From IMG/VR virus record IMGVR_UViG_3300045968_000249, positions 1 through 50,409 of that record: 50,409 nt of DNA; one strand, written 5' to 3'. The notes under the pieces were generated by a model. That model saw only the letters and a program-made list of their open reading frames with translations. It searched no databases and was not told the DNA's origin. The number at the start of each line of letters is the position of its first letter. Position 1 is the first letter of the stretch. The position numbers and the translations under genes were made by a program. The stretch is from a virus. Shown piece by piece: positions 1 to 50,409 of the stretch.

Positions 1-3
1 CGT

Positions 4-19
4 TAGGGTAAAACCTGAC
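4..19 (+). promoter_or_regulatory. Dispersed 16-bp motif, site S1
   Basis: TAGGGTAAAACCTGAC, ending 2 bp before the ATG of the first late gene. There is no room for an SD between it and the start codon, so it must act by blocking transcription or initiation. Confidence 0.6.
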
Positions 20-21
20 CT

Positions 22-1905
22 ATGGCGGACCTGCTGTTCCCACCCGTCCCCCACCAACGATCCTGGTCCCGCACGTCCTCTCTCAGTTTGCGTCTCGGCG
101 CGCAAGCCGCCGACGTGGACCGCAGCGACGTCGTGCTCGCGACGCACGCCGCCCATCCCGAACTGTGTCAGTGGAATTCACCGGGCAGCTGCGCCGAATT
201 CACGCAACGCGTGCTCGCGCGGCTGACGCACGACTATCCCGACGAACAATGGGGCCACATCCACAAAGACACCGCCGAGGCGGGCTACACGTTCCCCAAC
301 GGCGTGCGGGTCGCGATGGATGTCATCAAGACGCGGCGCTACGAGCGACAGGTCGACCTCATTCACGCCGCGGGCGCGCATCCGCAACCGGGCGGGCCGA
401 CCTGGAATGTGATCGACCCCGCAACCTATCGCCCCGGCAACGTCTGGGTGCCCCCGCAAGACGTCATCTTCAACAGCGACGCGCCCGACGTCGTGGCCAC
501 CACCGTGGCCCGCCTGGGCCGCGGGATCTTCTGGCTGTTGCGCGGCGTGAAGGACGACCCCACGCATGTGCGCACGCAACTCGACTGGTTGCGCGGCGAG
601 GAACAACCGGAAATCGTCCGCAGTTTCCTCGACCTCGAAGGGCTGTTGCACACGATGGGCGGCACGATGCCCGATCCGTGGCGCGACGCCGGCATCGATG
701 GCCGCGATCCCGAGTGGCCGCGCCTCGTCGTCACGGCGTGTGAACTGGCGCTCGAGTATGGCGTCCGCATCCACTGGACGGTGTTCGGCGGCGCGGGCCA
801 CTACACCACGCTCGACCAGCGGCGACGCTTCCACGACCAGATCGTCGCGACCATCGGCGGCGCGGGGCTGTGGGAGACGGTCTACGGGTTCCACTACGCG
901 AACGAATTCAACATCAACGGCTTCACCGAAGCGGACGTGCAACAGGGGCTCGCGGATCTGAGTCAGAAAGTGCCCGCCGGCTTGCGCCTCTCGCTCAGTT
1001 CGCCGGCCATGTCAGTCGCCTCCGATGGCACCAACGAAGACATGCTCGCGTCGATGGAGCGCCTCTATGGGCCGACTGGCTCCGCGCACTTCGGCGCGAA
1101 CGTGATGGATATTCACCTCTCGCGCGATCTGCACTCGAAGTGGGCCGATCCCTTCGCCTACAACGCGTTCATGCCGGAACTCGCCAAGACCAATCACGAA
1201 CCCTTTGGCCCCGGTGCGAGTGCCGGCGGCGATGTGTCCGATCCGGGCCTCATCCTCGGGGACTACCAACGCAGCAGCCACGCCGGCTTTGCGCTCTATG
1301 TCGGGCATAGCAGCTGGTGCGTCTGGGGGGGTCGCTTGCCGCTCGAATGGGTGGCCTTGGCGAATGACCGGCAAGGCCGAGACTTCGCGCGCCTCCAGAC
1401 CGTGCGCAACGTGTGGGAAATGCCCCACCAGAAAATCGTCAGCAATGGCCTGCGCGCCTATCGCCAGTCAGGAACCATCGTGCCGATTCCCTTGCCGCCG
1501 CCGCCGCCTCCGTCAGAGGGACGCTCACGCCTGATGCCCGGCGACTACCTCGCGCCGGGCGAGCGGCTCTACTCCGCCAATGGGCGCTATCACCTCGAGA
1601 ACCAACGCGATGGCAACGTGGTTGCCTACGAAGCGGGCTATGGGCCGTACTGGGCGACGCACACCGGCGAACCGTTCGTCGATGCCGGCAACTTCAACAT
1701 GCAGGAGGATGGCAACCTCGTGCTCTATCGCGCCGATGGCCAACCGGTGTGGGCGACCAACACGGAAGAGGACGGCGCGATGTGCCAGCTGCAAGACGAT
1801 GGCAACTTCGTGGTGTATGCCAACGGGCAACCTCTCTGGGCGTCCGGTGCTCCTCCTGGAGTCCGCAATGGTGCAGAAGAAACCCGAGAAACCAGCGAAA
1901 CGTAA
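22..1905 (+). CDS. Putative glycoside hydrolase-like protein with C-terminal B-lectin domain
   Basis: The 627-residue product has two parts. Residues about 1-485 look like a TIM barrel of the clan GH-A type: alternating strand-like segments, and an ANEFN stretch with Glu295 placed as a clan GH-A acid/base Glu would be. After a proline linker (about 493-500) comes a bulb-type lectin domain with three mannose-binding-type motifs QxDGNxVxY starting at residues 528, 561 and 591. The family role would be binding mannose-like glycans. A host-surface glycan-degrading or receptor-binding virion protein is inferred; it could instead serve in lysis, since no other lysin was recognised. The ATG lies 2 bp after a copy of the 16-bp dispersed motif and has no obvious SD. 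The lectin call is firm; the hydrolase call is tentative. Confidence 0.72.
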   Translation: MADLLFPPVPHQRSWSRTSSLSLRLGAQAADVDRSDVVLATHAAHPELCQWNSPGSCAEFTQRVLARLTHDYPDEQWGHIHKDTAEAGYTFPNGVRVAMDVIKTRRYERQVDLIHAAGAHPQPGGPTWNVIDPATYRPGNVWVPPQDVIFNSDAPDVVATTVARLGRGIFWLLRGVKDDPTHVRTQLDWLRGEEQPEIVRSFLDLEGLLHTMGGTMPDPWRDAGIDGRDPEWPRLVVTACELALEYGVRIHWTVFGGAGHYTTLDQRRRFHDQIVATIGGAGLWETVYGFHYANEFNINGFTEADVQQGLADLSQKVPAGLRLSLSSPAMSVASDGTNEDMLASMERLYGPTGSAHFGANVMDIHLSRDLHSKWADPFAYNAFMPELAKTNHEPFGPGASAGGDVSDPGLILGDYQRSSHAGFALYVGHSSWCVWGGRLPLEWVALANDRQGRDFARLQTVRNVWEMPHQKIVSNGLRAYRQSGTIVPIPLPPPPPPSEGRSRLMPGDYLAPGERLYSANGRYHLENQRDGNVVAYEAGYGPYWATHTGEPFVDAGNFNMQEDGNLVLYRADGQPVWATNTEEDGAMCQLQDDGNFVVYANGQPLWASGAPPGVRNGAEETRETSET

Positions 1906-2170
1906 CAACGCCGCCGACGACGACGACGCCGCGATCATCGCCAGCGTCCGTGACGACCTCGAGAAAGCCCGCCAAGTGGTCAGCGAACTGCGCGACCAAG
2001 TACTGCGCGACAGCGAAATCGTGGATGTGCTCGAGCGCAAAAACATCGCGCTGCGCGACGCGTGCGCGGCCGTGCTCGCCATCGAACCGCAACACGTGCG
2101 CGATGATGGCAAACGCGTCGTCCTTCTCGATACCGCGATGCTCGACCGCTTGCGGAGTGCGACGGCGTGA
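1868..2170 (+). CDS. Small coiled-coil protein upstream of terminase
   Basis: A 100-residue product with a basic Lys/Pro-rich start, an Asp cluster and a long charged helix typical of a coiled coil (about residues 25-65). The ATG was chosen because GGAG at 1858-1861 lies 6 bp upstream; the gene then overlaps the end of the preceding gene by 38 bp in another frame. It ends in a GTGA overlap with the putative small terminase, so the two are probably translationally coupled. The family is not recognised. A packaging accessory role is only suggested by position. Confidence 0.6.
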   Translation: MVQKKPEKPAKRNNAADDDDAAIIASVRDDLEKARQVVSELRDQVLRDSEIVDVLERKNIALRDACAAVLAIEPQHVRDDGKRVVLLDTAMLDRLRSATA

Positions 2171-2709
2171 CCGAAGACGAACTCTACCGGGCGCGTGGGA
2201 TCACCCCGCCGAAGATCAAGCCGAAGCCGCCGAAAATGCCCCGGCGTGATCTGCAAGAGATTCTGACCTCGGTCGACCTGGGCAAAGAGGATCCCTTCGG
2301 GGAGCAAGGCACCGCGATTGTCGTCCTGCGATTGGCCGGGTTGAACATCATGCAAATCGTCAATCATTTGCAACTCGACGAAAAGACCGGGGTGGATCAC
2401 GTGCGCCAAGTGCTGTTTCAGGCGCGCAAGGAAGCGCGGCTCGCGGACGTCCCTGGTTTGCTCGACCATCGCGCTGTCCCCGGTGCCGTCGACAATCTCA
2501 TCAAAGGCATCGACGACGGCGACAAGGAATACACGCTCGCGGTCCTGAAAGGCCGCGGCGCGTTTCGCAACTTCGAACGCAGCGACGGCGATCAGAAACT
2601 CTCGCTCGAAATCACCATCGATGGCCTCGAAGCGGACGGACGGGCGATCCCCGAAGGGACCGTCGTGGGCATTCCGCGCACCGTCGCGCTCCCCGATGTT
2701 GAGGACTAG
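2167..2709 (+). CDS. Putative terminase small subunit
   Basis: A 180-residue product starting at GTG in a GTGA overlap with the preceding gene and ending 3 bp before the large terminase. Residues about 48-90 have helix-turn-helix character (a stretch around AGLNIMQIVNHLQLDEKTGV), preceded by a basic, proline-rich N-terminus. Small terminases recognise phage DNA through an N-terminal HTH and recruit the large subunit to start packaging. The assignment rests on position, size and the HTH-like segment, not on a specific family signature. Confidence 0.6.
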   Translation: MTEDELYRARGITPPKIKPKPPKMPRRDLQEILTSVDLGKEDPFGEQGTAIVVLRLAGLNIMQIVNHLQLDEKTGVDHVRQVLFQARKEARLADVPGLLDHRAVPGAVDNLIKGIDDGDKEYTLAVLKGRGAFRNFERSDGDQKLSLEITIDGLEADGRAIPEGTVVGIPRTVALPDVED

Positions 2710-2712
2710 GCC

Positions 2713-4203
2713 GTGGCTCGCGCGGTCGCCAGCAATCTCACCGGCAAATTTAGCCTCAAGCACAACCCGTGGCAGCAAGCGTTTCTGCGCGCGCTGTTTT
2801 CCTTCCATCCCAATGGGCAGCATCTGTTTCATCGGCTCGCGATTTTCGCCGGCCGGCGCGGCGGCAAAACCCTGATCGGGGCCGTGGCCGCGGTGCTCAT
2901 GGCGGCGCGGTTGCGTGAGTCGCTGGGTTGGTGCGTCGCGCCGAGCTATCCCGAACTCAATGATTACGTCATTCCGGCCGTTATGAGAGTCGTGCCGGTG
3001 TCCTGGGTCCCGAAAGACGGCTGGTCAGCGGAATTCACGACGCTCAAATTGAAGAACGGCGCGCGCATGCAGTTCCGCTCCGCCGAAGACCCCGAACGCA
3101 TGCGCGGGCCCGGCTGCAACTGGGGCTGGTTCGACGAAACCAGAAAAATTCGCAAGCTCGCCTGGGATACCTTCCGTCCCGCACTGACGGAGTTTCGCGG
3201 CCCCGCGTGGTTCACGACCTCACCGAATGGCTTCGACTGGTCGTACAACGCGTTCTACAAACGCGCGATGCCGGGCTATCACCAACGGCCCGGCTATTGG
3301 GCCTGTCGCTACAAGACCATCGACAATCCGATCATCTCCGCAGAGGAAATCGAAGAAGCCCGCGGCGAAATGGATCCGCAGTTTTTTCGGCAGGAATACG
3401 AAGCCGAATTCGTGCGCTTCGAAGGATCCATCTACGGCGACACGATGGACCCGTGCGTCTTTCTGGCCGGCGAAACCGAACGCATCCAACAGCACTTACC
3501 CTGGTATCCCACGCCCGATCCGAATTGGCCGTTGCTGGTGGGCCTCGACCCCGGCGCGGACCATCCCTTCGGGGGCGTCGGCATCCTAGCCACGCCGCAA
3601 GGGCTGGTCCCCTGGATCGAATACCGCAAACGCATGTCGGCCTACGTCGACCACGCCACCGAATTGCTGCAACTGGTGCACGGCTTCACCGATGTCCGCT
3701 TCGGCATGGACCGCACCGCGACGCAAGCCTTCATCGAACTGGCCACGCACGGCATCACCGCGAGCGCGGCTGAAAACTCCGTCCTGCTGGGCATTCAACG
3801 CGTGCAGTCCTGGCTCCGCGCCCAGAAGATGTATCTCATCGAGGCGCGCACGCCGATGCTGGTCGAAGAAATGCGCTCGTATCACTGGCACGACGCGCCC
3901 TCGGTCGACGACGAACGCATCAAGGAACGCGTCTTCAAACTCGACGACGATCTGTGCGATGGGCTGCGCTACGCGACGATGCTCTGGCCGGAATTGCCGG
4001 TGCCCGCGCCCGTGCTCATCGGCCGCGACCCCGCGACCGTGCCGCTGCAATCGCTCTGGGCCTGGGAACGCGAGCGCCGCTTGACCCGTGACGACGACGG
4101 ATTGGATTGGGAACGCGATCTGCGCCCGATGGCCGATTTCTTTGCCCAAAGCCTGTCCGACGAGGAAATGGAAGGGGAGTACGTCGGTGGGTATTTTCAC
4201 TAA
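2713..4203 (+). CDS. terL: Terminase large subunit
   Basis: A 496-residue packaging motor ATPase and nuclease. Walker A is AGRRGGKT (residues 46-53). Walker B ends in FDE (140-142), with the likely catalytic Glu142. A coupling motif TTSPNG is at 168-173. The C-terminal RNase H-like nuclease starts at LLVGLDPG with Asp279 and continues with FGMDRT and a late LDDDLCDG acidic patch. The length fits the family. The GTG start leaves a 3-bp gap after the small subunit. The enzyme translocates DNA into the procapsid through the portal and cuts the concatemer. The motif set makes this one of the safest calls in the window. Confidence 0.96.
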   Translation: MARAVASNLTGKFSLKHNPWQQAFLRALFSFHPNGQHLFHRLAIFAGRRGGKTLIGAVAAVLMAARLRESLGWCVAPSYPELNDYVIPAVMRVVPVSWVPKDGWSAEFTTLKLKNGARMQFRSAEDPERMRGPGCNWGWFDETRKIRKLAWDTFRPALTEFRGPAWFTTSPNGFDWSYNAFYKRAMPGYHQRPGYWACRYKTIDNPIISAEEIEEARGEMDPQFFRQEYEAEFVRFEGSIYGDTMDPCVFLAGETERIQQHLPWYPTPDPNWPLLVGLDPGADHPFGGVGILATPQGLVPWIEYRKRMSAYVDHATELLQLVHGFTDVRFGMDRTATQAFIELATHGITASAAENSVLLGIQRVQSWLRAQKMYLIEARTPMLVEEMRSYHWHDAPSVDDERIKERVFKLDDDLCDGLRYATMLWPELPVPAPVLIGRDPATVPLQSLWAWERERRLTRDDDGLDWERDLRPMADFFAQSLSDEEMEGEYVGGYFH

Positions 4204-4774
4204 GCCGTCCACGCCCGAACTCACGCCCGACCCGCCACGCGACCCGCTCCGCGATGAACTGGTCAAAATGCAGGCCGAACGCGACACGTTGCGCGGACAA
4301 CTCAAACACTGGCGCACCGCGTACAAGACGCTCGTGGCTGAACACAGTCTCGAGCGCCTGAAGGCCACCAGCGAGCACCGCGCCCAAGTGGCCCGCCTGG
4401 AAGCGCAGCTGCGCGCCGAAACGACGCGCGCCGACACCGCGACCGCGAACTTCGAATGGATGCGGCTGATGTTCAACAAGGCCGACCAGGAAGTCTCGAC
4501 CTTGATGCAGCACACCTTGAACGTCCAGCGCATGCCCTTTGAACTGGCGCGCGAACCCCTCGCCGCCGACGACAAGCCACGGCCGGCCGTCTCGAGCGCC
4601 GAGAGCGGCGTCGCGGTGCCGGTGGGCGATGCCACGCAGACCGCGATTGGCGGACTGGCCACCTCCCTGGGCCTGGACTTCGAAGACGTGGGCGACGAGC
4701 TGGCCCATGCCCTCGGCGTCACCAACGACAACCCGCACGGACGACTCGAGCACCTCACACGCAGGAGTAACTAG
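4187..4774 (+). CDS. Coiled-coil protein between terminase and portal
   Basis: A 195-residue product. The GTG start is preceded by a strong SD (AAGGGGAG at 4172-4179) inside the terminase gene, giving a 17-bp overlap. Residues about 20-100 form a long charged helix with heptad-like spacing of Leu and Ala; the C-terminal third is acidic and less structured. The family is not recognised. Co-transcription with terL and portal suggests a role in packaging or head assembly, but nothing in the sequence proves it. Confidence 0.65.
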   Translation: MGIFTKPSTPELTPDPPRDPLRDELVKMQAERDTLRGQLKHWRTAYKTLVAEHSLERLKATSEHRAQVARLEAQLRAETTRADTATANFEWMRLMFNKADQEVSTLMQHTLNVQRMPFELAREPLAADDKPRPAVSSAESGVAVPVGDATQTAIGGLATSLGLDFEDVGDELAHALGVTNDNPHGRLEHLTRRSN

Positions 4775-4776
4775 CA

Positions 4777-7185
4777 ATGGACAACATGGTGCCACCCCCC
4801 ACGGGCGCACCGGACCCGAGCGGCCTCGAAGGTGCGGTCGAAGCCGTTTTCGCTGGGGCCCCGGCCATCAAGAGCGAGGACCAATACAAAAACTTCGGCG
4901 CGATGCTCGAGTTTTACAAGGAGGCGAAGCGCGAATGCCTGGACGGGCGACAGGCAATCGAACGCCTCTGGTGGCGCAACATCCTCTACATTCTCGGCCG
5001 CCAGTGGATCTACTACGACCGCAAACGCGGCCAATGGGTAGACAAGCGCATGGCCCGCTGGATCCCTCGACCGGTGACCAACAAAGCCTCGGAAGTGGTC
5101 GAATCGCTGGTCGCCCTGTTTCAGAGCATCGAACTCGACGCGACCGCGCGACCGGTCGGGGGCGAAGTGCGCAACGTCTCGACCGCCGAAACCATTGACC
5201 GCCTCGAGCCCTTTCTGAAAGACGACCACGATTACAACCATGCCTGCATGATTCGGGATTTCTGGCTCGTCGCCACCGGCAACGGCTTTTTGCATACCTA
5301 TTACGACAAAAATCCCCAATGGGGCACTGTCTCACTGCCGTACTCGCAATGCCAAAGCTGTGGCGTGAAGCACCCCCCGCAGACGGCCTATCTCGGCGTC
5401 TGCCCGACGTGCAAGGTGGGCCAGATGGCCGCCACCGATATGGCGATGCCGGTCGGGCGCGGCCGCACGTGCGCGCCGTCGCCCTTCGAAATTGCCTACC
5501 CGCTGGTCTATCAGGAATTCGAGGACACCCCCATCGTGCTCCGCATGATGTGGAAAACGAAACGGCAACTCGAGAACTTCTACGGCCGGAGCTTCCTCGA
5601 CAAACACAAAATCACGTGGCAACGCTCGCCGCAAGAACGCTCGCTGCAACTGATGCGCGCCATTGCCACGCAGACCGACGTCTCCGCGATGTCGCGCAGT
5701 CATGGCCTGGGCGCGGAAACCGACTTCGAGAGCGATGGCACGACCGAATTCGAACTGTGGGCCAAGCCGAACGAAGACTTTCCCGAAGGCTTGCTGATGC
5801 GCGTCCTGGGCGACGGCGAAAACGTCGTGCTCATCGAAGACGAGCCGGCCTTGCCGGGGCCGGTGCCGTTTCAAACCAAACAGGGCGAGATTCTGATTCC
5901 GTTCCTGCACACCGGTTTCAAACAATTTGGCGGCAAATCCACCGCCAACAGTCCCCTCGACGTGATTTGCGCCAAGGTCGACCAGTTGAATCGCCTCGAC
6001 GCGCTCATCGAACTGATTGTGAACCGAAGCGCCAATCCCGTGTGGCTGGAACCCAAAGGGAGCGAAATCAAATCCTTCACCGGTGAACCGGGCCTCGTGC
6101 TGAAATACAACGCCCTGGCCGCCGGCGGCGCGAAACCCGAACGCCTGGAAGGGGCCAACATTCAGGGCAGTCTGTTTCAGCTGCGCAAACAGATCCTCGA
6201 CGACATCGAATATTTGGCCGGCACCTTCGACGTCTTGAAGGGCAGCAAACCCGGCGGCGTCGAAGCGTTTTCGGCGCTGCAACTGCTGGTCGAACGTGGA
6301 CAGGCCCGCTTTACGCCGGTGTTCAAGGCGCGCGGGGAAACGCATCGCAAATGGCTCGCCTTGGCGGTGGAGCTCGAGCGGCAGTACGGCCCGACCCGGC
6401 GCACCTACGCGGTGATGACGCCGAATAAGGGCTGGACGATGGAGCACTTCCTGAACGCGGACCTTCAGGGTGCGGTCGATTTCATCATCGAGGACGGCGC
6501 GCAGGCTCCGAAGACCAACCTCGGAATTCGGGCAGCGATTGAACAGGCGAAAAATTTGGGGTACTTGGATCCCGCGGACTTCGAACAGAAGTACTCCGTG
6601 TTCACCAAGTTGGGCCTGACCTTCCTGATGCCGTCGCTCGACTTCCACGTCAAGAGCGCCCTGGCTGAACAAGACGCGTTCGAAAAGTGGACGCAGGATC
6701 CCGCGGCCCTCGAGCAATTCAATCAGCAAATGATGGTCTACAGCCAATCCCTCCAGCTGTACACGCAGCAGACGCAGCAGGCGACCGCCGCCGGCCAGAT
6801 GGTGCAGAGCCAGCCGCCGGACATGCCCGAGATGACCCCGTTCCAAGGCAAGGAGTACCAGGACGGGCGCGTGCACATCGCCGAGCACACCAAGTGGGCG
6901 AACAGCGATTCAGCCCGGACCCTGTTCCAGCAGATGCCCATGCTCGAGCAAGCCTTTCTCCGTCACCTCGAATTACACGACATCCTCGACGCGACGCGGA
7001 TCCTTCGGCAACAGCTGGCGCAGACCCAAGCCCAAATGCGCCTTGGCCTGTTGCTCCCCCAACCCCAGGCGGGCGGCGGCGGGCAAGCGATGGCGAGTAG
7101 CAATCAGGAATCCGGCGCGACCGATTCGATGCCGGCCGGCAACAACGACCAGGGCAAGACCGGCCAACAGGTCGGGCCAGCCTAA
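4777..7185 (+). CDS. Portal protein with embedded zinc-ribbon insert
   Basis: An 802-residue portal, long for the family and closest in layout to P22-like portals. The N-terminal third carries the usual wing/stem pattern (LWWRNILYILGRQW; ARWIPRPVTNKASEVVES), followed by the central PLDVICAKVDQLNRLDALIELIVNRSANPVW region and a Gln-rich C-terminal helical barrel ending in low-complexity Gly/Gln/Asn sequence. Residues 192-212 hold two CxxC pairs (Cys192/195 and Cys209/212) in a short insert, as in a zinc ribbon. The SD AGGAG precedes the ATG. It forms the dodecameric DNA channel of the head and the site where the terminase and adaptor dock. The Cys insert is unusual for a portal. Confidence 0.9.
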   Translation: MDNMVPPPTGAPDPSGLEGAVEAVFAGAPAIKSEDQYKNFGAMLEFYKEAKRECLDGRQAIERLWWRNILYILGRQWIYYDRKRGQWVDKRMARWIPRPVTNKASEVVESLVALFQSIELDATARPVGGEVRNVSTAETIDRLEPFLKDDHDYNHACMIRDFWLVATGNGFLHTYYDKNPQWGTVSLPYSQCQSCGVKHPPQTAYLGVCPTCKVGQMAATDMAMPVGRGRTCAPSPFEIAYPLVYQEFEDTPIVLRMMWKTKRQLENFYGRSFLDKHKITWQRSPQERSLQLMRAIATQTDVSAMSRSHGLGAETDFESDGTTEFELWAKPNEDFPEGLLMRVLGDGENVVLIEDEPALPGPVPFQTKQGEILIPFLHTGFKQFGGKSTANSPLDVICAKVDQLNRLDALIELIVNRSANPVWLEPKGSEIKSFTGEPGLVLKYNALAAGGAKPERLEGANIQGSLFQLRKQILDDIEYLAGTFDVLKGSKPGGVEAFSALQLLVERGQARFTPVFKARGETHRKWLALAVELERQYGPTRRTYAVMTPNKGWTMEHFLNADLQGAVDFIIEDGAQAPKTNLGIRAAIEQAKNLGYLDPADFEQKYSVFTKLGLTFLMPSLDFHVKSALAEQDAFEKWTQDPAALEQFNQQMMVYSQSLQLYTQQTQQATAAGQMVQSQPPDMPEMTPFQGKEYQDGRVHIAEHTKWANSDSARTLFQQMPMLEQAFLRHLELHDILDATRILRQQLAQTQAQMRLGLLLPQPQAGGGGQAMASSNQESGATDSMPAGNNDQGKTGQQVGPA

Positions 7186-7197
7186 GGAGACACGCAC

Positions 7198-7428
7198 ATG
7201 GAAGGCAAACTGATTCAGAAACTCCTGGATGACCTCGTGGCGCGCAACCCCGACATGGAAAAGTACCTGACCAACCTCGACTACATTCCGCAGGGCGAGG
7301 AACCGGCACCGGAGCACACCCACACCGTGAAACTCGCCAACATCGCCAGCGGCGAGGATCTGGTGATCGCGCTCACCGCCCAGCCGCCCTACGGGGCCAT
7401 TGCGGATCTTCTCCTGGAGCGTCTCTGA
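7198..7428 (+). CDS. Small acidic protein after portal
   Basis: A 76-residue, mostly helical acidic product with a good SD (AAGGAG, 7186-7191) just upstream of its ATG. It ends in a 1-bp overlap (TGATG) with the next gene. No family is recognised. The conserved-looking layout portal, small acidic protein, small basic protein, scaffold suggests a head-assembly accessory role. Confidence 0.7.
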   Translation: MEGKLIQKLLDDLVARNPDMEKYLTNLDYIPQGEEPAPEHTHTVKLANIASGEDLVIALTAQPPYGAIADLLLERL

Positions 7429-7574
7429 TGCCGAAGGAACTCGAGCGCAAGCTGACCAAGGAAGCCGCGATGAAGGGCCTCAAAGGCGCGCACAAAGACG
7501 CCTACATCTACGGCACCATGCGCAAGACCGGCTGGCGACCCGCCCGCGAGAAAGGTGGCAAAAGGAAAACGTAA
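7428..7574 (+). CDS. Small basic protein, 48 residues
   Basis: A 48-residue Lys/Arg-rich product beginning MPKELERKLTKEAAMKGLKG and continuing with a short YGTMRKTGW stretch. It starts inside the stop of the preceding gene (TGATG), with a TGGAG SD overlapping that gene. Short phage proteins of this pattern are common beside head genes, but their function is unknown. It is the last gene before a promoter-bearing gap. Confidence 0.7.
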   Translation: MPKELERKLTKEAAMKGLKGAHKDAYIYGTMRKTGWRPAREKGGKRKT

Positions 7575-7587
7575 CCGCTGGATCGGC

Positions 7588-7616
7588 TTGACAGCCACCA
7601 CATCTTGTGTTGTAAG
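7588..7616 (+). promoter_or_regulatory. Sigma70-like promoter ahead of scaffold and capsid genes
   Basis: TTGACA at 7588-7593, a 17-bp spacer, then TGTAAG at 7611-7616. It lies in a 108-bp gap before the scaffold gene. A copy of the 16-bp dispersed motif overlaps the -10 element and the expected start, so the promoter is probably repressible. Confidence 0.6.
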
Positions 7617-7628
7617 GTTTTGCCTGAC
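7613..7628 (+). promoter_or_regulatory. Dispersed 16-bp motif, site S2
   Basis: TAAGGTTTTGCCTGAC. It overlaps the -10 box of the promoter at 7588-7616, the position expected of an operator. Confidence 0.65.
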
Positions 7629-7641
7629 ATGCCTCTCGATC

Positions 7642-7657
7642 CGTCACCTAGGTGACG
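7642..7657. promoter_or_regulatory. Perfect 16-bp palindrome
   Basis: CGTCACCTAGGTGACG is perfectly self-complementary and sits in the leader of the scaffold gene, 14 bp after site S2. It could be an operator for a dimeric regulator. A 5' RNA hairpin is less likely because there is no loop. Confidence 0.55.
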
Positions 7658-7682
7658 TGCCCGAGAAGAAGGCGAGGCAAGA

Positions 7683-8558
7683 ATGGCCGACGAGCCAGCC
7701 GGTGCGGATGGTCAAGACCAGCTGACCGAGCCGACCGGTCAACCTGACAGCGGCGAAACCCAAGCGCCCCGCGAACAGCCGCGCGGGGCCCAGGACGGAG
7801 CCTCGGCGGGCGCTGAGAAGGCGACCCGTACCGGTCCTGCGAGCCGAGCCACCGGCCAGCGTCGTGGTGATGGGGCGTTCGTACCCAGTCATCGTCTGCG
7901 TGAAGCAAACGCAAGGGCGGAACGAGCCGAGCAACGATTTCGAGAACTGCAAGCGCACTTGTATCGCCAACCGGCCGGCGAGCCGGTACGGCGGGAAGCC
8001 CCGGCGGCGATTGATCCAGAAACGCAGCGAGTGCGGGATGCCTTCCGCCAGATGTATCCGCAACTCGCCGCGTTTGAGGACGCGGGAATTGACCTAGGCC
8101 GATTGAGTCAGCTGGTATCCCAGAACGGGCCGATTCAATCGTTCGAAGATTTGCAACAGCAAATCTGGCGCAACGTTGCACTCGGCGCACTGCGCAGTGT
8201 CGACGCCAAAGTCAGAGATGCCTACGGGCCAAACGTCAAACCCAGCACAGTGCGGCATTTCCAGTCGGCCTTCATGTCGTGGATTCAGGACGACGAAGAC
8301 CGGAAAAATCGGTACATCGAAAACGATCCAAACCTTGTCGACGATTTCTGGCACGACACCACCGGCGACGTCGTAGAACCGATTCGCGAATCGACACAAG
8401 CCACGCTTCGGACACGCGCGGAGCGCGTGAACAACCTGCCGAAGTTCACCGGTCGCACCGGACCGGTGGGCGCTCAGGGTAAACCGAAGACGCTGCCGAA
8501 GACCGAAGAGGAACTACACGACGCCGCATTTGACGCGCTGATCGAACGCCAAGGGTAG
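7683..8558 (+). CDS. Putative capsid scaffold protein
   Basis: A 291-residue product directly before the major capsid gene. The N-terminal about 70 residues are Gly/Ala/Glu/Gln-rich and disordered-looking. A charged helical stretch (RLREANARAERAEQRFRELQ, about residues 71-90) is followed by mixed helical sequence and a short acidic C-terminal helix, as often seen where scaffolds contact the capsid protein. Scaffolds line the procapsid and leave on maturation. The call rests on position, composition and length; no catalytic protease residues are evident. Confidence 0.65.
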   Translation: MADEPAGADGQDQLTEPTGQPDSGETQAPREQPRGAQDGASAGAEKATRTGPASRATGQRRGDGAFVPSHRLREANARAERAEQRFRELQAHLYRQPAGEPVRREAPAAIDPETQRVRDAFRQMYPQLAAFEDAGIDLGRLSQLVSQNGPIQSFEDLQQQIWRNVALGALRSVDAKVRDAYGPNVKPSTVRHFQSAFMSWIQDDEDRKNRYIENDPNLVDDFWHDTTGDVVEPIRESTQATLRTRAERVNNLPKFTGRTGPVGAQGKPKTLPKTEEELHDAAFDALIERQG

Positions 8559-8601
8559 TCACGCAACCTTTGCCAAACGGCGCGTCACGTGAGGGACGCC
8601 C

Positions 8602-9906
8602 GTGACCGGAGCCGACACACAGGTCATTGATGGGATTCTCAAGGACTACTACGAGGATTTCGTCTCTGAACAAGTCAACAACAAAAACCAGCTGAAAGAC
8701 CTGTTCGGGTTCAAGGACTCGGACTTCGCGGGTAGGGAAAAAGTCTACACCGCGCACGTGTCGCGCAACACCTCACCCTTCTTCAGCGGTGAGGATGGCG
8801 CGTTCGCAGAAGCCGGCGCGCAGGGTCACGTCCAGGTGCGTGTCGGGCAACGGAAGCTGATGGGCCGCATCCGCCTCACCTATGAGGCGATGCACGATTC
8901 GTTGCAGAGTCGCGGGGCCTTCAAGCAGGCGCGGCGCGACGAGAATCAGGGGCTCATCAAGGACATCGCGCGCAAAGAGGAATACGCCCTGGCCACCGAA
9001 GGCCGCGGCATTCTCGCGCTCATCGATGAAGTCACGCCCTCAGGCGATACGACCCTCGAGCTCGACGCGCCCGGCGGCATCACCAACGACAACTTCGGCA
9101 ATCGCTTTTGCCAAGTGGGTATGTATGTCGGGGCGGTCAATCCTGGCACCGGCGCATTGCGCACCACCGTGCGGAAGATCACGGCCTGCAACAGCGATGG
9201 GACCGACGTCACCCTCGATGGCGTCGGCGGCTCGACCTGGGCAAACAATGACTACCTCGTCCAGTGTGCCAATAGCGACGTCACCGATGTGCTCGATTCG
9301 AGCTACGAGCATGCGTTCTGGGGCCTGATGGCCCTGGTCGATGACGGCACCTATCGCAACAACTACTTCGGCGTCGACCGCTCCGTCTGGGGGAACTTCT
9401 CGAGCTACGTCAAGCCCTCGACCGGCACGCTGAGTTTCGACCTGTTGCAGCAAGTGGCCGACATCCTCGATCAGAAACTCGGATCGACGATCGACCTGCT
9501 ACTCGCGCATCACTCCACGCGCCGCCTCTACATCAAGATGCTGCTGGGTGACCGCCGCTTCGTCGGCAATCACGTGCAGCGTCCCGATGGCGGCACGGTC
9601 GCCTTTACCCAGGGCGATCTGACGATGGGCGAAGTGCCCATCAAAGCGATTCGTGATTTCCCACTCGACGTGATGATGCTGTTGGACAAAGCGAATTCCG
9701 GCTGGGTGGTCTACGAATCAGAAAAGGGCAAGTGGGTGGACGAGGACGGTCAGATTCTCGTCCGCGCCGGCGTCGGATCCGCGGCGCGCGATGCCTTCGA
9801 GGCGTGGTACCGGATCAGAAGGCAATATCACCTCAGGTATCCGGGGTACAACGCACGACTCGACGCGATTACCGGTCAGTCGTTGGTCATCGTCCGCGCT
9901 GAATAA
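8602..9906 (+). CDS. Major capsid protein (HK97-like fold inferred)
   Basis: A 434-residue product, the usual size for an HK97-fold shell protein, with a GTG start preceded by GAGGGA. The early EHAHVSRNTS-like region, the RKLMGRIRLTYEAM stretch (about 77-90), a spine-helix-like KQARRDENQGLIKDIARKEEYALATEG and the late SVWGNFSSYVKP and DLLLAHHSTRRLYIKMLLGDRRF segments fit capsid proteins of podo- and siphoviruses. It follows the scaffold and is followed by a strong hairpin terminator, as expected for the most abundant virion protein. No N-terminal prohead-protease sequence is evident. Confidence 0.85.
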   Translation: MTGADTQVIDGILKDYYEDFVSEQVNNKNQLKDLFGFKDSDFAGREKVYTAHVSRNTSPFFSGEDGAFAEAGAQGHVQVRVGQRKLMGRIRLTYEAMHDSLQSRGAFKQARRDENQGLIKDIARKEEYALATEGRGILALIDEVTPSGDTTLELDAPGGITNDNFGNRFCQVGMYVGAVNPGTGALRTTVRKITACNSDGTDVTLDGVGGSTWANNDYLVQCANSDVTDVLDSSYEHAFWGLMALVDDGTYRNNYFGVDRSVWGNFSSYVKPSTGTLSFDLLQQVADILDQKLGSTIDLLLAHHSTRRLYIKMLLGDRRFVGNHVQRPDGGTVAFTQGDLTMGEVPIKAIRDFPLDVMMLLDKANSGWVVYESEKGKWVDEDGQILVRAGVGSAARDAFEAWYRIRRQYHLRYPGYNARLDAITGQSLVIVRAE

Positions 9907-9922
9907 GCGCGACGAGAAGGGC

Positions 9923-9959
9923 CGCGCGCCGGTGATGTCGGGAGCGCCGGCGCGCGTTT
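9923..9959 (+). terminator. Rho-independent-like terminator after the major capsid gene
   Basis: A perfect 10-bp GC stem (CGCGCGCCGG at 9923-9932 with CCGGCGCGCG at 9947-9956), a 14-nt loop, then TTT. The short T run suggests partial termination that still lets downstream genes be read. Confidence 0.65.
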
Positions 9960-9978
9960 CCGCAAAAAGGAGAGGCGA

Positions 9979-10416
9979 ATGGAAGGATTTCTCAATCCCT
10001 ACGATTGGGTCGAAGCGGGCAACCGCACCAGCAAGACGCTCACCGTCACCTATGACGGCAAATCCTGGGAACTGCCGCCCTATCCGGCGGTGAACAAACT
10101 CCCACAGATCGTCGCCAGGAAGGCCATTGAACAACATCCGCTGATGGGCAGTGAGGATCCGACCAATCCGAACTACTTCATCTCCCTGGTGTTCGTGCGC
10201 GGGTGGGAAATCGGTGGCGAACCGATGGCCGACACGCCTATCGAACAAAGCAGATCAATCGAACGCATTGACGTGTCGTTGCTCGACCCCGACCGGCAAC
10301 GGGGCCGCGAAACCGTGCATTTCGGCCGGCTGAAACCGGAACGCATGCACGACATGCCAGGCGCGAGCGACAGCGCGCGGACCGGTTCAATGAGCACGTT
10401 TTCGGGTGATGCCTGA
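9979..10416 (+). CDS. Hypothetical head-region protein
   Basis: A 145-residue product with a strong SD (AAAAGGAGAGG) ahead of the ATG. The start (GFLNPYDWVEAGNRTSKTLTV) is followed by beta-like sequence, and the C-terminus is Ser/Thr/Met-rich. The family is not recognised. It directly follows the capsid terminator and ends in a 1-bp overlap with the next gene, so it belongs to the same structural operon. Confidence 0.7.
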   Translation: MEGFLNPYDWVEAGNRTSKTLTVTYDGKSWELPPYPAVNKLPQIVARKAIEQHPLMGSEDPTNPNYFISLVFVRGWEIGGEPMADTPIEQSRSIERIDVSLLDPDRQRGRETVHFGRLKPERMHDMPGASDSARTGSMSTFSGDA

Positions 10417-10943
10417 TGCCTGAGGACTTTGCGATGGCGCAATTGCGCCGAGCGCTCGACGAGCGGCGGCCCCCACCGCCGACCACGCCCTCGATGCGCG
10501 CGCCCACCACCTGGGAACGCATTGGCGGAGGTTTGCAATCGGCGGTGGAGAGTCTGTCGAAACAGCCACTTGCCCGCATTGCCGATTTGGCCGGGCTGGT
10601 GAATCTGGACGCGGCGAAGCGGGAATTCAGCGAGCCGTATAGCGGCGTGCGCTACGCCACGATGCCGAGCGGGCCGTTCAAGTGGGGCAACAAAACCTTG
10701 GAATTGCTCGACGACACGGTAGGCCCACGACTCAACGCGTCGGGCGAATCGATGGCCTCGAGCGAAGCCCTGAGTCGGATGTCTGGGATGAAAGACCGGG
10801 GCCAGAAGTTTGTCGTGCGCCGCGGCGGCATGACGCGCGAACTCATCGGACCGACTGCGGTCGATTACAACCCGCGCCCTGGTGAGGAATACGGCGTCTT
10901 GCGCGACGGGGTGTTCAGCTTGCTTCAGCGGGGAGGACGGTAG
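10416..10943 (+). CDS. Hypothetical protein, proline-rich N-terminus
   Basis: A 175-residue product overlapping both neighbours by 1 bp (TGATG at the start, TAGTG at the end). The N-terminal region has a proline run (RRPPPPTTP, about 18-26), then a helical segment, then a mixed domain with a RRGGMTRELIGP stretch. No known family is evident. Tight coupling puts it in the head-gene operon. Confidence 0.65.
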   Translation: MPEDFAMAQLRRALDERRPPPPTTPSMRAPTTWERIGGGLQSAVESLSKQPLARIADLAGLVNLDAAKREFSEPYSGVRYATMPSGPFKWGNKTLELLDDTVGPRLNASGESMASSEALSRMSGMKDRGQKFVVRRGGMTRELIGPTAVDYNPRPGEEYGVLRDGVFSLLQRGGR

Positions 10944-11461
10944 TGCCGCCGCCGGTGAACTGGATTGAAGATCAGAATCCGTTTCGCCTCTCGACGCCGC
11001 CGTACTGGTGGTTGCGTCGGCTGGCCGAAATCGATCCGGCCCTGCGCATCCTGCCGGCGCTCAACAATTTTTGCTACATCGTCGGACGCAAAACGCCCCG
11101 CGCGAAGCAGCTGCGCTGGCTGACCAACGTCGCGAAGTTCACCGACAACCGCGGCGAACAGCAACGCTTGATTGCGCATGCGTGCGTCTACGTGAAAACG
11201 CTCACGACGTTCGACATTGCCGGCGAGAACTTTTTCGGCTGGTTGCAGGCCGCGGATAGCTGGAACCCCGCGAATCGCGCCGCCCCGTCGATTGACGTGG
11301 CGATTGACCGCACCATCGACGCCATCGACGCGAAAGAAGCCCGCGACGCGGCGCGGCAGGATGCCGCCATCGCGGATGAAGCAGAGATGCGGGGTAGTTC
11401 CGCCTACACCGCATTGCTCCTCAGGCGCGGAAACATGACGTTTGTGCAGAACCCACACTAA
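10943..11461 (+). CDS. Hypothetical structural-region protein
   Basis: A 172-residue product with a GTG start in a TAGTG overlap. It opens with PPPVNWIEDQNPFRLSTPPY and an aromatic WWLRRLAEIDP segment. It is mainly helical, with an Ala/Asp-rich C-terminal helix rich in Arg and Ala. No family is recognised. It lies between capsid and structural beta-proteins and may be a virion or assembly factor. Confidence 0.65.
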   Translation: MPPPVNWIEDQNPFRLSTPPYWWLRRLAEIDPALRILPALNNFCYIVGRKTPRAKQLRWLTNVAKFTDNRGEQQRLIAHACVYVKTLTTFDIAGENFFGWLQAADSWNPANRAAPSIDVAIDRTIDAIDAKEARDAARQDAAIADEAEMRGSSAYTALLLRRGNMTFVQNPH

Positions 11462-11517
11462 CCGAGCGTGCGACTGTCCCGGCTGCACGGCGGGCCTCGC
11501 ACAAGGAGACGTGCTCA

Positions 11518-11988
11518 ATGGCTCTCTCACTCGAAGATGCTGTCAAGGTCAAAGAAAAGTGCCGCGCGGAATCGCGGAAGCCCAAAACACAGGGCCTCAT
11601 CAAAGCCCTGTTTATGTATATCGCCCAGCACAAGAACAATCCGAAGTTGCAGCTGGTGCCGTTCGACGCCATCTCGAGCGCGACGACCGGTTCCGGCGTC
11701 GTGATGGCGGATGTGGCGTGCCGGCTCTATGGCGTGTTCGTGAAATCGCCCACGGGCTCGTCCGCGACGACCTACTTCAAGATCACCGACGACGAAACCA
11801 CGGCCTCAGGCACCGCATTCGATATCGGCATCGGCGTCGCGGCCACCATCGAACACTTTCTCGCGTTTCCTGATGGGAAGGTGATGGCCAACGGCGTCGC
11901 CGTCATGGCGAACACGGCGATTGACGGGTCAACCGGTTCCTCGTCCGCCGACCGACCGAGCGGATTCGTGATCGTCGGCGGCTCCTAA
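11518..11988 (+). CDS. Putative beta-rich virion protein
   Basis: A 156-residue product with a good SD (AAGGAG). A helical N-terminus (about 1-40) is followed by a Ser/Thr/Gly-rich beta domain with TYFKITDDETTASGTAFD and a FPDGKVMANGVAVMAN stretch. That pattern resembles small decoration or tail-associated beta-sandwich proteins, and similar segments recur in the products at 12550 and 19564. A head decoration role is plausible, not shown. Confidence 0.65.
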   Translation: MALSLEDAVKVKEKCRAESRKPKTQGLIKALFMYIAQHKNNPKLQLVPFDAISSATTGSGVVMADVACRLYGVFVKSPTGSSATTYFKITDDETTASGTAFDIGIGVAATIEHFLAFPDGKVMANGVAVMANTAIDGSTGSSSADRPSGFVIVGGS

Positions 11989-12040
11989 GCCGCCGCAGCA
12001 GTGCCGTTCGCCCTTGGCCGCACACCGGGGCAATCGGTAG

Positions 12041-12078
12041 GCCGCGCCGGGATTCTTCGCCGTCCCGGCGCGGCTCCC
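12041..12078 (+). terminator. Hairpin terminator
   Basis: A perfect 12-bp stem (GCCGCGCCGGGA at 12041-12052 and TCCCGGCGCGGC at 12063-12074) with a 10-nt loop, followed by the pyrimidine-rich TCCCCTTC. It lies in the 134-bp gap after the gene ending at 11988. With no true U run it may only attenuate. Confidence 0.6.
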
Positions 12079-12122
12079 CTTCACGGCGAAGCGGCGGTAG
12101 GGGCCGCAATGCCGAGGACACC

Positions 12123-12539
12123 ATGATTCGCGATTACAACGTCGATCCGACCTACAGTCAATTTGCGCGTCAGACGATTGCCCTGACTGTCAACGAAGGC
12201 GCGTCCGTCTCGGCCGTGGCCGTCTGTGGGTTTCGGTCCGAGATGGCCGGCACGATCATCAGTGCGATTTTTCGCTGTAACACTCTGACCGACGCGGACG
12301 ATTCAGCGCGTGTCGACGTGCACAAGAACGGCGTGTCAATTCTGTCGGCCGCGGTCGACCCGACGACGGCCTCATCCACGACCACCTTCACGCTGACCGA
12401 TACCGACCTCGCGGACGGCACGCTGATTACCGGCGTGGTCACCACCGGCGCGGGTGATGCGATCCGCGGCTACTTTCAATTTGAAATTCGGCCCGACCTG
12501 GGCAGCGAAGAACTGACCAGTCCGATTTCGAACAGCTAG
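12123..12539 (+). CDS. Putative beta-sandwich virion protein
   Basis: A 138-residue product, almost wholly predicted beta, Thr/Val/Ala/Asp-rich and without charged helices. It contains VDVHKNGVSILSAAVDPTT and a FTLTDTDLADGTLITG stretch, a pattern seen in phage fibre and decoration domains in which a small molecule-like 'jelly roll' repeats a DTDL turn. A capsid or tail decoration protein is likely by composition and position. Confidence 0.65.
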   Translation: MIRDYNVDPTYSQFARQTIALTVNEGASVSAVAVCGFRSEMAGTIISAIFRCNTLTDADDSARVDVHKNGVSILSAAVDPTTASSTTTFTLTDTDLADGTLITGVVTTGAGDAIRGYFQFEIRPDLGSEELTSPISNS

Positions 12540-12549
12540 GAGGCGAGTC

Positions 12550-12945
12550 GTGATGATTGGCTCGAGTGCGCAAGCCACACTGCGCAACTTCTATCGCGAC
12601 GTCTCGACAAATTGGAGCGTCGCCACGACCGACACCGGGACGGCCACGAGAATCGCCGGCAAAACCGGATTCACGATGTTCGTTCAGCGCGTGAACATTT
12701 ACATCGAAGCGGCTGGGGCCGTGACTTATATCCTGCGGTCCGAAGACGATACCGTCGAAATCGCACGTGTGCCCGCGTCCTCGACGGTCGGCAATCTCTT
12801 GACCTACGACTACGGCGAAGAAGGCAAGGCGCTTCCGGAGGGTCAGGGGCTCGAAGCCGCCATTTCTGGGGCTAACAACGGGCTCGAATGCCACGTCGAA
12901 GCCTATCTCCGACAGACAAGCCCGCTCCCACCGTCAGGGCTGTAA
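12550..12945 (+). CDS. Putative beta-rich virion protein
   Basis: A product of 130-131 residues. AGGAGG at 12538-12543 serves either GTG at 12550 or ATG at 12553; both give almost the same protein. It is beta-rich (RVNIYIEAAGAVTYILRSED), with a LPEGQGLEAAISGANNGLECHVE ending like that of small beta-sandwich decoration proteins. It abuts the adaptor gene with no gap. Confidence 0.65.
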   Translation: MMIGSSAQATLRNFYRDVSTNWSVATTDTGTATRIAGKTGFTMFVQRVNIYIEAAGAVTYILRSEDDTVEIARVPASSTVGNLLTYDYGEEGKALPEGQGLEAAISGANNGLECHVEAYLRQTSPLPPSGL

Positions 12946-13650
12946 ATGGCGACGACGCTGAATTCGATCATCTATCAGGCCCGCAAGGTGCTCCTCGAGG
13001 ACACGCCGTCGTTCTGGACCGACGCCGAGCTTCTCGACATTGCGCTCAACGGCTGTCGCGATTTGTGGAAAGGGATCATCGACGTCTACCAGGATCACTT
13101 TCTCACGCTGGATGAATCGAATGTGAGCCTCGCCGCCAATGCGACGACAGCTTCCGGGGTGCCGAGTGACCTGTTTCGCGTGAAGTTCATCGAACCACGC
13201 GACCGCTCCACCTACATCAACACCTTCTTTTTCCCGCGCGACTATGCCAGCGACGAATTCCGTCGTGCCCGCACCCTCACTGGCCAGGACGCGACGGGCT
13301 GCATTTTCTTCTACGATGTGGTCGGCGCGGGCCCCCCGGTGGCCGCGCCATCGCTCTACATCTCCCCGAAGACCAACGCGGCGCTCAATCTGGCGGTCGG
13401 CTACATCGCCGGCATTTCCAGCAGTTTGACCACCGCGAGTAACAACCCGATTCCCGGCGAAACCGACAATGCGCTCAAAGCCTGGACCATTGCGTGGGCG
13501 CGCGCCAAGGACCGCGAGGACCGCTCGCCAGATCCCGAATGGTTGAAGGTCTATGGCGACGAAAAACTCGGCATCATCACAGCGGTGACGCCACGCCAGG
13601 AAGACGAACCCGATTACGTCGAGGGGCTGTTCGATGGCTATGAATTTTGA
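12946..13650 (+). CDS. Head-tail adaptor protein (SU10-adaptor-like)
   Basis: A 234-residue product. The N-terminus (ATTLNSIIYQARKVLLEDTP, then FWTDAELLDIALNGCRDLWK) has the helical signature typical of phage adaptor proteins of the SU10 type that attach below the portal in short-tailed phages. Central beta sequence and a C-terminal RQEDEPDYVEGLF tail follow. Adaptors form a dodecameric ring joining portal to tail nozzle. The N-terminal pattern is convincing and supports podovirus morphology. Confidence 0.8.
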   Translation: MATTLNSIIYQARKVLLEDTPSFWTDAELLDIALNGCRDLWKGIIDVYQDHFLTLDESNVSLAANATTASGVPSDLFRVKFIEPRDRSTYINTFFFPRDYASDEFRRARTLTGQDATGCIFFYDVVGAGPPVAAPSLYISPKTNAALNLAVGYIAGISSSLTTASNNPIPGETDNALKAWTIAWARAKDREDRSPDPEWLKVYGDEKLGIITAVTPRQEDEPDYVEGLFDGYEF

Positions 13651-13669
13651 TTCATTGTTGGAGACGAGA

Positions 13670-14131
13670 ATGAAGATGCTGTTTCTTATCCTTGTGCTGC
13701 TGGTCAGCACCCCTGCATGGGCTCAGACGACGAATCCCTGCACGGAACCGATTGGCTTCCAGATGTTGCCCGATGGTGAAGGGCAAGTCTTCGTGCCGCT
13801 GACCGAACACACCATGCTCGAGCCCGATGGGAAAACGCCACGCGTGGGCGAGTATTCCTACGCGCTGTTCAACGAAGGCACCAATCCGGACAATGGCACC
13901 CCGATTCAGGGACCAACGACCGTCCCGAAAAGCGCCTTCGCCTTGGTCGCCGGCACACCGGACTGTTATCAGGCCGATCTTCCGCAGACCATTCCAATGG
14001 ATGTTCGTTTAGTGGCGGCATTAAAAGCTCGCGGACCGAATGGGGAGTCAGGATGGTCCCCCATTTCAAACCCTTTCTCATCAGTGCCCAATGTGCCGAA
14101 ACCTCCGGGGAAGCCGGCAATCCGCCCGTAA
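13670..14131 (+). CDS. Secreted small protein with signal peptide
   Basis: A 153-residue product starting with MKMLFLILVLLVSTPAWA, a textbook Sec signal peptide with an AWA cleavage site before Gln. The ATG at 13670 was chosen over an in-frame ATG at 13634 because it has GGAG 6 bp upstream and puts the signal at the very N-terminus. The mature part contains four Cys-poor beta segments with one early and one late Cys, suggesting a disulphide, and ends Pro-rich (PNVPKPPGKP). It is the first of four adjacent small FN3/Ig-like proteins. Its function is unknown. Confidence 0.7.
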   Translation: MKMLFLILVLLVSTPAWAQTTNPCTEPIGFQMLPDGEGQVFVPLTEHTMLEPDGKTPRVGEYSYALFNEGTNPDNGTPIQGPTTVPKSAFALVAGTPDCYQADLPQTIPMDVRLVAALKARGPNGESGWSPISNPFSSVPNVPKPPGKPAIRP

Positions 14132-14427
14132 CGATTGCGATTCATACCTTCACGTCGCAGGTGTCGCTGTCGTCGCCTCAGGGCCTCTATGTGACATTCA
14201 CCGTGGGCGGACCGGTGAAAGTGTCGTCGTTAGAACTGGACCTGCTGGGCGATGGCTACCCGGAATGGGTTCAGAATTTCCCCGGCGAGCAAGACGGCCG
14301 CGAATGGACCGAAGGGAGCGTCATGCCCTACAAGACCGGGACGTTCGAACTGGTGATGCGCGCGCGAGATGTGCGCAACTGCTTCGCGCAGACCGGCGTC
14401 AAGCGCATCGTGACGGTGGTTCCATGA
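14053..14427 (+). CDS. Putative Ig/PKD-like beta protein
   Basis: A 124-residue product in a different frame, overlapping the previous gene by 79 bp; a GGGGAG-type SD precedes the ATG. The sequence from about residue 24 is wholly beta-like (VTIAIHTFTSQVSLSSPQGL; ELDLLGDGYPEWVQNF; GTFELVMRARDV), resembling a single PKD- or Ig-like fold. It ends in an ATGA overlap with the next gene. There is no clear signal peptide, unlike its neighbours, so the true start may differ. Confidence 0.6.
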   Translation: MVPHFKPFLISAQCAETSGEAGNPPVTIAIHTFTSQVSLSSPQGLYVTFTVGGPVKVSSLELDLLGDGYPEWVQNFPGEQDGREWTEGSVMPYKTGTFELVMRARDVRNCFAQTGVKRIVTVVP

Positions 14428-15116
14428 ACGCGCTGGTCCTGACGCTCGCGGCACAGGTCATTCTGCCGATGCCGCCCCAGATGACGATCGGCTATTCGCT
14501 GCCCGTCACGCAGGATTTGGGCTGCACTGAGTATTGGGTCAGCACGACCGTGAAGCTGGCCTGGAAACCCGTCGAAGACCACCAGACCATCTTCATCGAG
14601 GATATGGTGTTTGCGCAGGAGGTGCCGCAATTCTGGACGCTCTCGAGCTACGAGATTCACGTCTTCAAGAACGATAAATTCGTCAGCCAAATTGGGGTGC
14701 CCCCGCCGGCCACGAGTTACACCTACAAAGTCAGCGCGACAGCGACCACGGGCGGGCGCTACTGTTTCAAAGTCTATATGCGCGGCTTCTATGAATTCCT
14801 GCACAAGCCGCGCGAGGAAACGTGGCACAGCAACGTCATCACGCAGACGTTCCCCGCCGCCACATGGCACACGTTGACATGGCCGCCGGTCCTGGGCATT
14901 GAACTGAATGGCTATCAGGTGCGCGCCACGACCGACCCGGCCTTCATTGATAACTTCCTACTCATCGCGGGTGAAACCGATGAAGTCACCAATCCCTCGG
15001 TGACCTTCTATGTGGCCAAGCCTTACACGGTCTATCAAAAAATCAGTGCCATCAAACTGCTGGACACCGGTCCGCTCCCCAAAACACCCGGCCGCATGAC
15101 CGTGACGAGGAAATGA
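14424..15116 (+). CDS. FN3-like protein with hydrophobic leader
   Basis: A 230-residue product whose ATG overlaps the preceding stop (ATGA). The first about 15 residues are hydrophobic and may be a short signal. Two fibronectin type III-like domains follow: one with VKLAWKPVEDHQ, SSYEIHVFKND, TSYTYKVSATAT and YCFKVYMRGF, and a second with TLTWPPV, GYQVRATTD and FYVAKPYTVY. FN3 domains mediate protein or glycan contact on the surface. It is coupled to the next gene by another ATGA overlap. The role is unknown. Confidence 0.7.
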   Translation: MNALVLTLAAQVILPMPPQMTIGYSLPVTQDLGCTEYWVSTTVKLAWKPVEDHQTIFIEDMVFAQEVPQFWTLSSYEIHVFKNDKFVSQIGVPPPATSYTYKVSATATTGGRYCFKVYMRGFYEFLHKPREETWHSNVITQTFPAATWHTLTWPPVLGIELNGYQVRATTDPAFIDNFLLIAGETDEVTNPSVTFYVAKPYTVYQKISAIKLLDTGPLPKTPGRMTVTRK

Positions 15117-15466
15117 CCATGCTGACGTTCCTCGTGCTGCTGGTGGCGCAAACCACGCCCACGGTCAAACCGCTCGATTCGTATTGGTCGGCCAGCAGCT
15201 GCTTGACGGCGAACACGGTGCCGAACGCACCCTATACGTTGGCGTGGGATCCACTGCCGAGCCCGCAAGACCTAGTGCAATCCAATGGGAAGACCACGAC
15301 GTGGACGCTCGTCGACTACGAACTCTACATCACGGTGCTCACGCCCGGTAACATGCGCACCTTCACGCCGCGCACGTCAACGACGGAGTACGTCTTCACG
15401 ACGCCAGAAGCCGGGCAATTGTGCTTCTCGGTGATGGGCAGAGGCACCTATTTGTATTTGCCGTGA
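15113..15466 (+). CDS. Small FN3-like protein with signal-like N-terminus
   Basis: A 117-residue product beginning with a short hydrophobic leader (TMLTFLVLLVAQ). One FN3-like domain follows with YTLAWDPLPSPQD, VDYELYITVL, TEYVFTTPEAG and LCFSVMGRG. It is a shorter paralogue in style of the preceding protein (LAWxP ... CFxVxxRG). The ATG overlaps the previous stop. Together the four genes at 13670-15466 look like a small exported Ig-fold cassette inside the tail region. Confidence 0.65.
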   Translation: MTMLTFLVLLVAQTTPTVKPLDSYWSASSCLTANTVPNAPYTLAWDPLPSPQDLVQSNGKTTTWTLVDYELYITVLTPGNMRTFTPRTSTTEYVFTTPEAGQLCFSVMGRGTYLYLP

Positions 15467-15473
15467 GCGAACC

Positions 15474-15695
15474 GTGCCAGGGAAAATCAACATCTACAAC
15501 CTCGGTCAGCTGGGCGTCGATATTGTCAATGCGCCGTTTCAGGTTGAAGACGGCGCTTTTCTCTCGGCGCAGAACGGACAGATTTCCAACAAGGATGACC
15601 AGCTGGCCATCCGCAAACGCGATGGCATGAGCAAGGTCAACACCACCGCTGCTGCCGGTACGGTGCTAGCGTTTTTCATGGTTGCGAGTGACTGA
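15474..15695 (+). CDS. Stand-alone copy of the N-terminal domain of the following propeller protein
   Basis: A 73-residue product, GTG start. Residues 1-70 align along their whole length, without a gap, with the first 70 residues of the next protein: (M)PGKINIYNLGQLGV versus MPGKVNIYNPGAFGV, then a shared RDGMxKxNxTxAAG segment. It looks like a tandem partial duplication that kept only the N-terminal domain. It may occupy the same docking site on the tail as the full-length protein. Confidence 0.7.
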   Translation: MPGKINIYNLGQLGVDIVNAPFQVEDGAFLSAQNGQISNKDDQLAIRKRDGMSKVNTTAAAGTVLAFFMVASD

Positions 15696-16909
15696 TGCCT
15701 GGGAAGGTCAACATTTACAACCCCGGTGCCTTCGGCGTGCAGCGCACCAACAATCCCTTGCAAGTCAAGGACGGCGAACTGCTGTCGTCACAAAACGGCG
15801 TGCCGCGCCTCTATCGGGGCCGACTCGCGTTGTCGAAGCGCGACGGGATGAACAAAATCAACGCGACCACCGCGGCCGGCGCGATTCTCGCGATTTACAA
15901 CCTCCCCTTCAGCGAGGAAGAAGAAGTCAGCGGCGATCCGGTGGTGTTCCTTGCCGGCTCGAGCACCGGCACCGACCGGATTCAAACCTCGGAGGATGGC
16001 TCGACCTGGACGCTGCGCAATGACAACCTGGGCGCGGGCTCCCCCGCGTTCGGGGTGCGCTGCATTGCCTACTCGCCATCGCTCGATCTGCTGGTGGCGG
16101 TCGGTCACAACGGGTCGCAGAATGCGTGGTTTGCGACGTGTGACAATGCCGACCTCGACACGTGGACCATCGGTACGGCTGGCACCACCCCCGCGGCGCA
16201 CAATTGGGACACGGTATGTTGGTCAGAGACACTTGGCCTGTTCGTCGCGATGGCGCAGGTCGCCACACCGAGTAAAATTGCGACCTCCCCGGACGGCACG
16301 ACGTGGACGTTCCGCACGAACGCGCATGCCTCTCACACCTATATCGAAGTGATTTGGGTCGACGCGCTGGGCATCTTCATCGGCATTTCCGATACGGCTG
16401 GCAGCACGCGGGGCCACATGGTGACCTCGCCCGATGGGATCACCTGGACCGAACGCACCTACGATGCGACGGCGACCGCCAGCATGGGCGTCTCCGGCGT
16501 TGCATGGTCGGATAGCCAGGGAGTCGCGGTGGCGTGCGTGCGCTCGACGGGCGTCGGCGTGGCGAACAAGTTTTTCACGTCGCCCGATGGCATCACGTGG
16601 ACGCGTCGGACCGCGCCCTTCGACGTCCAATACACTGACGTCGAATGGTCCGCCGATCTGGGCCTGTTCGTCGCGGTCGCGCAAACCGGGACCAACGCGC
16701 AACAAATCGCGACCTCCCCGGATGGCGTGACCTGGACGGCGCGATCGTGCCCCACCGCGCGCAGCTGGAAATATGTGAAGTGGCGGAGCGCACAGGCGGC
16801 ATTTTTCATCGTTGGCACTGGCACCGACAAACTCATCACCTCGACCGATGGCACGACCTGGACGGAAATCTCGACGGCCATCAGCCAAGACTGGCAGGTA
16901 GTGATCTGA
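15695..16909 (+). CDS. Six-bladed propeller-like tail protein
   Basis: A 404-residue product. Residues 1-70 form a conserved attachment-like domain shared with the preceding gene. The rest contains six repeats about 50-60 residues apart, each ending in a T-S-x-D-G-x-T-W-T motif (SEDGSTWT, SPDGTTWT, SPDGITWT twice, SPDGVTWT, STDGTTWT). Such Asp-box-like turns mark beta-propellers such as BNR/sialidase folds. A tail or receptor-contact role is inferred. No sialidase catalytic Arg triad is apparent. It starts in a TGATG overlap. Confidence 0.75.
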   Translation: MPGKVNIYNPGAFGVQRTNNPLQVKDGELLSSQNGVPRLYRGRLALSKRDGMNKINATTAAGAILAIYNLPFSEEEEVSGDPVVFLAGSSTGTDRIQTSEDGSTWTLRNDNLGAGSPAFGVRCIAYSPSLDLLVAVGHNGSQNAWFATCDNADLDTWTIGTAGTTPAAHNWDTVCWSETLGLFVAMAQVATPSKIATSPDGTTWTFRTNAHASHTYIEVIWVDALGIFIGISDTAGSTRGHMVTSPDGITWTERTYDATATASMGVSGVAWSDSQGVAVACVRSTGVGVANKFFTSPDGITWTRRTAPFDVQYTDVEWSADLGLFVAVAQTGTNAQQIATSPDGVTWTARSCPTARSWKYVKWRSAQAAFFIVGTGTDKLITSTDGTTWTEISTAISQDWQVVI

Positions 16910-18511
16910 ATGCCGTTCTATCTGATTCACGCCAACACGTCGCTGCAAAAGGTCACGCCGGCCGGCGACATCACCACGTTGACGCTGCCCTCTGGTGTCA
17001 CGATGGTCGACACGCGGCCGGCACGGTTTGCCACTTTGGCCGGCACCGTCGTGGTCGTCAACGCCGTCTCGAAAAACGTGGCCATCAACGCGGCCACACT
17101 CGCCGCGCGCCTGTTGACCATCGATGGGCCCTCGGCCGCGCCGACTGTCGCGGCGGCCACGTCCTCCGGCAGCTTTTTCGGCAGTTATCGCTTCGCCTAC
17201 ACCTACGCGATTACCAGTGGCGACACGGTGCTCTCCGAAAGCCCGTTCTCGCCCATCGCCGGCCCGCTGGTGCTCCAGAATCGCCAAGTGGCCATGTCAG
17301 CCGTCACCGTTTCCGGCACGAGTGGAGTGAATGCGCGCATCATCTACATGACCACCAACAACGGCGAAACCTATTTCGAAGTGGAGCGCATCGAGGACAA
17401 CACTACGACCTCGGTCACCTTCGACGGCTCCGATTACGACCTGGGCTTGCTCGCGGAGGCGTCCAGTCACGCCGAGAACCCACCGGGCCACGACACCACC
17501 GACCGCTTTCGCATCATTACCGCCTGGAAAGACCGGCTGTTCGCCAGCCCGGACGACGATCCCGATGATGTGTGGTTCTCCGGCAACCGCGAAGTGTCGT
17601 CCTGGGGGGATGTCTTCACCGTGCCCCCCGCGGGCGAAGACCAGTACGGCGTGACCGCCTTCATGGCGCGACGCGACGAACTGGTGCTGGCGAAACGTCG
17701 CCGGCTGTGGAAACTGGTGGGCGACACGCCCGAAGACTACGAGCAAGTCTCGATTGATCCGGCGGTGGGCGCGATGGTGCAGGAAGGCTGCATCGTCATT
17801 GAGGATGTCTGCTATTTCCTGGGGGAAAACGGGTTTTACGAATACGGCCCGGCGGGTGTCCGCAACCTGTCGCGCGAGAACGTGCATCCCTGGTTCACGA
17901 GCGATGATTTTTTCAACCGCGCCAAATTCGCAAATGCCTTCTGCAAGTACAACGCCTTGTACGACACCATCGAATTGCACCTCGCCGCCGCCGGATCCAC
18001 CGACATCGACCGGTGGGTCACCTACCATCGCGGGAGTCAGCAGTGGTTCGGGCCGCATAAGACGGGGGCCTTCACGCCGACTGCTGGGGCGACGATGGAC
18101 GACACCAACGGCTTCAATCGCCCCGTCATTGGCTCGAGCGCCGGATTCATTTACGCCGAAAACTACTCGACGGCTTCGGACGACGGGACGGCGATTGAAT
18201 TCGATGCGATTCCGAAATGGCACAGCGGCAACACGCCCGACATTCAGAAGCTGTTTGGCCAAGCGGCCATCCTCTGCGCGATTGAATCGGGTGGCACGCT
18301 GAGTCTGGTCCCGAAAGTGGGGGGCCTGGACGCTTCGGCCCAGACCACCATTTCGCTCGCGCTCACCAGCGGCCAGCATCGCACCCGGCATTTGGGAACC
18401 GGGCGCTTGCTGCAAATGCGGTTCTACAACAACGAGAACAATCGGGCGGTGATGCTCTACGGCTACGAAGTGCCGTTCCATGAACTGTCGCGGCGGTCGG
18501 TAGCGCCATGA
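16910..18511 (+). CDS. Putative tail nozzle/hub protein
   Basis: A 533-residue beta-rich product. It begins PFYLIHANTSLQKVTPAGD, and carries a middle FRIITAWKDRLFASPDDD, VWFSGNREVSSWGDVFTVPP, DELVLAKRRRLWKL series and a late FLGENGFYEYGP region. This is the pattern of podovirus nozzle or stabilisation proteins that form a propeller-like hub below the adaptor. Its place after the adaptor and before the fibre fits. It overlaps the next gene by ATGA. Confidence 0.7.
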   Translation: MPFYLIHANTSLQKVTPAGDITTLTLPSGVTMVDTRPARFATLAGTVVVVNAVSKNVAINAATLAARLLTIDGPSAAPTVAAATSSGSFFGSYRFAYTYAITSGDTVLSESPFSPIAGPLVLQNRQVAMSAVTVSGTSGVNARIIYMTTNNGETYFEVERIEDNTTTSVTFDGSDYDLGLLAEASSHAENPPGHDTTDRFRIITAWKDRLFASPDDDPDDVWFSGNREVSSWGDVFTVPPAGEDQYGVTAFMARRDELVLAKRRRLWKLVGDTPEDYEQVSIDPAVGAMVQEGCIVIEDVCYFLGENGFYEYGPAGVRNLSRENVHPWFTSDDFFNRAKFANAFCKYNALYDTIELHLAAAGSTDIDRWVTYHRGSQQWFGPHKTGAFTPTAGATMDDTNGFNRPVIGSSAGFIYAENYSTASDDGTAIEFDAIPKWHSGNTPDIQKLFGQAAILCAIESGGTLSLVPKVGGLDASAQTTISLALTSGQHRTRHLGTGRLLQMRFYNNENNRAVMLYGYEVPFHELSRRSVAP

Positions 18512-19554
18512 AGCTCCAGAAGCCGCACCCGATTCGTGACCTCGAGATTAAGGAAACCGCGCAGGACATCGACGATAACTTCGATGCGGTCTGGGGCGCA
18601 CTGCGCGAGCTCAATAGCCGCCTGGGCGTGAGTGAAGACGACATCGCCATCCTCGAGGCGGCTCCCGATCCGGTCCAGAAAGTCATTCTCGCGCTCGACG
18701 GCACGCCGGGCGATGATGGGATGCCGGGCCCCCGCGGCGCAACGGGCATCACCGGGGCGACCGGGGCCCTGGGCCCGCCAGGATTCGACGGCGCGGACGG
18801 CGCGGATTTTTGGGGCGTTCTGGCCGCCGCCAGCAGCGAAGGCGAAGTCACCTTCACCACCACCGGCAACATTGACGACCTCGACTTCGGCAACGTGCCG
18901 CTCATCCGCATGAACAACGCGTCGCTTGCGACGCTGCGCGGACTACGCGCCGGGCGCGCGGGCCAGCTGGTCACGATCGTGTCGGTCGGGGCGGGCCAAG
19001 TGGATTTGGCCCATCAGAACGCCGGCTCCGTGGCCGCGAATCGCCTGACCAACATCGCGACCAGTGCCGTGACGTCGTTGTCCGCCGGCACCGGGCTCGC
19101 CACGTTCCGCTACGACAACACGACGCAAAGCTGGCGGCTCATCGAGCATGAACAAGGGGCCTGGATCACGCCGTCGTTCAGTGCCGGCGATTACACCGCC
19201 AATGGCGCGATGACCTGGACGGTCGCCTCTGGCGACGTCGCGCTGATGGCCTACTACCTCAAAGGCCGTCAACTCTCGGTCCTGTTCGAACTCAACACCA
19301 CCACGACGGGGGGTGTGGCCTCGACGGCGCTGCGGCGCACGGTGCCAGGCGGCTTCACGATTGCGAGCGGGGTCCGCGCGTTTTACCGCGTCATCAATGC
19401 CGGCGTGACCGTCACCTCACCGCTGGGCATGGCCTACGCCGCCGCCGCGTCCACCTATATCGAATTCCTGCGCGATGGCAGCGGCACGGCCAATTGGACC
19501 ATCGGCACTGATAACGTCGGCATTCTCGGCAGTCTGTTTACCGACGTGCAGTAG
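18508..19554 (+). CDS. Collagen-like tail fibre protein
   Basis: A 348-residue product. Residues 1-50 are a helical attachment segment. From Gly65 to Gly98 there are twelve consecutive Gly-X-Y triplets, a collagen-like trimer rod found in many phage fibres. A C-terminal beta domain follows, including GQLVTIVSVGAGQVDLAHQN and a WRLIEHEQGAWITPSF stretch typical of fibre knobs. It probably forms a trimeric fibre or spike for adsorption. It starts in an ATGA overlap. Confidence 0.82.
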   Translation: MKLQKPHPIRDLEIKETAQDIDDNFDAVWGALRELNSRLGVSEDDIAILEAAPDPVQKVILALDGTPGDDGMPGPRGATGITGATGALGPPGFDGADGADFWGVLAAASSEGEVTFTTTGNIDDLDFGNVPLIRMNNASLATLRGLRAGRAGQLVTIVSVGAGQVDLAHQNAGSVAANRLTNIATSAVTSLSAGTGLATFRYDNTTQSWRLIEHEQGAWITPSFSAGDYTANGAMTWTVASGDVALMAYYLKGRQLSVLFELNTTTTGGVASTALRRTVPGGFTIASGVRAFYRVINAGVTVTSPLGMAYAAAASTYIEFLRDGSGTANWTIGTDNVGILGSLFTDVQ

Positions 19555-19563
19555 GAGGCTTGA

Positions 19564-19902
19564 ATGCCCGGAACCATTCGCACGCTTGCAGGACCGCTGG
19601 CCCTGACCAACACCTACACCACCAACGTCTTCAACGATACGAACACTAACGTGTTCAACGTCGTGCGGCACATTCACATCGCGAACAAGACGTCGGCGGC
19701 GGTGACCTTCCGCCTCTATATGGGCACAACCGGCGCGAACACCGCCGGCACCGAACTGTTCTACGACAAATCGGTCCCGGCGTTCGATTACCTCGATTGG
19801 TATGGCTTGCTGCGCATGGCCAGTACCGATTTCCTGGTCGGCGGGGCGAGTGCGTCGACCTCGCTGACGATCACCATCATGGGCGAACGGATTCCGGTGT
19901 AA
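19564..19902 (+). CDS. Putative beta-rich fibre-associated virion protein
   Basis: A 112-residue beta protein with AGGAGG in the short gap upstream. It has VRHIHIANKTSAAVTFRLYM followed by VPAFDYLDWYGLLRMASTD, resembling the small beta-sandwich proteins at 11518 and 12550. Its stop codon lies inside a copy of the 16-bp dispersed motif. A fibre or decoration accessory is inferred. Confidence 0.65.
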   Translation: MPGTIRTLAGPLALTNTYTTNVFNDTNTNVFNVVRHIHIANKTSAAVTFRLYMGTTGANTAGTELFYDKSVPAFDYLDWYGLLRMASTDFLVGGASASTSLTITIMGERIPV

Positions 19903-19915
19903 GGTAAAGCCTCAC
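19900..19915 (+). promoter_or_regulatory. Dispersed 16-bp motif, site S3
   Basis: TAAGGTAAAGCCTCAC, with one change in the CCTGAC arm. It overlaps a stop codon and sits 17 bp before the next start. It separates the structural genes from the Gly/Pro-rich and ejection-protein genes. Confidence 0.5.
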
Positions 19916-19931
19916 GAGCCAGGAGAGCATC

Positions 19932-20900
19932 ATGCCTACGGGCGCATCCTACGGCCTGGACTACTATCGACCGCCGACCAAAGCCGGGCCCGTTGTCGGT
20001 TGGACCGGGACCGGACAACCGACCTACGGCGGGCCGACGCCGACCCAAACCGCCAACCAGCAAGCGGCGCAAACCCAACAGACCAACGCGCTGAGCGCCT
20101 TGGAGCAGCAACGCCAGCGGCTGGCCCTGGAAGCACAGCAGCAAGCCTTCATTAACTCGACCCGGTTGATGAATGCGAGCGACCCGCAGAACGTGACGAT
20201 CAAGTCAACGGGCATCGACCAGGAACTGTCGCGCGGGCCGGGCGCGGGCGGCGCGGGCGCAGGCGGCGCGGGCGGGGGCGGGCTGAGCGCAGACCAAATC
20301 GCGGCGATACTCAAGCAGAGCAAGCCGGAACCAGAACCAAAGGTCGATGCCCCTCCCTTACCGCCGGCTCCACAACTCCCCCCGCATGTAGGCATCTACG
20401 GCGGCGGTGGTGGCGCATTTGAAGGCGGTGGCGGTGGCGGCGCGGTCGGTCCGCCGGGCCTGCCAGGCACTGGCATCAGCCCAGGCCCATCGTTGGCGTT
20501 CTCGAGAGCGAAGGACGTTGCCGGCCGACAGGGCTCCGCGGCGCTGAGCGCTCTGAAAGACGTCATGTCGTCTCGCAACATGGGGAAATCGTCGATGGAG
20601 GGACGCGAGTCCGCCAACATCCTGTCCGACCTCGCGCAGCATTTGACCGACGTCGAATTTGAGGACGTCACCAACAGGGAGCAACGCGCGTTCGATGCCG
20701 CGATGGAACAGTATCGCGGTGGGCTCACGCAACGAGGACAGGACATCAATTTCCTGAGCGGCACGCGCAGCCAGGACGTCGACTACACGGGCAATATCTA
20801 CGCTGGCGGCGTGGATCAGCGGGGCCAAAATGTCAATTTGAAGACCAGTTGGCTCAACACCATTCCGCAAATCTATTCCCTGATGGCACGGCGTTACTAA
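19932..20900 (+). CDS. Gly/Pro/Gln-rich virion-region protein
   Basis: A 322-residue product with an AGGAGAG SD. The N-terminal half has a Gln/Ala-rich helix (about 38-75). A Gly-rich segment (about 100-117), a Pro-rich segment and a second Gly run follow, then a charged helical C-terminus containing QRGQDINFLSG and QRGQNVNLKTSW, which look like an imperfect repeat. No family is recognised. Its place before the giant protein suggests an internal or ejected virion protein. Confidence 0.65.
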   Translation: MPTGASYGLDYYRPPTKAGPVVGWTGTGQPTYGGPTPTQTANQQAAQTQQTNALSALEQQRQRLALEAQQQAFINSTRLMNASDPQNVTIKSTGIDQELSRGPGAGGAGAGGAGGGGLSADQIAAILKQSKPEPEPKVDAPPLPPAPQLPPHVGIYGGGGGAFEGGGGGGAVGPPGLPGTGISPGPSLAFSRAKDVAGRQGSAALSALKDVMSSRNMGKSSMEGRESANILSDLAQHLTDVEFEDVTNREQRAFDAAMEQYRGGLTQRGQDINFLSGTRSQDVDYTGNIYAGGVDQRGQNVNLKTSWLNTIPQIYSLMARRY

Positions 20901-20901
20901 C

Positions 20902-21423
20902 ATGGCGACGCCCATCACCGAACAGTCGATTCGCGATCAGTTCCAGAAGCGATTCCAGCAGCACTACGGGGCCGGCACGCCCGCGACTGGTGATTGGGAA
21001 ACGGCCTATAAGAACGAAGCGACGCTCTACGGGCATAGCTACACCGGCGGCACGCAAGAAGACCTCGACGCGTATTTTAAGAGGCGCGAAGGCGAACTCG
21101 GACTGAACAAACCGCCCGCGCCCGCGCCCGCGCCCGCGATTACGAAGACCAAACCCACCGCGCCCCCGACGCCCCCACCCCCCGGCGGCGAATACGGCGG
21201 TGGAGTCGGCGCGGGCGGTGGCGGGGGCGGCGGCGGTGGGGGCGGCACGTTCGATCAGTTGGCCATGCCCGCGTATCACTCCGCGATGCGTGGTCCCGAG
21301 ATGATGGCACCGGCACCGGTCCAAAACCTCACCGGGCCATCGGAGGGTAATCCCCAACTCGGCAATCGCATTCTGCCGATGCAACAACTCAAATTAGCGC
21401 TCAACCCTAACAGGATCTACTGA
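20902..21423 (+). CDS. Low-complexity protein with Pro/Ala and Gly runs
   Basis: A 173-residue product. Residues 1-70 are an ordered helical domain (ITEQSIRDQFQKRFQQHYGA, then EDLDAYFKRREGELG). A Pro/Ala repeat, a Thr/Pro stretch and a long Gly run (about 100-115) follow. The long Gly tract is of the kind that can slip in replication. No family is recognised. It probably belongs to the same internal-protein group as its neighbours. Confidence 0.62.
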   Translation: MATPITEQSIRDQFQKRFQQHYGAGTPATGDWETAYKNEATLYGHSYTGGTQEDLDAYFKRREGELGLNKPPAPAPAPAITKTKPTAPPTPPPPGGEYGGGVGAGGGGGGGGGGGTFDQLAMPAYHSAMRGPEMMAPAPVQNLTGPSEGNPQLGNRILPMQQLKLALNPNRIY

Positions 21424-21935
21424 TGCCGAGTAGCCGAGCCTTTTACAACCGGCTGGCGATGCAGGGCGTCAATGCGCCACTGCTGCGCGGACGGTCCTAT
21501 GTCGACCGTGGCACCACGGCCGCGGACCGCGGTCCCTTCGATCCGCAACTCCTGATTGGCGATAGGGGCCAACGGCTTCAGGTCAACGACCAAAACCCGG
21601 TGGGCCTGATGAATTTCGGACGCCAACAAATCGAAGCCCGCCGGCAGCAGCTGCGCGAACAGGAAGACCCGAGCGGTCTGACTCGAGGCGGGCGATTAGT
21701 TGGTGGTCCCGCCCCAAGCGCGGCCTGGGATGCCTACTTCGGCATTCTGCAAGGCAAAGAGAACGCGGCACAGGCATCCGGGCGACGCCTGAACTTCGAT
21801 GAACGGGCGTGGGGTAATCCGAGCGTGCAGGACTTCTCGCCCGAAGGACGCGGCATGCGCTACGGCCGCGGGGAAATTCCGCCGGCGTGGTTGCAAGCCG
21901 AAGGCGGATTGCGCTCAGCGCTCCGGAGGCGGTAA
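21423..21935 (+). CDS. Hypothetical Arg-rich protein
   Basis: A 170-residue basic product whose ATG overlaps the preceding stop (TGATG). It contains NRLAMQGVNAPLLRGRSYVD, a QQIEARRQQLREQED helix and several RG pairs, and ends LRSALRRR. The composition suggests nucleic acid contact or disorder. No family is recognised. It is tightly coupled to its neighbours. Confidence 0.62.
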   Translation: MPSSRAFYNRLAMQGVNAPLLRGRSYVDRGTTAADRGPFDPQLLIGDRGQRLQVNDQNPVGLMNFGRQQIEARRQQLREQEDPSGLTRGGRLVGGPAPSAAWDAYFGILQGKENAAQASGRRLNFDERAWGNPSVQDFSPEGRGMRYGRGEIPPAWLQAEGGLRSALRRR

Positions 21936-22978
21936 TGCCATATCAATCGCCGTTTTCCACCCTACAACAGATGATTCGCGACCGGCGCTTCGGTGACCTC
22001 GTGGACCGTGGTAACGACTTCGAGGTAGACGACCTGATCGACCGCGGCCAGGACCGCGATGCGATGCTGTTGCAGGACGACCAGGAATTGCGTTTGCGTC
22101 CGGAGCAATACGAAACCCTGCGACGCTCGCCGTTTTCTGAGCCCACGCCACCGCGCTCGAGTCAACCGCCGATGCCGCCATCGCGGCGCGAGTTTCCGTT
22201 CGAAGTGCTGCGCAAATCGACGGGCAATCTCGCTCCGATGCTCAACCGCTATGGGCTGGCCGACTACGGCAACGTCGAAGAAGGCACGGGCCCGCGTGGA
22301 CCGTCATCCGTCTTCCCAGGGGCGGGCGCGCGTGCGGGGACCAAGGTGACGATGTATGGCGACCCGATCGACGCCGAAGTCTCGCGGATGAAGCAGCTGC
22401 GTCAGCAAGCCGTCGACTCACGCGCCCTGAATCAACGGTACCTGGAAAGCCATCTCGGCCCCGAAACCGCGGCGTTCAAAGCGGACCCCTACCGTTCCAT
22501 GCTGGCGCTCGAATCCGGTCAGCGAAGCTACGAGCGAGCGAACCCCTTGCCCCCACAACCGGGCATGTTGAGCAACGTGGAAGCCGGCGCGGTGCTGCGC
22601 GATTTTATGAGTGGCGACGCACGGGCGCGGGAAGCCGCCCGCGCGCAAGCCATCAGCGGCGCGGAAACGTTCATGGATCCGACCGTGACCGCCGGCCGCG
22701 GATTGGCCCGGCGCGAAGCCGAGCTCGATGCCCAGCAAAAGGGGTACTGGGATGTCGCTGGTCGGCTGGCCGCGAGCCAGAACTTCTTCCCGACGCCAGA
22801 ACAGACCGAGCCGTACTTCCCGTCTGGTGGCGGGCAGGCGGGCCCACCCGGCGCGGACGCCGGCGCGAAGACGCTCAGCCTTGATGACCTCAGGATCATC
22901 GCGCAAATGCAGGGGTTGACGCTGGATCAGGCCGTCGCCGTCGCACAGCGACGAGGTTGGACGATCGGTGGACGGTAA
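21935..22978 (+). CDS. Hypothetical protein upstream of the polyvalent protein
   Basis: A 347-residue product. The ATG was chosen because it overlaps the upstream stop (TAATG) and GGAGG lies 6 bp before it. The N-terminus has a repeated short acidic/basic pattern (DRRFGDLVDRGNDFEVDDLIDRG). The centre is Pro/Arg-rich, and the C-terminus ends in a small folded helical segment (LSLDDLRIIAQMQGLTLDQA). It overlaps the next start by 1 bp. Function is unknown; an internal virion protein is likely. Confidence 0.65.
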   Translation: MPYQSPFSTLQQMIRDRRFGDLVDRGNDFEVDDLIDRGQDRDAMLLQDDQELRLRPEQYETLRRSPFSEPTPPRSSQPPMPPSRREFPFEVLRKSTGNLAPMLNRYGLADYGNVEEGTGPRGPSSVFPGAGARAGTKVTMYGDPIDAEVSRMKQLRQQAVDSRALNQRYLESHLGPETAAFKADPYRSMLALESGQRSYERANPLPPQPGMLSNVEAGAVLRDFMSGDARAREAARAQAISGAETFMDPTVTAGRGLARREAELDAQQKGYWDVAGRLAASQNFFPTPEQTEPYFPSGGGQAGPPGADAGAKTLSLDDLRIIAQMQGLTLDQAVAVAQRRGWTIGGR

Positions 22979-25900
22979 TGCCGTACAGGGATCCGTTCCG
23001 CGACATCGATTTCGATTTCGACGACGCCGTGCGTCGACTGCGCGCGTCGCGCCGGCCTGGGCCGCCCGCCGGCGACGTCGATTTCGACATCGATTCGGCC
23101 GTCCGCGATCTGCGCGCCGGCCGTTTGAAGGCTCCGCCTAATCCAGCTGGTCCCGACGAACCCGACGACGACCGCAGCTGGGGCGACACCGCCATCGCGA
23201 CCGCGGCGCGCGTCGTACCGAGCATTGCCGGCGGCGTCGCAGGGGCGGCACTCGGCAACGTCCCCGGCGCGGCCATCGGGGGCGCAGCGGGCGGCGCGTT
23301 TGGCGAATGGCTGGCGGAGGAGTACGAGAAAGCGCGCGGGCTCCGCAAAGAGGTAGACCCGCGCAGCGTCGCCGTCGAAGCCGCGCTTGGGGCGGTGCCG
23401 CTGGGCAAGACCGCCTCATGGGGACGGGCGGCCCTGAAGGGCGCGGGGATGGGCGTCACCGGCTCGACGGCCCATTCGGTGGTGGAACGCGGGGAATTGC
23501 CGTCGCTCGAGGAAGCCGCACTCTCCGCAGGATTCGGCGGCGTGTTCGGCGGCGGCATTCACGCCGCGGCTGATCGGTTCGGTCGGTTCCTGAGTGGACG
23601 GCGGGCACCAGCGGCCGACCTGCCAGCTGGCACACCAGGAGGCCCACAAGGCCCTGTGGACTTCCCGGACGCGCGGACCTCCCAGACCTACCAAGACACC
23701 CTCGCGATGCGCACAGCGGACCAGGACGCGGCCAGGGCGATGGCTGTAGCCCGCGCCCGCGGGATGGTCGACCCCCAGACAGGCGAAGTAACTCGGCCGC
23801 AGGGTTCCGGCTTTCTCGACTATGAGGATTGGGACGCCGAGTTTCGTTCCGAACAGCGTCGCCCGTCCGTGTCGCCGGAATCAGGGACACGGATGTTCGA
23901 ACCGCCGCCGCCGGATGCGCCGCTGGGCCAGCTGCAACCTCGACCGCTTACTGGCCTTCAGCGCTACTTGCAAGAGGATGCCGCGATCCAAGCCGATGTC
24001 CGCGAACGCGGTCACGTTTTCCCCCCAGGACCACGCCAGCCCGACCGGTTCGACCTCGCCACGGTGCCACCGGTCGAAGCCAGCGTCCCGCGCTCGATTC
24101 TCGAGGCGGAGGTTCCGCCGATCCCCCCGTGGGAAGAAGTGGACCCGCGGCGCGCACTGCCGGCCGAAGCGGCGATGCAAGCGCTCATCCCGTCGCGCTA
24201 CCTCAGACCCGGTTCCCAGGCTGCGCGCCGGCGCGAGAACGAAGCCCTTGCCGAATTTCTCCGCGTCAACCTGACACGACCGGACGTGCCCCCGTCCCCA
24301 CCGTCAGGCCCAGCGCCCGAAGCGCCACCGCGACCGCCTACGATGACCGTGCCGCGCATCGAGGGCTATCACAAACTCGGCGGGCGATTGCTCCCGATCT
24401 ACGAAGTCTCCGGCGACGACGTGACCTTGGACCCGACGACCTACCAGTTCAAGGAATCCGACGTCCGCGGGCGTACCGGGGCCCTGAAGGGCGTCGAACA
24501 GTGGGATCCGACCGCCGGCAGCAGCAAGCCGATCATCCTGCACAAGCGGGCGGACGGGCGGCTGATGGTGGCCGATGGCCATCAACGCGTGAACAAGTGG
24601 CAAGAGCTCAAAGCGGCCGGCGCAGACCTGCCCCCGCTGCGCGCCATTGTCCTCGACGAAGCGGAAGGGTTCGACGTCGCCCAGGTGCGGCGCATTTCCT
24701 CGCTGCAAAACATCCGCGAAGGATCGGGCGAACCGACCGACATCGCGAAACTGTTGCGCACCGGCCAGCTGTCACAGCAGGAAGCGGCCACGATGCCGCG
24801 CGGCAGTGTCGCCGGGCCGAAGCTCGCGCAGGGTGAATCGCTCGCGACGCTTTCCGATCAGGCATTCCAAGCCGTCATCAACAAGGAAGTGCCGTCACAG
24901 TGGGGGGCGATGGTGGCGCGGAGTCGCGCGACGCCGGAACAGCAACTGTCCGTCATTCGCGCGCTCGCCAAAGCCGACATCGGCAATGACGTCGAAGCCG
25001 ATGCGTTTGTCAAAGCCCTGCTGTCTGACGATTTCGAGCAAGTCACGATGCGCGACATGTTCGGCGAATCGACGCAAGCGGTCAGTTTGGCGGAGAACAT
25101 TGCGAAGATCGTCGGCAAGGTCAATGCCCGACTGGCACGCGAGAAGCGCGCGTTCGGCAAAGTGGTCAAAGAAGCCAGCGTGCTCAAAGGCGCAGGGAAC
25201 GTTCTGGCCGAAGAAGAAAACGTCGCACGCGCCGGCAAGGCGCAATCCGCGCTCGAGCAATTCGAACTGCTGAAGGACCAGAAAGGCACACACACGCGTG
25301 AGGCGATGAAAGCGCTGGCCGCGCGGATGGTGCGCGGCGAAGCGACACTCAATCAGGCGGTCGATGAAATCTTGCCGGCGCTCCAACGCGACGCCCAGGG
25401 CGAACCGTTCACGTTACGCGCCCCCACCGAAGCCCAACCGACCGCCGCCGCGGCCGCGGTCGAAGAACCCACGGGCCCGACGCGCGCCGAGCTCGAGGCC
25501 GAGGGCCAAGGCTCCATGTTCGGCGAAGAACCGCCCGCGCCGCTCGATTTCGATGCTGCCAAAAATAAACAGGTCCATCGGCAACTGACAGAGGGAATGG
25601 GTCGACTCACGGACGACGAGATTCGGTATCTCGATTCATTCGATGAGTTCGGCAAACCTCTAAGCCGTGCTGACCGTGGCGATGAAAGTGGGTTTGTTCG
25701 TACACAGCTAGGCGGTCGACTCGCGGGCGGCGTGACGGGCGGCGTGCTTGGCGGCACCGCCGGCGTAGCCACCGCCGATGAAGAAGCCACTCCGCAAGAA
25801 CGATTGGGCCGCTTTCTCGCCGGCGCGGCAGCGGGCGGCATCGCGGGCGCAGCGGGTGGCGGCAGAGTCGCCCGCGCGCTCACGCGGGAAACGGGCGAAG

Positions 25901-28900
25901 CAATTGAACGTCGCGCCGGCACGGCTGAACCACGTCCCATCGCGCCGTTGCGGGCCTTGCCAGAAGACGCATCGGTCGCCGATATGCAACGGATGGCGGT
26001 GCAGCGTGCCGCCGACAACTTCGGCGCGGTCAGTTTCCCCGTGGAGGAAGTACAGCAGAAGGCCGTCCAGCGGATGGCCGATTTGCTCGACCAGCGCGGA
26101 CAAACAGCCGCGCGGGGCTTCGTCCCAGACGTCGAACCCACGACCTCAAACATTCCCGCCACACTACGCCAGTTACGTTTCGATGATCCAGCCCTGCGTC
26201 AATTACACGTCGGGTACGTGATGGGCGACCGCGAGGCGCGTGAACAATTGGTCGATGCTGTACGTCGCGACCCGAACATTGCCGCTCGATTTCAAGACCA
26301 GATCCGACAGGCATTCGGTGATGAATTCACCGTCTACCGTGGGGCGACATCGGAACCGAACAGGCCATCGGCATTCACCCTGGACCGGAACATCGCTGAA
26401 GGGTTCGCACAGACGGAAGCCGAGGCGACGGGCAAGCCTGGACGCGTCTTTAGCTTCAAAGCCACACCTGAAGCGGTCCTGTTCCCCGGCGAGTACACCC
26501 AATCAGAACTCGTCATCGACCCGACACTGTTGCGAACGCGAACAGGAGAAGCCGGATTCGTCAGCCCACGCCTGGGCGCATCACTCGGTGGCGGCGTCGT
26601 GGGCGCGACCGCGGGCGGTGCGACTGGTGCCGCCACCGCTGATGAAGACGCCACCCCCGAAGAACGGCTCGCGCGATTCTTTGCCGGCGCAGCCACGGGC
26701 GCAGCGGCCGGCGCGGGTGGGGCGGCCACCTTAGCGAAGTTCCTGTCGCGCGGTGCACCACGCACGGCCATCGAAGCGGCGCGCACGCGAGGCGTCAGCC
26801 AGGAAGAAATCACCGACACGCTCAAAGGCATCACGCGCGAACAGCAACTGAAAGGGTTGCCGGCCATCGGTGGGCGAGCTCGCGCGAAAGACACGGTGGT
26901 CGAATTCACCGGCGAACGACCGGTGCCACCGACCCAACCGATGCCGAAGGAGCAACGCGAAACGTGGTTGAGAATCGAAAAATTCCCACAGGCATTGCAG
27001 CAGCCCTTGAAAGAGCTAGGCGACTCCATCGGTGAACTGCAACTGGAACAGCAGCGCCGCGGTCGGCAATCCCTCGAGCGTCGAGACGCGCTGGCCGAGC
27101 AACTCCGTGTCAACGCCAGTAAGGTGCTCAAACCGGGAACCACCCTGAACTCGGAGGAAACGCGCGCCTACACCAACGCACTCGCCGCCGTCGTCCACGA
27201 ATCGCAGGAGGCGAAGGCCCGCTACGACGCGACCGGCAATTACGAGGATGGGCATCGCGCCGTGCAACTCGACGCCGCGCGGGCGGCCTTGCTCTCGTCC
27301 GTCGTTGGCGCGCGGAGTGAGGCGGGCCGCTCACTCGCCGCGTGGCGGGCCCTGGTCAACGTCATGCCGGCGGAAGTGCGACTCGCCAGTGAATTCATGT
27401 CGCGTGGTCGGCTGCGCGCGTCGATGGATGAAGTCTCGGAACGCCTGGGGCAGATTCCCAAAGACCCGACCGAAGCCGTGAAGTATCTCGCCCAGATGGA
27501 AAAGCAGGGATGGGGCGAGTCCGCGTTCAATTACTACATGGCGAACATCCTGTCGGGCATCAAAACCCACGAACGCAACGTGTTGGGCAACGCGTTCAAC
27601 ACCATCTCGCGATTCGCCATCAAAGGCACGACCGCCGCTCCGGTCGATCTGGTGAAATCCATGCTCACCGGCAAGCCGCGTGAAGTCTTCGCCGGCGAAA
27701 GCGCGCAGGAAGCCGCGGGCGCGTATGCCGCGGCCGGTTCCGCGATCCGCGATGCGTTCGACACGATGCGACACGGCTTCTCTCCGAAGGCCCTGGAAGA
27801 AGGACTAGCCGGCATTACCCCGCTCTATATCCCCAAGAAAGAATTCGTCGGTGGCGCGGCCAACCCGTTCAATCTGGTCGGTCGCACCCTCGAGGCCGGC
27901 GACCGCTTTTTCGTGACCCTCAATCGCGGGGCGGAACTCTACGGACAAAGCTATGCCATCGCCAGGAAGGAAGGACTCGCCCGCCAGCTGAAAGGCCGCG
28001 CGCTACAAGACTACGTGGCGTCGCGCTCTGTCGACCTTCGCGCCAACCCAGGCGAGGAGTTACAGCGGTCGACGTTGAAGGCCGCCGAAAAATCCGCGTA
28101 TCGCGAAGACCCTGGTCCGCTAGCCAATCAAATCATTGCGCTGAAGAAACACGTCCCCGCGATGGGATTCGTGGTGCCGTTTGTGCGCACCGTGAGCAAC
28201 ATCTTCCGCCAGGGCATCGAGCACACGCCGTTGACCGCTATTCAGCACGTGGGCGGCGCGTTCCAAAAATCTGACATCTACTCGGAGAATGCCCGTGACG
28301 CGGCCATCGCGCAAGGCAAGATGCTATTGGGATCGGCGGCAGCGCTCCCCATCATCTATGGCGCAGCGTCCGGGCGTATCTCCGGCATGGGCCCCAAGGA
28401 ACCCGCGGAACGCGCGGCGCTCTACGAACAGGGCTGGCGTCCCAACAGCATCAAACTCCCGATCCCTGATGCCGTGGCGACGAAACTCGGCGCAACCAAG
28501 AGCGCCGATGGGGAGTACTGGATTAACTATAGTCTGTTTCAACCGCTGTCGACGCCGCTGGCCATCTTCTCGAATGCTGTCGAAGCCTACCAGGAGATTT
28601 CGAAGCGCGGCACCAAACAATCGCGCCAGCAGGGCTACGAAGAACTGGCCATGCAGACCGTCTTTCGTGCGGCCAACACCGCCATGAACCAGACGTATTT
28701 GCAAGGCATTTCCGGGCTGGTCGAAGCGCTGCAATCGCCGGAACGGGGCGCGATGCCGTTCATTCAACAAGTCATTCGTGGCTTCTCGCCGCTGTCAGGA
28801 CTCTCGAGCAACATCGCCCAGGCCGTCGACCCGGTGATTCGAGAAGCCGAGACGCTGGGCGAAGACTGGATGCGCATCACCCCAGGACTCAGCGAATCGC

Positions 28901-29358
28901 TGCGTCCCCGCCTGGACCGGTTCGGGCGACCCATCGAACGGTCAGGCTCCGCCGCGCGCCGTGGCTTCATGGTTCCGGAAATTGAACCCGTGAAAGACGA
29001 CGTGATCAGTCGCGAGCTTCAACGGCTGGACATCACACTCGGCGTGCCCAACGCGCGGATTGATCTGACGGACCCGCGCACCGGTCGGCCCACGCGTCAA
29101 CTCACCGCGGACGAAGCCCACGAACTCCGGCAACTGCGCGGACAATCGGCACACGCGGAATTAGCCCGCGTGATCCTCACACCCGGTTATGAGCAAATGC
29201 CGGACTTCCAGAAACGCGAACGGATCGAAGATGCCATCATCCGAGCCGGCCGGCGCACGAGCCGTCTGACGCGCGAAGGCTATCGACGCAATCGGCCCGA
29301 CCTGATTCAGCTGTTGCGGAACCAAGCGCAAAAAACACTGGAATCGAGGGGAAGATGA
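22978..29358 (+). CDS. Giant polyvalent virion protein with ParB-like and ADP-ribosyltransferase-like domains
   Basis: A 2,126-residue product. The N-terminus has two DFDxDxAVRxLRA repeats. A glycine-zipper segment spans about 70-115. A ParB/Srx-superfamily-like domain lies at about 455-720, with a VADGHQRVNKW core (Asp533-Arg537). A second glycine zipper is at about 905-965. An ADP-ribosyltransferase-like domain spans about 1055-1190, with VYRG (Arg1121), SAFT (Ser1131) and QSE (Gln1175-Glu1177), an R-S-QxE set. A near-copy glycine zipper follows at about 1195-1255. The C-terminal about 800 residues contain SGIKTHERNVLGN and mixed helical sequence seen in large polyvalent phage proteins. It is probably packaged and ejected with the DNA. 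The start is the ATG overlapping the previous stop; an in-frame ATG at 22957 is possible. Confidence 0.8.
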   Translation: MPYRDPFRDIDFDFDDAVRRLRASRRPGPPAGDVDFDIDSAVRDLRAGRLKAPPNPAGPDEPDDDRSWGDTAIATAARVVPSIAGGVAGAALGNVPGAAIGGAAGGAFGEWLAEEYEKARGLRKEVDPRSVAVEAALGAVPLGKTASWGRAALKGAGMGVTGSTAHSVVERGELPSLEEAALSAGFGGVFGGGIHAAADRFGRFLSGRRAPAADLPAGTPGGPQGPVDFPDARTSQTYQDTLAMRTADQDAARAMAVARARGMVDPQTGEVTRPQGSGFLDYEDWDAEFRSEQRRPSVSPESGTRMFEPPPPDAPLGQLQPRPLTGLQRYLQEDAAIQADVRERGHVFPPGPRQPDRFDLATVPPVEASVPRSILEAEVPPIPPWEEVDPRRALPAEAAMQALIPSRYLRPGSQAARRRENEALAEFLRVNLTRPDVPPSPPSGPAPEAPPRPPTMTVPRIEGYHKLGGRLLPIYEVSGDDVTLDPTTYQFKESDVRGRTGALKGVEQWDPTAGSSKPIILHKRADGRLMVADGHQRVNKWQELKAAGADLPPLRAIVLDEAEGFDVAQVRRISSLQNIREGSGEPTDIAKLLRTGQLSQQEAATMPRGSVAGPKLAQGESLATLSDQAFQAVINKEVPSQWGAMVARSRATPEQQLSVIRALAKADIGNDVEADAFVKALLSDDFEQVTMRDMFGESTQAVSLAENIAKIVGKVNARLAREKRAFGKVVKEASVLKGAGNVLAEEENVARAGKAQSALEQFELLKDQKGTHTREAMKALAARMVRGEATLNQAVDEILPALQRDAQGEPFTLRAPTEAQPTAAAAAVEEPTGPTRAELEAEGQGSMFGEEPPAPLDFDAAKNKQVHRQLTEGMGRLTDDEIRYLDSFDEFGKPLSRADRGDESGFVRTQLGGRLAGGVTGGVLGGTAGVATADEEATPQERLGRFLAGAAAGGIAGAAGGGRVARALTRETGEAIERRAGTAEPRPIAPLRALPEDASVADMQRMAVQRAADNFGAVSFPVEEVQQKAVQRMADLLDQRGQTAARGFVPDVEPTTSNIPATLRQLRFDDPALRQLHVGYVMGDREAREQLVDAVRRDPNIAARFQDQIRQAFGDEFTVYRGATSEPNRPSAFTLDRNIAEGFAQTEAEATGKPGRVFSFKATPEAVLFPGEYTQSELVIDPTLLRTRTGEAGFVSPRLGASLGGGVVGATAGGATGAATADEDATPEERLARFFAGAATGAAAGAGGAATLAKFLSRGAPRTAIEAARTRGVSQEEITDTLKGITREQQLKGLPAIGGRARAKDTVVEFTGERPVPPTQPMPKEQRETWLRIEKFPQALQQPLKELGDSIGELQLEQQRRGRQSLERRDALAEQLRVNASKVLKPGTTLNSEETRAYTNALAAVVHESQEAKARYDATGNYEDGHRAVQLDAARAALLSSVVGARSEAGRSLAAWRALVNVMPAEVRLASEFMSRGRLRASMDEVSERLGQIPKDPTEAVKYLAQMEKQGWGESAFNYYMANILSGIKTHERNVLGNAFNTISRFAIKGTTAAPVDLVKSMLTGKPREVFAGESAQEAAGAYAAAGSAIRDAFDTMRHGFSPKALEEGLAGITPLYIPKKEFVGGAANPFNLVGRTLEAGDRFFVTLNRGAELYGQSYAIARKEGLARQLKGRALQDYVASRSVDLRANPGEELQRSTLKAAEKSAYREDPGPLANQIIALKKHVPAMGFVVPFVRTVSNIFRQGIEHTPLTAIQHVGGAFQKSDIYSENARDAAIAQGKMLLGSAAALPIIYGAASGRISGMGPKEPAERAALYEQGWRPNSIKLPIPDAVATKLGATKSADGEYWINYSLFQPLSTPLAIFSNAVEAYQEISKRGTKQSRQQGYEELAMQTVFRAANTAMNQTYLQGISGLVEALQSPERGAMPFIQQVIRGFSPLSGLSSNIAQAVDPVIREAETLGEDWMRITPGLSESLRPRLDRFGRPIERSGSAARRGFMVPEIEPVKDDVISRELQRLDITLGVPNARIDLTDPRTGRPTRQLTADEAHELRQLRGQSAHAELARVILTPGYEQMPDFQKRERIEDAIIRAGRRTSRLTREGYRRNRPDLIQLLRNQAQKTLESRGR

Positions 29359-29534
29359 CCAACAAACTGATCGAAATCGTGGTCGCGCTGATTATCGTGG
29401 TGGTCGTAGTGTTTGCCTTCCGTTTGGTCCTGTCCCTGGTCGGCTTTCCACTCGAAGGCCCACTGATGCAGCTGATTTACCTCGTCGTCGTGGCCGTCTT
29501 CGTGATTTGGTTGCTGCGACAACTGAAGCAATGA
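29355..29534 (+). CDS. Small two-helix membrane protein, holin candidate
   Basis: A 59-residue product. The ATG overlaps the stop of the giant protein gene (ATGA), with a GAGGGGA SD. Two hydrophobic helices (about 6-27 and 38-54) are joined by a short loop (GFPLEGPLM), and the C-terminus is basic (LLRQLKQ). The topology and size match class II holins, which form pores at the time of lysis. It lies at the end of the late operon, but no endolysin is adjacent, so the holin role is inferred. Confidence 0.55.
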   Translation: MTNKLIEIVVALIIVVVVVFAFRLVLSLVGFPLEGPLMQLIYLVVVAVFVIWLLRQLKQ

Positions 29535-29797
29535 GGGAGTTTCGCCCGACGCATCGCAAGCCGGCCGCGCCCACCGAGCACAACATCGCGACGTACGCCG
29601 AACAGCGGTTGGACGCGATTGACCGACAGATTGAAAAACTCCGGGACGAACGCGTGATGTGGGTCAATACCGTGATGGAACTGCGCGTGCGCCGGCACAA
29701 TGACGCCGCCACCGCTCGCGCAGTCGACGAACAGAAGCGTAAACGGGAGAGATGGCAACGCGCTTATAGGCGGTCGCGTCCTCGAGGGGCAAACTGA
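29531..29797 (+). CDS. Small coiled-coil protein at the end of the late operon
   Basis: An 88-residue hydrophilic product starting in an ATGA overlap with the membrane protein. Residues about 20-50 form a charged helix (AEQRLDAIDRQIEKLRDERV), followed by a very basic tail. It lacks a membrane anchor or lipobox, so a spanin is unlikely. It is the last gene of the rightward late operon. Function is unknown. Confidence 0.6.
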   Translation: MREFRPTHRKPAAPTEHNIATYAEQRLDAIDRQIEKLRDERVMWVNTVMELRVRRHNDAATARAVDEQKRKRERWQRAYRRSRPRGAN

Positions 29798-29817
29798 CGC
29801 GCGGCACACATAGAGTG

Positions 29818-29842
29818 ATGCCGAAGCGTCCACGGGCGGCAT
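29818..29842. terminator. Weak hairpin between convergent genes
   Basis: Six-bp arms ATGCCG and CGGCAT with a 13-nt loop lie in the 58-bp gap between the end of the late operon and the end of the leftward regulator gene. There is no T run, so termination is uncertain. Confidence 0.3.
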
Positions 29843-29855
29843 AACCCCCTAGCAT

Positions 29856-30131
29856 TCAAGGTCGCGATTTGACCAGCCAGCCGGCATCAATAGCGAAGCG
29901 CACGATGTCAACCCGCGACTCGAGCCCCAACTTTTCGCACGCGCGGAGTCGGTAGGTTTCGACCGACTTGATCGAGACGTCGAGTCGCTTCGCAATCTCA
30001 CGGTTAGCGAAACCATAGGCGACCAAGCGCAGCACTTCGTACTCACGTTCACTCAGGATGTCCGCAGAATCATCGTCTTTCACGGGTAAGGCTATTATCG
30101 TCGATGGCTCTGGTTCAGATGGCATGGGCAT
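29856..30131 (-). CDS. GerE/LuxR-type HTH transcription regulator
   Basis: A 91-residue stand-alone DNA-binding protein. Residues 25-90 match the GerE/LuxR C-terminal domain: LSEREYEVLRLVAYG, then FANREIAKRLDVSIKSVETY (the HTH, about 42-61) and a KLGLESR helix. There is no receiver or autoinducer domain, so activity would be set by concentration or a partner. The gene is transcribed away from the rightward gene at 30241 across a 109-bp promoter region with inverted repeats. In this genome it is the best candidate for a switch regulator. An in-frame ATG at 30125 is an alternative start. Confidence 0.85.
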   Translation of the reverse strand: MPMPSEPEPSTIIALPVKDDDSADILSEREYEVLRLVAYGFANREIAKRLDVSIKSVETYRLRACEKLGLESRVDIVRFAIDAGWLVKSRP

Positions 30132-30153
30132 GGGGGAAATTCCCTCATCCTGC

Positions 30154-30171
30154 CAAACTTACAAAAGTTTG
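30154..30171. promoter_or_regulatory. Inverted repeat in the divergent control region
   Basis: CAAACTT and AAGTTTG arms separated by ACAA (18 bp in all). The repeat touches the -35 element of the rightward promoter and lies 23 bp upstream of the GerE-type gene start. It is a candidate autoregulatory operator. Confidence 0.5.
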
Positions 30172-30198
30172 TCAAAAGGTCAGGATTTCGCTTACGAT
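30169..30198 (+). promoter_or_regulatory. Putative rightward promoter of the control region
   Basis: TTGTCA (30169-30174), an 18-bp spacer, then TACGAT (30193-30198), ahead of the gene starting at 30241. The spacer contains site S4 of the dispersed motif in the opposite orientation, and the upstream edge contains the CAAACTT/AAGTTTG inverted repeat. Confidence 0.5.
30179..30194 (-). promoter_or_regulatory. Dispersed 16-bp motif, site S4
   Basis: Read on the minus strand: TAAGCGAAATCCTGAC. It is the only copy in this orientation and lies between the -35 and -10 elements of the rightward promoter, where binding would block polymerase. Confidence 0.6.
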
Positions 30199-30240
30199 GG
30201 TCCGATTTTGACCGACTTGTACTGTAAGGAGACACAGCCT

Positions 30241-30537
30241 GTGGATAAGCTCACCCTCGATATGACCGACCTCGCTCGACGCGGGGCGTCCGAATTGCTA
30301 CGCGAACTCGACGCCCGTCGCGAGGCCATCCTGCACGCCTTCCCAGACCTTGCCGTGACGGAACAAGCGACCCCCGCCAAGGCGACCGCGAACGATCCGC
30401 CACTGAAGCGCAGACGGACAAGGCGTCGCATGTCGAAAGCCGAACGACGCGCGGTCAGTAAGCGGATGAAGCAGTACTGGGCGAGCCGGGGCGCGGCGCA
30501 ACGCAGGAAGAAGGAAGAGGCTAACATTTTGAAATGA
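30241..30537 (+). CDS. Small basic-tailed protein opposite the regulator
   Basis: A 98-residue product. The GTG start is supported by AAGGAG at 30226-30231 with 9-bp spacing. Residues 1-37 form an acidic/basic helix (ARRGASELLRELDARREAIL). The C-terminal half is strongly basic, with RRRTRRRMSKAERRAVSKRM and a WASRGAAQRRKKE tail, like small histone-like or DNA-binding proteins common in GC-rich phages. It is the first gene of the rightward unit facing the GerE-type regulator. Function is unknown; DNA binding is likely. Confidence 0.7.
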   Translation: MDKLTLDMTDLARRGASELLRELDARREAILHAFPDLAVTEQATPAKATANDPPLKRRRTRRRMSKAERRAVSKRMKQYWASRGAAQRRKKEEANILK

Positions 30538-30968
30538 AAGAATCGTCCTCGCGTTCTCTCAAGCTGCGCGATCTGATGCACTCGCTGCTGATGCGTCTAC
30601 CGCTTCGACCGGAAGACGTCGAACTCGCGATGTCGGCCTGTCAGATCGCGATTCGCCAGGAAGAAAACCCGCAGGAGTTTTCAATCGCGAATATCATCAA
30701 CCAGCAGGGCGCAGCGAAACTCGACGTGACCTGGGCGGGACAGGTCATGCAGCTGGACCCGACCAAGGCCCGCGAGATTGCGTGGATGTTGCTCGAGGGT
30801 GCATCGATTGGCGAGGCCGAAGCCATGATGATGCGTTTCCTACAGGGCGAGATGGGCGTCAAGCCGCATCAGGCCGCGGCGGTGCTGATGGCGTTCCGGC
30901 GTTACCGGGAAGCGGACCCCCATAGCAGTTTGGTCGCCGGCACCGAAGGGCAGGAGAAACTCTCATGA
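30534..30968 (+). CDS. Hypothetical helical protein
   Basis: A 144-residue product overlapping the preceding gene by ATGA. It is mostly helical (KLRDLMHSLLMRLPLRPED; AREIAWMLLEGASIGEAEAM) with a Met-rich centre. No family is recognised. It is part of a three-gene rightward unit whose starts all overlap the previous stop, so the products are probably made together. Confidence 0.65.
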   Translation: MKESSSRSLKLRDLMHSLLMRLPLRPEDVELAMSACQIAIRQEENPQEFSIANIINQQGAAKLDVTWAGQVMQLDPTKAREIAWMLLEGASIGEAEAMMMRFLQGEMGVKPHQAAAVLMAFRRYREADPHSSLVAGTEGQEKLS

Positions 30969-31135
30969 ACGGCCACGTGCTCGAAGATGGTTGCAAGTGC
31001 CACTACTGCCAACGGATCCGACAATGGGAACGACGAATCGTCGCGCAGTTAGAACGGGAAGATGAAGAAGCCGGGCGGACGAGCCGCCCGGACCCCCTCA
31101 CGAATCGACCCACGTCACCACCGCCGCACCCATAG
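30965..31135 (+). CDS. Small Cys-containing protein, 56 residues
   Basis: A 56-residue product starting in an ATGA overlap. It carries CKCHYCQRI at residues 10-18, three Cys and a His that could bind one metal ion, followed by a charged helix and a Pro-rich tail. Its last 21 bp overlap the end of the oppositely oriented 47-residue membrane gene. No family is recognised. Confidence 0.55.
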   Translation: MNGHVLEDGCKCHYCQRIRQWERRIVAQLEREDEEAGRTSRPDPLTNRPTSPPPHP

Positions 31136-31258
31136 AAGGTCCGCGAGTGCTACGAGGCCAAGTGCAGCCATGTACCACCGCCGGCGCGTCGGGCTTCGCG
31201 CCCGAGCCGCCAGGATGGCTAGGGTAATGAGCGTGGTGGCGATGATGAGGCTTTTCAT
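31115..31258 (-). CDS. Small membrane protein, 47 residues
   Basis: Starts at an ATG that overlaps the stop of the Tat-signal protein gene (ATGA), so it is translationally coupled to it. Two hydrophobic stretches (about 3-17 and 29-43) flank a basic RARSPTRRRW loop. It is too short for family assignment. It may act with the exported protein made from the same transcript. Confidence 0.55.
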   Translation of the reverse strand: MKSLIIATTLITLAILAARARSPTRRRWYMAALGLVALADLLWVRRW

Positions 31259-31908
31259 AGGCAGTTCCCACAGATGGCCAGTTCGAGCAATTCCAGGCCG
31301 CCCAGGATCACCCCCAATTCAATGGCGAGGCCACAGGTGACGATGCACTCCGGGCAGAGGAAGCACGCGACGGTGGCGGCGGCGAGGGATGCGCCGACGG
31401 CGCGTTTGGAGTTGCCGATCCGTCGGCAGTCCTCCTGCGTCTCAGGCGAACATTGCTGAAAGGCGACGAGTTGAAGGGCGGCCTGTCTTCGACGTTCGTC
31501 TCGGACGCGGGCGCGCCCGACGACCAGGAGCATTTCTTCAATGGGCAGGAGGTACTGCCCGGCCACCAGGGCGCGGTAGACAATGGGATCCACTGGCTGC
31601 GTGGCTTTGGCGTTCAGATCCGCCAGGGAGAAGCGGCGTAGCTCGCGAGCGAAGGTGTCCGCGCGTTTGGTTTCCTTCGCGTACGCGATCCACATACTGA
31701 GTGTGGCTTCCAGGGTGCTGAGCGCCTGACTCGTGCGCGGCGGAGTGGCCGATAGGTCTTCAGTGGCGTGGCGCATCGCAGCCTGCATCTGCGCTTGAAC
31801 GGGAGAGAGAGTCGGGGCCTGCCCCCCCGCGATGGCGAGAGATGGGCGCAGGAGCGCGGCCGGGGTGGCAAACACGGCGGCCGTGACGAAACTTCGTCTG
31901 GTGTGCAT
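31255..31908 (-). CDS. Tat-exported protein of unknown function (moron-like)
   Basis: A 217-residue product. The N-terminus TRRSFVTAAVFATPAALL holds the twin-arginine pair (Arg4-Arg5) and a hydrophobic core, then an AIAG cleavage-like site, a typical Tat signal. The mature part is helical with an MWIAYAKE segment, and ends in a hydrophobic Cys-rich region (CFLCPECIVTCG and AICGNCL). It has its own promoter and a strong SD (GGAGG), is transcribed against the late genes, and sits beside attP. That is the classic setting of a lysogenic-conversion gene. Family not recognised. Confidence 0.75.
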   Translation of the reverse strand: MHTRRSFVTAAVFATPAALLRPSLAIAGGQAPTLSPVQAQMQAAMRHATEDLSATPPRTSQALSTLEATLSMWIAYAKETKRADTFARELRRFSLADLNAKATQPVDPIVYRALVAGQYLLPIEEMLLVVGRARVRDERRRQAALQLVAFQQCSPETQEDCRRIGNSKRAVGASLAAATVACFLCPECIVTCGLAIELGVILGGLELLELAICGNCL

Positions 31909-31925
31909 GGTTTCCTCCGCGGCGG

Positions 31926-31955
31926 AGTATGCACAGGGGCCAGAGATGGCGTCAA
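31926..31955 (-). promoter_or_regulatory. Promoter of the Tat-signal protein gene
   Basis: On the minus strand: TTGACG (31950-31955), an 18-bp spacer, CATACT (31926-31931). The expected start leaves a leader of about 10 nt with GGAGG before the ATG at 31908. A private promoter supports expression from the prophage. Confidence 0.6.
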
Positions 31956-32210
31956 CTCAAGTTTGCGCTTGAGCTTGCACGGTTTTTTGGAGGAAACCAC
32001 GCCGCCACCCCTGACCCACCCAACTGTATCGAAACGACACCGGTCGTTCGATAGTGTGTCTGATACACTCCGACTGTGCTGAAAAGGTCATCGCAACCCT
32101 CATGGGTTTCGAAGCTACCGGGACGACAGGGCCAACCCATTCCTTGAGCATATCCAGCGTAAGCGGTACGGCGCGGGCAGGCCGCTCAGGCGGCGGTCAA
32201 TGCTTTGGGC
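31956..32210. other. Non-coding stretch upstream of attP
   Basis: No convincing gene. It holds an AGTGT/ACACT inverted repeat (32053-32069) with a 7-bp centre and otherwise nothing recognised. Short open frames here have no SD and no protein-like composition. Confidence 0.5.
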
Positions 32211-32230
32211 TGTGGTCCCGACTGTGGTCC
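32211..32230 (+). repeat. attP left arm: paired TGTGGTCC repeats
   Basis: Two TGTGGTCC copies start at 32211 and 32223, 12 bp apart. An identical pair with the same 12-bp spacing lies at 32455 and 32467, on the other side of the tRNA-derived core. Paired direct repeats flanking a core are the layout of arm-type integrase sites. Confidence 0.6.
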
Positions 32231-32257
32231 CCGTGCGCAAAAGAAAACCGGTGAGCA

Positions 32258-32273
32258 TCAGGCAAAACCTGAC
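32258..32273 (+). promoter_or_regulatory. Dispersed 16-bp motif, site S5
   Basis: TCAGGCAAAACCTGAC, a near-symmetric copy (TCAGG and CCTGA arms). It lies between the left attP arm repeats and the tRNA-derived core, where binding could affect integration or read-through from the right. Confidence 0.6.
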
Positions 32274-32332
32274 AACCTCAATCAAAAATCCTAAGAAAAC
32301 CGCTAGTATCCGAAAAGATTCGGTGCCAAGGA

Positions 32333-32392
32333 TGGGACTCAAAATCCCGTTCCCTTTTAGGGAGTGTGGGTTCGACCCCCTCCTCCGGCACC
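32333..32392 (+). other. attP core: 3' half of a tRNA-Leu(CAA)
   Basis: From 32333 the sequence folds as an anticodon stem-loop (stem TGGGA/TCCCG, loop CTCAAAA, anticodon CAA), a variable arm (TCCC/GGGA), a T-loop TTCGACC with one mismatched stem pair, and the acceptor strand CTCCGGC-A-CC. The D arm and the 5' acceptor strand are missing, so it is not a complete tRNA gene. Tyrosine-integrase phages commonly carry the 3' half of their target tRNA as the att core. The integrase gene starts 30 bp away. Confidence 0.8.
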
Positions 32393-32421
32393 GTTTAGAA
32401 TCAACGGTTTACAGGTAGGAA

Positions 32422-33708
32422 CTAGCCTTTACCGCCGTGTAGAATTTTGAGCGCTGTGGTCCTTTTTGTGGTCCCCGTCCGCACGACGCGCGCAGACATC
32501 GCTTCGTCGGCATCGCCGTAGTCTTCGAAGATCAGGCCGCGGCTGCGCAGGTAGCGTTGCGTCATCAACAGCGAGCTATGGTCCAGCAGCCGGCGGATCT
32601 GGTCCAGCGTCTTCCCTTGCTCGAGCAACTGAGAGGCGAACTCCGCGCGGAGGTCATGGAAATGGAGGTCAGGGTCGACCAGGATGGTTTCAGGGCCATC
32701 TTTGCCGGGCCCCACGACCTTCAGGCCGGCCCGCACTAGCGTTGCGTCCCAGCCGCCCCAGACCTGTTTGCCGGTCAGCAATTCCCCGACTTCGTTGCCG
32801 AACAGATACAGCTGTGGCTGTTCCTTCCCTTCGAGGGTCAGGGCGTCGAACCGCCGCCGGAGAATCTTCGCGGCGTGCCGCGTCATCGGCATCACGAACA
32901 GCTTTTTGTTTTTCCAGGCCCTGCCCGGCACTCGGATTATCCCGTAGTGCTTTCCCTCGACCGGCGTCCAATCGATCATCGCGCCGGTCAGCTGGCGCAA
33001 CGTCCCCTGTCGGAACCCCGTCTCGAGCGCCACTTCCACCATGTCGCGCATGAACGGATCGGCCACGCCCAGGATCGCTGCCAGTTCGTCAGCCGAGGGC
33101 CGGCGCGTCCGGTCGTTGTCTTCCGATTGCAGCGGGATTGCATGCTTGCGGCCGATGGGGGAGCGCTCCACGTAGCCATCGGACTCGGCCCACCCGAAGA
33201 CCTGATGCAGCGCGGCGTACCACCGCCTGACGGTCGTCGCACTATTCGGCTCCGGCTGGCCGGTCAATTCGCCAGTCTTTACCTTACTGAGCAACGCCCG
33301 GATGTCTTGGAGCGTGATGCAGCTGACGTGTCGGTCGCCCCATGCATCGACGCACCGCGCGAGCTTGTGTTTCCGGTCCCCGTCCCACGAGCGCAGACCC
33401 ACCATGTCGACATAGCCCGCCTTGTACTGGTTAACGAACTCGCGGAACGGCGTCGCCTTCTTATCGTCGAAGACCACCGGCGGCGGCGTCTTCGGTGGGC
33501 GCACCGTGCCATCTTCAATGGCTTTGCGGTAGGCATCCTCGAGCGCGAGGGCCAGTTTCTTCGACGCGCGCCCGCGGCATTGCTGTTTGAAATGGACCTC
33601 GAGGCTTACGCGATAGCGGACGTGATTGACTTTCAGGACCGACCACCAGGGATGCTCGCAATCATCCCGTTGGCGACCTTTGTGGTCGCACCGCTTGTAG
33701 AGTGCCAT
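32422..33708 (-). CDS. int: Tyrosine-family integrase
   Basis: A 428-residue site-specific recombinase. The N-terminal arm-binding/core-binding region spans about 1-200. Catalytic residues are in order: Arg233 (TGFRQGTLRQL), HDLRAEFAS (His351, Arg354), His377 (LLDHSS) and the nucleophile Tyr386 (TQRYL). The ATG at 33708 was chosen over a start about 18 codons upstream because CGAAAGGGG lies 6 bp before it. It overlaps the excisionase-like gene by 47 bp. The last codons contain two TGTGGTCC arm repeats of attP. It integrates the phage into tRNA-Leu. Confidence 0.95.
   Translation of the reverse strand: MALYKRCDHKGRQRDDCEHPWWSVLKVNHVRYRVSLEVHFKQQCRGRASKKLALALEDAYRKAIEDGTVRPPKTPPPVVFDDKKATPFREFVNQYKAGYVDMVGLRSWDGDRKHKLARCVDAWGDRHVSCITLQDIRALLSKVKTGELTGQPEPNSATTVRRWYAALHQVFGWAESDGYVERSPIGRKHAIPLQSEDNDRTRRPSADELAAILGVADPFMRDMVEVALETGFRQGTLRQLTGAMIDWTPVEGKHYGIIRVPGRAWKNKKLFVMPMTRHAAKILRRRFDALTLEGKEQPQLYLFGNEVGELLTGKQVWGGWDATLVRAGLKVVGPGKDGPETILVDPDLHFHDLRAEFASQLLEQGKTLDQIRRLLDHSSLLMTQRYLRSRGLIFEDYGDADEAMSARVVRTGTTKRTTALKILHGGKG
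32455..32474 (+). repeat. attP right arm: paired TGTGGTCC repeats inside the integrase gene
   Basis: Copies at 32455 and 32467, identical in sequence and 12-bp spacing to the pair at 32211. They lie within the last codons of the integrase, so the arm site constrains the protein's C-terminus (TTKRTT). Confidence 0.6.
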
Positions 33709-33907
33709 TGCCAACCCCTTTCGCGTCGTTGGTTCGTGCGTTGCGCTCCATCCACGCGTCACACCATTCGCGTGTCGTTCTGATGTTGCGCTTTCCGTTT
33801 ACCCTGACGTGTCGCAGCCCACCAACGGCACAGGCAGTATAGAACGAATCGAGGCAGATGCTTAGGTATTCTGCCGCTTCACGTGGTTTCATCCAGGGCG
33901 ACGTCAT
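33662..33907 (-). CDS. Excisionase-like HTH protein
   Basis: An 81-residue product. Residues 6-50 (MKPREAAEYLSICLDSFYTA, then LRHVRVNGKRNIRTTREWCDAW) match the MerR/excisionase-type winged HTH used by phage Xis proteins. It directly precedes and overlaps the integrase gene and starts 4 bp after the upstream stop. An excisionase would bend attachment DNA and direct the integrase to excise. An in-frame ATG at 33892 is an alternative start. Confidence 0.75.
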   Translation of the reverse strand: MTSPWMKPREAAEYLSICLDSFYTACAVGGLRHVRVNGKRNIRTTREWCDAWMERNARTNDAKGVGNGTLQAVRPQRSPTG

Positions 33908-33911
33908 TCGC

Positions 33912-34271
33912 CTAGTCCCACAGTTTGGCCAGCCTCTCATTCAGTTTGTCGAATTTCTCGTTCAATTCCGTGACTCCTGCTTCGATTCGCCCAAGCACGC
34001 CGGGCGAATGGGGGGGATTGGGCAAGGGCAACGGATGTTGCTGTTGCGATGGCGTCGGTTCCGTGGCCGGCTGCTGCTGGTGCATGGCGGCCGCACCAGC
34101 CGGTGACGCTGCGAAGGCTCTAATTTGCGCCTCGTCGTACATGCGAAATATTTTCGTGGCACCGTTTTTCGGCGGTCGCAGATTGGTGAGTTTTCCTTGA
34201 TCCGTCAGGCGAATGATTAATTGTTTTGAGACACCGAGTAATCCGACCACTTGGTCAAGCGTAAGTAGCAT
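33912..34271 (-). CDS. Short form of the HTH protein (internal start)
   Basis: Starts at ATG 34271 in the frame of the longer gene. CGAAAGGGG lies 7-8 bp upstream, the same leader element as seen before the integrase and several other phage genes. The 119-residue product would be the HTH (about 1-55), a Gln/Pro linker and a C-terminal coiled coil, a complete small DNA-binding protein. It may be the main product, or one of two forms. Confidence 0.5.
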   Translation of the reverse strand: MLLTLDQVVGLLGVSKQLIIRLTDQGKLTNLRPPKNGATKIFRMYDEAQIRAFAASPAGAAAMHQQQPATEPTPSQQQHPLPLPNPPHSPGVLGRIEAGVTELNEKFDKLNERLAKLWD

Positions 34272-34910
34272 AGTTGTTCCCCTTTCGTGGTTAGCGTAGC
34301 GCCTTCGCACGCGTCGGAGCGTGACCGACATGACTTGCGACGACGGCAACACCATCGGCATCGGAATTTCTTCTATTTCGCTAGGGGCCCACGCCCACTC
34401 CGGTTTCCACCAAATTGGTTCGGCTGCACCCAATTCAGTAGTCGTGCCCACGAGTAAATCGGGATCCACCCGCTGATAGGGCGTTTCGTCATCGATGTCG
34501 ATGACCCTGCCTTCGCGCACCAGACGGACTCGTGCCCGATGCTCTGCCTCACGCTGTGCGCGCCGCTCTTGCTGGCGCAGGCACCTGAAAAACTTGTCTC
34601 GCCGCGTGACCTCCATCCGGCGTCTGACGATGAGCCAATTGGCGAAAGATTCCCGATGCGCGCGGTCGCGTTTCGCAGCCTCGTCCTCCCGGTACGTATC
34701 ATGGTCATCTAACCACGCTTCGTAACGCGTGAGCGGCCCATGCTCCGGCAGCTGGTTCAGCGCCAGCCACGTCAGATAGACGTCGTAGGATTCATTCGCC
34801 TGCTGTTCGAGCGGATGTGTCGCGAGAAACTCTTGACAGAGGCGACAGGTTTTCGGGAGCGCCCCTTCATAATGGTCCAAATGCATGCGATTACTGATGA
34901 GCGTCATCAT
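33912..34910 (-). CDS. HTH-containing protein with internal in-frame start
   Basis: A 332-residue product starting in an ATGA overlap. Residues 1-213 are charged and helical, with a CRLCQEF pair near the start and a long Arg/Glu-rich helix (about 85-125). Residues 214-332 start at an internal ATG (34271) and contain a MerR-like HTH (LTLDQVVGLLGVSKQLIIRL) followed by a Gln/Pro-rich linker and a final coiled coil. A strong SD precedes the internal ATG, so a 119-residue short form is probably made too. It could be a regulator of the integration module. Confidence 0.65.
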   Translation of the reverse strand: MMTLISNRMHLDHYEGALPKTCRLCQEFLATHPLEQQANESYDVYLTWLALNQLPEHGPLTRYEAWLDDHDTYREDEAAKRDRAHRESFANWLIVRRRMEVTRRDKFFRCLRQQERRAQREAEHRARVRLVREGRVIDIDDETPYQRVDPDLLVGTTTELGAAEPIWWKPEWAWAPSEIEEIPMPMVLPSSQVMSVTLRRVRRRYANHERGTTMLLTLDQVVGLLGVSKQLIIRLTDQGKLTNLRPPKNGATKIFRMYDEAQIRAFAASPAGAAAMHQQQPATEPTPSQQQHPLPLPNPPHSPGVLGRIEAGVTELNEKFDKLNERLAKLWD

Positions 34911-35161
34911 CGCAGCCCCGGCTCCACCCATCGCACGTCCTCAGCGACTTCCTTCATGAACTCCGTAAACTTCCGCTTCGAGGCCAGTGCCCGCCGGCAA
35001 TCGAACAGGCTCCGCGTCGCCTGCCGACCGCCCCACTGGAAATCGATGCTGCCAGGACGCGCGAGCACCGAGCCATCGAACCGCGTCACCCACAAATGCG
35101 TATAGAGCTTGACGACTTCCGTCGTGCTACGACGGTGCAACGACTGGAATGGTTTCGCCAT
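34907..35161 (-). CDS. Hypothetical protein in the replication operon
   Basis: An 84-residue product beginning MAKPFQSLHRR, with a mixed beta/alpha pattern (VVKLYTHLWVTRFDGSVLAR) and a helical KRKFTEFMKEVAEDV near the end. It overlaps the 3' end of the preceding gene by 35 bp and the next start by ATGA. No family is recognised. Its start is uncertain because no strong SD is seen. Confidence 0.6.
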   Translation of the reverse strand: MAKPFQSLHRRSTTEVVKLYTHLWVTRFDGSVLARPGSIDFQWGGRQATRSLFDCRRALASKRKFTEFMKEVAEDVRWVEPGLR

Positions 35162-35315
35162 TGGTCGCCCGCGCCTCGAGCAAGGTATTCCGCCGGCGCA
35201 ACGCGTGGAGCTCTGCTTCGATGTCATCCATGAGCGTTTCGAATTCCTCATCACCGGTGTACCTGCTGCGATAGCTCAGCATCCGGTCCTCAATCGTGAG
35301 TTTCTTACGTGGCAT
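35127..35315 (-). CDS. Small acidic coiled-coil protein
   Basis: A 62-residue product. The ATG has GGAGG 7 bp upstream. It has a basic start (PRKKLTIEDRMLSYRSRY) and an acidic helix with heptad pattern (EEFETLMDDIEAELHALRRR). It overlaps the RusA gene by 11 bp. Function is unknown. Confidence 0.6.
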   Translation of the reverse strand: MPRKKLTIEDRMLSYRSRYTGDEEFETLMDDIEAELHALRRRNTLLEARATNGETIPVVAPS

Positions 35316-35811
35316 GGCGTGACCTCCGAACGACCACCTTGACGTGCGGTGGTCCTTGATAGCCTTCATCCAAGTAGCGTTTGTGGATGCCCGCATCCGT
35401 CACTTGCGCGTCATCCTTGAACAGCACGGCGGTGATGGCATCGGCGACCGCACGCGCTAATTTGTCAAAGTCTGGTTTGACCACCATCGGCGTGCCGCGT
35501 TTTTTCGACTTCGGCCGCGTGAAGTAGAACCAGAACTCAATCTCGACCGGCGTCCCTTCGCCGAGAAAGAACCCGCCGGCATACCGTTGTGCGGCCTGCC
35601 GGATCGACTGTTCCCAAGCGCGCAGATTTTTTTGGTTATCCGGCACAATGACGGCGTGGCCGGCACCCGTCTCGCCTTTCTTCCGTACGACAAAGGCCCG
35701 CGCAGAGCCCTTGGCCGTCGGCTGGCCGTAGACCGTGAAGCTTACGGTATCCGGCTGCGCTGCCTCTGAAACACTGGATTCGTCGAACGGCAGGGACATT
35801 TCGTTACCCAT
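35305..35811 (-). CDS. rusA: RusA-like Holliday junction resolvase
   Basis: A 168-residue product with the RusA pattern: SFTVYGQPTAKGSARAF, then a central VEIEFWFYFTRPKSKKRG and the signature KPDFDKLARAVADAI followed by FKDDAQVTDAG. The Asp residues of KPDFDK and KDD are the metal-binding catalytic set of the family. RusA dimers cut Holliday junctions made during recombination and replication. The start at 35811 reduces the overlap with the upstream gene; 35799 or 35856 are alternatives. Confidence 0.9.
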   Translation of the reverse strand: MGNEMSLPFDESSVSEAAQPDTVSFTVYGQPTAKGSARAFVVRKKGETGAGHAVIVPDNQKNLRAWEQSIRQAAQRYAGGFFLGEGTPVEIEFWFYFTRPKSKKRGTPMVVKPDFDKLARAVADAITAVLFKDDAQVTDAGIHKRYLDEGYQGPPHVKVVVRRSRHAT

Positions 35812-36263
35812 GAGTGGCCGCGCCACACCTGTTGACCGTCTTTCGTTGTCTGGCACAAATGCATCTCACCGCAATGATCCGTGACACGATTCAAGTCTGG
35901 ACGCTGGTCCCATTCCGGATAATGCGGATGACCAGGACACCAGCGTTCCTGCCAGCCGGCGTCCTTACAGTCATTGCAGTGAAACGGGTTCTCCGGATCA
36001 AAGACGGGCGACAGCGCTTCGGTTGCCTCCACCCGCCGCGTGACTTTGAGCGCATCCTGAATATCCGCCGGCTTGGGGAATTGCTTCCCGTGCTTGCGAT
36101 GATGCTCAAAGGCTCGCTCCACGTGGTCGATGTCATAACTCTGCAAATCCTGAAAGAACATCTCCATCCGTTCGGGCGATGCTTTTTTCCCGACAAAGGC
36201 ATCGAACGCGAGCTTTTGTTTTTTCCACAGTTCCGCGAACCGTGGCGCATCAGCGTTTGTCAC
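35742..36263 (-). CDS. Putative helicase loader (G39P-like N-terminus)
   Basis: A 173-residue product. The N-terminal about 75 residues (FAELWKKQKLAFDAFVGKKA, then MEMFFQDLQSYDIDHVERAF and QFPKPADIQD) have the helical layout and the closing proline turn of phage helicase-loader/inhibitor proteins. The C-terminal half has Cys/His pairs (CNDCKDAGW, WCPGHPHY, HCGEMHLC) that may bind zinc. It follows the replication initiator in the operon, where a loader is expected. A GTG at 36263 fits the SD; 36269 is also possible. Confidence 0.55.
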   Translation of the reverse strand: MTNADAPRFAELWKKQKLAFDAFVGKKASPERMEMFFQDLQSYDIDHVERAFEHHRKHGKQFPKPADIQDALKVTRRVEATEALSPVFDPENPFHCNDCKDAGWQERWCPGHPHYPEWDQRPDLNRVTDHCGEMHLCQTTKDGQQVWRGHSWVTKCPCRSTNPVFQRQRSRIP

Positions 36264-36468
36264 CCTCACCTCGAGTAATCAACGGCATCCGTTCCAACGT
36301 CTCGCGATACCGCTGCAAACAGTCAGGACAATCGGCCACGTGCGGCGTGCCCTTCGGCGCAGAGCGCTTGCCCAGGCCGAAGGCAAACCAGGACAATTGG
36401 TTGTACGGGACCGTCTTCCCGCACCACGTATTAAGAATGCTGTCGGTGCGACGCAAATGGATCATCAT
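36250..36468 (-). CDS. Small Cys-containing protein
   Basis: A 71-72 residue product with two adjacent ATG codons and AAGGAG upstream. It has a WCGKTVPYN segment and a CPDCLQRY pair about 30 residues later, a possible zinc site. It overlaps its neighbours by a few bases. No family is recognised; such small proteins are common between replication genes. Confidence 0.6.
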   Translation of the reverse strand: MMIHLRRTDSILNTWCGKTVPYNQLSWFAFGLGKRSAPKGTPHVADCPDCLQRYRETLERMPLITRGEGDKR

Positions 36469-36689
36469 CGGCGTTTGAACTCCTTCGCTTTCGGACACGT
36501 GGCCCAATGCGTGTCTTTCCTGTCGAAGTGCAGGATTTCGCGGCCATCGAGGGTCAGGGTGACGTCGACCGGATTCGCGTCCACATTGATCGGCATCTGC
36601 TTGCCTTTCAGCGTTTCGTAGAAGCGAAACTGGCCGCCGCAGTCGCAGCGAATCACGGTGCCATCGAGAGGTAGCACGCGCACGCTCAT
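36465..36689 (-). CDS. Conserved-type small phage protein with Cys pairs
   Basis: A 74-residue product starting in an ATGA overlap with the initiator gene. It carries RCDCGGQFRFYE, then GKQMPINVDANPVD, and near its end HWATCPKAKEF. This layout (Cys pair, a short KxMPxN/D-P strand, final HxATCPxAxxF) is familiar from small phage proteins annotated as hypothetical. It may bind zinc. Function is unknown. Confidence 0.65.
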   Translation of the reverse strand: MSVRVLPLDGTVIRCDCGGQFRFYETLKGKQMPINVDANPVDVTLTLDGREILHFDRKDTHWATCPKAKEFKRR

Positions 36690-37489
36690 TGCTGTTTGCT
36701 CCGTAACCACTGCTGCACGTCCTGATCGGCGGCGTCCTCGACGTCATCGAGCCAGCGGTGCTCCTCGAGGTAACGGACCGCGCCCGGCACAAACTGGCCA
36801 CTGTTGTCCGTCCACTTGGGCGAGGCGACTTGCAGGGCGAGCTTCGCGACCATCGTCTCGACCAGGGCCGGCGTCGGCGGCGGCTCGAGCTTGCCCCAGG
36901 CGGCATAGATGGCGGCGCGGCCGGTCTTGCGATGCACCGGGTAGCCATCGAGCCACCGGTCGCAGAGGGCCCGCTGGTCCTCTGACAGCATCACGGCCGG
37001 TTCCTCAGCGGTGTAGCGAATTCGCCGGTCGGACGCATCACGGCGGCGCGGTAAGCCAAAGTCTGACGCATAGCGGTCGTAGAAGGCCCCGAGATAGGGA
37101 TTGATGGGACACGTGTGATACCACCGATGCAGTCCGAGCACCCGCTTATCCCCGATGTGCACTTCGCGCGTGCCCCCCGCCAGAAATTGTCGTTCCCACA
37201 TATTCGTCACAAACACCCATTGCGAGCGGACGTCGTAATGCGCGTAGCCGGTATCGTGAAAAAACGCGAGCACCGTTAAGGCCGTGTCTCGAGCGGCGGC
37301 GGCCATCGTCGGCGGAAACACGTCATCGAGCAGCATGGCCAACGGCTGATAGTAGAGGCCGTACTGATTACTCGAGGGCGACTCCGCGAGATAGTGGCCG
37401 ACTAGTTGGAAGAACGGTCCGCGTGTCTTCCATTCTCGGCCGGTATCTCCCGTCCAGATCGTCGGCGCGATGATGCTGTAAGGCCGCAC
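36686..37489 (-). CDS. Replication initiator-like protein
   Basis: A 267-residue product. The N-terminal about 110 residues (APTIWTGDTGREWKTRGPFF, then NQYGLYYQPLAMLLDDV and WVFVTNMWERQ) match the winged-helix domain of phage replication proteins that bind the origin. The C-terminal about 80 residues have the usual closing pattern with GKLEPPPTP and FVPGAVRYLEEHRWLDD. Such proteins are functional analogues of lambda O. It is followed by small Cys-rich proteins and a loader-like gene. The assignment rests on the N- and C-terminal patterns. Confidence 0.72.
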   Translation of the reverse strand: MRPYSIIAPTIWTGDTGREWKTRGPFFQLVGHYLAESPSSNQYGLYYQPLAMLLDDVFPPTMAAAARDTALTVLAFFHDTGYAHYDVRSQWVFVTNMWERQFLAGGTREVHIGDKRVLGLHRWYHTCPINPYLGAFYDRYASDFGLPRRRDASDRRIRYTAEEPAVMLSEDQRALCDRWLDGYPVHRKTGRAAIYAAWGKLEPPPTPALVETMVAKLALQVASPKWTDNSGQFVPGAVRYLEEHRWLDDVEDAADQDVQQWLRSKQQ

Positions 37490-37492
37490 CGG

Positions 37493-38593
37493 TTACCCTT
37501 CTTCACCCGGTTCCCTGCCTTTGGGCTTGTCTGGTTTGCCGAAGTCAATATCATCGGCGGTCAAGGCGGGTTGGTGCGCCCGCGGCACTTCATGCCGCGA
37601 TAACTGTTCCTGTCGCGCCAAGTCACGCGCACTCGGCGTCGGGGGATGCTCCGGCCGCGGATCGTGCAGCGGTTTCACGACCTTTGGGCCCGGCAGTTTC
37701 GCATCGCCTTTCGCCGTCTGTGCCGGCTGCGTCATCTCCTTGGCCAGCTTGCGCGGCGGGCCCTTTTCCAGCTTTTCGGTCAGCTGGTCCAGCGCCGCCG
37801 GCGGTTTCGTGTCGCCCCCACCGACCCCAGGCGTCGCCGCCGTCGTCTCGAGCGCCGGTATCTGCATCACTTCTTCGACCAGTTCATCGATGCCGGCCGT
37901 GGCCCCCTGGCCCACGGCATCGATGCGGTCCTCTCGCGCGAGCACCGCTTGCAGTTCGGTCGATTTCGGGAGCCACTTACTGAGGCGACGCACGCCGGTT
38001 TTTCTGGCCATCATTTCGTAGTCGGTCACCCAGGGCCCATCGTTGGCGGCACGCGAGCGGGCGCGGATCTTGTCGACTTCCTGTCTGGACATCACCTCGA
38101 AGACCGGCACCAGACCATCGCGGTCGACCAGCTTCGCTACCGCGTAGACGTAGACCAGTTCGCCTTTCTCCACCTCCGTTGACGGCTTGTGCACAAGGCG
38201 TTCAGTCAAGCCGAGCTCGTACTCAAAGGTGTCTTTGGCGTAGACCGCGCGGGCGACGACGCTTTTCACATCCGGGGCGCGCATCGCCAAGGTGCAGAGT
38301 CCCTGATAGCCGATGATGAGTTGACAGGTTTTGCCATACGGCACGAGGTAGGCTTGCGCGAGCCCAGGATCGAGCTCGAGGCCATAGGCGGCGGCCTGCA
38401 TCATCGCGCCCATCACCGACTGTGGCGTGCAATCGAGCAACTTCGGTTTCGTCGCAAACAGCGTCAGGGCCGTCCGCGCGAAGCGGATCGGGTCAATGCC
38501 CCGCGGGACGGCCTTTGCGATTTCGCCGGCTTGACGCTGCATCAGGGCGCGCATTTCGACGAGCTTCTGTTTGAGGGGTACCAGTTCGGACAT
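37493..38593 (-). CDS. recT: RecT-family single-strand annealing protein
   Basis: A 366-residue product. The first about 230 residues match RecT: LTLFATKPKLLDCTPQSVMG, AAAYGLELDPGLAQAYLVPY, LIIGYQGLCTLAMR and a late KTGVRRLSKWLPKS. The remaining about 130 residues are Pro/Lys-rich and disordered-looking, longer than usual. RecT anneals complementary strands and works with an exonuclease, here the YqaJ protein. The two are separated by a sugar-modification cassette. The start overlaps a Zn-ribbon gene by 101 bp. Confidence 0.93.
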   Translation of the reverse strand: MSELVPLKQKLVEMRALMQRQAGEIAKAVPRGIDPIRFARTALTLFATKPKLLDCTPQSVMGAMMQAAAYGLELDPGLAQAYLVPYGKTCQLIIGYQGLCTLAMRAPDVKSVVARAVYAKDTFEYELGLTERLVHKPSTEVEKGELVYVYAVAKLVDRDGLVPVFEVMSRQEVDKIRARSRAANDGPWVTDYEMMARKTGVRRLSKWLPKSTELQAVLAREDRIDAVGQGATAGIDELVEEVMQIPALETTAATPGVGGGDTKPPAALDQLTEKLEKGPPRKLAKEMTQPAQTAKGDAKLPGPKVVKPLHDPRPEHPPTPSARDLARQEQLSRHEVPRAHQPALTADDIDFGKPDKPKGREPGEEG

Positions 38594-38693
38594 CTTTCAT
38601 CGCTCCGTTCCACTGCTTGCCGCAGTGCGTGCACCGATCAATGGCCATTGCGTTCCAATGCCCGCACGAGGCGCAGTTCCACTGAATTCCCAT
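38493..38693 (-). CDS. Small double-CxxC zinc-ribbon protein
   Basis: A 66-residue product with CASCGHWNAMAIDRCTHCG (two CxxC pairs, residues 7-25) and a basic, disordered tail. Its ATG overlaps the stop of the upstream membrane gene (TAATG), and its 3' part overlaps the recT start by 101 bp in another frame. It probably binds one zinc ion. Its function is unknown; it may act in translation coupling between the two genes. Confidence 0.6.
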   Translation of the reverse strand: MGIQWNCASCGHWNAMAIDRCTHCGKQWNGAMKDVRTGTPQTEARRNARPDAASSRRNRKGRPAGH

Positions 38694-39535
38694 TACGCCC
38701 CCCGATAGGGATTGCACAGATGCAGCGCCAGCAGCACCGGCCACCATTCGGCGGGAATGGGCGCGGCCAACGCGGCGGGAATGAGCGCCGGCGCAGCCCA
38801 CTGCTGGATGCGCGCCGTATCGGTCGCGATGGCCAGCGGGAGCGTTGCTACCCCGTAGACCACGACCGTCGTCAGCCAATCGCCCAGCAGCGCCAGTGGT
38901 AGCAGCACGCCCCACGGCAGCAGCATCGAATAGGGATTCAGCCATTGGCCGCGCCGTCGCTCGAGACACAACCACGGCGTCTGAATCCACACCGGATCCG
39001 CGGCGGTGGTCGGCCGATGCAGAAAGGCCCGCGCGATGGGGAAGACCAGCAGCCCCACGAGGGGCCACCAGCTGCGCGCGTAGATCGCCGCCCACACCGG
39101 CGCGGATTCGCGCATCGCGCCCAGGAGTAGGAAGCTCACCGCGAAGGCGAGCGGCATCGCGGTTGCGACCCAGGCCAACCCGATCGCGGCGGCCATCGCC
39201 AACGGATCGACTAGGACGGGACAGCGCACCGAGAACCGCGCGCCGCCCGGCAGCGCCAGCAACAGCAGCGAGGCCCGCGCGTCGCCGGTCAGGCCGGCCA
39301 CCAGCACCCCTTGCGCCACGAGCCCGGTCACTGTGGCCACGCGCCACCGCCGATCACTGGTGCCCACCACCCACGGCACCAGCGGGCGATAACAGAAGGG
39401 CGACGGCACCCGGTGCCCGCGACCAAGCGCGAGGTAATACGCACTGTCAGGCGCATGCGTCGGCCGTTCATCCAGCGTGAGCACCATCACGACGAGGCAA
39501 CTCAGGCACGCGGCGAGTAGCAGAGTCATCGTCAT
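38693..39535 (-). CDS. Polytopic membrane protein, putative GT-C-like
   Basis: A 280-residue, very hydrophobic protein with about six to eight membrane spans. A first-loop motif (PDSAYYLALGRGHRV, then CYRPLVPWVVG) resembles the acidic-Tyr loop and YRxLxP element of membrane GT-C glycosyltransferases and related proteins. It is encoded just after an acetyltransferase that it overlaps by 68 bp, and with a GT-A enzyme upstream. It may transfer or export a modified sugar across the membrane. The GT-C label is tentative. Confidence 0.6.
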   Translation of the reverse strand: MTMTLLLAACLSCLVVMVLTLDERPTHAPDSAYYLALGRGHRVPSPFCYRPLVPWVVGTSDRRWRVATVTGLVAQGVLVAGLTGDARASLLLLALPGGARFSVRCPVLVDPLAMAAAIGLAWVATAMPLAFAVSFLLLGAMRESAPVWAAIYARSWWPLVGLLVFPIARAFLHRPTTAADPVWIQTPWLCLERRRGQWLNPYSMLLPWGVLLPLALLGDWLTTVVVYGVATLPLAIATDTARIQQWAAPALIPAALAAPIPAEWWPVLLALHLCNPYRGA

Positions 39536-40085
39536 AACGGAATTCCACGGACATCCGGTCCCCGCAGATTGTGCAGTGGTAAAACATGAAGCCGATCCAG
39601 GCCATCGGATGCCCCTGTCGGCAGACCCACCCGACTTGACGGGCCGGATTCCCCTGCACCAGCGCATGCGACAGCACGTTGTCGGTCACCACCGCGCCGG
39701 CCCCGACCATCGCGTGCATGCCAATGGTGACGCCGCAACGAATCACCGCGCCCGCGCCGATGGAGGCGTAGTCGGTCACGAAGGTTGGGACACGCGCCCA
39801 GCCACTTTCCGGATGGCTGCGTGGATACAGATCGTTGGTGAAGACGACGGACGGACCGACAAAGGCCCCGCGGCAGATTTCCACGCCATCGTAGATGCTC
39901 ACGTTGTTCTGAATCTTGGCCATCTCCCCGATGACGCCTTCGATGTAGCAGTTCTGCCCGATGCTCACATCGGCCCCGATGACGGCCGTTTCGCGGACAT
40001 GCGTGAAATGCCAGATCTTGGAGCCCGTACCGATCTTCGCCCCCCGGTCGATCACACTGGTGGGATGGGCAAAGTAGTCGCTCAC
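39468..40085 (-). CDS. Hexapeptide-repeat sugar N-acetyltransferase (WbpD-like)
   Basis: A 205-residue left-handed beta-helix enzyme. It opens YFAHPTSVIDRGAKIGTGSK, then IWHFTHVRE, SIGQNCYIEGVIGEMAKIQN and VEICRGAFVGPSVVFTNDLY, the layout of acetyl-CoA-dependent WbpD/WlbB-type enzymes that acetylate the amino sugar of O-antigen precursors. Hexapeptide repeats run through about residue 160. The C-terminus has a C-x8+-CTICG-like patch. The GTG start overlaps the upstream stop (GTGA). It would modify a UDP-sugar used in host surface polysaccharide or virion glycosylation. Confidence 0.88.
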   Translation of the reverse strand: MSDYFAHPTSVIDRGAKIGTGSKIWHFTHVRETAVIGADVSIGQNCYIEGVIGEMAKIQNNVSIYDGVEICRGAFVGPSVVFTNDLYPRSHPESGWARVPTFVTDYASIGAGAVIRCGVTIGMHAMVGAGAVVTDNVLSHALVQGNPARQVGWVCRQGHPMAWIGFMFYHCTICGDRMSVEFRYDDDSATRRVPELPRRDGAHAG

Positions 40086-40483
40086 GAATTCGCCTCGGCA
40101 CTGTCATCGAAGTCCAAGTTCTCGAAGGGAAATTGCGTTTGCAATTCGGCGTCGCTCATCCGGCGGTTTTCGATTTCATCGCCGGTGTCATTGCGGACCA
40201 GCACCGCGCGCTTCGCCGTGTAGTCGAAGTAGAGCGTGCATTCGACATCGATGGAGCGCCGCCCACTCGAGATAATCTGCGCGACGCCGTTGCGTTCCGT
40301 CTCGAGCCGCGCAAGGTCGGCTTTCGCTTCCGTCTTCCGCGCCTTCTCCGCTTCTTCGGCGGCATTGATTTCGTTTTGCACGTCGCCCAGGCGGCGGGCC
40401 ATCGCCACCATTTCCGCATCCGTCAGGGTCACCGGCAGCGTGCGCGTGATTGTCTTACTCGCCGTCTTCGCCTCAGTCGTCAT
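40082..40483 (-). CDS. Coiled-coil protein beside the sugar cassette
   Basis: A 133-residue product. Residues about 25-70 form a charged coiled coil (EAEKARKTEAKADLARLETE), followed by a beta region (RRSIDVECTLYFDYTAKRAV) and an acidic tail. Proteins of this build are common between RecT and exonuclease genes in phages. Here the acetyltransferase and membrane genes separate it from recT. Function is unknown. Confidence 0.62.
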   Translation of the reverse strand: MTTEAKTASKTITRTLPVTLTDAEMVAMARRLGDVQNEINAAEEAEKARKTEAKADLARLETERNGVAQIISSGRRSIDVECTLYFDYTAKRAVLVRNDTGDEIENRRMSDAELQTQFPFENLDFDDSAEANS

Positions 40484-41133
40484 AGGACGTCCTCACTCGC
40501 CGGATTGCGCAGACCCACCGACCAGCCTTTGTCCGGGTCATGCACGGGCCAAATTTCCACCGGCGTGATATGGCCCATCTGCGCATCGAAATTGACGTGA
40601 AGCGGAATGCCCAACTCGAGCAACCGTTCACAGAACGCGATGTCTTCGCCCTGCCGTTCGGTGCCCCGATTACGGAACCAGGGCGGGCCGGTCAGATCCA
40701 AGACATCACGACGAATCAACATGCCCGCACCGCCGGCAATGTCGATTTGCATCAGCCCGCGTTGATGAGGCGTCGGCGCAAGGTTTTGCATTTCGCCGTT
40801 GTCGGGCCGGCGGTAGAGCACTGAGGTATGCGGCGCGGAGCGCTTCAAGACGAACGGCACGACCACCGGCACGCCACTCGCCCATAGCTGGTCGATGATG
40901 GTCGGCGCGAAGGTATGATCGTCGCCAATCACCCAGGCCCAGGCCGCATTCGGACACCCTTCCAGGCCGCGGAGGATCGACCGGTTGATGTTATGCGTGA
41001 CGTCAGGGCCAGCCGTGGAAATGATGACACTGCCTTTCGGCAACGCGCCGGCGAGCCGCGCCAACGACGCAAAAAACGCGTTGAAGCGCGGCTGATGGCC
41101 GGTCGGCACGGCAACGATCCCCGGTGGTGTCAT
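40480..41133 (-). CDS. Glycosyltransferase-like protein (GT-A fold)
   Basis: A 217-residue product. WVIGDDHTF holds an Asp71-Asp72 pair in the position of the GT-A DxD nucleotide-sugar site. GGAGMLIRRDVLDLTG and GEDIAFCERLLELGI (Glu163-Asp164) follow, then a His188 in DAQMGHITP. These are the hallmark segments of small family-2-like enzymes in phages. It probably transfers a sugar to a lipid, a surface glycan or a virion protein. The ATG lies 2 bp inside a copy of the 16-bp motif (S6). Confidence 0.78.
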   Translation of the reverse strand: MTPPGIVAVPTGHQPRFNAFFASLARLAGALPKGSVIISTAGPDVTHNINRSILRGLEGCPNAAWAWVIGDDHTFAPTIIDQLWASGVPVVVPFVLKRSAPHTSVLYRRPDNGEMQNLAPTPHQRGLMQIDIAGGAGMLIRRDVLDLTGPPWFRNRGTERQGEDIAFCERLLELGIPLHVNFDAQMGHITPVEIWPVHDPDKGWSVGLRNPASEDVL

Positions 41134-41145
41134 GTAAAACCTGAC
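41130..41145 (+). promoter_or_regulatory. Dispersed 16-bp motif, site S6
   Basis: TCATGTAAAACCTGAC overlaps the start codon of the glycosyltransferase gene (minus strand). The same stretch contains CCTGAC-AG-GTCAGG (41140-41153), a second inverted half-site, so the site may bind two dimers. Confidence 0.6.
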
Positions 41146-41163
41146 AGGTCAGGCCAAAAAAAA

Positions 41164-42090
41164 CTACTTCGCTGGCCGGCGTCGGAGGACTCGAAACTCC
41201 GACGCCGGCACGGTGTAGGCGGATCGTTGCTGATGCTTCCAGCTGTAGATCGCGCCGTTGGGCATGACGCACCCGACATTAAGCCCAATGAGCGCCTTCA
41301 GTTTGTTATCGCACTCATCGACAATCACACCGAGGCGGTCGATTTCCGCTTTCGCCGCCATGCGGGAATTGTCCAGGGCCGTCGCATCCTCGCCCCCCAG
41401 CGTGACGAATGCGCCGGTGCCTTCCTTGGGGAACAAGGCCGCCAGGGCATCGGCGGTCGCCTGCGACGCGTCCGGATCGGGCGGCTGCTGGTGCTGCACG
41501 CGATGCCAGAAGGCCGCTTCGTGCTCGAGCAATTTCGCGATGAAGCGGTCATTGCGCGGCATGTCGACCCAGAGAAACGACCGCCCACCAATCAGGACCG
41601 CCAGCGAGCCCCAGGCATAGCCGGTGACGGCTAATTGATGCTGTAGCTGCACCTGATATTCCAGTGGCGGTTCCTCCTGCCATTCGTCGCGCTTCCACTC
41701 AATCGCGTTTTTGAGCTCGAGCACTCCCAGCGATGCGCCGGCCACCGGTGTCGGGGTTTTCGCATCGGCGGTGACCATCACCTCGCGGTCGAGTGTCGCC
41801 AGCATCCACGGTTCGTCCCCGATGGCAATGGTCCAATCGCCAGGGTCGCTGGTTGTGCGTCCGGTTTCGTCTTCGTACTTGCGAGCAATCACCGGTTCCA
41901 GGCGATGGCCCCATTCGATCCATTCCTGTTCGTCTTGCGACAGCGCCAACAGCCCGACTTTCTCGGCGTACAGCTGAAAGGTGCTTTTCCAGCGGGACAG
42001 CCCTAAGAGCACAGGGGCATCAGAAGCGCCCACGCCAGCCCGACGAGCTTCGAGCCATTCGGCCCGGCTACTGCACTCTCGAGTATCCAT
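41164..42090 (-). CDS. YqaJ-family exonuclease
   Basis: A 308-residue lambda-exonuclease-like enzyme. RRAGVGASDAPVLLGLS is the family's N-terminal signature. Catalytic metal ligands are Asp101 (LATLDREV), Glu125 and Lys127 (LGVLELKN), followed by the YQVQLQHQLAVTG helix. A C-terminal about 90 residues (helical, then beta) may be a specificity domain. The enzyme chews 5' ends to make single strands for RecT. It ends 31 bp before the glycosyltransferase gene. Confidence 0.93.
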   Translation of the reverse strand: MDTRECSSRAEWLEARRAGVGASDAPVLLGLSRWKSTFQLYAEKVGLLALSQDEQEWIEWGHRLEPVIARKYEDETGRTTSDPGDWTIAIGDEPWMLATLDREVMVTADAKTPTPVAGASLGVLELKNAIEWKRDEWQEEPPLEYQVQLQHQLAVTGYAWGSLAVLIGGRSFLWVDMPRNDRFIAKLLEHEAAFWHRVQHQQPPDPDASQATADALAALFPKEGTGAFVTLGGEDATALDNSRMAAKAEIDRLGVIVDECDNKLKALIGLNVGCVMPNGAIYSWKHQQRSAYTVPASEFRVLRRRPAK

Positions 42091-42275
42091 TGCTCTTCTT
42101 CCTCGACTAACAAGTCAAATGCCCATTTATTCGACATCGGGCCCCGCACGACGCGACGCGCGACGACATGGAGTACGGCCAAATACCAGCGGCTACGTGT
42201 GAGAATTAAGCGCTCGACCAGCGCTTCGCGCCACCCCCAGGCGTTTTCGCCCGGTCGATACACGTGGAATGTCAT
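42003..42275 (-). CDS. Hypothetical protein before the exonuclease
   Basis: A 90-residue product in another frame, overlapping the exonuclease start by 88 bp and preceded by AGGGCG. It opens TFHVYRPGENAWGWREALVE and has an acidic EEEEQWILES. Its first 60 residues fill the only gap between two well-supported genes, which argues for it. No family is recognised. Confidence 0.5.
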   Translation of the reverse strand: MTFHVYRPGENAWGWREALVERLILTRSRWYLAVLHVVARRVVRGPMSNKWAFDLLVEEEEQWILESAVAGPNGSKLVGLAWALLMPLCS

Positions 42276-42438
42276 TGGATCGCCCTACAAACCCCGGCGT
42301 GGAATACCCGCACATCCAGCAGCGGCTTCCTGCGTAAAACGCGCGCCGTGTGGTGAGATGCCCGCCATTTAGCACACACCATTGCGCCCGTAGCCAACCC
42401 CAGAGAAAGCCACCCAGACGGTTACGGTTGCGCCGCAT
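42193..42438 (-). CDS. Small Cys-containing protein
   Basis: An 81-residue basic product. The ATG is preceded by AGGGGGG at a 5-bp distance. It contains WCVLNGGHLTTRRAFYAGSR followed by CWMCGY, with Cys and His spaced as in small zinc-finger phage proteins. It overlaps both neighbours. No family is recognised. Confidence 0.55.
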   Translation of the reverse strand: MRRNRNRLGGFLWGWLRAQWCVLNGGHLTTRRAFYAGSRCWMCGYSTPGFVGRSNDIPRVSTGRKRLGVARSAGRALNSHT

Positions 42439-42712
42439 CAGTCCCCCCTGATGGTTTGCGCGCCCGGTCCTGCCACTCGCGCCGTTCGACCACGGCATGC
42501 AGCAGACGCAGTAATCGCTTGCCTTCGTTGGCATTGGCAATCACCGCCGAGACAAACGCCCCCGGCAAGGAGCGATAGGCTGTGCGTGTGAAATCGTAAA
42601 TCGACAATTGCACGCGCGCCCTGGTCGGACACAGTTCCTGCATGACTTCTTCGTAACTACGGCGTGAGAAATCCGCTCGCCGTCGTAGCTTCTGTTTCGG
42701 CTTTTTCGGCAT
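42422..42712 (-). CDS. Hypothetical basic protein
   Basis: A 96-residue product overlapping the DnaQ-like gene by 56 bp in another frame. It has a basic N-terminus (PKKPKQKLRRRADFSRRS), a central helical segment and a charged helix near the end (KRLLRLLHAVVERREW). No SD is obvious, so the start is uncertain. No family is recognised. Confidence 0.5.
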   Translation of the reverse strand: MPKKPKQKLRRRADFSRRSYEEVMQELCPTRARVQLSIYDFTRTAYRSLPGAFVSAVIANANEGKRLLRLLHAVVERREWQDRARKPSGGTDAAQP

Positions 42713-43550
42713 GTTCAGGAAACACCCCATTCGCCGCCTCGAGCGCAATCGTTTTCGTGTCCGGATCAAAATCGCCGCGCAAAATCCAGCTATAGAACCC
42801 GGCATCGAGGTCACGCATCGGCACCCCGGCATTTTTCGTAAAGGCCACAATCGGCACACCATCGCGCCATTGAAACTTGCCGGCGCGATCAATGTAGGCC
42901 GGCTTTTTCCGGTCGCAATACACCGAGAGCGCCGCGACGTCGCGCGGCAAATCCGCGAAGCGATCCAGCTGCCCCAGTACGACATCAATCGTGTCGGCCA
43001 CGTCGATGCCGGCGTCGTGCGCCGCCTCTCGCTCACGTTGGCAGAATTCCTTCACCGCGGCATCGAGGTCGCGCGGGAAGCGCTGTTGGTAGATGGAGAA
43101 GCCATCGATCACCGGGAGTCGATGGAGGTCGATGTCGAAGCCGGCGAGGCTCAGTTCATGGGTCAGCAGCGGCATATCAAACGACCGCAGGTTGTAACCC
43201 ACCAGCACGACGTCACTCAACCCATTGGCCAAGCTCCGCGCCAGTTCGATGAAACGCGGCGCGTCCTGCACGTCCGCGTCGGTAATACCATGCGTCGCAC
43301 TCGCATCCTTCGGGATCGGGATCCCCGGATTGATGAGCGTGGCGAGGATCGTAAACGTCCCATCGGTGCGGACCTTCACCGCGCCGATTTCACACACCCG
43401 GTCGTAGTCACGGAACGGGCCGGTCGCTTCCAGATCCAGGCAGACCACCGCCGCGTCGCACTGCAACGCCTCGCGCAACGTGCGTAAACGCTGCGCCGCC
43501 TGTTGCAAACGATCAACCGAACTACCGCGCGGTTTCAGCTTCACGGGCAT
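42657..43550 (-). CDS. DnaQ-like 3'-5' exonuclease (DEDDh)
   Basis: A 297-residue product with the DEDDh set: CLDLEATG (Asp39, Glu41), ATHGITDADV, VGYNLRSFD (Asp125) and AAHDAGIDVADT (His178, Asp183). A C-terminal about 90 residues after residue 200 are unlike the catalytic core (an exonuclease-specific or DNA-contact extension). Such enzymes proofread or trim 3' ends in replication and recombination. It is the second gene of the long leftward operon. Confidence 0.9.
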   Translation of the reverse strand: MPVKLKPRGSSVDRLQQAAQRLRTLREALQCDAAVVCLDLEATGPFRDYDRVCEIGAVKVRTDGTFTILATLINPGIPIPKDASATHGITDADVQDAPRFIELARSLANGLSDVVLVGYNLRSFDMPLLTHELSLAGFDIDLHRLPVIDGFSIYQQRFPRDLDAAVKEFCQREREAAHDAGIDVADTIDVVLGQLDRFADLPRDVAALSVYCDRKKPAYIDRAGKFQWRDGVPIVAFTKNAGVPMRDLDAGFYSWILRGDFDPDTKTIALEAANGVFPEHAEKAETEATTASGFLTP

Positions 43551-44106
43551 AATGCCGCCGTAACCGGAAATTCACCTGATCCAAGTGATTCGAGAGTTTG
43601 CGGACCAGCGTTTTATAGGCATCACGCCGCCGGCGAGCCCGCCGAATCTGTGCCTCGAGCTCGACGCGCTTCGCTTCATCGCGATCTTTGGAGGAGGGCA
43701 GACGGTTGTAGAACTTGATCAACGCGGCATATTGAAAGCGTGGCTGCTGTTCAGGGGGATCCATCAGATGGGGAACGTTGAGCGGTTCGCCGGCCAGCTG
43801 CATAAAGCCGGCGAGAATCTGTTGCGCCAGATGCGGCGCGAAATCTTCCCACAGATGGTCCTCGCTCCAGCGGGTCGGGATATAGATCGTGAGCCAGCGT
43901 TTGGCCGGCTGCGCCCGGTAATGCATCAACCGCACGGCGTGGTGCTCGCGCACATGCAGCGTGATCGGTTTGTGTCCCTTCGTGGTGTAGACCGCGACGC
44001 ACTGGCGCAGGGCCAGCGGTTTGAGCGTGCGTGAGGCGATCGAGCTTTCGTTAACCAGTTCCACGGCCGCACCCGATGTCAGGAATTCGGCTCGACTGTA
44101 AGTCAA
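43522..44106 (-). CDS. First gene of the leftward operon, hypothetical
   Basis: A product of up to 194 residues. The longest reading starts at TTG 44106, inside a copy of the 16-bp motif; shorter GTG starts within the first 25 codons are possible. The sequence has a mixed alpha/beta N-terminal half (VAVYTTKGHKPITLHVREHH) and a very basic C-terminal helix (EAQIRRARRRRDAYKTLVRK). It may bind nucleic acid. No family is recognised. Confidence 0.6.
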   Translation of the reverse strand: MTYSRAEFLTSGAAVELVNESSIASRTLKPLALRQCVAVYTTKGHKPITLHVREHHAVRLMHYRAQPAKRWLTIYIPTRWSEDHLWEDFAPHLAQQILAGFMQLAGEPLNVPHLMDPPEQQPRFQYAALIKFYNRLPSSKDRDEAKRVELEAQIRRARRRRDAYKTLVRKLSNHLDQVNFRLRRHYAREAETAR

Positions 44107-44114
44107 TACCTGAC
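44099..44114 (+). promoter_or_regulatory. Dispersed 16-bp motif, site S7
   Basis: TAAGTCAATACCTGAC. It covers the start codon of the first leftward-operon gene and lies just downstream of the operon's probable promoter. Confidence 0.6.
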
Positions 44115-44126
44115 GAAGTGTGACAC

Positions 44127-44154
44127 CCTATCGCGTGTTGAGAAAGTTTGTCAA
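44127..44154 (-). promoter_or_regulatory. Probable promoter of the leftward operon
   Basis: On the minus strand: TTGACA (44149-44154), a 16-bp spacer, GATAGG (44127-44132). The -35 is perfect, the -10 poor, as in promoters that need an activator. Three 18-bp repeats lie just upstream of the -35 and site S7 just downstream. Confidence 0.5.
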
Positions 44155-44163
44155 ATAGATTCT

Positions 44164-44232
44164 TACGTCACGCATGCACGGTTGTTTACCGCACGTCTCG
44201 CATGCACGGTGGGCCACGTCTCGCACCCACGG
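44164..44232 (+). repeat. Three iteron-like 18-bp direct repeats
   Basis: Copies at 44164-44181, 44192-44209 and 44215-44232, consensus YACGTCWCGCAYSCACGG. The middle and last copies differ at two positions. They lie directly upstream of the leftward promoter. They could be activator sites or initiator-binding iterons. Confidence 0.6.
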
Positions 44233-44569
44233 TCGGGGGGCGGGGCCCGGGGCGGCGGCGGGAGCGGCGGGGCGAGGTTCTCGGAAGTGCGCGGGAATGC
44301 TCGAGGCTGCACCAACCGGCCCGGAAAACCACACAGTGTCCCACGACGGCTCGTGGTTGCACAGTGGGCCAAACGTCGTACGTGTATCGAGTCAGCGACA
44401 GTCCGGTACGGTTGACTTTAGTCGGAAAACGGCGCGAACAGGAAGACTTAGACGACTGAGACGCCGTGCCCAGCTGGACGGCACCAGGGCCCCGCCAGGA
44501 CGCGCCCGCGCCGGCCCCCAGGATGGGCCCAGGCACCCGCCGAACGCGCCGCTAGGGCCCGCCAGGGCA

Positions 44570-44608
44570 AAAGAAAAGGCCGGCCCAGGGAAACCCCGGA
44601 CCGGCCCA
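44570..44608 (-). terminator. Strong leftward rho-independent terminator
   Basis: On the minus strand: a 9-bp GC stem (GGCCGGTCC with GGGCCGGCC, one G-U pair) with an inner GGGG/CCCT extension, followed by TTTTCTTTT. It lies 21 bp after the last gene of the small-ORF operon and separates it from the control region. Confidence 0.85.
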
Positions 44609-44628
44609 CGAACCCCGCCCGCGACCGC

Positions 44629-44832
44629 CTAGCGCTTGCGCGTGCGCCGTTCAGCGTCCAGCTTGCGCAACGCCTTCCGTACCGCCTCCTCTGTCAGCTG
44701 TCGCGGCGCTCCCGTGGTCAGATTCATCACGGAACCGATCACCGTGTTACCGACCGCCGCGCCCGCTCGCGCGTCCGCCGTGTACTCCGGTGACCCGCGC
44801 ATCAGTTCCAACGCATGACTAACCAGATCCAT
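44629..44832 (-). CDS. Small hypothetical protein, 67 residues
   Basis: The ATG has AAGGGG 6 bp upstream. A helical N-terminus (DLVSHALELMRGSPEY) is followed by a Gly/Ala segment and a basic C-terminal helix (RKALRKLDAERRTRKR). It is the last gene of the small-ORF operon, right before the terminator. Function is unknown. Confidence 0.65.
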   Translation of the reverse strand: MDLVSHALELMRGSPEYTADARAGAAVGNTVIGSVMNLTTGAPRQLTEEAVRKALRKLDAERRTRKR

Positions 44833-45022
44833 CGCTCACCCCTTCCCTTTCGTGTCGCTCAGCTTCGCATGCTTGGCACTGGCCATCGTGCGCCCCCACC
44901 AGGGCCGGCCCCACCGTGCCGAAGATGCGCGCCGTTGTTGGATGTTCGCTCCGCGCATGGCGAAAGCACAGAGCCATCGACCGCCCGTGCAGGTAACCAT
45001 GCTGATACGTGACCACCGTCAC
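44819..45022 (-). CDS. Small Cys/His protein, 67 residues
   Basis: GTG start in a GTGA overlap with the upstream gene; GAAAGGGGG lies 6 bp before it. Residues include a CFRHARSEHP segment and, about 30 residues later, a CQACEAERH pair, a likely zinc site. It overlaps the next gene by 14 bp. No family is recognised. Confidence 0.55.
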   Translation of the reverse strand: MTVVTYQHGYLHGRSMALCFRHARSEHPTTARIFGTVGPALVGAHDGQCQACEAERHEREGVSDGSG

Positions 45023-45177
45023 CCCTTGCCCCCTTTCGCATAGGCCCACGCCCATACCGGCAAGGTTAGCCCACACAGGCCCAACCCAGCCACCGCGAGC
45101 GCCTCACTTGAGACGCCCGCGCCCACCGCCGCCAGGAGCCAACCGGCCCCCGCGGCGAGGTAACACGCGCGCAGCAT
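45019..45177 (-). CDS. Small membrane protein, 52 residues
   Basis: The ATG overlaps the preceding stop (TGATG). Two hydrophobic helices (about 5-22 and 27-46) lead to a basic AKGGKG end. It may be a small inner-membrane protein made early in infection. No family is recognised. Confidence 0.55.
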   Translation of the reverse strand: MLRACYLAAGAGWLLAAVGAGVSSEALAVAGLGLCGLTLPVWAWAYAKGGKG

Positions 45178-45440
45178 CACGCCGCCCCGCGATGGATGGC
45201 GCGGAACTCGGCCACCGTGACCGCTCGCGAGCTTTCCAGGAACCGCCCGCCGGCCACTTCTCGGAACATCGCGAAGCGGACCCGGCCGGTCAGCGGACAA
45301 TCGTCGACCGCTTCCCCGACCAAGAAATCACCCCCGACCCACGCCGCCGGCGGCAACACGTTCAGCATTTCGTGATACCGGTCGCGTGTGATGTCGACCC
45401 ACGACACCGGAACGCGCAGACGCTGAAGGCCCGCGCTCAC
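45177..45440 (-). CDS. Conserved-type small protein (LPPAAWVGGDFLVGE)
   Basis: An 87-residue product with a GTG start in a GTGA overlap. VSWVDITRDRYHEMLNVLPP and AWVGGDFLVGEAVDDCPLTG form a compact alpha/beta segment followed by FAMFREVAGGRFLESS and a final TVAEFRAIHRG. Similar sequences are common as hypothetical proteins on phages and plasmids. Function is unknown. Confidence 0.65.
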   Translation of the reverse strand: MSAGLQRLRVPVSWVDITRDRYHEMLNVLPPAAWVGGDFLVGEAVDDCPLTGRVRFAMFREVAGGRFLESSRAVTVAEFRAIHRGAA

Positions 45441-45655
45441 CGCGCGCCGCTTTCGTTGTAGACCGCAATCGCGCCCTTGACCGCTTCGGTCACCGCGTCC
45501 GCGGTCCCCGCACGGAGCCACGCATCCCGCCCCGCCTTGAAGACCTTCGAGATATTCAGGATGTTGATCGACGTGCCCGCGCAGTGCGCCTCATACGTCC
45601 GTTCGATCATCGCGTCCAGTGCCCGATCTGCTTTCGTCTGTCTTTGTCTCGCCAT
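45437..45655 (-). CDS. Small hypothetical protein, 72 residues
   Basis: The ATG has CGAAAGGGG 8 bp upstream. The product has a basic start (ARQRQTKADRALDAMIERTY) and helical sequence with a single Cys. A hairpin (GCGGG/CCCGC) lies in its 107-bp upstream gap. Function is unknown; it begins a coupled sub-operon of five small genes. Confidence 0.65.
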   Translation of the reverse strand: MARQRQTKADRALDAMIERTYEAHCAGTSINILNISKVFKAGRDAWLRAGTADAVTEAVKGAIAVYNESGAR

Positions 45656-45762
45656 CGTCTGAACCCCTTTCGTTGTGCGGGAACCACCCGCGCGCAACCC
45701 CCTGCCGCCAGGAGGCTCCGCGCGAGTGGCGGAGGCAATCGCCCCCACCACTCGGCCAGGCT

Positions 45763-46920
45763 TCAGACGTCCAGACGATCCAGCAACTTGCCCGCGCGCG
45801 TTTCCAAATCGAGCTTGGCATCCGCGTACGCCAGATGCCGCGCCATCGCCGTGAAACCGTTGTACATGTCCCACAGCGATCCGTGCTGCCCTTCCTCGGA
45901 ATCCGCGAATTGAATCGCGCGCCGCACCTCGGCTCCGTTGAACCCGCGCGCCTTGAAGAACTCCGCGAACTTGTCCGGCGTCGCCGGCAGTGCGAACGCC
46001 TTCGCCGCTTTGATGCGCGCCTCGAGAGGCTTCGCCGTCATGTTCACGAATTCATTCAGCGCCGGGACCGCTTCAGTGATGAACCGCTCCGGCCCGCCCG
46101 ACGTGTGCCGAATCTTCACGACGCGAACGTCCTCGGCCCCCCAGATCCCGAAGTTCCCGCAGACCGCGCGGAACAGGAACGTTGAAATCCCCATCGACCG
46201 CGTACCGACCTCGGAATTCCACATGTAAAACCCGCGGTGTAGCTGGTCGCGCGATCCGCCCCCGTCGACAATCGACCCGCCATCGCAGAAGAACAGGAAG
46301 ACGTCCCGATCGCCGGCGAAAAGCGCGCGCTTTTCCTTGCCCCAATCGATGGGAGAGAAGAACCGCCCCTCCGTGCGGTCGATGATGGTTTGCGCCGCCC
46401 GTGCGACGTCGACATCCCAGATCCGCCCGTAATCAGGGCCCGTCAGCGCCGCCAGCGTCGCCGGCTCGGTCGCCGGTTCGATGGAATCGAGATCCGTGCT
46501 CACCGGATCGACCACCATCGCTTTAACTTCCTCGCCGCGCTTGTCCGCGAGATGGTTCAGGATGGAGACGACCAGATCCGGCCGGTCGTTGAGCTTGCGC
46601 AGTTCCCGCGCGCCGTAGCCGACCAGGCCGGCCGCTTGCCCAAACGCGTAATTCGACGGCACGACGCCGGCCCCCGCCAGCAGCCCGGTTGCGCCCGTGA
46701 ACCGCAACGAGCCATCATCCGCCGTCACCGCGCGCAAGTTCCGGGAATCGATCTTGACTTCCATCGACCGTGATCGCCGGTTCTCGACCGCATCGATCAA
46801 CGCGTCGAGGCTTGCGAACTTCTCATCCGGCGGACGCTGGAACCATTGCGCTTGCGCCACGCCCACCACCGCCGCCGCCGACTCCGCCTTATCGATGGTC
46901 ATTTCGTTAATCGTGCTCAT
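45763..46920 (-). CDS. DUF932-family protein
   Basis: A 385-residue product matching the phage/plasmid DUF932 family: a start with ADDGSLRFTGATGLLAG, then VPSNYAFGQAAGLVGYGARE, a central alpha/beta region and a late LFRAVCGNFGIWGAEDV, RHTSGGPERF segment. Members are widespread on phages and plasmids, with no settled function; links to anti-restriction or copy control have been suggested. The SD lies within a CGAAAGGG element. Site S8 of the dispersed motif lies 26 bp upstream. Confidence 0.85.
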   Translation of the reverse strand: MSTINEMTIDKAESAAAVVGVAQAQWFQRPPDEKFASLDALIDAVENRRSRSMEVKIDSRNLRAVTADDGSLRFTGATGLLAGAGVVPSNYAFGQAAGLVGYGARELRKLNDRPDLVVSILNHLADKRGEEVKAMVVDPVSTDLDSIEPATEPATLAALTGPDYGRIWDVDVARAAQTIIDRTEGRFFSPIDWGKEKRALFAGDRDVFLFFCDGGSIVDGGGSRDQLHRGFYMWNSEVGTRSMGISTFLFRAVCGNFGIWGAEDVRVVKIRHTSGGPERFITEAVPALNEFVNMTAKPLEARIKAAKAFALPATPDKFAEFFKARGFNGAEVRRAIQFADSEEGQHGSLWDMYNGFTAMARHLAYADAKLDLETRAGKLLDRLDV

Positions 46921-46945
46921 GGTTGTTATCCCTTTCGAAAGTTTG

Positions 46946-46961
46946 TAAGCAGAAACCTGAC
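46946..46961 (+). promoter_or_regulatory. Dispersed 16-bp motif, site S8
   Basis: TAAGCAGAAACCTGAC, in the 90-bp gap upstream of the DUF932 gene and downstream of the zinc-protein array. It separates the small-gene array from the DUF932 gene. Confidence 0.6.
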
Positions 46962-47010
46962 AACGCTACCACACGCCCGCGCGACCCGTCTCACCAGGAC
47001 GGCCCCGCGC

Positions 47011-47217
47011 CTATTCGGTTCGCTCGCCCCCTTTCAGCCCGGCCCATTCACACCGGTTACACGCATAGAACCCGGCGAGCTTGGCCACCAGGACCACGCC
47101 CCGCGGCCCCAGGGACGGCACCAGGACGCACCCGCGCCCCGGCCCCTCCCCCGGTACCCAGGACACCGACGACTCGCACACCGGACAGCGGACGACCGCG
47201 CCCCCGTTCGCGCTCAT
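47011..47217 (-). CDS. Small double-CxxC zinc-ribbon protein
   Basis: A 68-residue product with CPVC (residues 11-14) and CNRC (53-56), the four-Cys layout of a zinc ribbon, separated by a beta region (VLVPSLGPRGVVLVAKLAGF). ATG in an ATGAGC overlap with the upstream gene. Function is unknown. Confidence 0.65.
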   Translation of the reverse strand: MSANGGAVVRCPVCESSVSWVPGEGPGRGCVLVPSLGPRGVVLVAKLAGFYACNRCEWAGLKGGERTE

Positions 47218-47513
47218 CGTTCCTCAATCCAGTAATGGCCAACGCGCGCCGGCATGGTTTGCTTGAGACAATCGGCCAAGGTCCGAAACCCGGACCAATC
47301 GCCATCTAGGCAGGTAATCACGAAGTTTGCGCGCTCCGCACGCTCCGCCGGGACATCGACCAGGGAGAACCACTGCCACCCCGCGCCGAATCGCAACGGA
47401 ACCCAGGACGCCACCGCCCGCGGCTCATACGCCGAAACCTCCGGCCGATGAAACCGACACCGGCCCGTCGACGACTCCCGGCAATCGGGACAGCTGACGC
47501 GCCGCCGGCTCAT
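47214..47513 (-). CDS. Small Cys-containing protein, 99 residues
   Basis: A product with an early CPDCRESSTGRCRFH cluster, then beta-rich sequence (WVPLRFGAGWQWFSLVDVPA; NFVITCLDGDWSGF). It starts in an ATGAGC overlap. A metal site in the N-terminal cluster is likely. The family is not recognised. Confidence 0.62.
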   Translation of the reverse strand: MSRRRVSCPDCRESSTGRCRFHRPEVSAYEPRAVASWVPLRFGAGWQWFSLVDVPAERAERANFVITCLDGDWSGFRTLADCLKQTMPARVGHYWIEER

Positions 47514-47827
47514 CGCTCACCGCCTTTCGGCGCAGGCAGGAACCGCCCCGACGGCCCGCAGCAGTACCCATCACGCGCCGTGTAATGCAACGCGCCGACG
47601 TCGGCCGGCAACAGCCACCGCACGACGCCACAGCGCACGCACGCACACCGCACCGGCTGACGCTCACGCCGCCACCGTTCCAGGATGGCCGTGCACGCCG
47701 GGCAATCCGGCATCCCGCGCCCGTTGTACGCGTCGCTCAGCTTCGCCCCGCAGACCGGCGCAGTCGAGGTATCCGGCGGAATGCCCAGGAACGTCGCGAA
47801 GACATGCCGCAAGGTATCGCCGCTCAC
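47510..47827 (-). CDS. Small multi-Cys protein, 105 residues
   Basis: A product with a GTG start in a GTGAGC overlap. Cys pairs include CPAC, CACVRCG and a later CCG, enough for two zinc sites, and a proline-rich FLPAPKGG end. It lies in the same array of small Cys proteins. Function is unknown. Confidence 0.62.
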   Translation of the reverse strand: MSGDTLRHVFATFLGIPPDTSTAPVCGAKLSDAYNGRGMPDCPACTAILERWRRERQPVRCACVRCGVVRWLLPADVGALHYTARDGYCCGPSGRFLPAPKGGER

Positions 47828-48180
47828 CGCACACCGCCCATTGCATTGACTTCGGCCGCGTACTGTTCAATGGCTTTCCGCGCGTAGCGCCGGATGTCCT
47901 CCGCTTCCCGCCGCCCACGCTCAACAATCGCCGCCGCTTGCCGCTCCGCCGCTTGCCTGATTTCCTGCCCGGCAAACTCCGCCGCTTCGCGAATTCGGCA
48001 CGCTTCCGCCCGATACTCCGCGAACGTGTAGACCGTCGGGAAGTGATCGCAACGTAGGTCCGTTTCAATCGCCGCCCGCTGTGACGACAGCCACGGCGCC
48101 AGATAGGAATTCGGCCCAAGCTCCGCAATCGCCCGATCGAGAATGCCAAGCTCTCGCGCCTTCGTCGGCCCGCCGCTCAT
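47824..48180 (-). CDS. Coiled-coil protein, 118 residues
   Basis: The ATG overlaps the upstream stop (ATGAGC). A helical N-terminus leads to a long charged helix (AEFAGQEIRQAAERQAAAIV and GRREAEDIRRYARKAIEQY), strongly coiled-coil. The start of an upstream in-frame reading is unlikely, because it would overlap the neighbour heavily. Function is unknown. Confidence 0.65.
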   Translation of the reverse strand: MSGGPTKARELGILDRAIAELGPNSYLAPWLSSQRAAIETDLRCDHFPTVYTFAEYRAEACRIREAAEFAGQEIRQAAERQAAAIVERGRREAEDIRRYARKAIEQYAAEVNAMGGVR

Positions 48181-48413
48181 CGCGCCCCCCCGCCGTGATA
48201 GCGCACCTTCGCAATCGCCGGGCCCGACTTCGAACGCCCCGATTTGTTTCGCGCCGCTTTGCGGACTAGCGCCCACAACTCCGCCGAATCTAGTTCAACT
48301 ACCACCGTGCACGCGGCCGCGGTTTCCTCCCGTTCGACCCCGTGTCGATACGTGCGCCAGCTTTGCGCGGGCACCCGGAGCACAATCGGCGTGAGTAATT
48401 CGCCGCCGCTCAC
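48177..48413 (-). CDS. Small hypothetical protein, 78 residues
   Basis: GTG start in a GTGAGC overlap with the upstream gene. It opens SGGELLTPIVLRVPAQSW and has an acidic-then-basic helix (VVVELDSAELWALVRKAARN) followed by a KSGRSKSGP segment. No family is recognised. Confidence 0.6.
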   Translation of the reverse strand: MSGGELLTPIVLRVPAQSWRTYRHGVEREETAAACTVVVELDSAELWALVRKAARNKSGRSKSGPAIAKVRYHGGGAR

Positions 48414-48577
48414 CGTGCACCCCCAATCCGCCCGCAGTACCACGACATCACCGGCCCGCAGTGCAGGAACACTCGCCGCCCACCCCCATACGGCGGCAGA
48501 ACGGCCCGCGCCGTGTCCCATCGCGAGATGTCGCCCAATCGGCCCGCCGTCAGCCGTACCGCTACATCGAAGACCAT
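48410..48577 (-). CDS. First gene of the small-ORF array, 55 residues
   Basis: The ATG has GAAGGGGG 5 bp upstream, the strongest SD in the array. The product starts VFDVAVRLTAGRLGDISRWD, with a beta-like centre and a HCGPVMSWYCG ending that holds two Cys. It overlaps the next gene by GTGA. Function is unknown. The gene probably begins the leftward small-gene operon. Confidence 0.6.
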   Translation of the reverse strand: MVFDVAVRLTAGRLGDISRWDTARAVLPPYGGGRRVFLHCGPVMSWYCGRIGGAR

Positions 48578-49099
48578 CACAACCCCCTTCGAAACGTCCA
48601 CCCGCGCCAGCTGGGCCCAGCGTCAGCCACGACCAGGACCGACTAACAGCCATTGGGACGGACCACCAGAGCTAGACGGAGCAACCGCCGTGCCGTAATC
48701 CTTAGCCTTACGACGCCGACCGCGCAATCCCCAGGCAACACGCGGGCAACCGCGCCCCGCCCCGTCTTAGGTAAGGCGAAAGGACCACAGCTTGCGGACC
48801 ACAGTGACGCTAAAGCCTTACGGCTCAGAGGCTTAGCGGTAGTGGAACGGGACTTACAGTCCGGTGCTGTATCGAAGCGGCGACGGTTCGTGCAATTGCG
48901 GGCAACGCGCAGCGCCGCGGCCAGGACGCAGGCAGGCTCGCACCCCCCAGGCCCCCGCGCGCCGGAGTCACGGTCCCCGCGCGTAGATGGTTCCCGCTCG
49001 GGATTTTTTATAGAATCCTCGCGGGCCGGTGAGTGAGCGCTCCATGCTGATAACTCGCTCCGAAGTGGACGGAGAGTCCTGCCGGCCCTCCTGGGGGCA

Positions 49100-49115
49100 T
49101 GTTCCACGTGGAACG
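49100..49115. promoter_or_regulatory. parS-like palindrome
   Basis: TGTTCCACGTGGAACG: the inner 14 bp (GTTCCACGTGGAAC) are perfectly palindromic and carry the CACGTG centre. It matches the bacterial centromere site parS (for example TGTTCCACGTGGAACA in its symmetric form) at 15 of 16 positions. Chromosomal ParB binds such sites. Its presence on a phage suggests capture of host partition proteins, or a coincidental palindrome. Confidence 0.7.
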
Positions 49116-49121
49116 TCAAGT

Positions 49122-49137
49122 CGGGCGAAACCCTGAC
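49122..49137 (+). promoter_or_regulatory. Dispersed 16-bp motif, site S9
   Basis: CGGGCGAAACCCTGAC, with a weak left arm. It lies 7 bp after the parS-like palindrome. Confidence 0.45.
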
Positions 49138-49150
49138 GAGGTGGTGTGAG

Positions 49151-49171
49151 ATTTCCACAGCCTGTGGAAAA
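49151..49171. promoter_or_regulatory. Inverted DnaA-box-like pair
   Basis: TTTCCACAGCCTGTGGAAA (49152-49170) is a 19-bp perfect odd palindrome. Its right half read in reverse (TTTTCCACA, 49163-49171) matches the DnaA-box consensus TTWTNCACA exactly; the left half (ATTTCCACA, 49151-49159) misses one position. Head-to-head DnaA boxes between two S sites are an origin-like layout. Confidence 0.6.
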
Positions 49172-49176
49172 GCTGT

Positions 49177-49192
49177 TGACGAAATTCCTGAC
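49177..49192 (+). promoter_or_regulatory. Dispersed 16-bp motif, site S10
   Basis: TGACGAAATTCCTGAC, with a weak left arm. It lies 5 bp after the DnaA-box-like pair. Confidence 0.45.
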
Positions 49193-49217
49193 ACGGGACC
49201 ATCCTTACAAATCTCAA

Positions 49218-49288
49218 GTCCCTTCGATGGGTCATAGGAGTGGCTTAGGAGGGGCAGGCAAGGGGCTTCGAAGGGGTATCGAAGGGAC
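49218..49288. repeat. Long-range 11-bp inverted repeat in the leader
   Basis: GTCCCTTCGAT (49218-49228) and ATCGAAGGGAC (49278-49288) are perfect complements 49 nt apart. In an RNA they could form a long stem around a G-rich loop ahead of the gene at 49416. Confidence 0.45.
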
Positions 49289-49415
49289 CGTACTCCGTAT
49301 CTGTTTCTCTTTCCCTTTCTTTGTATTTGTACTGGAGAGGGGGGTACGGGGGGAGAACCAAATCATTGGGGTTTTTGTGGTTGGGCTTTACCGAACCGAA
49401 CGGAAGGGAGGCGAG

Positions 49416-49973
49416 ATGATGGCGCTACAGTTCTACGCGGGCGATGTGCTCATCCTGGGCCTAACGCTGAGCAATCTGAAAAAGCTCGTCGACGGCAATC
49501 CGCTGTTCCTCGAGCTCCGCCGGCCCATCATGCAGCTGTGCACGGTGTTTGGCCAGGACAAGGCATCGATTCTCGACCAGATGAAGACGCATGGGTTTGA
49601 CGTGCCCGAGAGCGTCGACCGCGGCGTGCGTGAGGAAGCCGACGAGGTATCCGAGGCGACAGCGATGGTGTTCCATCACCCCGACGAAGACCAATCCATC
49701 AGCCTCATCCGGCAGGATGGCCAGCAACTGCCGATCGGCACGCAGGGCGCGGCGCGCGCCACGATGGACGAGATTTTTCAGTACGGGCGGCCGGTGATGG
49801 TGGTCCACGAACTGGTGCGCGAGGGGCCGGATGGGGAGACGTCGCAACAGCTGGCCACGCAAGTCTTTCTCCGCCCGAGTGACCCACGCAACATTGACGT
49901 GCTCGAGAACCTCAAAACCGCGGTGGTCGCCTTCGAACAGGCCCTGACGCCGCATCTGCGGGAGCCGTCGTGA
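49416..49973 (+). CDS. Hypothetical rightward protein, 185 residues
   Basis: Two adjacent ATG codons with AAGGGAGG upstream; the first was chosen. The product is mixed alpha/beta: AGDVLILGLTLSNLKKLVDG, then a long helix, VSEATAMVFHHPDEDQSISL and a C-terminal helix. No family is recognised. It lies 3' of the long leader, alone with the next gene, and is oriented toward the late operon, so it may be an early or middle gene. Confidence 0.7.
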   Translation: MMALQFYAGDVLILGLTLSNLKKLVDGNPLFLELRRPIMQLCTVFGQDKASILDQMKTHGFDVPESVDRGVREEADEVSEATAMVFHHPDEDQSISLIRQDGQQLPIGTQGAARATMDEIFQYGRPVMVVHELVREGPDGETSQQLATQVFLRPSDPRNIDVLENLKTAVVAFEQALTPHLREPS

Positions 49974-50197
49974 TGCCCCTCCAGACGCACGAAGAATTTT
50001 ACGAAGACTTGATGGTCTTCTGGTGCAAGCTGCGCAACCAGCATCGCCGTGGCGTGTGGAACCATGACTGTCAGGAGTGGTGGGACCACGGCCGCTGCAT
50101 CATTTGCGATGGCCCGGTGCAGCTGCCGGCCAAGTGCGCGTGCTGCGGCCAACAGCTGGTCCCCAATCCGCTCGACGACTTGCCACTGCCGTTCTGA
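49970..50197 (+). CDS. Small Cys-containing protein, 74-75 residues
   Basis: Starts at GTG in a GTGA overlap, or at the next ATG. It has an aromatic N-terminus (HEEFYEDLMVFWCKLRNQHR) and a compact CIICDGPVQLPAKCACCGQQ with two Cys pairs, a typical small zinc ribbon. It ends 56 bp before a terminator. Function is unknown. Confidence 0.65.
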   Translation: MMPLQTHEEFYEDLMVFWCKLRNQHRRGVWNHDCQEWWDHGRCIICDGPVQLPAKCACCGQQLVPNPLDDLPLPF

Positions 50198-50252
50198 GCG
50201 TGGTAGCCTGAAGGCCACGATCCCTTTCGTGGTTCTCTGGTTCGACAGCTTA

Positions 50253-50285
50253 AGGGCCGGCCCTCACCAAGCCGGCCCTCGCTGT
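50253..50285 (+). terminator. Hairpin terminator after the last rightward gene
   Basis: A perfect 9-bp stem (AGGGCCGGC at 50253-50261 with GCCGGCCCT at 50271-50279), a 9-nt loop, then CGCTGTTT. It probably ends the two-gene unit before site S11 and the genome join. Confidence 0.65.
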
Positions 50286-50369
50286 TTCGGGCGGCCGTGA
50301 CACCGTTCGCGCGCAACTCGACCGGTGTCGGTCTGGGGGAAGCCTTTGAACGGCCGCCCGTTTGTAAAG

Positions 50370-50385
50370 TCAGGAAAACCCTGAC
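50370..50385 (+). promoter_or_regulatory. Dispersed 16-bp motif, site S11
   Basis: TCAGGAAAACCCTGAC, with near-perfect GTCAGG (50369) and CCTGAC arms. It faces site S1 across the genome join, 43 bp away, so the first late gene is flanked by two copies. Confidence 0.65.
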
Positions 50386-50409
50386 AATCGTGCTAGACTC
50401 CGCCGTTAG

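Follow-up and report, generated by a model that had tools for sequence, protein, structure and literature searches.

A predicted sugar-modification cassette between the YqaJ and RecT genes of a viral sequence, related to a capsid-linked glycosyltransferase pair

Within the viral record IMGVR_UViG_3300045968_000249, positions 1 to 50,409 were examined (50,409 bases, called the window below). Its minus strand carries a recombination operon in the order YqaJ, GT-A, h133, AcT, polytopic protein, an ORF with two CxxC motifs, RecT, and a helicase-loader/replication-type gene. The genes and the palindrome that make up the locus are as follows.

42090-41164, minus strand: YqaJ-family exonuclease, upstream flank (Pfam YqaJ E 1.6e-28; phrog_434 E 1e-72)
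41128-41146, no strand assigned: S6, 19-bp palindrome TGTCAGGTTTTACATGACA (read on the minus strand), overlapping the GT-A start codon
41133-40480, minus strand: predicted GT-A glycosyltransferase, 217 aa (homologue alignments, AlphaFold2, Foldseek)
40483-40082, minus strand: h133, 133 aa (phrog_12688 E 9.4e-6; phrog_434, RecE-like exonuclease, E 0.052)
40085-39468, minus strand: AcT, putative sugar N-acetyltransferase, 205 aa, GTG start (Pfam Hexapep E 1.2e-22; 3mqg E 1.4e-39)
39535-38693, minus strand: polytopic, possibly GT-C-like membrane protein, about 280 aa (alignment, AlphaFold2, Foldseek)
38693-38493, minus strand: 66-aa ORF with two CxxC motifs, zinc-ribbon-like (from sequence)
38593-37493, minus strand: RecT-family annealing protein, downstream flank (Pfam RecT E 7.1e-47; phrog_148 E 3e-76)

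The interruption of the YqaJ-RecT pair in the window is real. In L002, L003 and L005, the only fetched relatives with both genes, these lie 4, 2 and 0 nt apart with no gene between, in agreement with the sequence-only reading that a cassette splits the pair. That reading had named three enzymes, a GT-A-like, a WbpD-like and a GT-C-like protein, and all three types are supported by the Pfam and 3mqg matches, AlphaFold2 and Foldseek, the GT-C type weakly. The gene count is four, since h133 had been overlooked. An ancient recombination core was not seen: the YqaJ and RecT relatives lack the cassette genes, and the transferase relatives have no YqaJ or RecT nearby. Overlaps of 4 nt were found at GT-A/h133 and at h133/AcT, of about 60 nt at AcT/polytopic and of 1 nt between the polytopic gene and the two-CxxC ORF, so the cassette is read as a single translationally coupled unit. 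The 66-aa ORF had no match in the Pfam search and shares about 100 nt with the beginning of RecT; it may be spurious or shorter than drawn. The GC3 values of GT-A, h133 and AcT (0.74-0.78) are close to those of YqaJ, RecT and the loader gene (0.74-0.77), and the composition of these three genes gives no sign of recent entry; the GC3 of the polytopic gene is higher (0.84). Promoter and terminator scans of the window remained at chance level, and the listing of its direct and inverted repeats gave mostly chance matches.

The palindrome S6, which reads TGTCAGG-N5-CCTKACA on the minus strand, covers the ATG of the GT-A gene (41133-41131). It belongs to a set of eight strong 19-bp copies in the window (2-20, 7611-7629, 19898-19916, 32256-32274, 41128-41146, 44097-44115, 46944-46962, and 50368-50386), most of which lie at, or just 5' of, gene starts. 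With a palindromic matrix from which S6 had been left out, the site reached 23.8 bits, against 19.9 for the best of 60 window shuffles. The sequence-only placing of S6 at the cassette head is supported. A 14-bp form of S6 occurs once; the repeated form is 19 bp long with a five-base centre. An analogous dispersed palindrome of 17 bp is described for cluster O mycobacteriophages (PMC4351075, PMC11600133). Separate control of the cassette had been proposed from this site; the palindrome at the gene start stands, and such control is plausible, no more. An HTH protein is encoded by the phage at 33912-34931.

By the PHROG matches listed above, h133 is weakly linked to recombination-exonuclease families. 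AcT aligns over residues 6-161 with 3mqg, a lipopolysaccharide-biosynthesis acetyltransferase that is its best PDB sequence match and its nearest solved relative (E 1.4e-39), and the motifs KIQNNVS.YD.V and GPS.VFTN are common to both. Sequence comparison thus points to a WbpD/WlbB-like left-handed beta-helix sugar N-acetyltransferase with the family core kept. AcT differs from the WbpD/WlbB UDP-sugar N-acetyltransferases in an extra C-terminal tail rich in Cys and His and in the lack of WbpA/B/E partners: neither a DegT aminotransferase nor a sugar dehydrogenase was found among the Pfam matches of the window. A host amino sugar nucleotide is therefore its likely substrate. A viral relative of AcT, 46% identical, lies directly 3' of a DegT/WbpE-like aminotransferase gene in L090.

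The GT-A protein had weak matches in the sequence libraries (Pfam E 0.022; PHROG glycosyltransferase E 0.006), and no close relatives were found in viral contigs, phages, or genomes. Its family was reached by a seed alignment from marginal phage matches, and this search gave at least 374 viral relatives. The window protein is far from its relatives, at about 26% identity. Across 43 members, D70xD72, G134, GED 162-164, F167, C168, and H188 are conserved. The AlphaFold2 model (pLDDT 92.6, pTM 0.90) was matched by Foldseek to STIV A197 (E 2.6e-8), LH3, COLGALT1, Mimivirus R699, GalNAc-T2, and POMGNT1, and most of these top-ranking structures belong to enzymes that glycosylate proteins (LH3, COLGALT1, GalNAc-T2, POMGNT1). 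A GT-A fold with a DxD metal site and an acidic catalytic motif is firmly predicted from these alignments and the model. The fold and the DxD motif are common to the window protein, STIV A197, Mimivirus R699, and the collagen and mucin-type protein glycosyltransferases; however, the window protein is 11-16% identical to them and consists of one small domain. The model has no membrane helix, and no match to GtrB or to a curated GT2 family was obtained.

The start of the polytopic gene, given as 39667 in the sequence-only reading, is moved to near 39535 (or 39529), because the homologue L095 has the same MTLLLAA N-terminus. The protein had no match in any sequence library, and the first family scan was also empty. 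Among 50,697 phage records, one has a homologue, that of the mangrove-soil phage GX15bay, whose genome also encodes several glycosyltransferases; the resulting two-row alignment opened the family search. Alignment-based scans then gave 29 and finally at least 144 viral relatives. The window protein is far from its relatives, at about 38% identity. Genome contigs from 84,980 cellular species gave no member in a scan by short patterns; as short patterns were used, absence from cells is not proven. P29, D30, Y34, R50, W64, D110, and E143 are invariant, and D239 and R242 nearly so. For the AlphaFold2 model (pLDDT 88, pTM 0.87), Foldseek gave probabilities of 0.96 for ArnT, 0.84 for OST-A STT3, 0.57 for ALG3, and 0.38 for ALG6, with a best E of 0.19. 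The TM-scores were 0.47 to ArnT and 0.53 to STT3; among viral models they reached 0.73 for an uncultured Caudovirales protein and 0.59 for a Nitrosopumilus spindle-shaped virus protein. The conserved Asp lies in the first loop, as part of P29-D30-x3-Y34, which follows helix 2-22 and is found where helix 31-38 begins; loops of the protein span residues 23-60 and 173-210. The first membrane helix is seemingly missing in 38 of 40 scorable relatives, which appear to start at the conserved PDxxxY loop: 22 cannot be extended by 15 residues, and 16 more have no hydrophobic stretch there. It is kept in the window protein, L095, and L101. A first-loop Asp at a short helix and, as weakly predicted, the fold are shared with the GT-C superfamily (ArnT, STT3/PglB, ALG3, ALG6), from which the polytopic family differs in its size of about 255-285 aa, the lack of a library sequence match, and the apparent lack of helix 1 in most members. 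The model weakly supports a compact GT-C-like fold. Structure prediction supports both transferase folds of the sequence-only reading, firmly for GT-A and weakly for GT-C.

The two transferase genes occur together in many other viral loci. After reduction to non-redundancy at 80% identity, 42 loci with a GT-C-like gene were kept, mostly metagenomic fragments with mechanically set ORF starts, and 37 had sufficient upstream sequence. Of these 37, 32 have GT-A as the gene immediately upstream of the GT-C-like gene, 34 have the major capsid gene just upstream, and 32 have both. The GT-A model for this count was built without the counted loci; the capsid model was built partly from them, and PHROGs and newly added loci served as the independent check. 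PHROGs assigned 17 of 21 upstream proteins to phrog_10, a major head protein, and many downstream genes to head-tail adaptors or tail terminators. Over 18 loci, the GT-A and GT-C distances are correlated with r 0.75, a value reached in 0 of 2000 permutations. In L093, L115, L118, L121, and L143, a gene for a sugar-type methyltransferase (Methyltransf_24 type) stands between the pair, and the order in L093 is capsid, GT-A, Methyltransf_24, GT-C, GT2, and head-tail adaptor. Nearby genes for AcT, RecT, YqaJ, or h133 were found at none of these loci. The window is the only locus seen with the pair in a recombination operon and AcT between the transferases. Since h133 and AcT occupy in the window the slot held by the methyltransferase in these relatives, the sugar-tailoring slot seems exchangeable.

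The four genes might instead have entered separately, without a common pathway, with h133 being part of the recombination genes. The weak resemblance of h133 to recombination-associated families agrees with such a mosaic, as does the distance of the window GT-A and GT-C proteins from their relatives. In addition, no other locus has all four genes GT-A, h133, AcT, and GT-C. However, GT-A and GT-C-like genes go together at nearly every other locus, with correlated divergence, and the window genes are coupled by overlaps and uniform in composition in three of four cases. Separate entry is quite improbable.

The gtrABC serotype-conversion set is defined by GtrA, a flippase of bactoprenol-linked sugar, GtrB, a membrane-anchored bactoprenol glucosyltransferase, and a serotype-specific polytopic transferase (PMC3688519). 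The window cassette resembles it in combining a cytoplasmic-side transferase with a polytopic GT-C-like one in a phage. That the cassette differs from this set had been pointed out from the sequence, and this is supported: a GtrA flippase and a membrane-anchored GtrB are absent, and it is not beside the integrase; the GtrA family had no match in the cassette or among the scanned window proteins. The copies in relatives, moreover, sit in the capsid operon. Identity with a gtr serotype set is unlikely, and so is DNA glycosylation.

A rival reading is modification of the host envelope. GT-A would make a polyprenyl-linked, N-acetylated sugar, which the GT-C-like protein would transfer at the outer face to a surface glycan, and superinfection or re-adsorption of progeny would be blocked; the capsid-side position in relatives would then only set the timing. 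A GT-C fold suits a periplasmic polyprenyl-phosphate-dependent transferase, and the closest structural match of the polytopic protein is ArnT, which modifies lipid A. AcT is of the LPS/surface-sugar type, and the aminotransferase gene before its L090 relative fits the same picture. The window encodes an integrase, so lysogenic conversion is possible. However, besides the missing flippase and anchored GtrB, lysogenic conversion genes are not usually placed in the middle of a capsid operon, and GT-A members that lack a membrane partner show just as close a link to the virion: most adjoin genes for head, scaffold, protease, or fibre proteins, which belong to several unrelated families. We regard envelope modification as possible but doubtful.

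Because the adjoining genes act on DNA, the position of the cassette could also reflect DNA metabolism, with the transferases decorating a hydroxymethylated base and shielding the phage DNA. DNA-modifying phage glycosyltransferases exist, as cited in PMC12619734. However, no hydroxymethylase, TET/JBP-type oxygenase, or thymidylate-synthase homologue was found among the scanned window proteins, and the sole hint of PhyH was a sub-threshold stretch within RecT. An integral membrane GT-C-like partner is also unsuited to a DNA substrate, and hypermodification of DNA is hardly credible here.

The sequence-only reading gave equal weight to O-antigen change and virion glycosylation. By comparison with other loci, virion glycosylation is favoured because the GT-A and GT-C pair normally sits directly behind the major capsid gene and because the GT-A model resembles protein glycosyltransferases. 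With even confidence, we propose that the cassette derives from a widespread phage module for virion glycosylation, as a copy that was relocated and enlarged, and that it probably adds an N-acetylated amino sugar to structural proteins. AcT would N-acetylate an amino sugar nucleotide of host origin. GT-A would move the sugar from the nucleotide onto a structural protein, such as the capsid or a collagen-like fibre, or load a lipid carrier, and the GT-C-like protein would add another sugar at the membrane from a polyprenyl-phosphate donor. The N-acetylated glycan on all or part of the particle could then hide or tune its surface. As the operon is of an early type and headed by S6, the enzymes could precede the structural proteins. 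Two candidate acceptors lie elsewhere in the window.

18508-19554, plus strand: collagen-like fibre protein with 12 GXY triplets (18700-18807), candidate acceptor
8602-9906, plus strand: probable major capsid protein by size and position, 434 aa, candidate acceptor

One window protein matches phrog_14242, a major head protein, and probably corresponds to ORF 8602-9906. Against virion glycosylation, the window module adjoins no structural gene; the capsid candidate has no glycosyltransferase gene beside it and does not match the capsid model of the relatives. The position of the window GT-A in its tree is also weakly supported (55/45). Classical GT-C enzymes have their site of action on the outer side of the membrane, whereas capsids form in the cytoplasm. 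How the membrane partner would take part in virion glycosylation is therefore not obvious.

A virion target is also suggested by a parallel with mycobacteriophage Corndog, which has genes for an O-methyltransferase and three transferases between portal and protease and a capsid that seems modified (PMC4351075). Glycans shown on the capsid and the tail tube are cited in later papers (PMC11600133, PMC12619734). Corndog and its cluster O resemble the relatives of the window, such as L093, in having transferases and a methyltransferase in the head operon, with the virion as the proposed target. No GT-C-like partner is described there, however, and tblastn of the window, L093, and L110 glycosyltransferases gave no mycobacteriophage match. 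The window copy also lies outside the structural operon, between YqaJ and RecT, and is accompanied by an N-acetyltransferase.

Phage-encoded glycosylation is already known; the capsid-linked pair of GT-A and a compact GT-C-like protein is apparently unreported, and a literature search mostly outside subscription journals returned no description of it. Few phage isolates are known to have glycosylated particles, and the enzymes in these cases are soluble transferases. The recurrent order of capsid, GT-A, and GT-C would make virion or envelope glycosylation predictable from the sequences of uncultivated phages. It would also bring to light a GT-C-like family of very small size, to date viral only, in which the minimum for membrane glycosyl transfer is open to study. 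On the evidence of the window, the module is able to move out of the capsid operon and to acquire a different sugar-tailoring enzyme.

A bolder reading, which we consider rather unlikely, is that the shrunken viral GT-C family, usually without helix 1, forms with GT-A a self-contained and flippase-free machine for virion-protein glycosylation, and that the window holds a moved module with its tailoring enzyme swapped, an N-acetyltransferase for a methyltransferase. The catalytic loop may then even face the cytoplasm, opposite to known GT-C enzymes.

The sequence-only reading listed three genes, coding for a GT-A glycosyltransferase, a WbpD/WlbB-like sugar N-acetyltransferase and a GT-C-like polytopic membrane protein, between YqaJ and RecT; this list was incomplete, having overlooked a gene between the first two:

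40082-40483, minus strand, 133-aa protein, phrog_12688, weakly linked to RecE-like exonuclease

In 38 of the 40 scorable viral relatives of the GT-C-like protein (L095-L192), the first membrane helix is seemingly absent, and the protein apparently starts at the catalytic-loop motif. Because the N-terminal loop of the relatives lacking this helix is net positively charged, we raise the question of whether their topology is inverted. In addition, an uncharacterised protein of a Nitrosopumilus spindle-shaped virus (BFVD A0A514K2W1) has a fold like this family (TM 0.59). The environmental phage genome GX15bay (L091, MK557849; 182-18249) carries a GT-C-like gene at one end and, besides it, about seven annotated glycosyltransferases and a methyltransferase. 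In the 104-kb viral contig L090, a DegT/WbpE-like aminotransferase is directly followed by a relative of the cassette's N-acetyltransferase, the two (6859-8591) making up a viral amino-sugar pair.

A 19-bp palindrome (TGTCAGGTTTTACCTGACA-like) occurs in eight copies in the window:

Copies 1-4: 2-20, 7611-7629, 19898-19916, 32256-32274
Copies 5-8: 41128-41146, 44097-44115, 46944-46962, 50368-50386

Most copies lie at or immediately 5' of gene starts on both strands. The palindrome is likely an operator or promoter element; cluster O mycobacteriophages have analogous palindromes of 17 bp, likewise dispersed. Upstream of the gene 44106-43522, a 22-bp unit (CACGTCTCGCATGCACGGT-like) is repeated three times in tandem (44164-44236).

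Two further window proteins are:

22-1905, plus strand, 627-aa protein, C-terminus resembling a mannose-binding B-lectin domain (E 8.9e-7, narrowly under the Pfam cut-off)
18508-19554, plus strand, collagen-like protein with 12 GXY triplets

The collagen-like protein is probably a fibre, and is a candidate acceptor of the GT-A.
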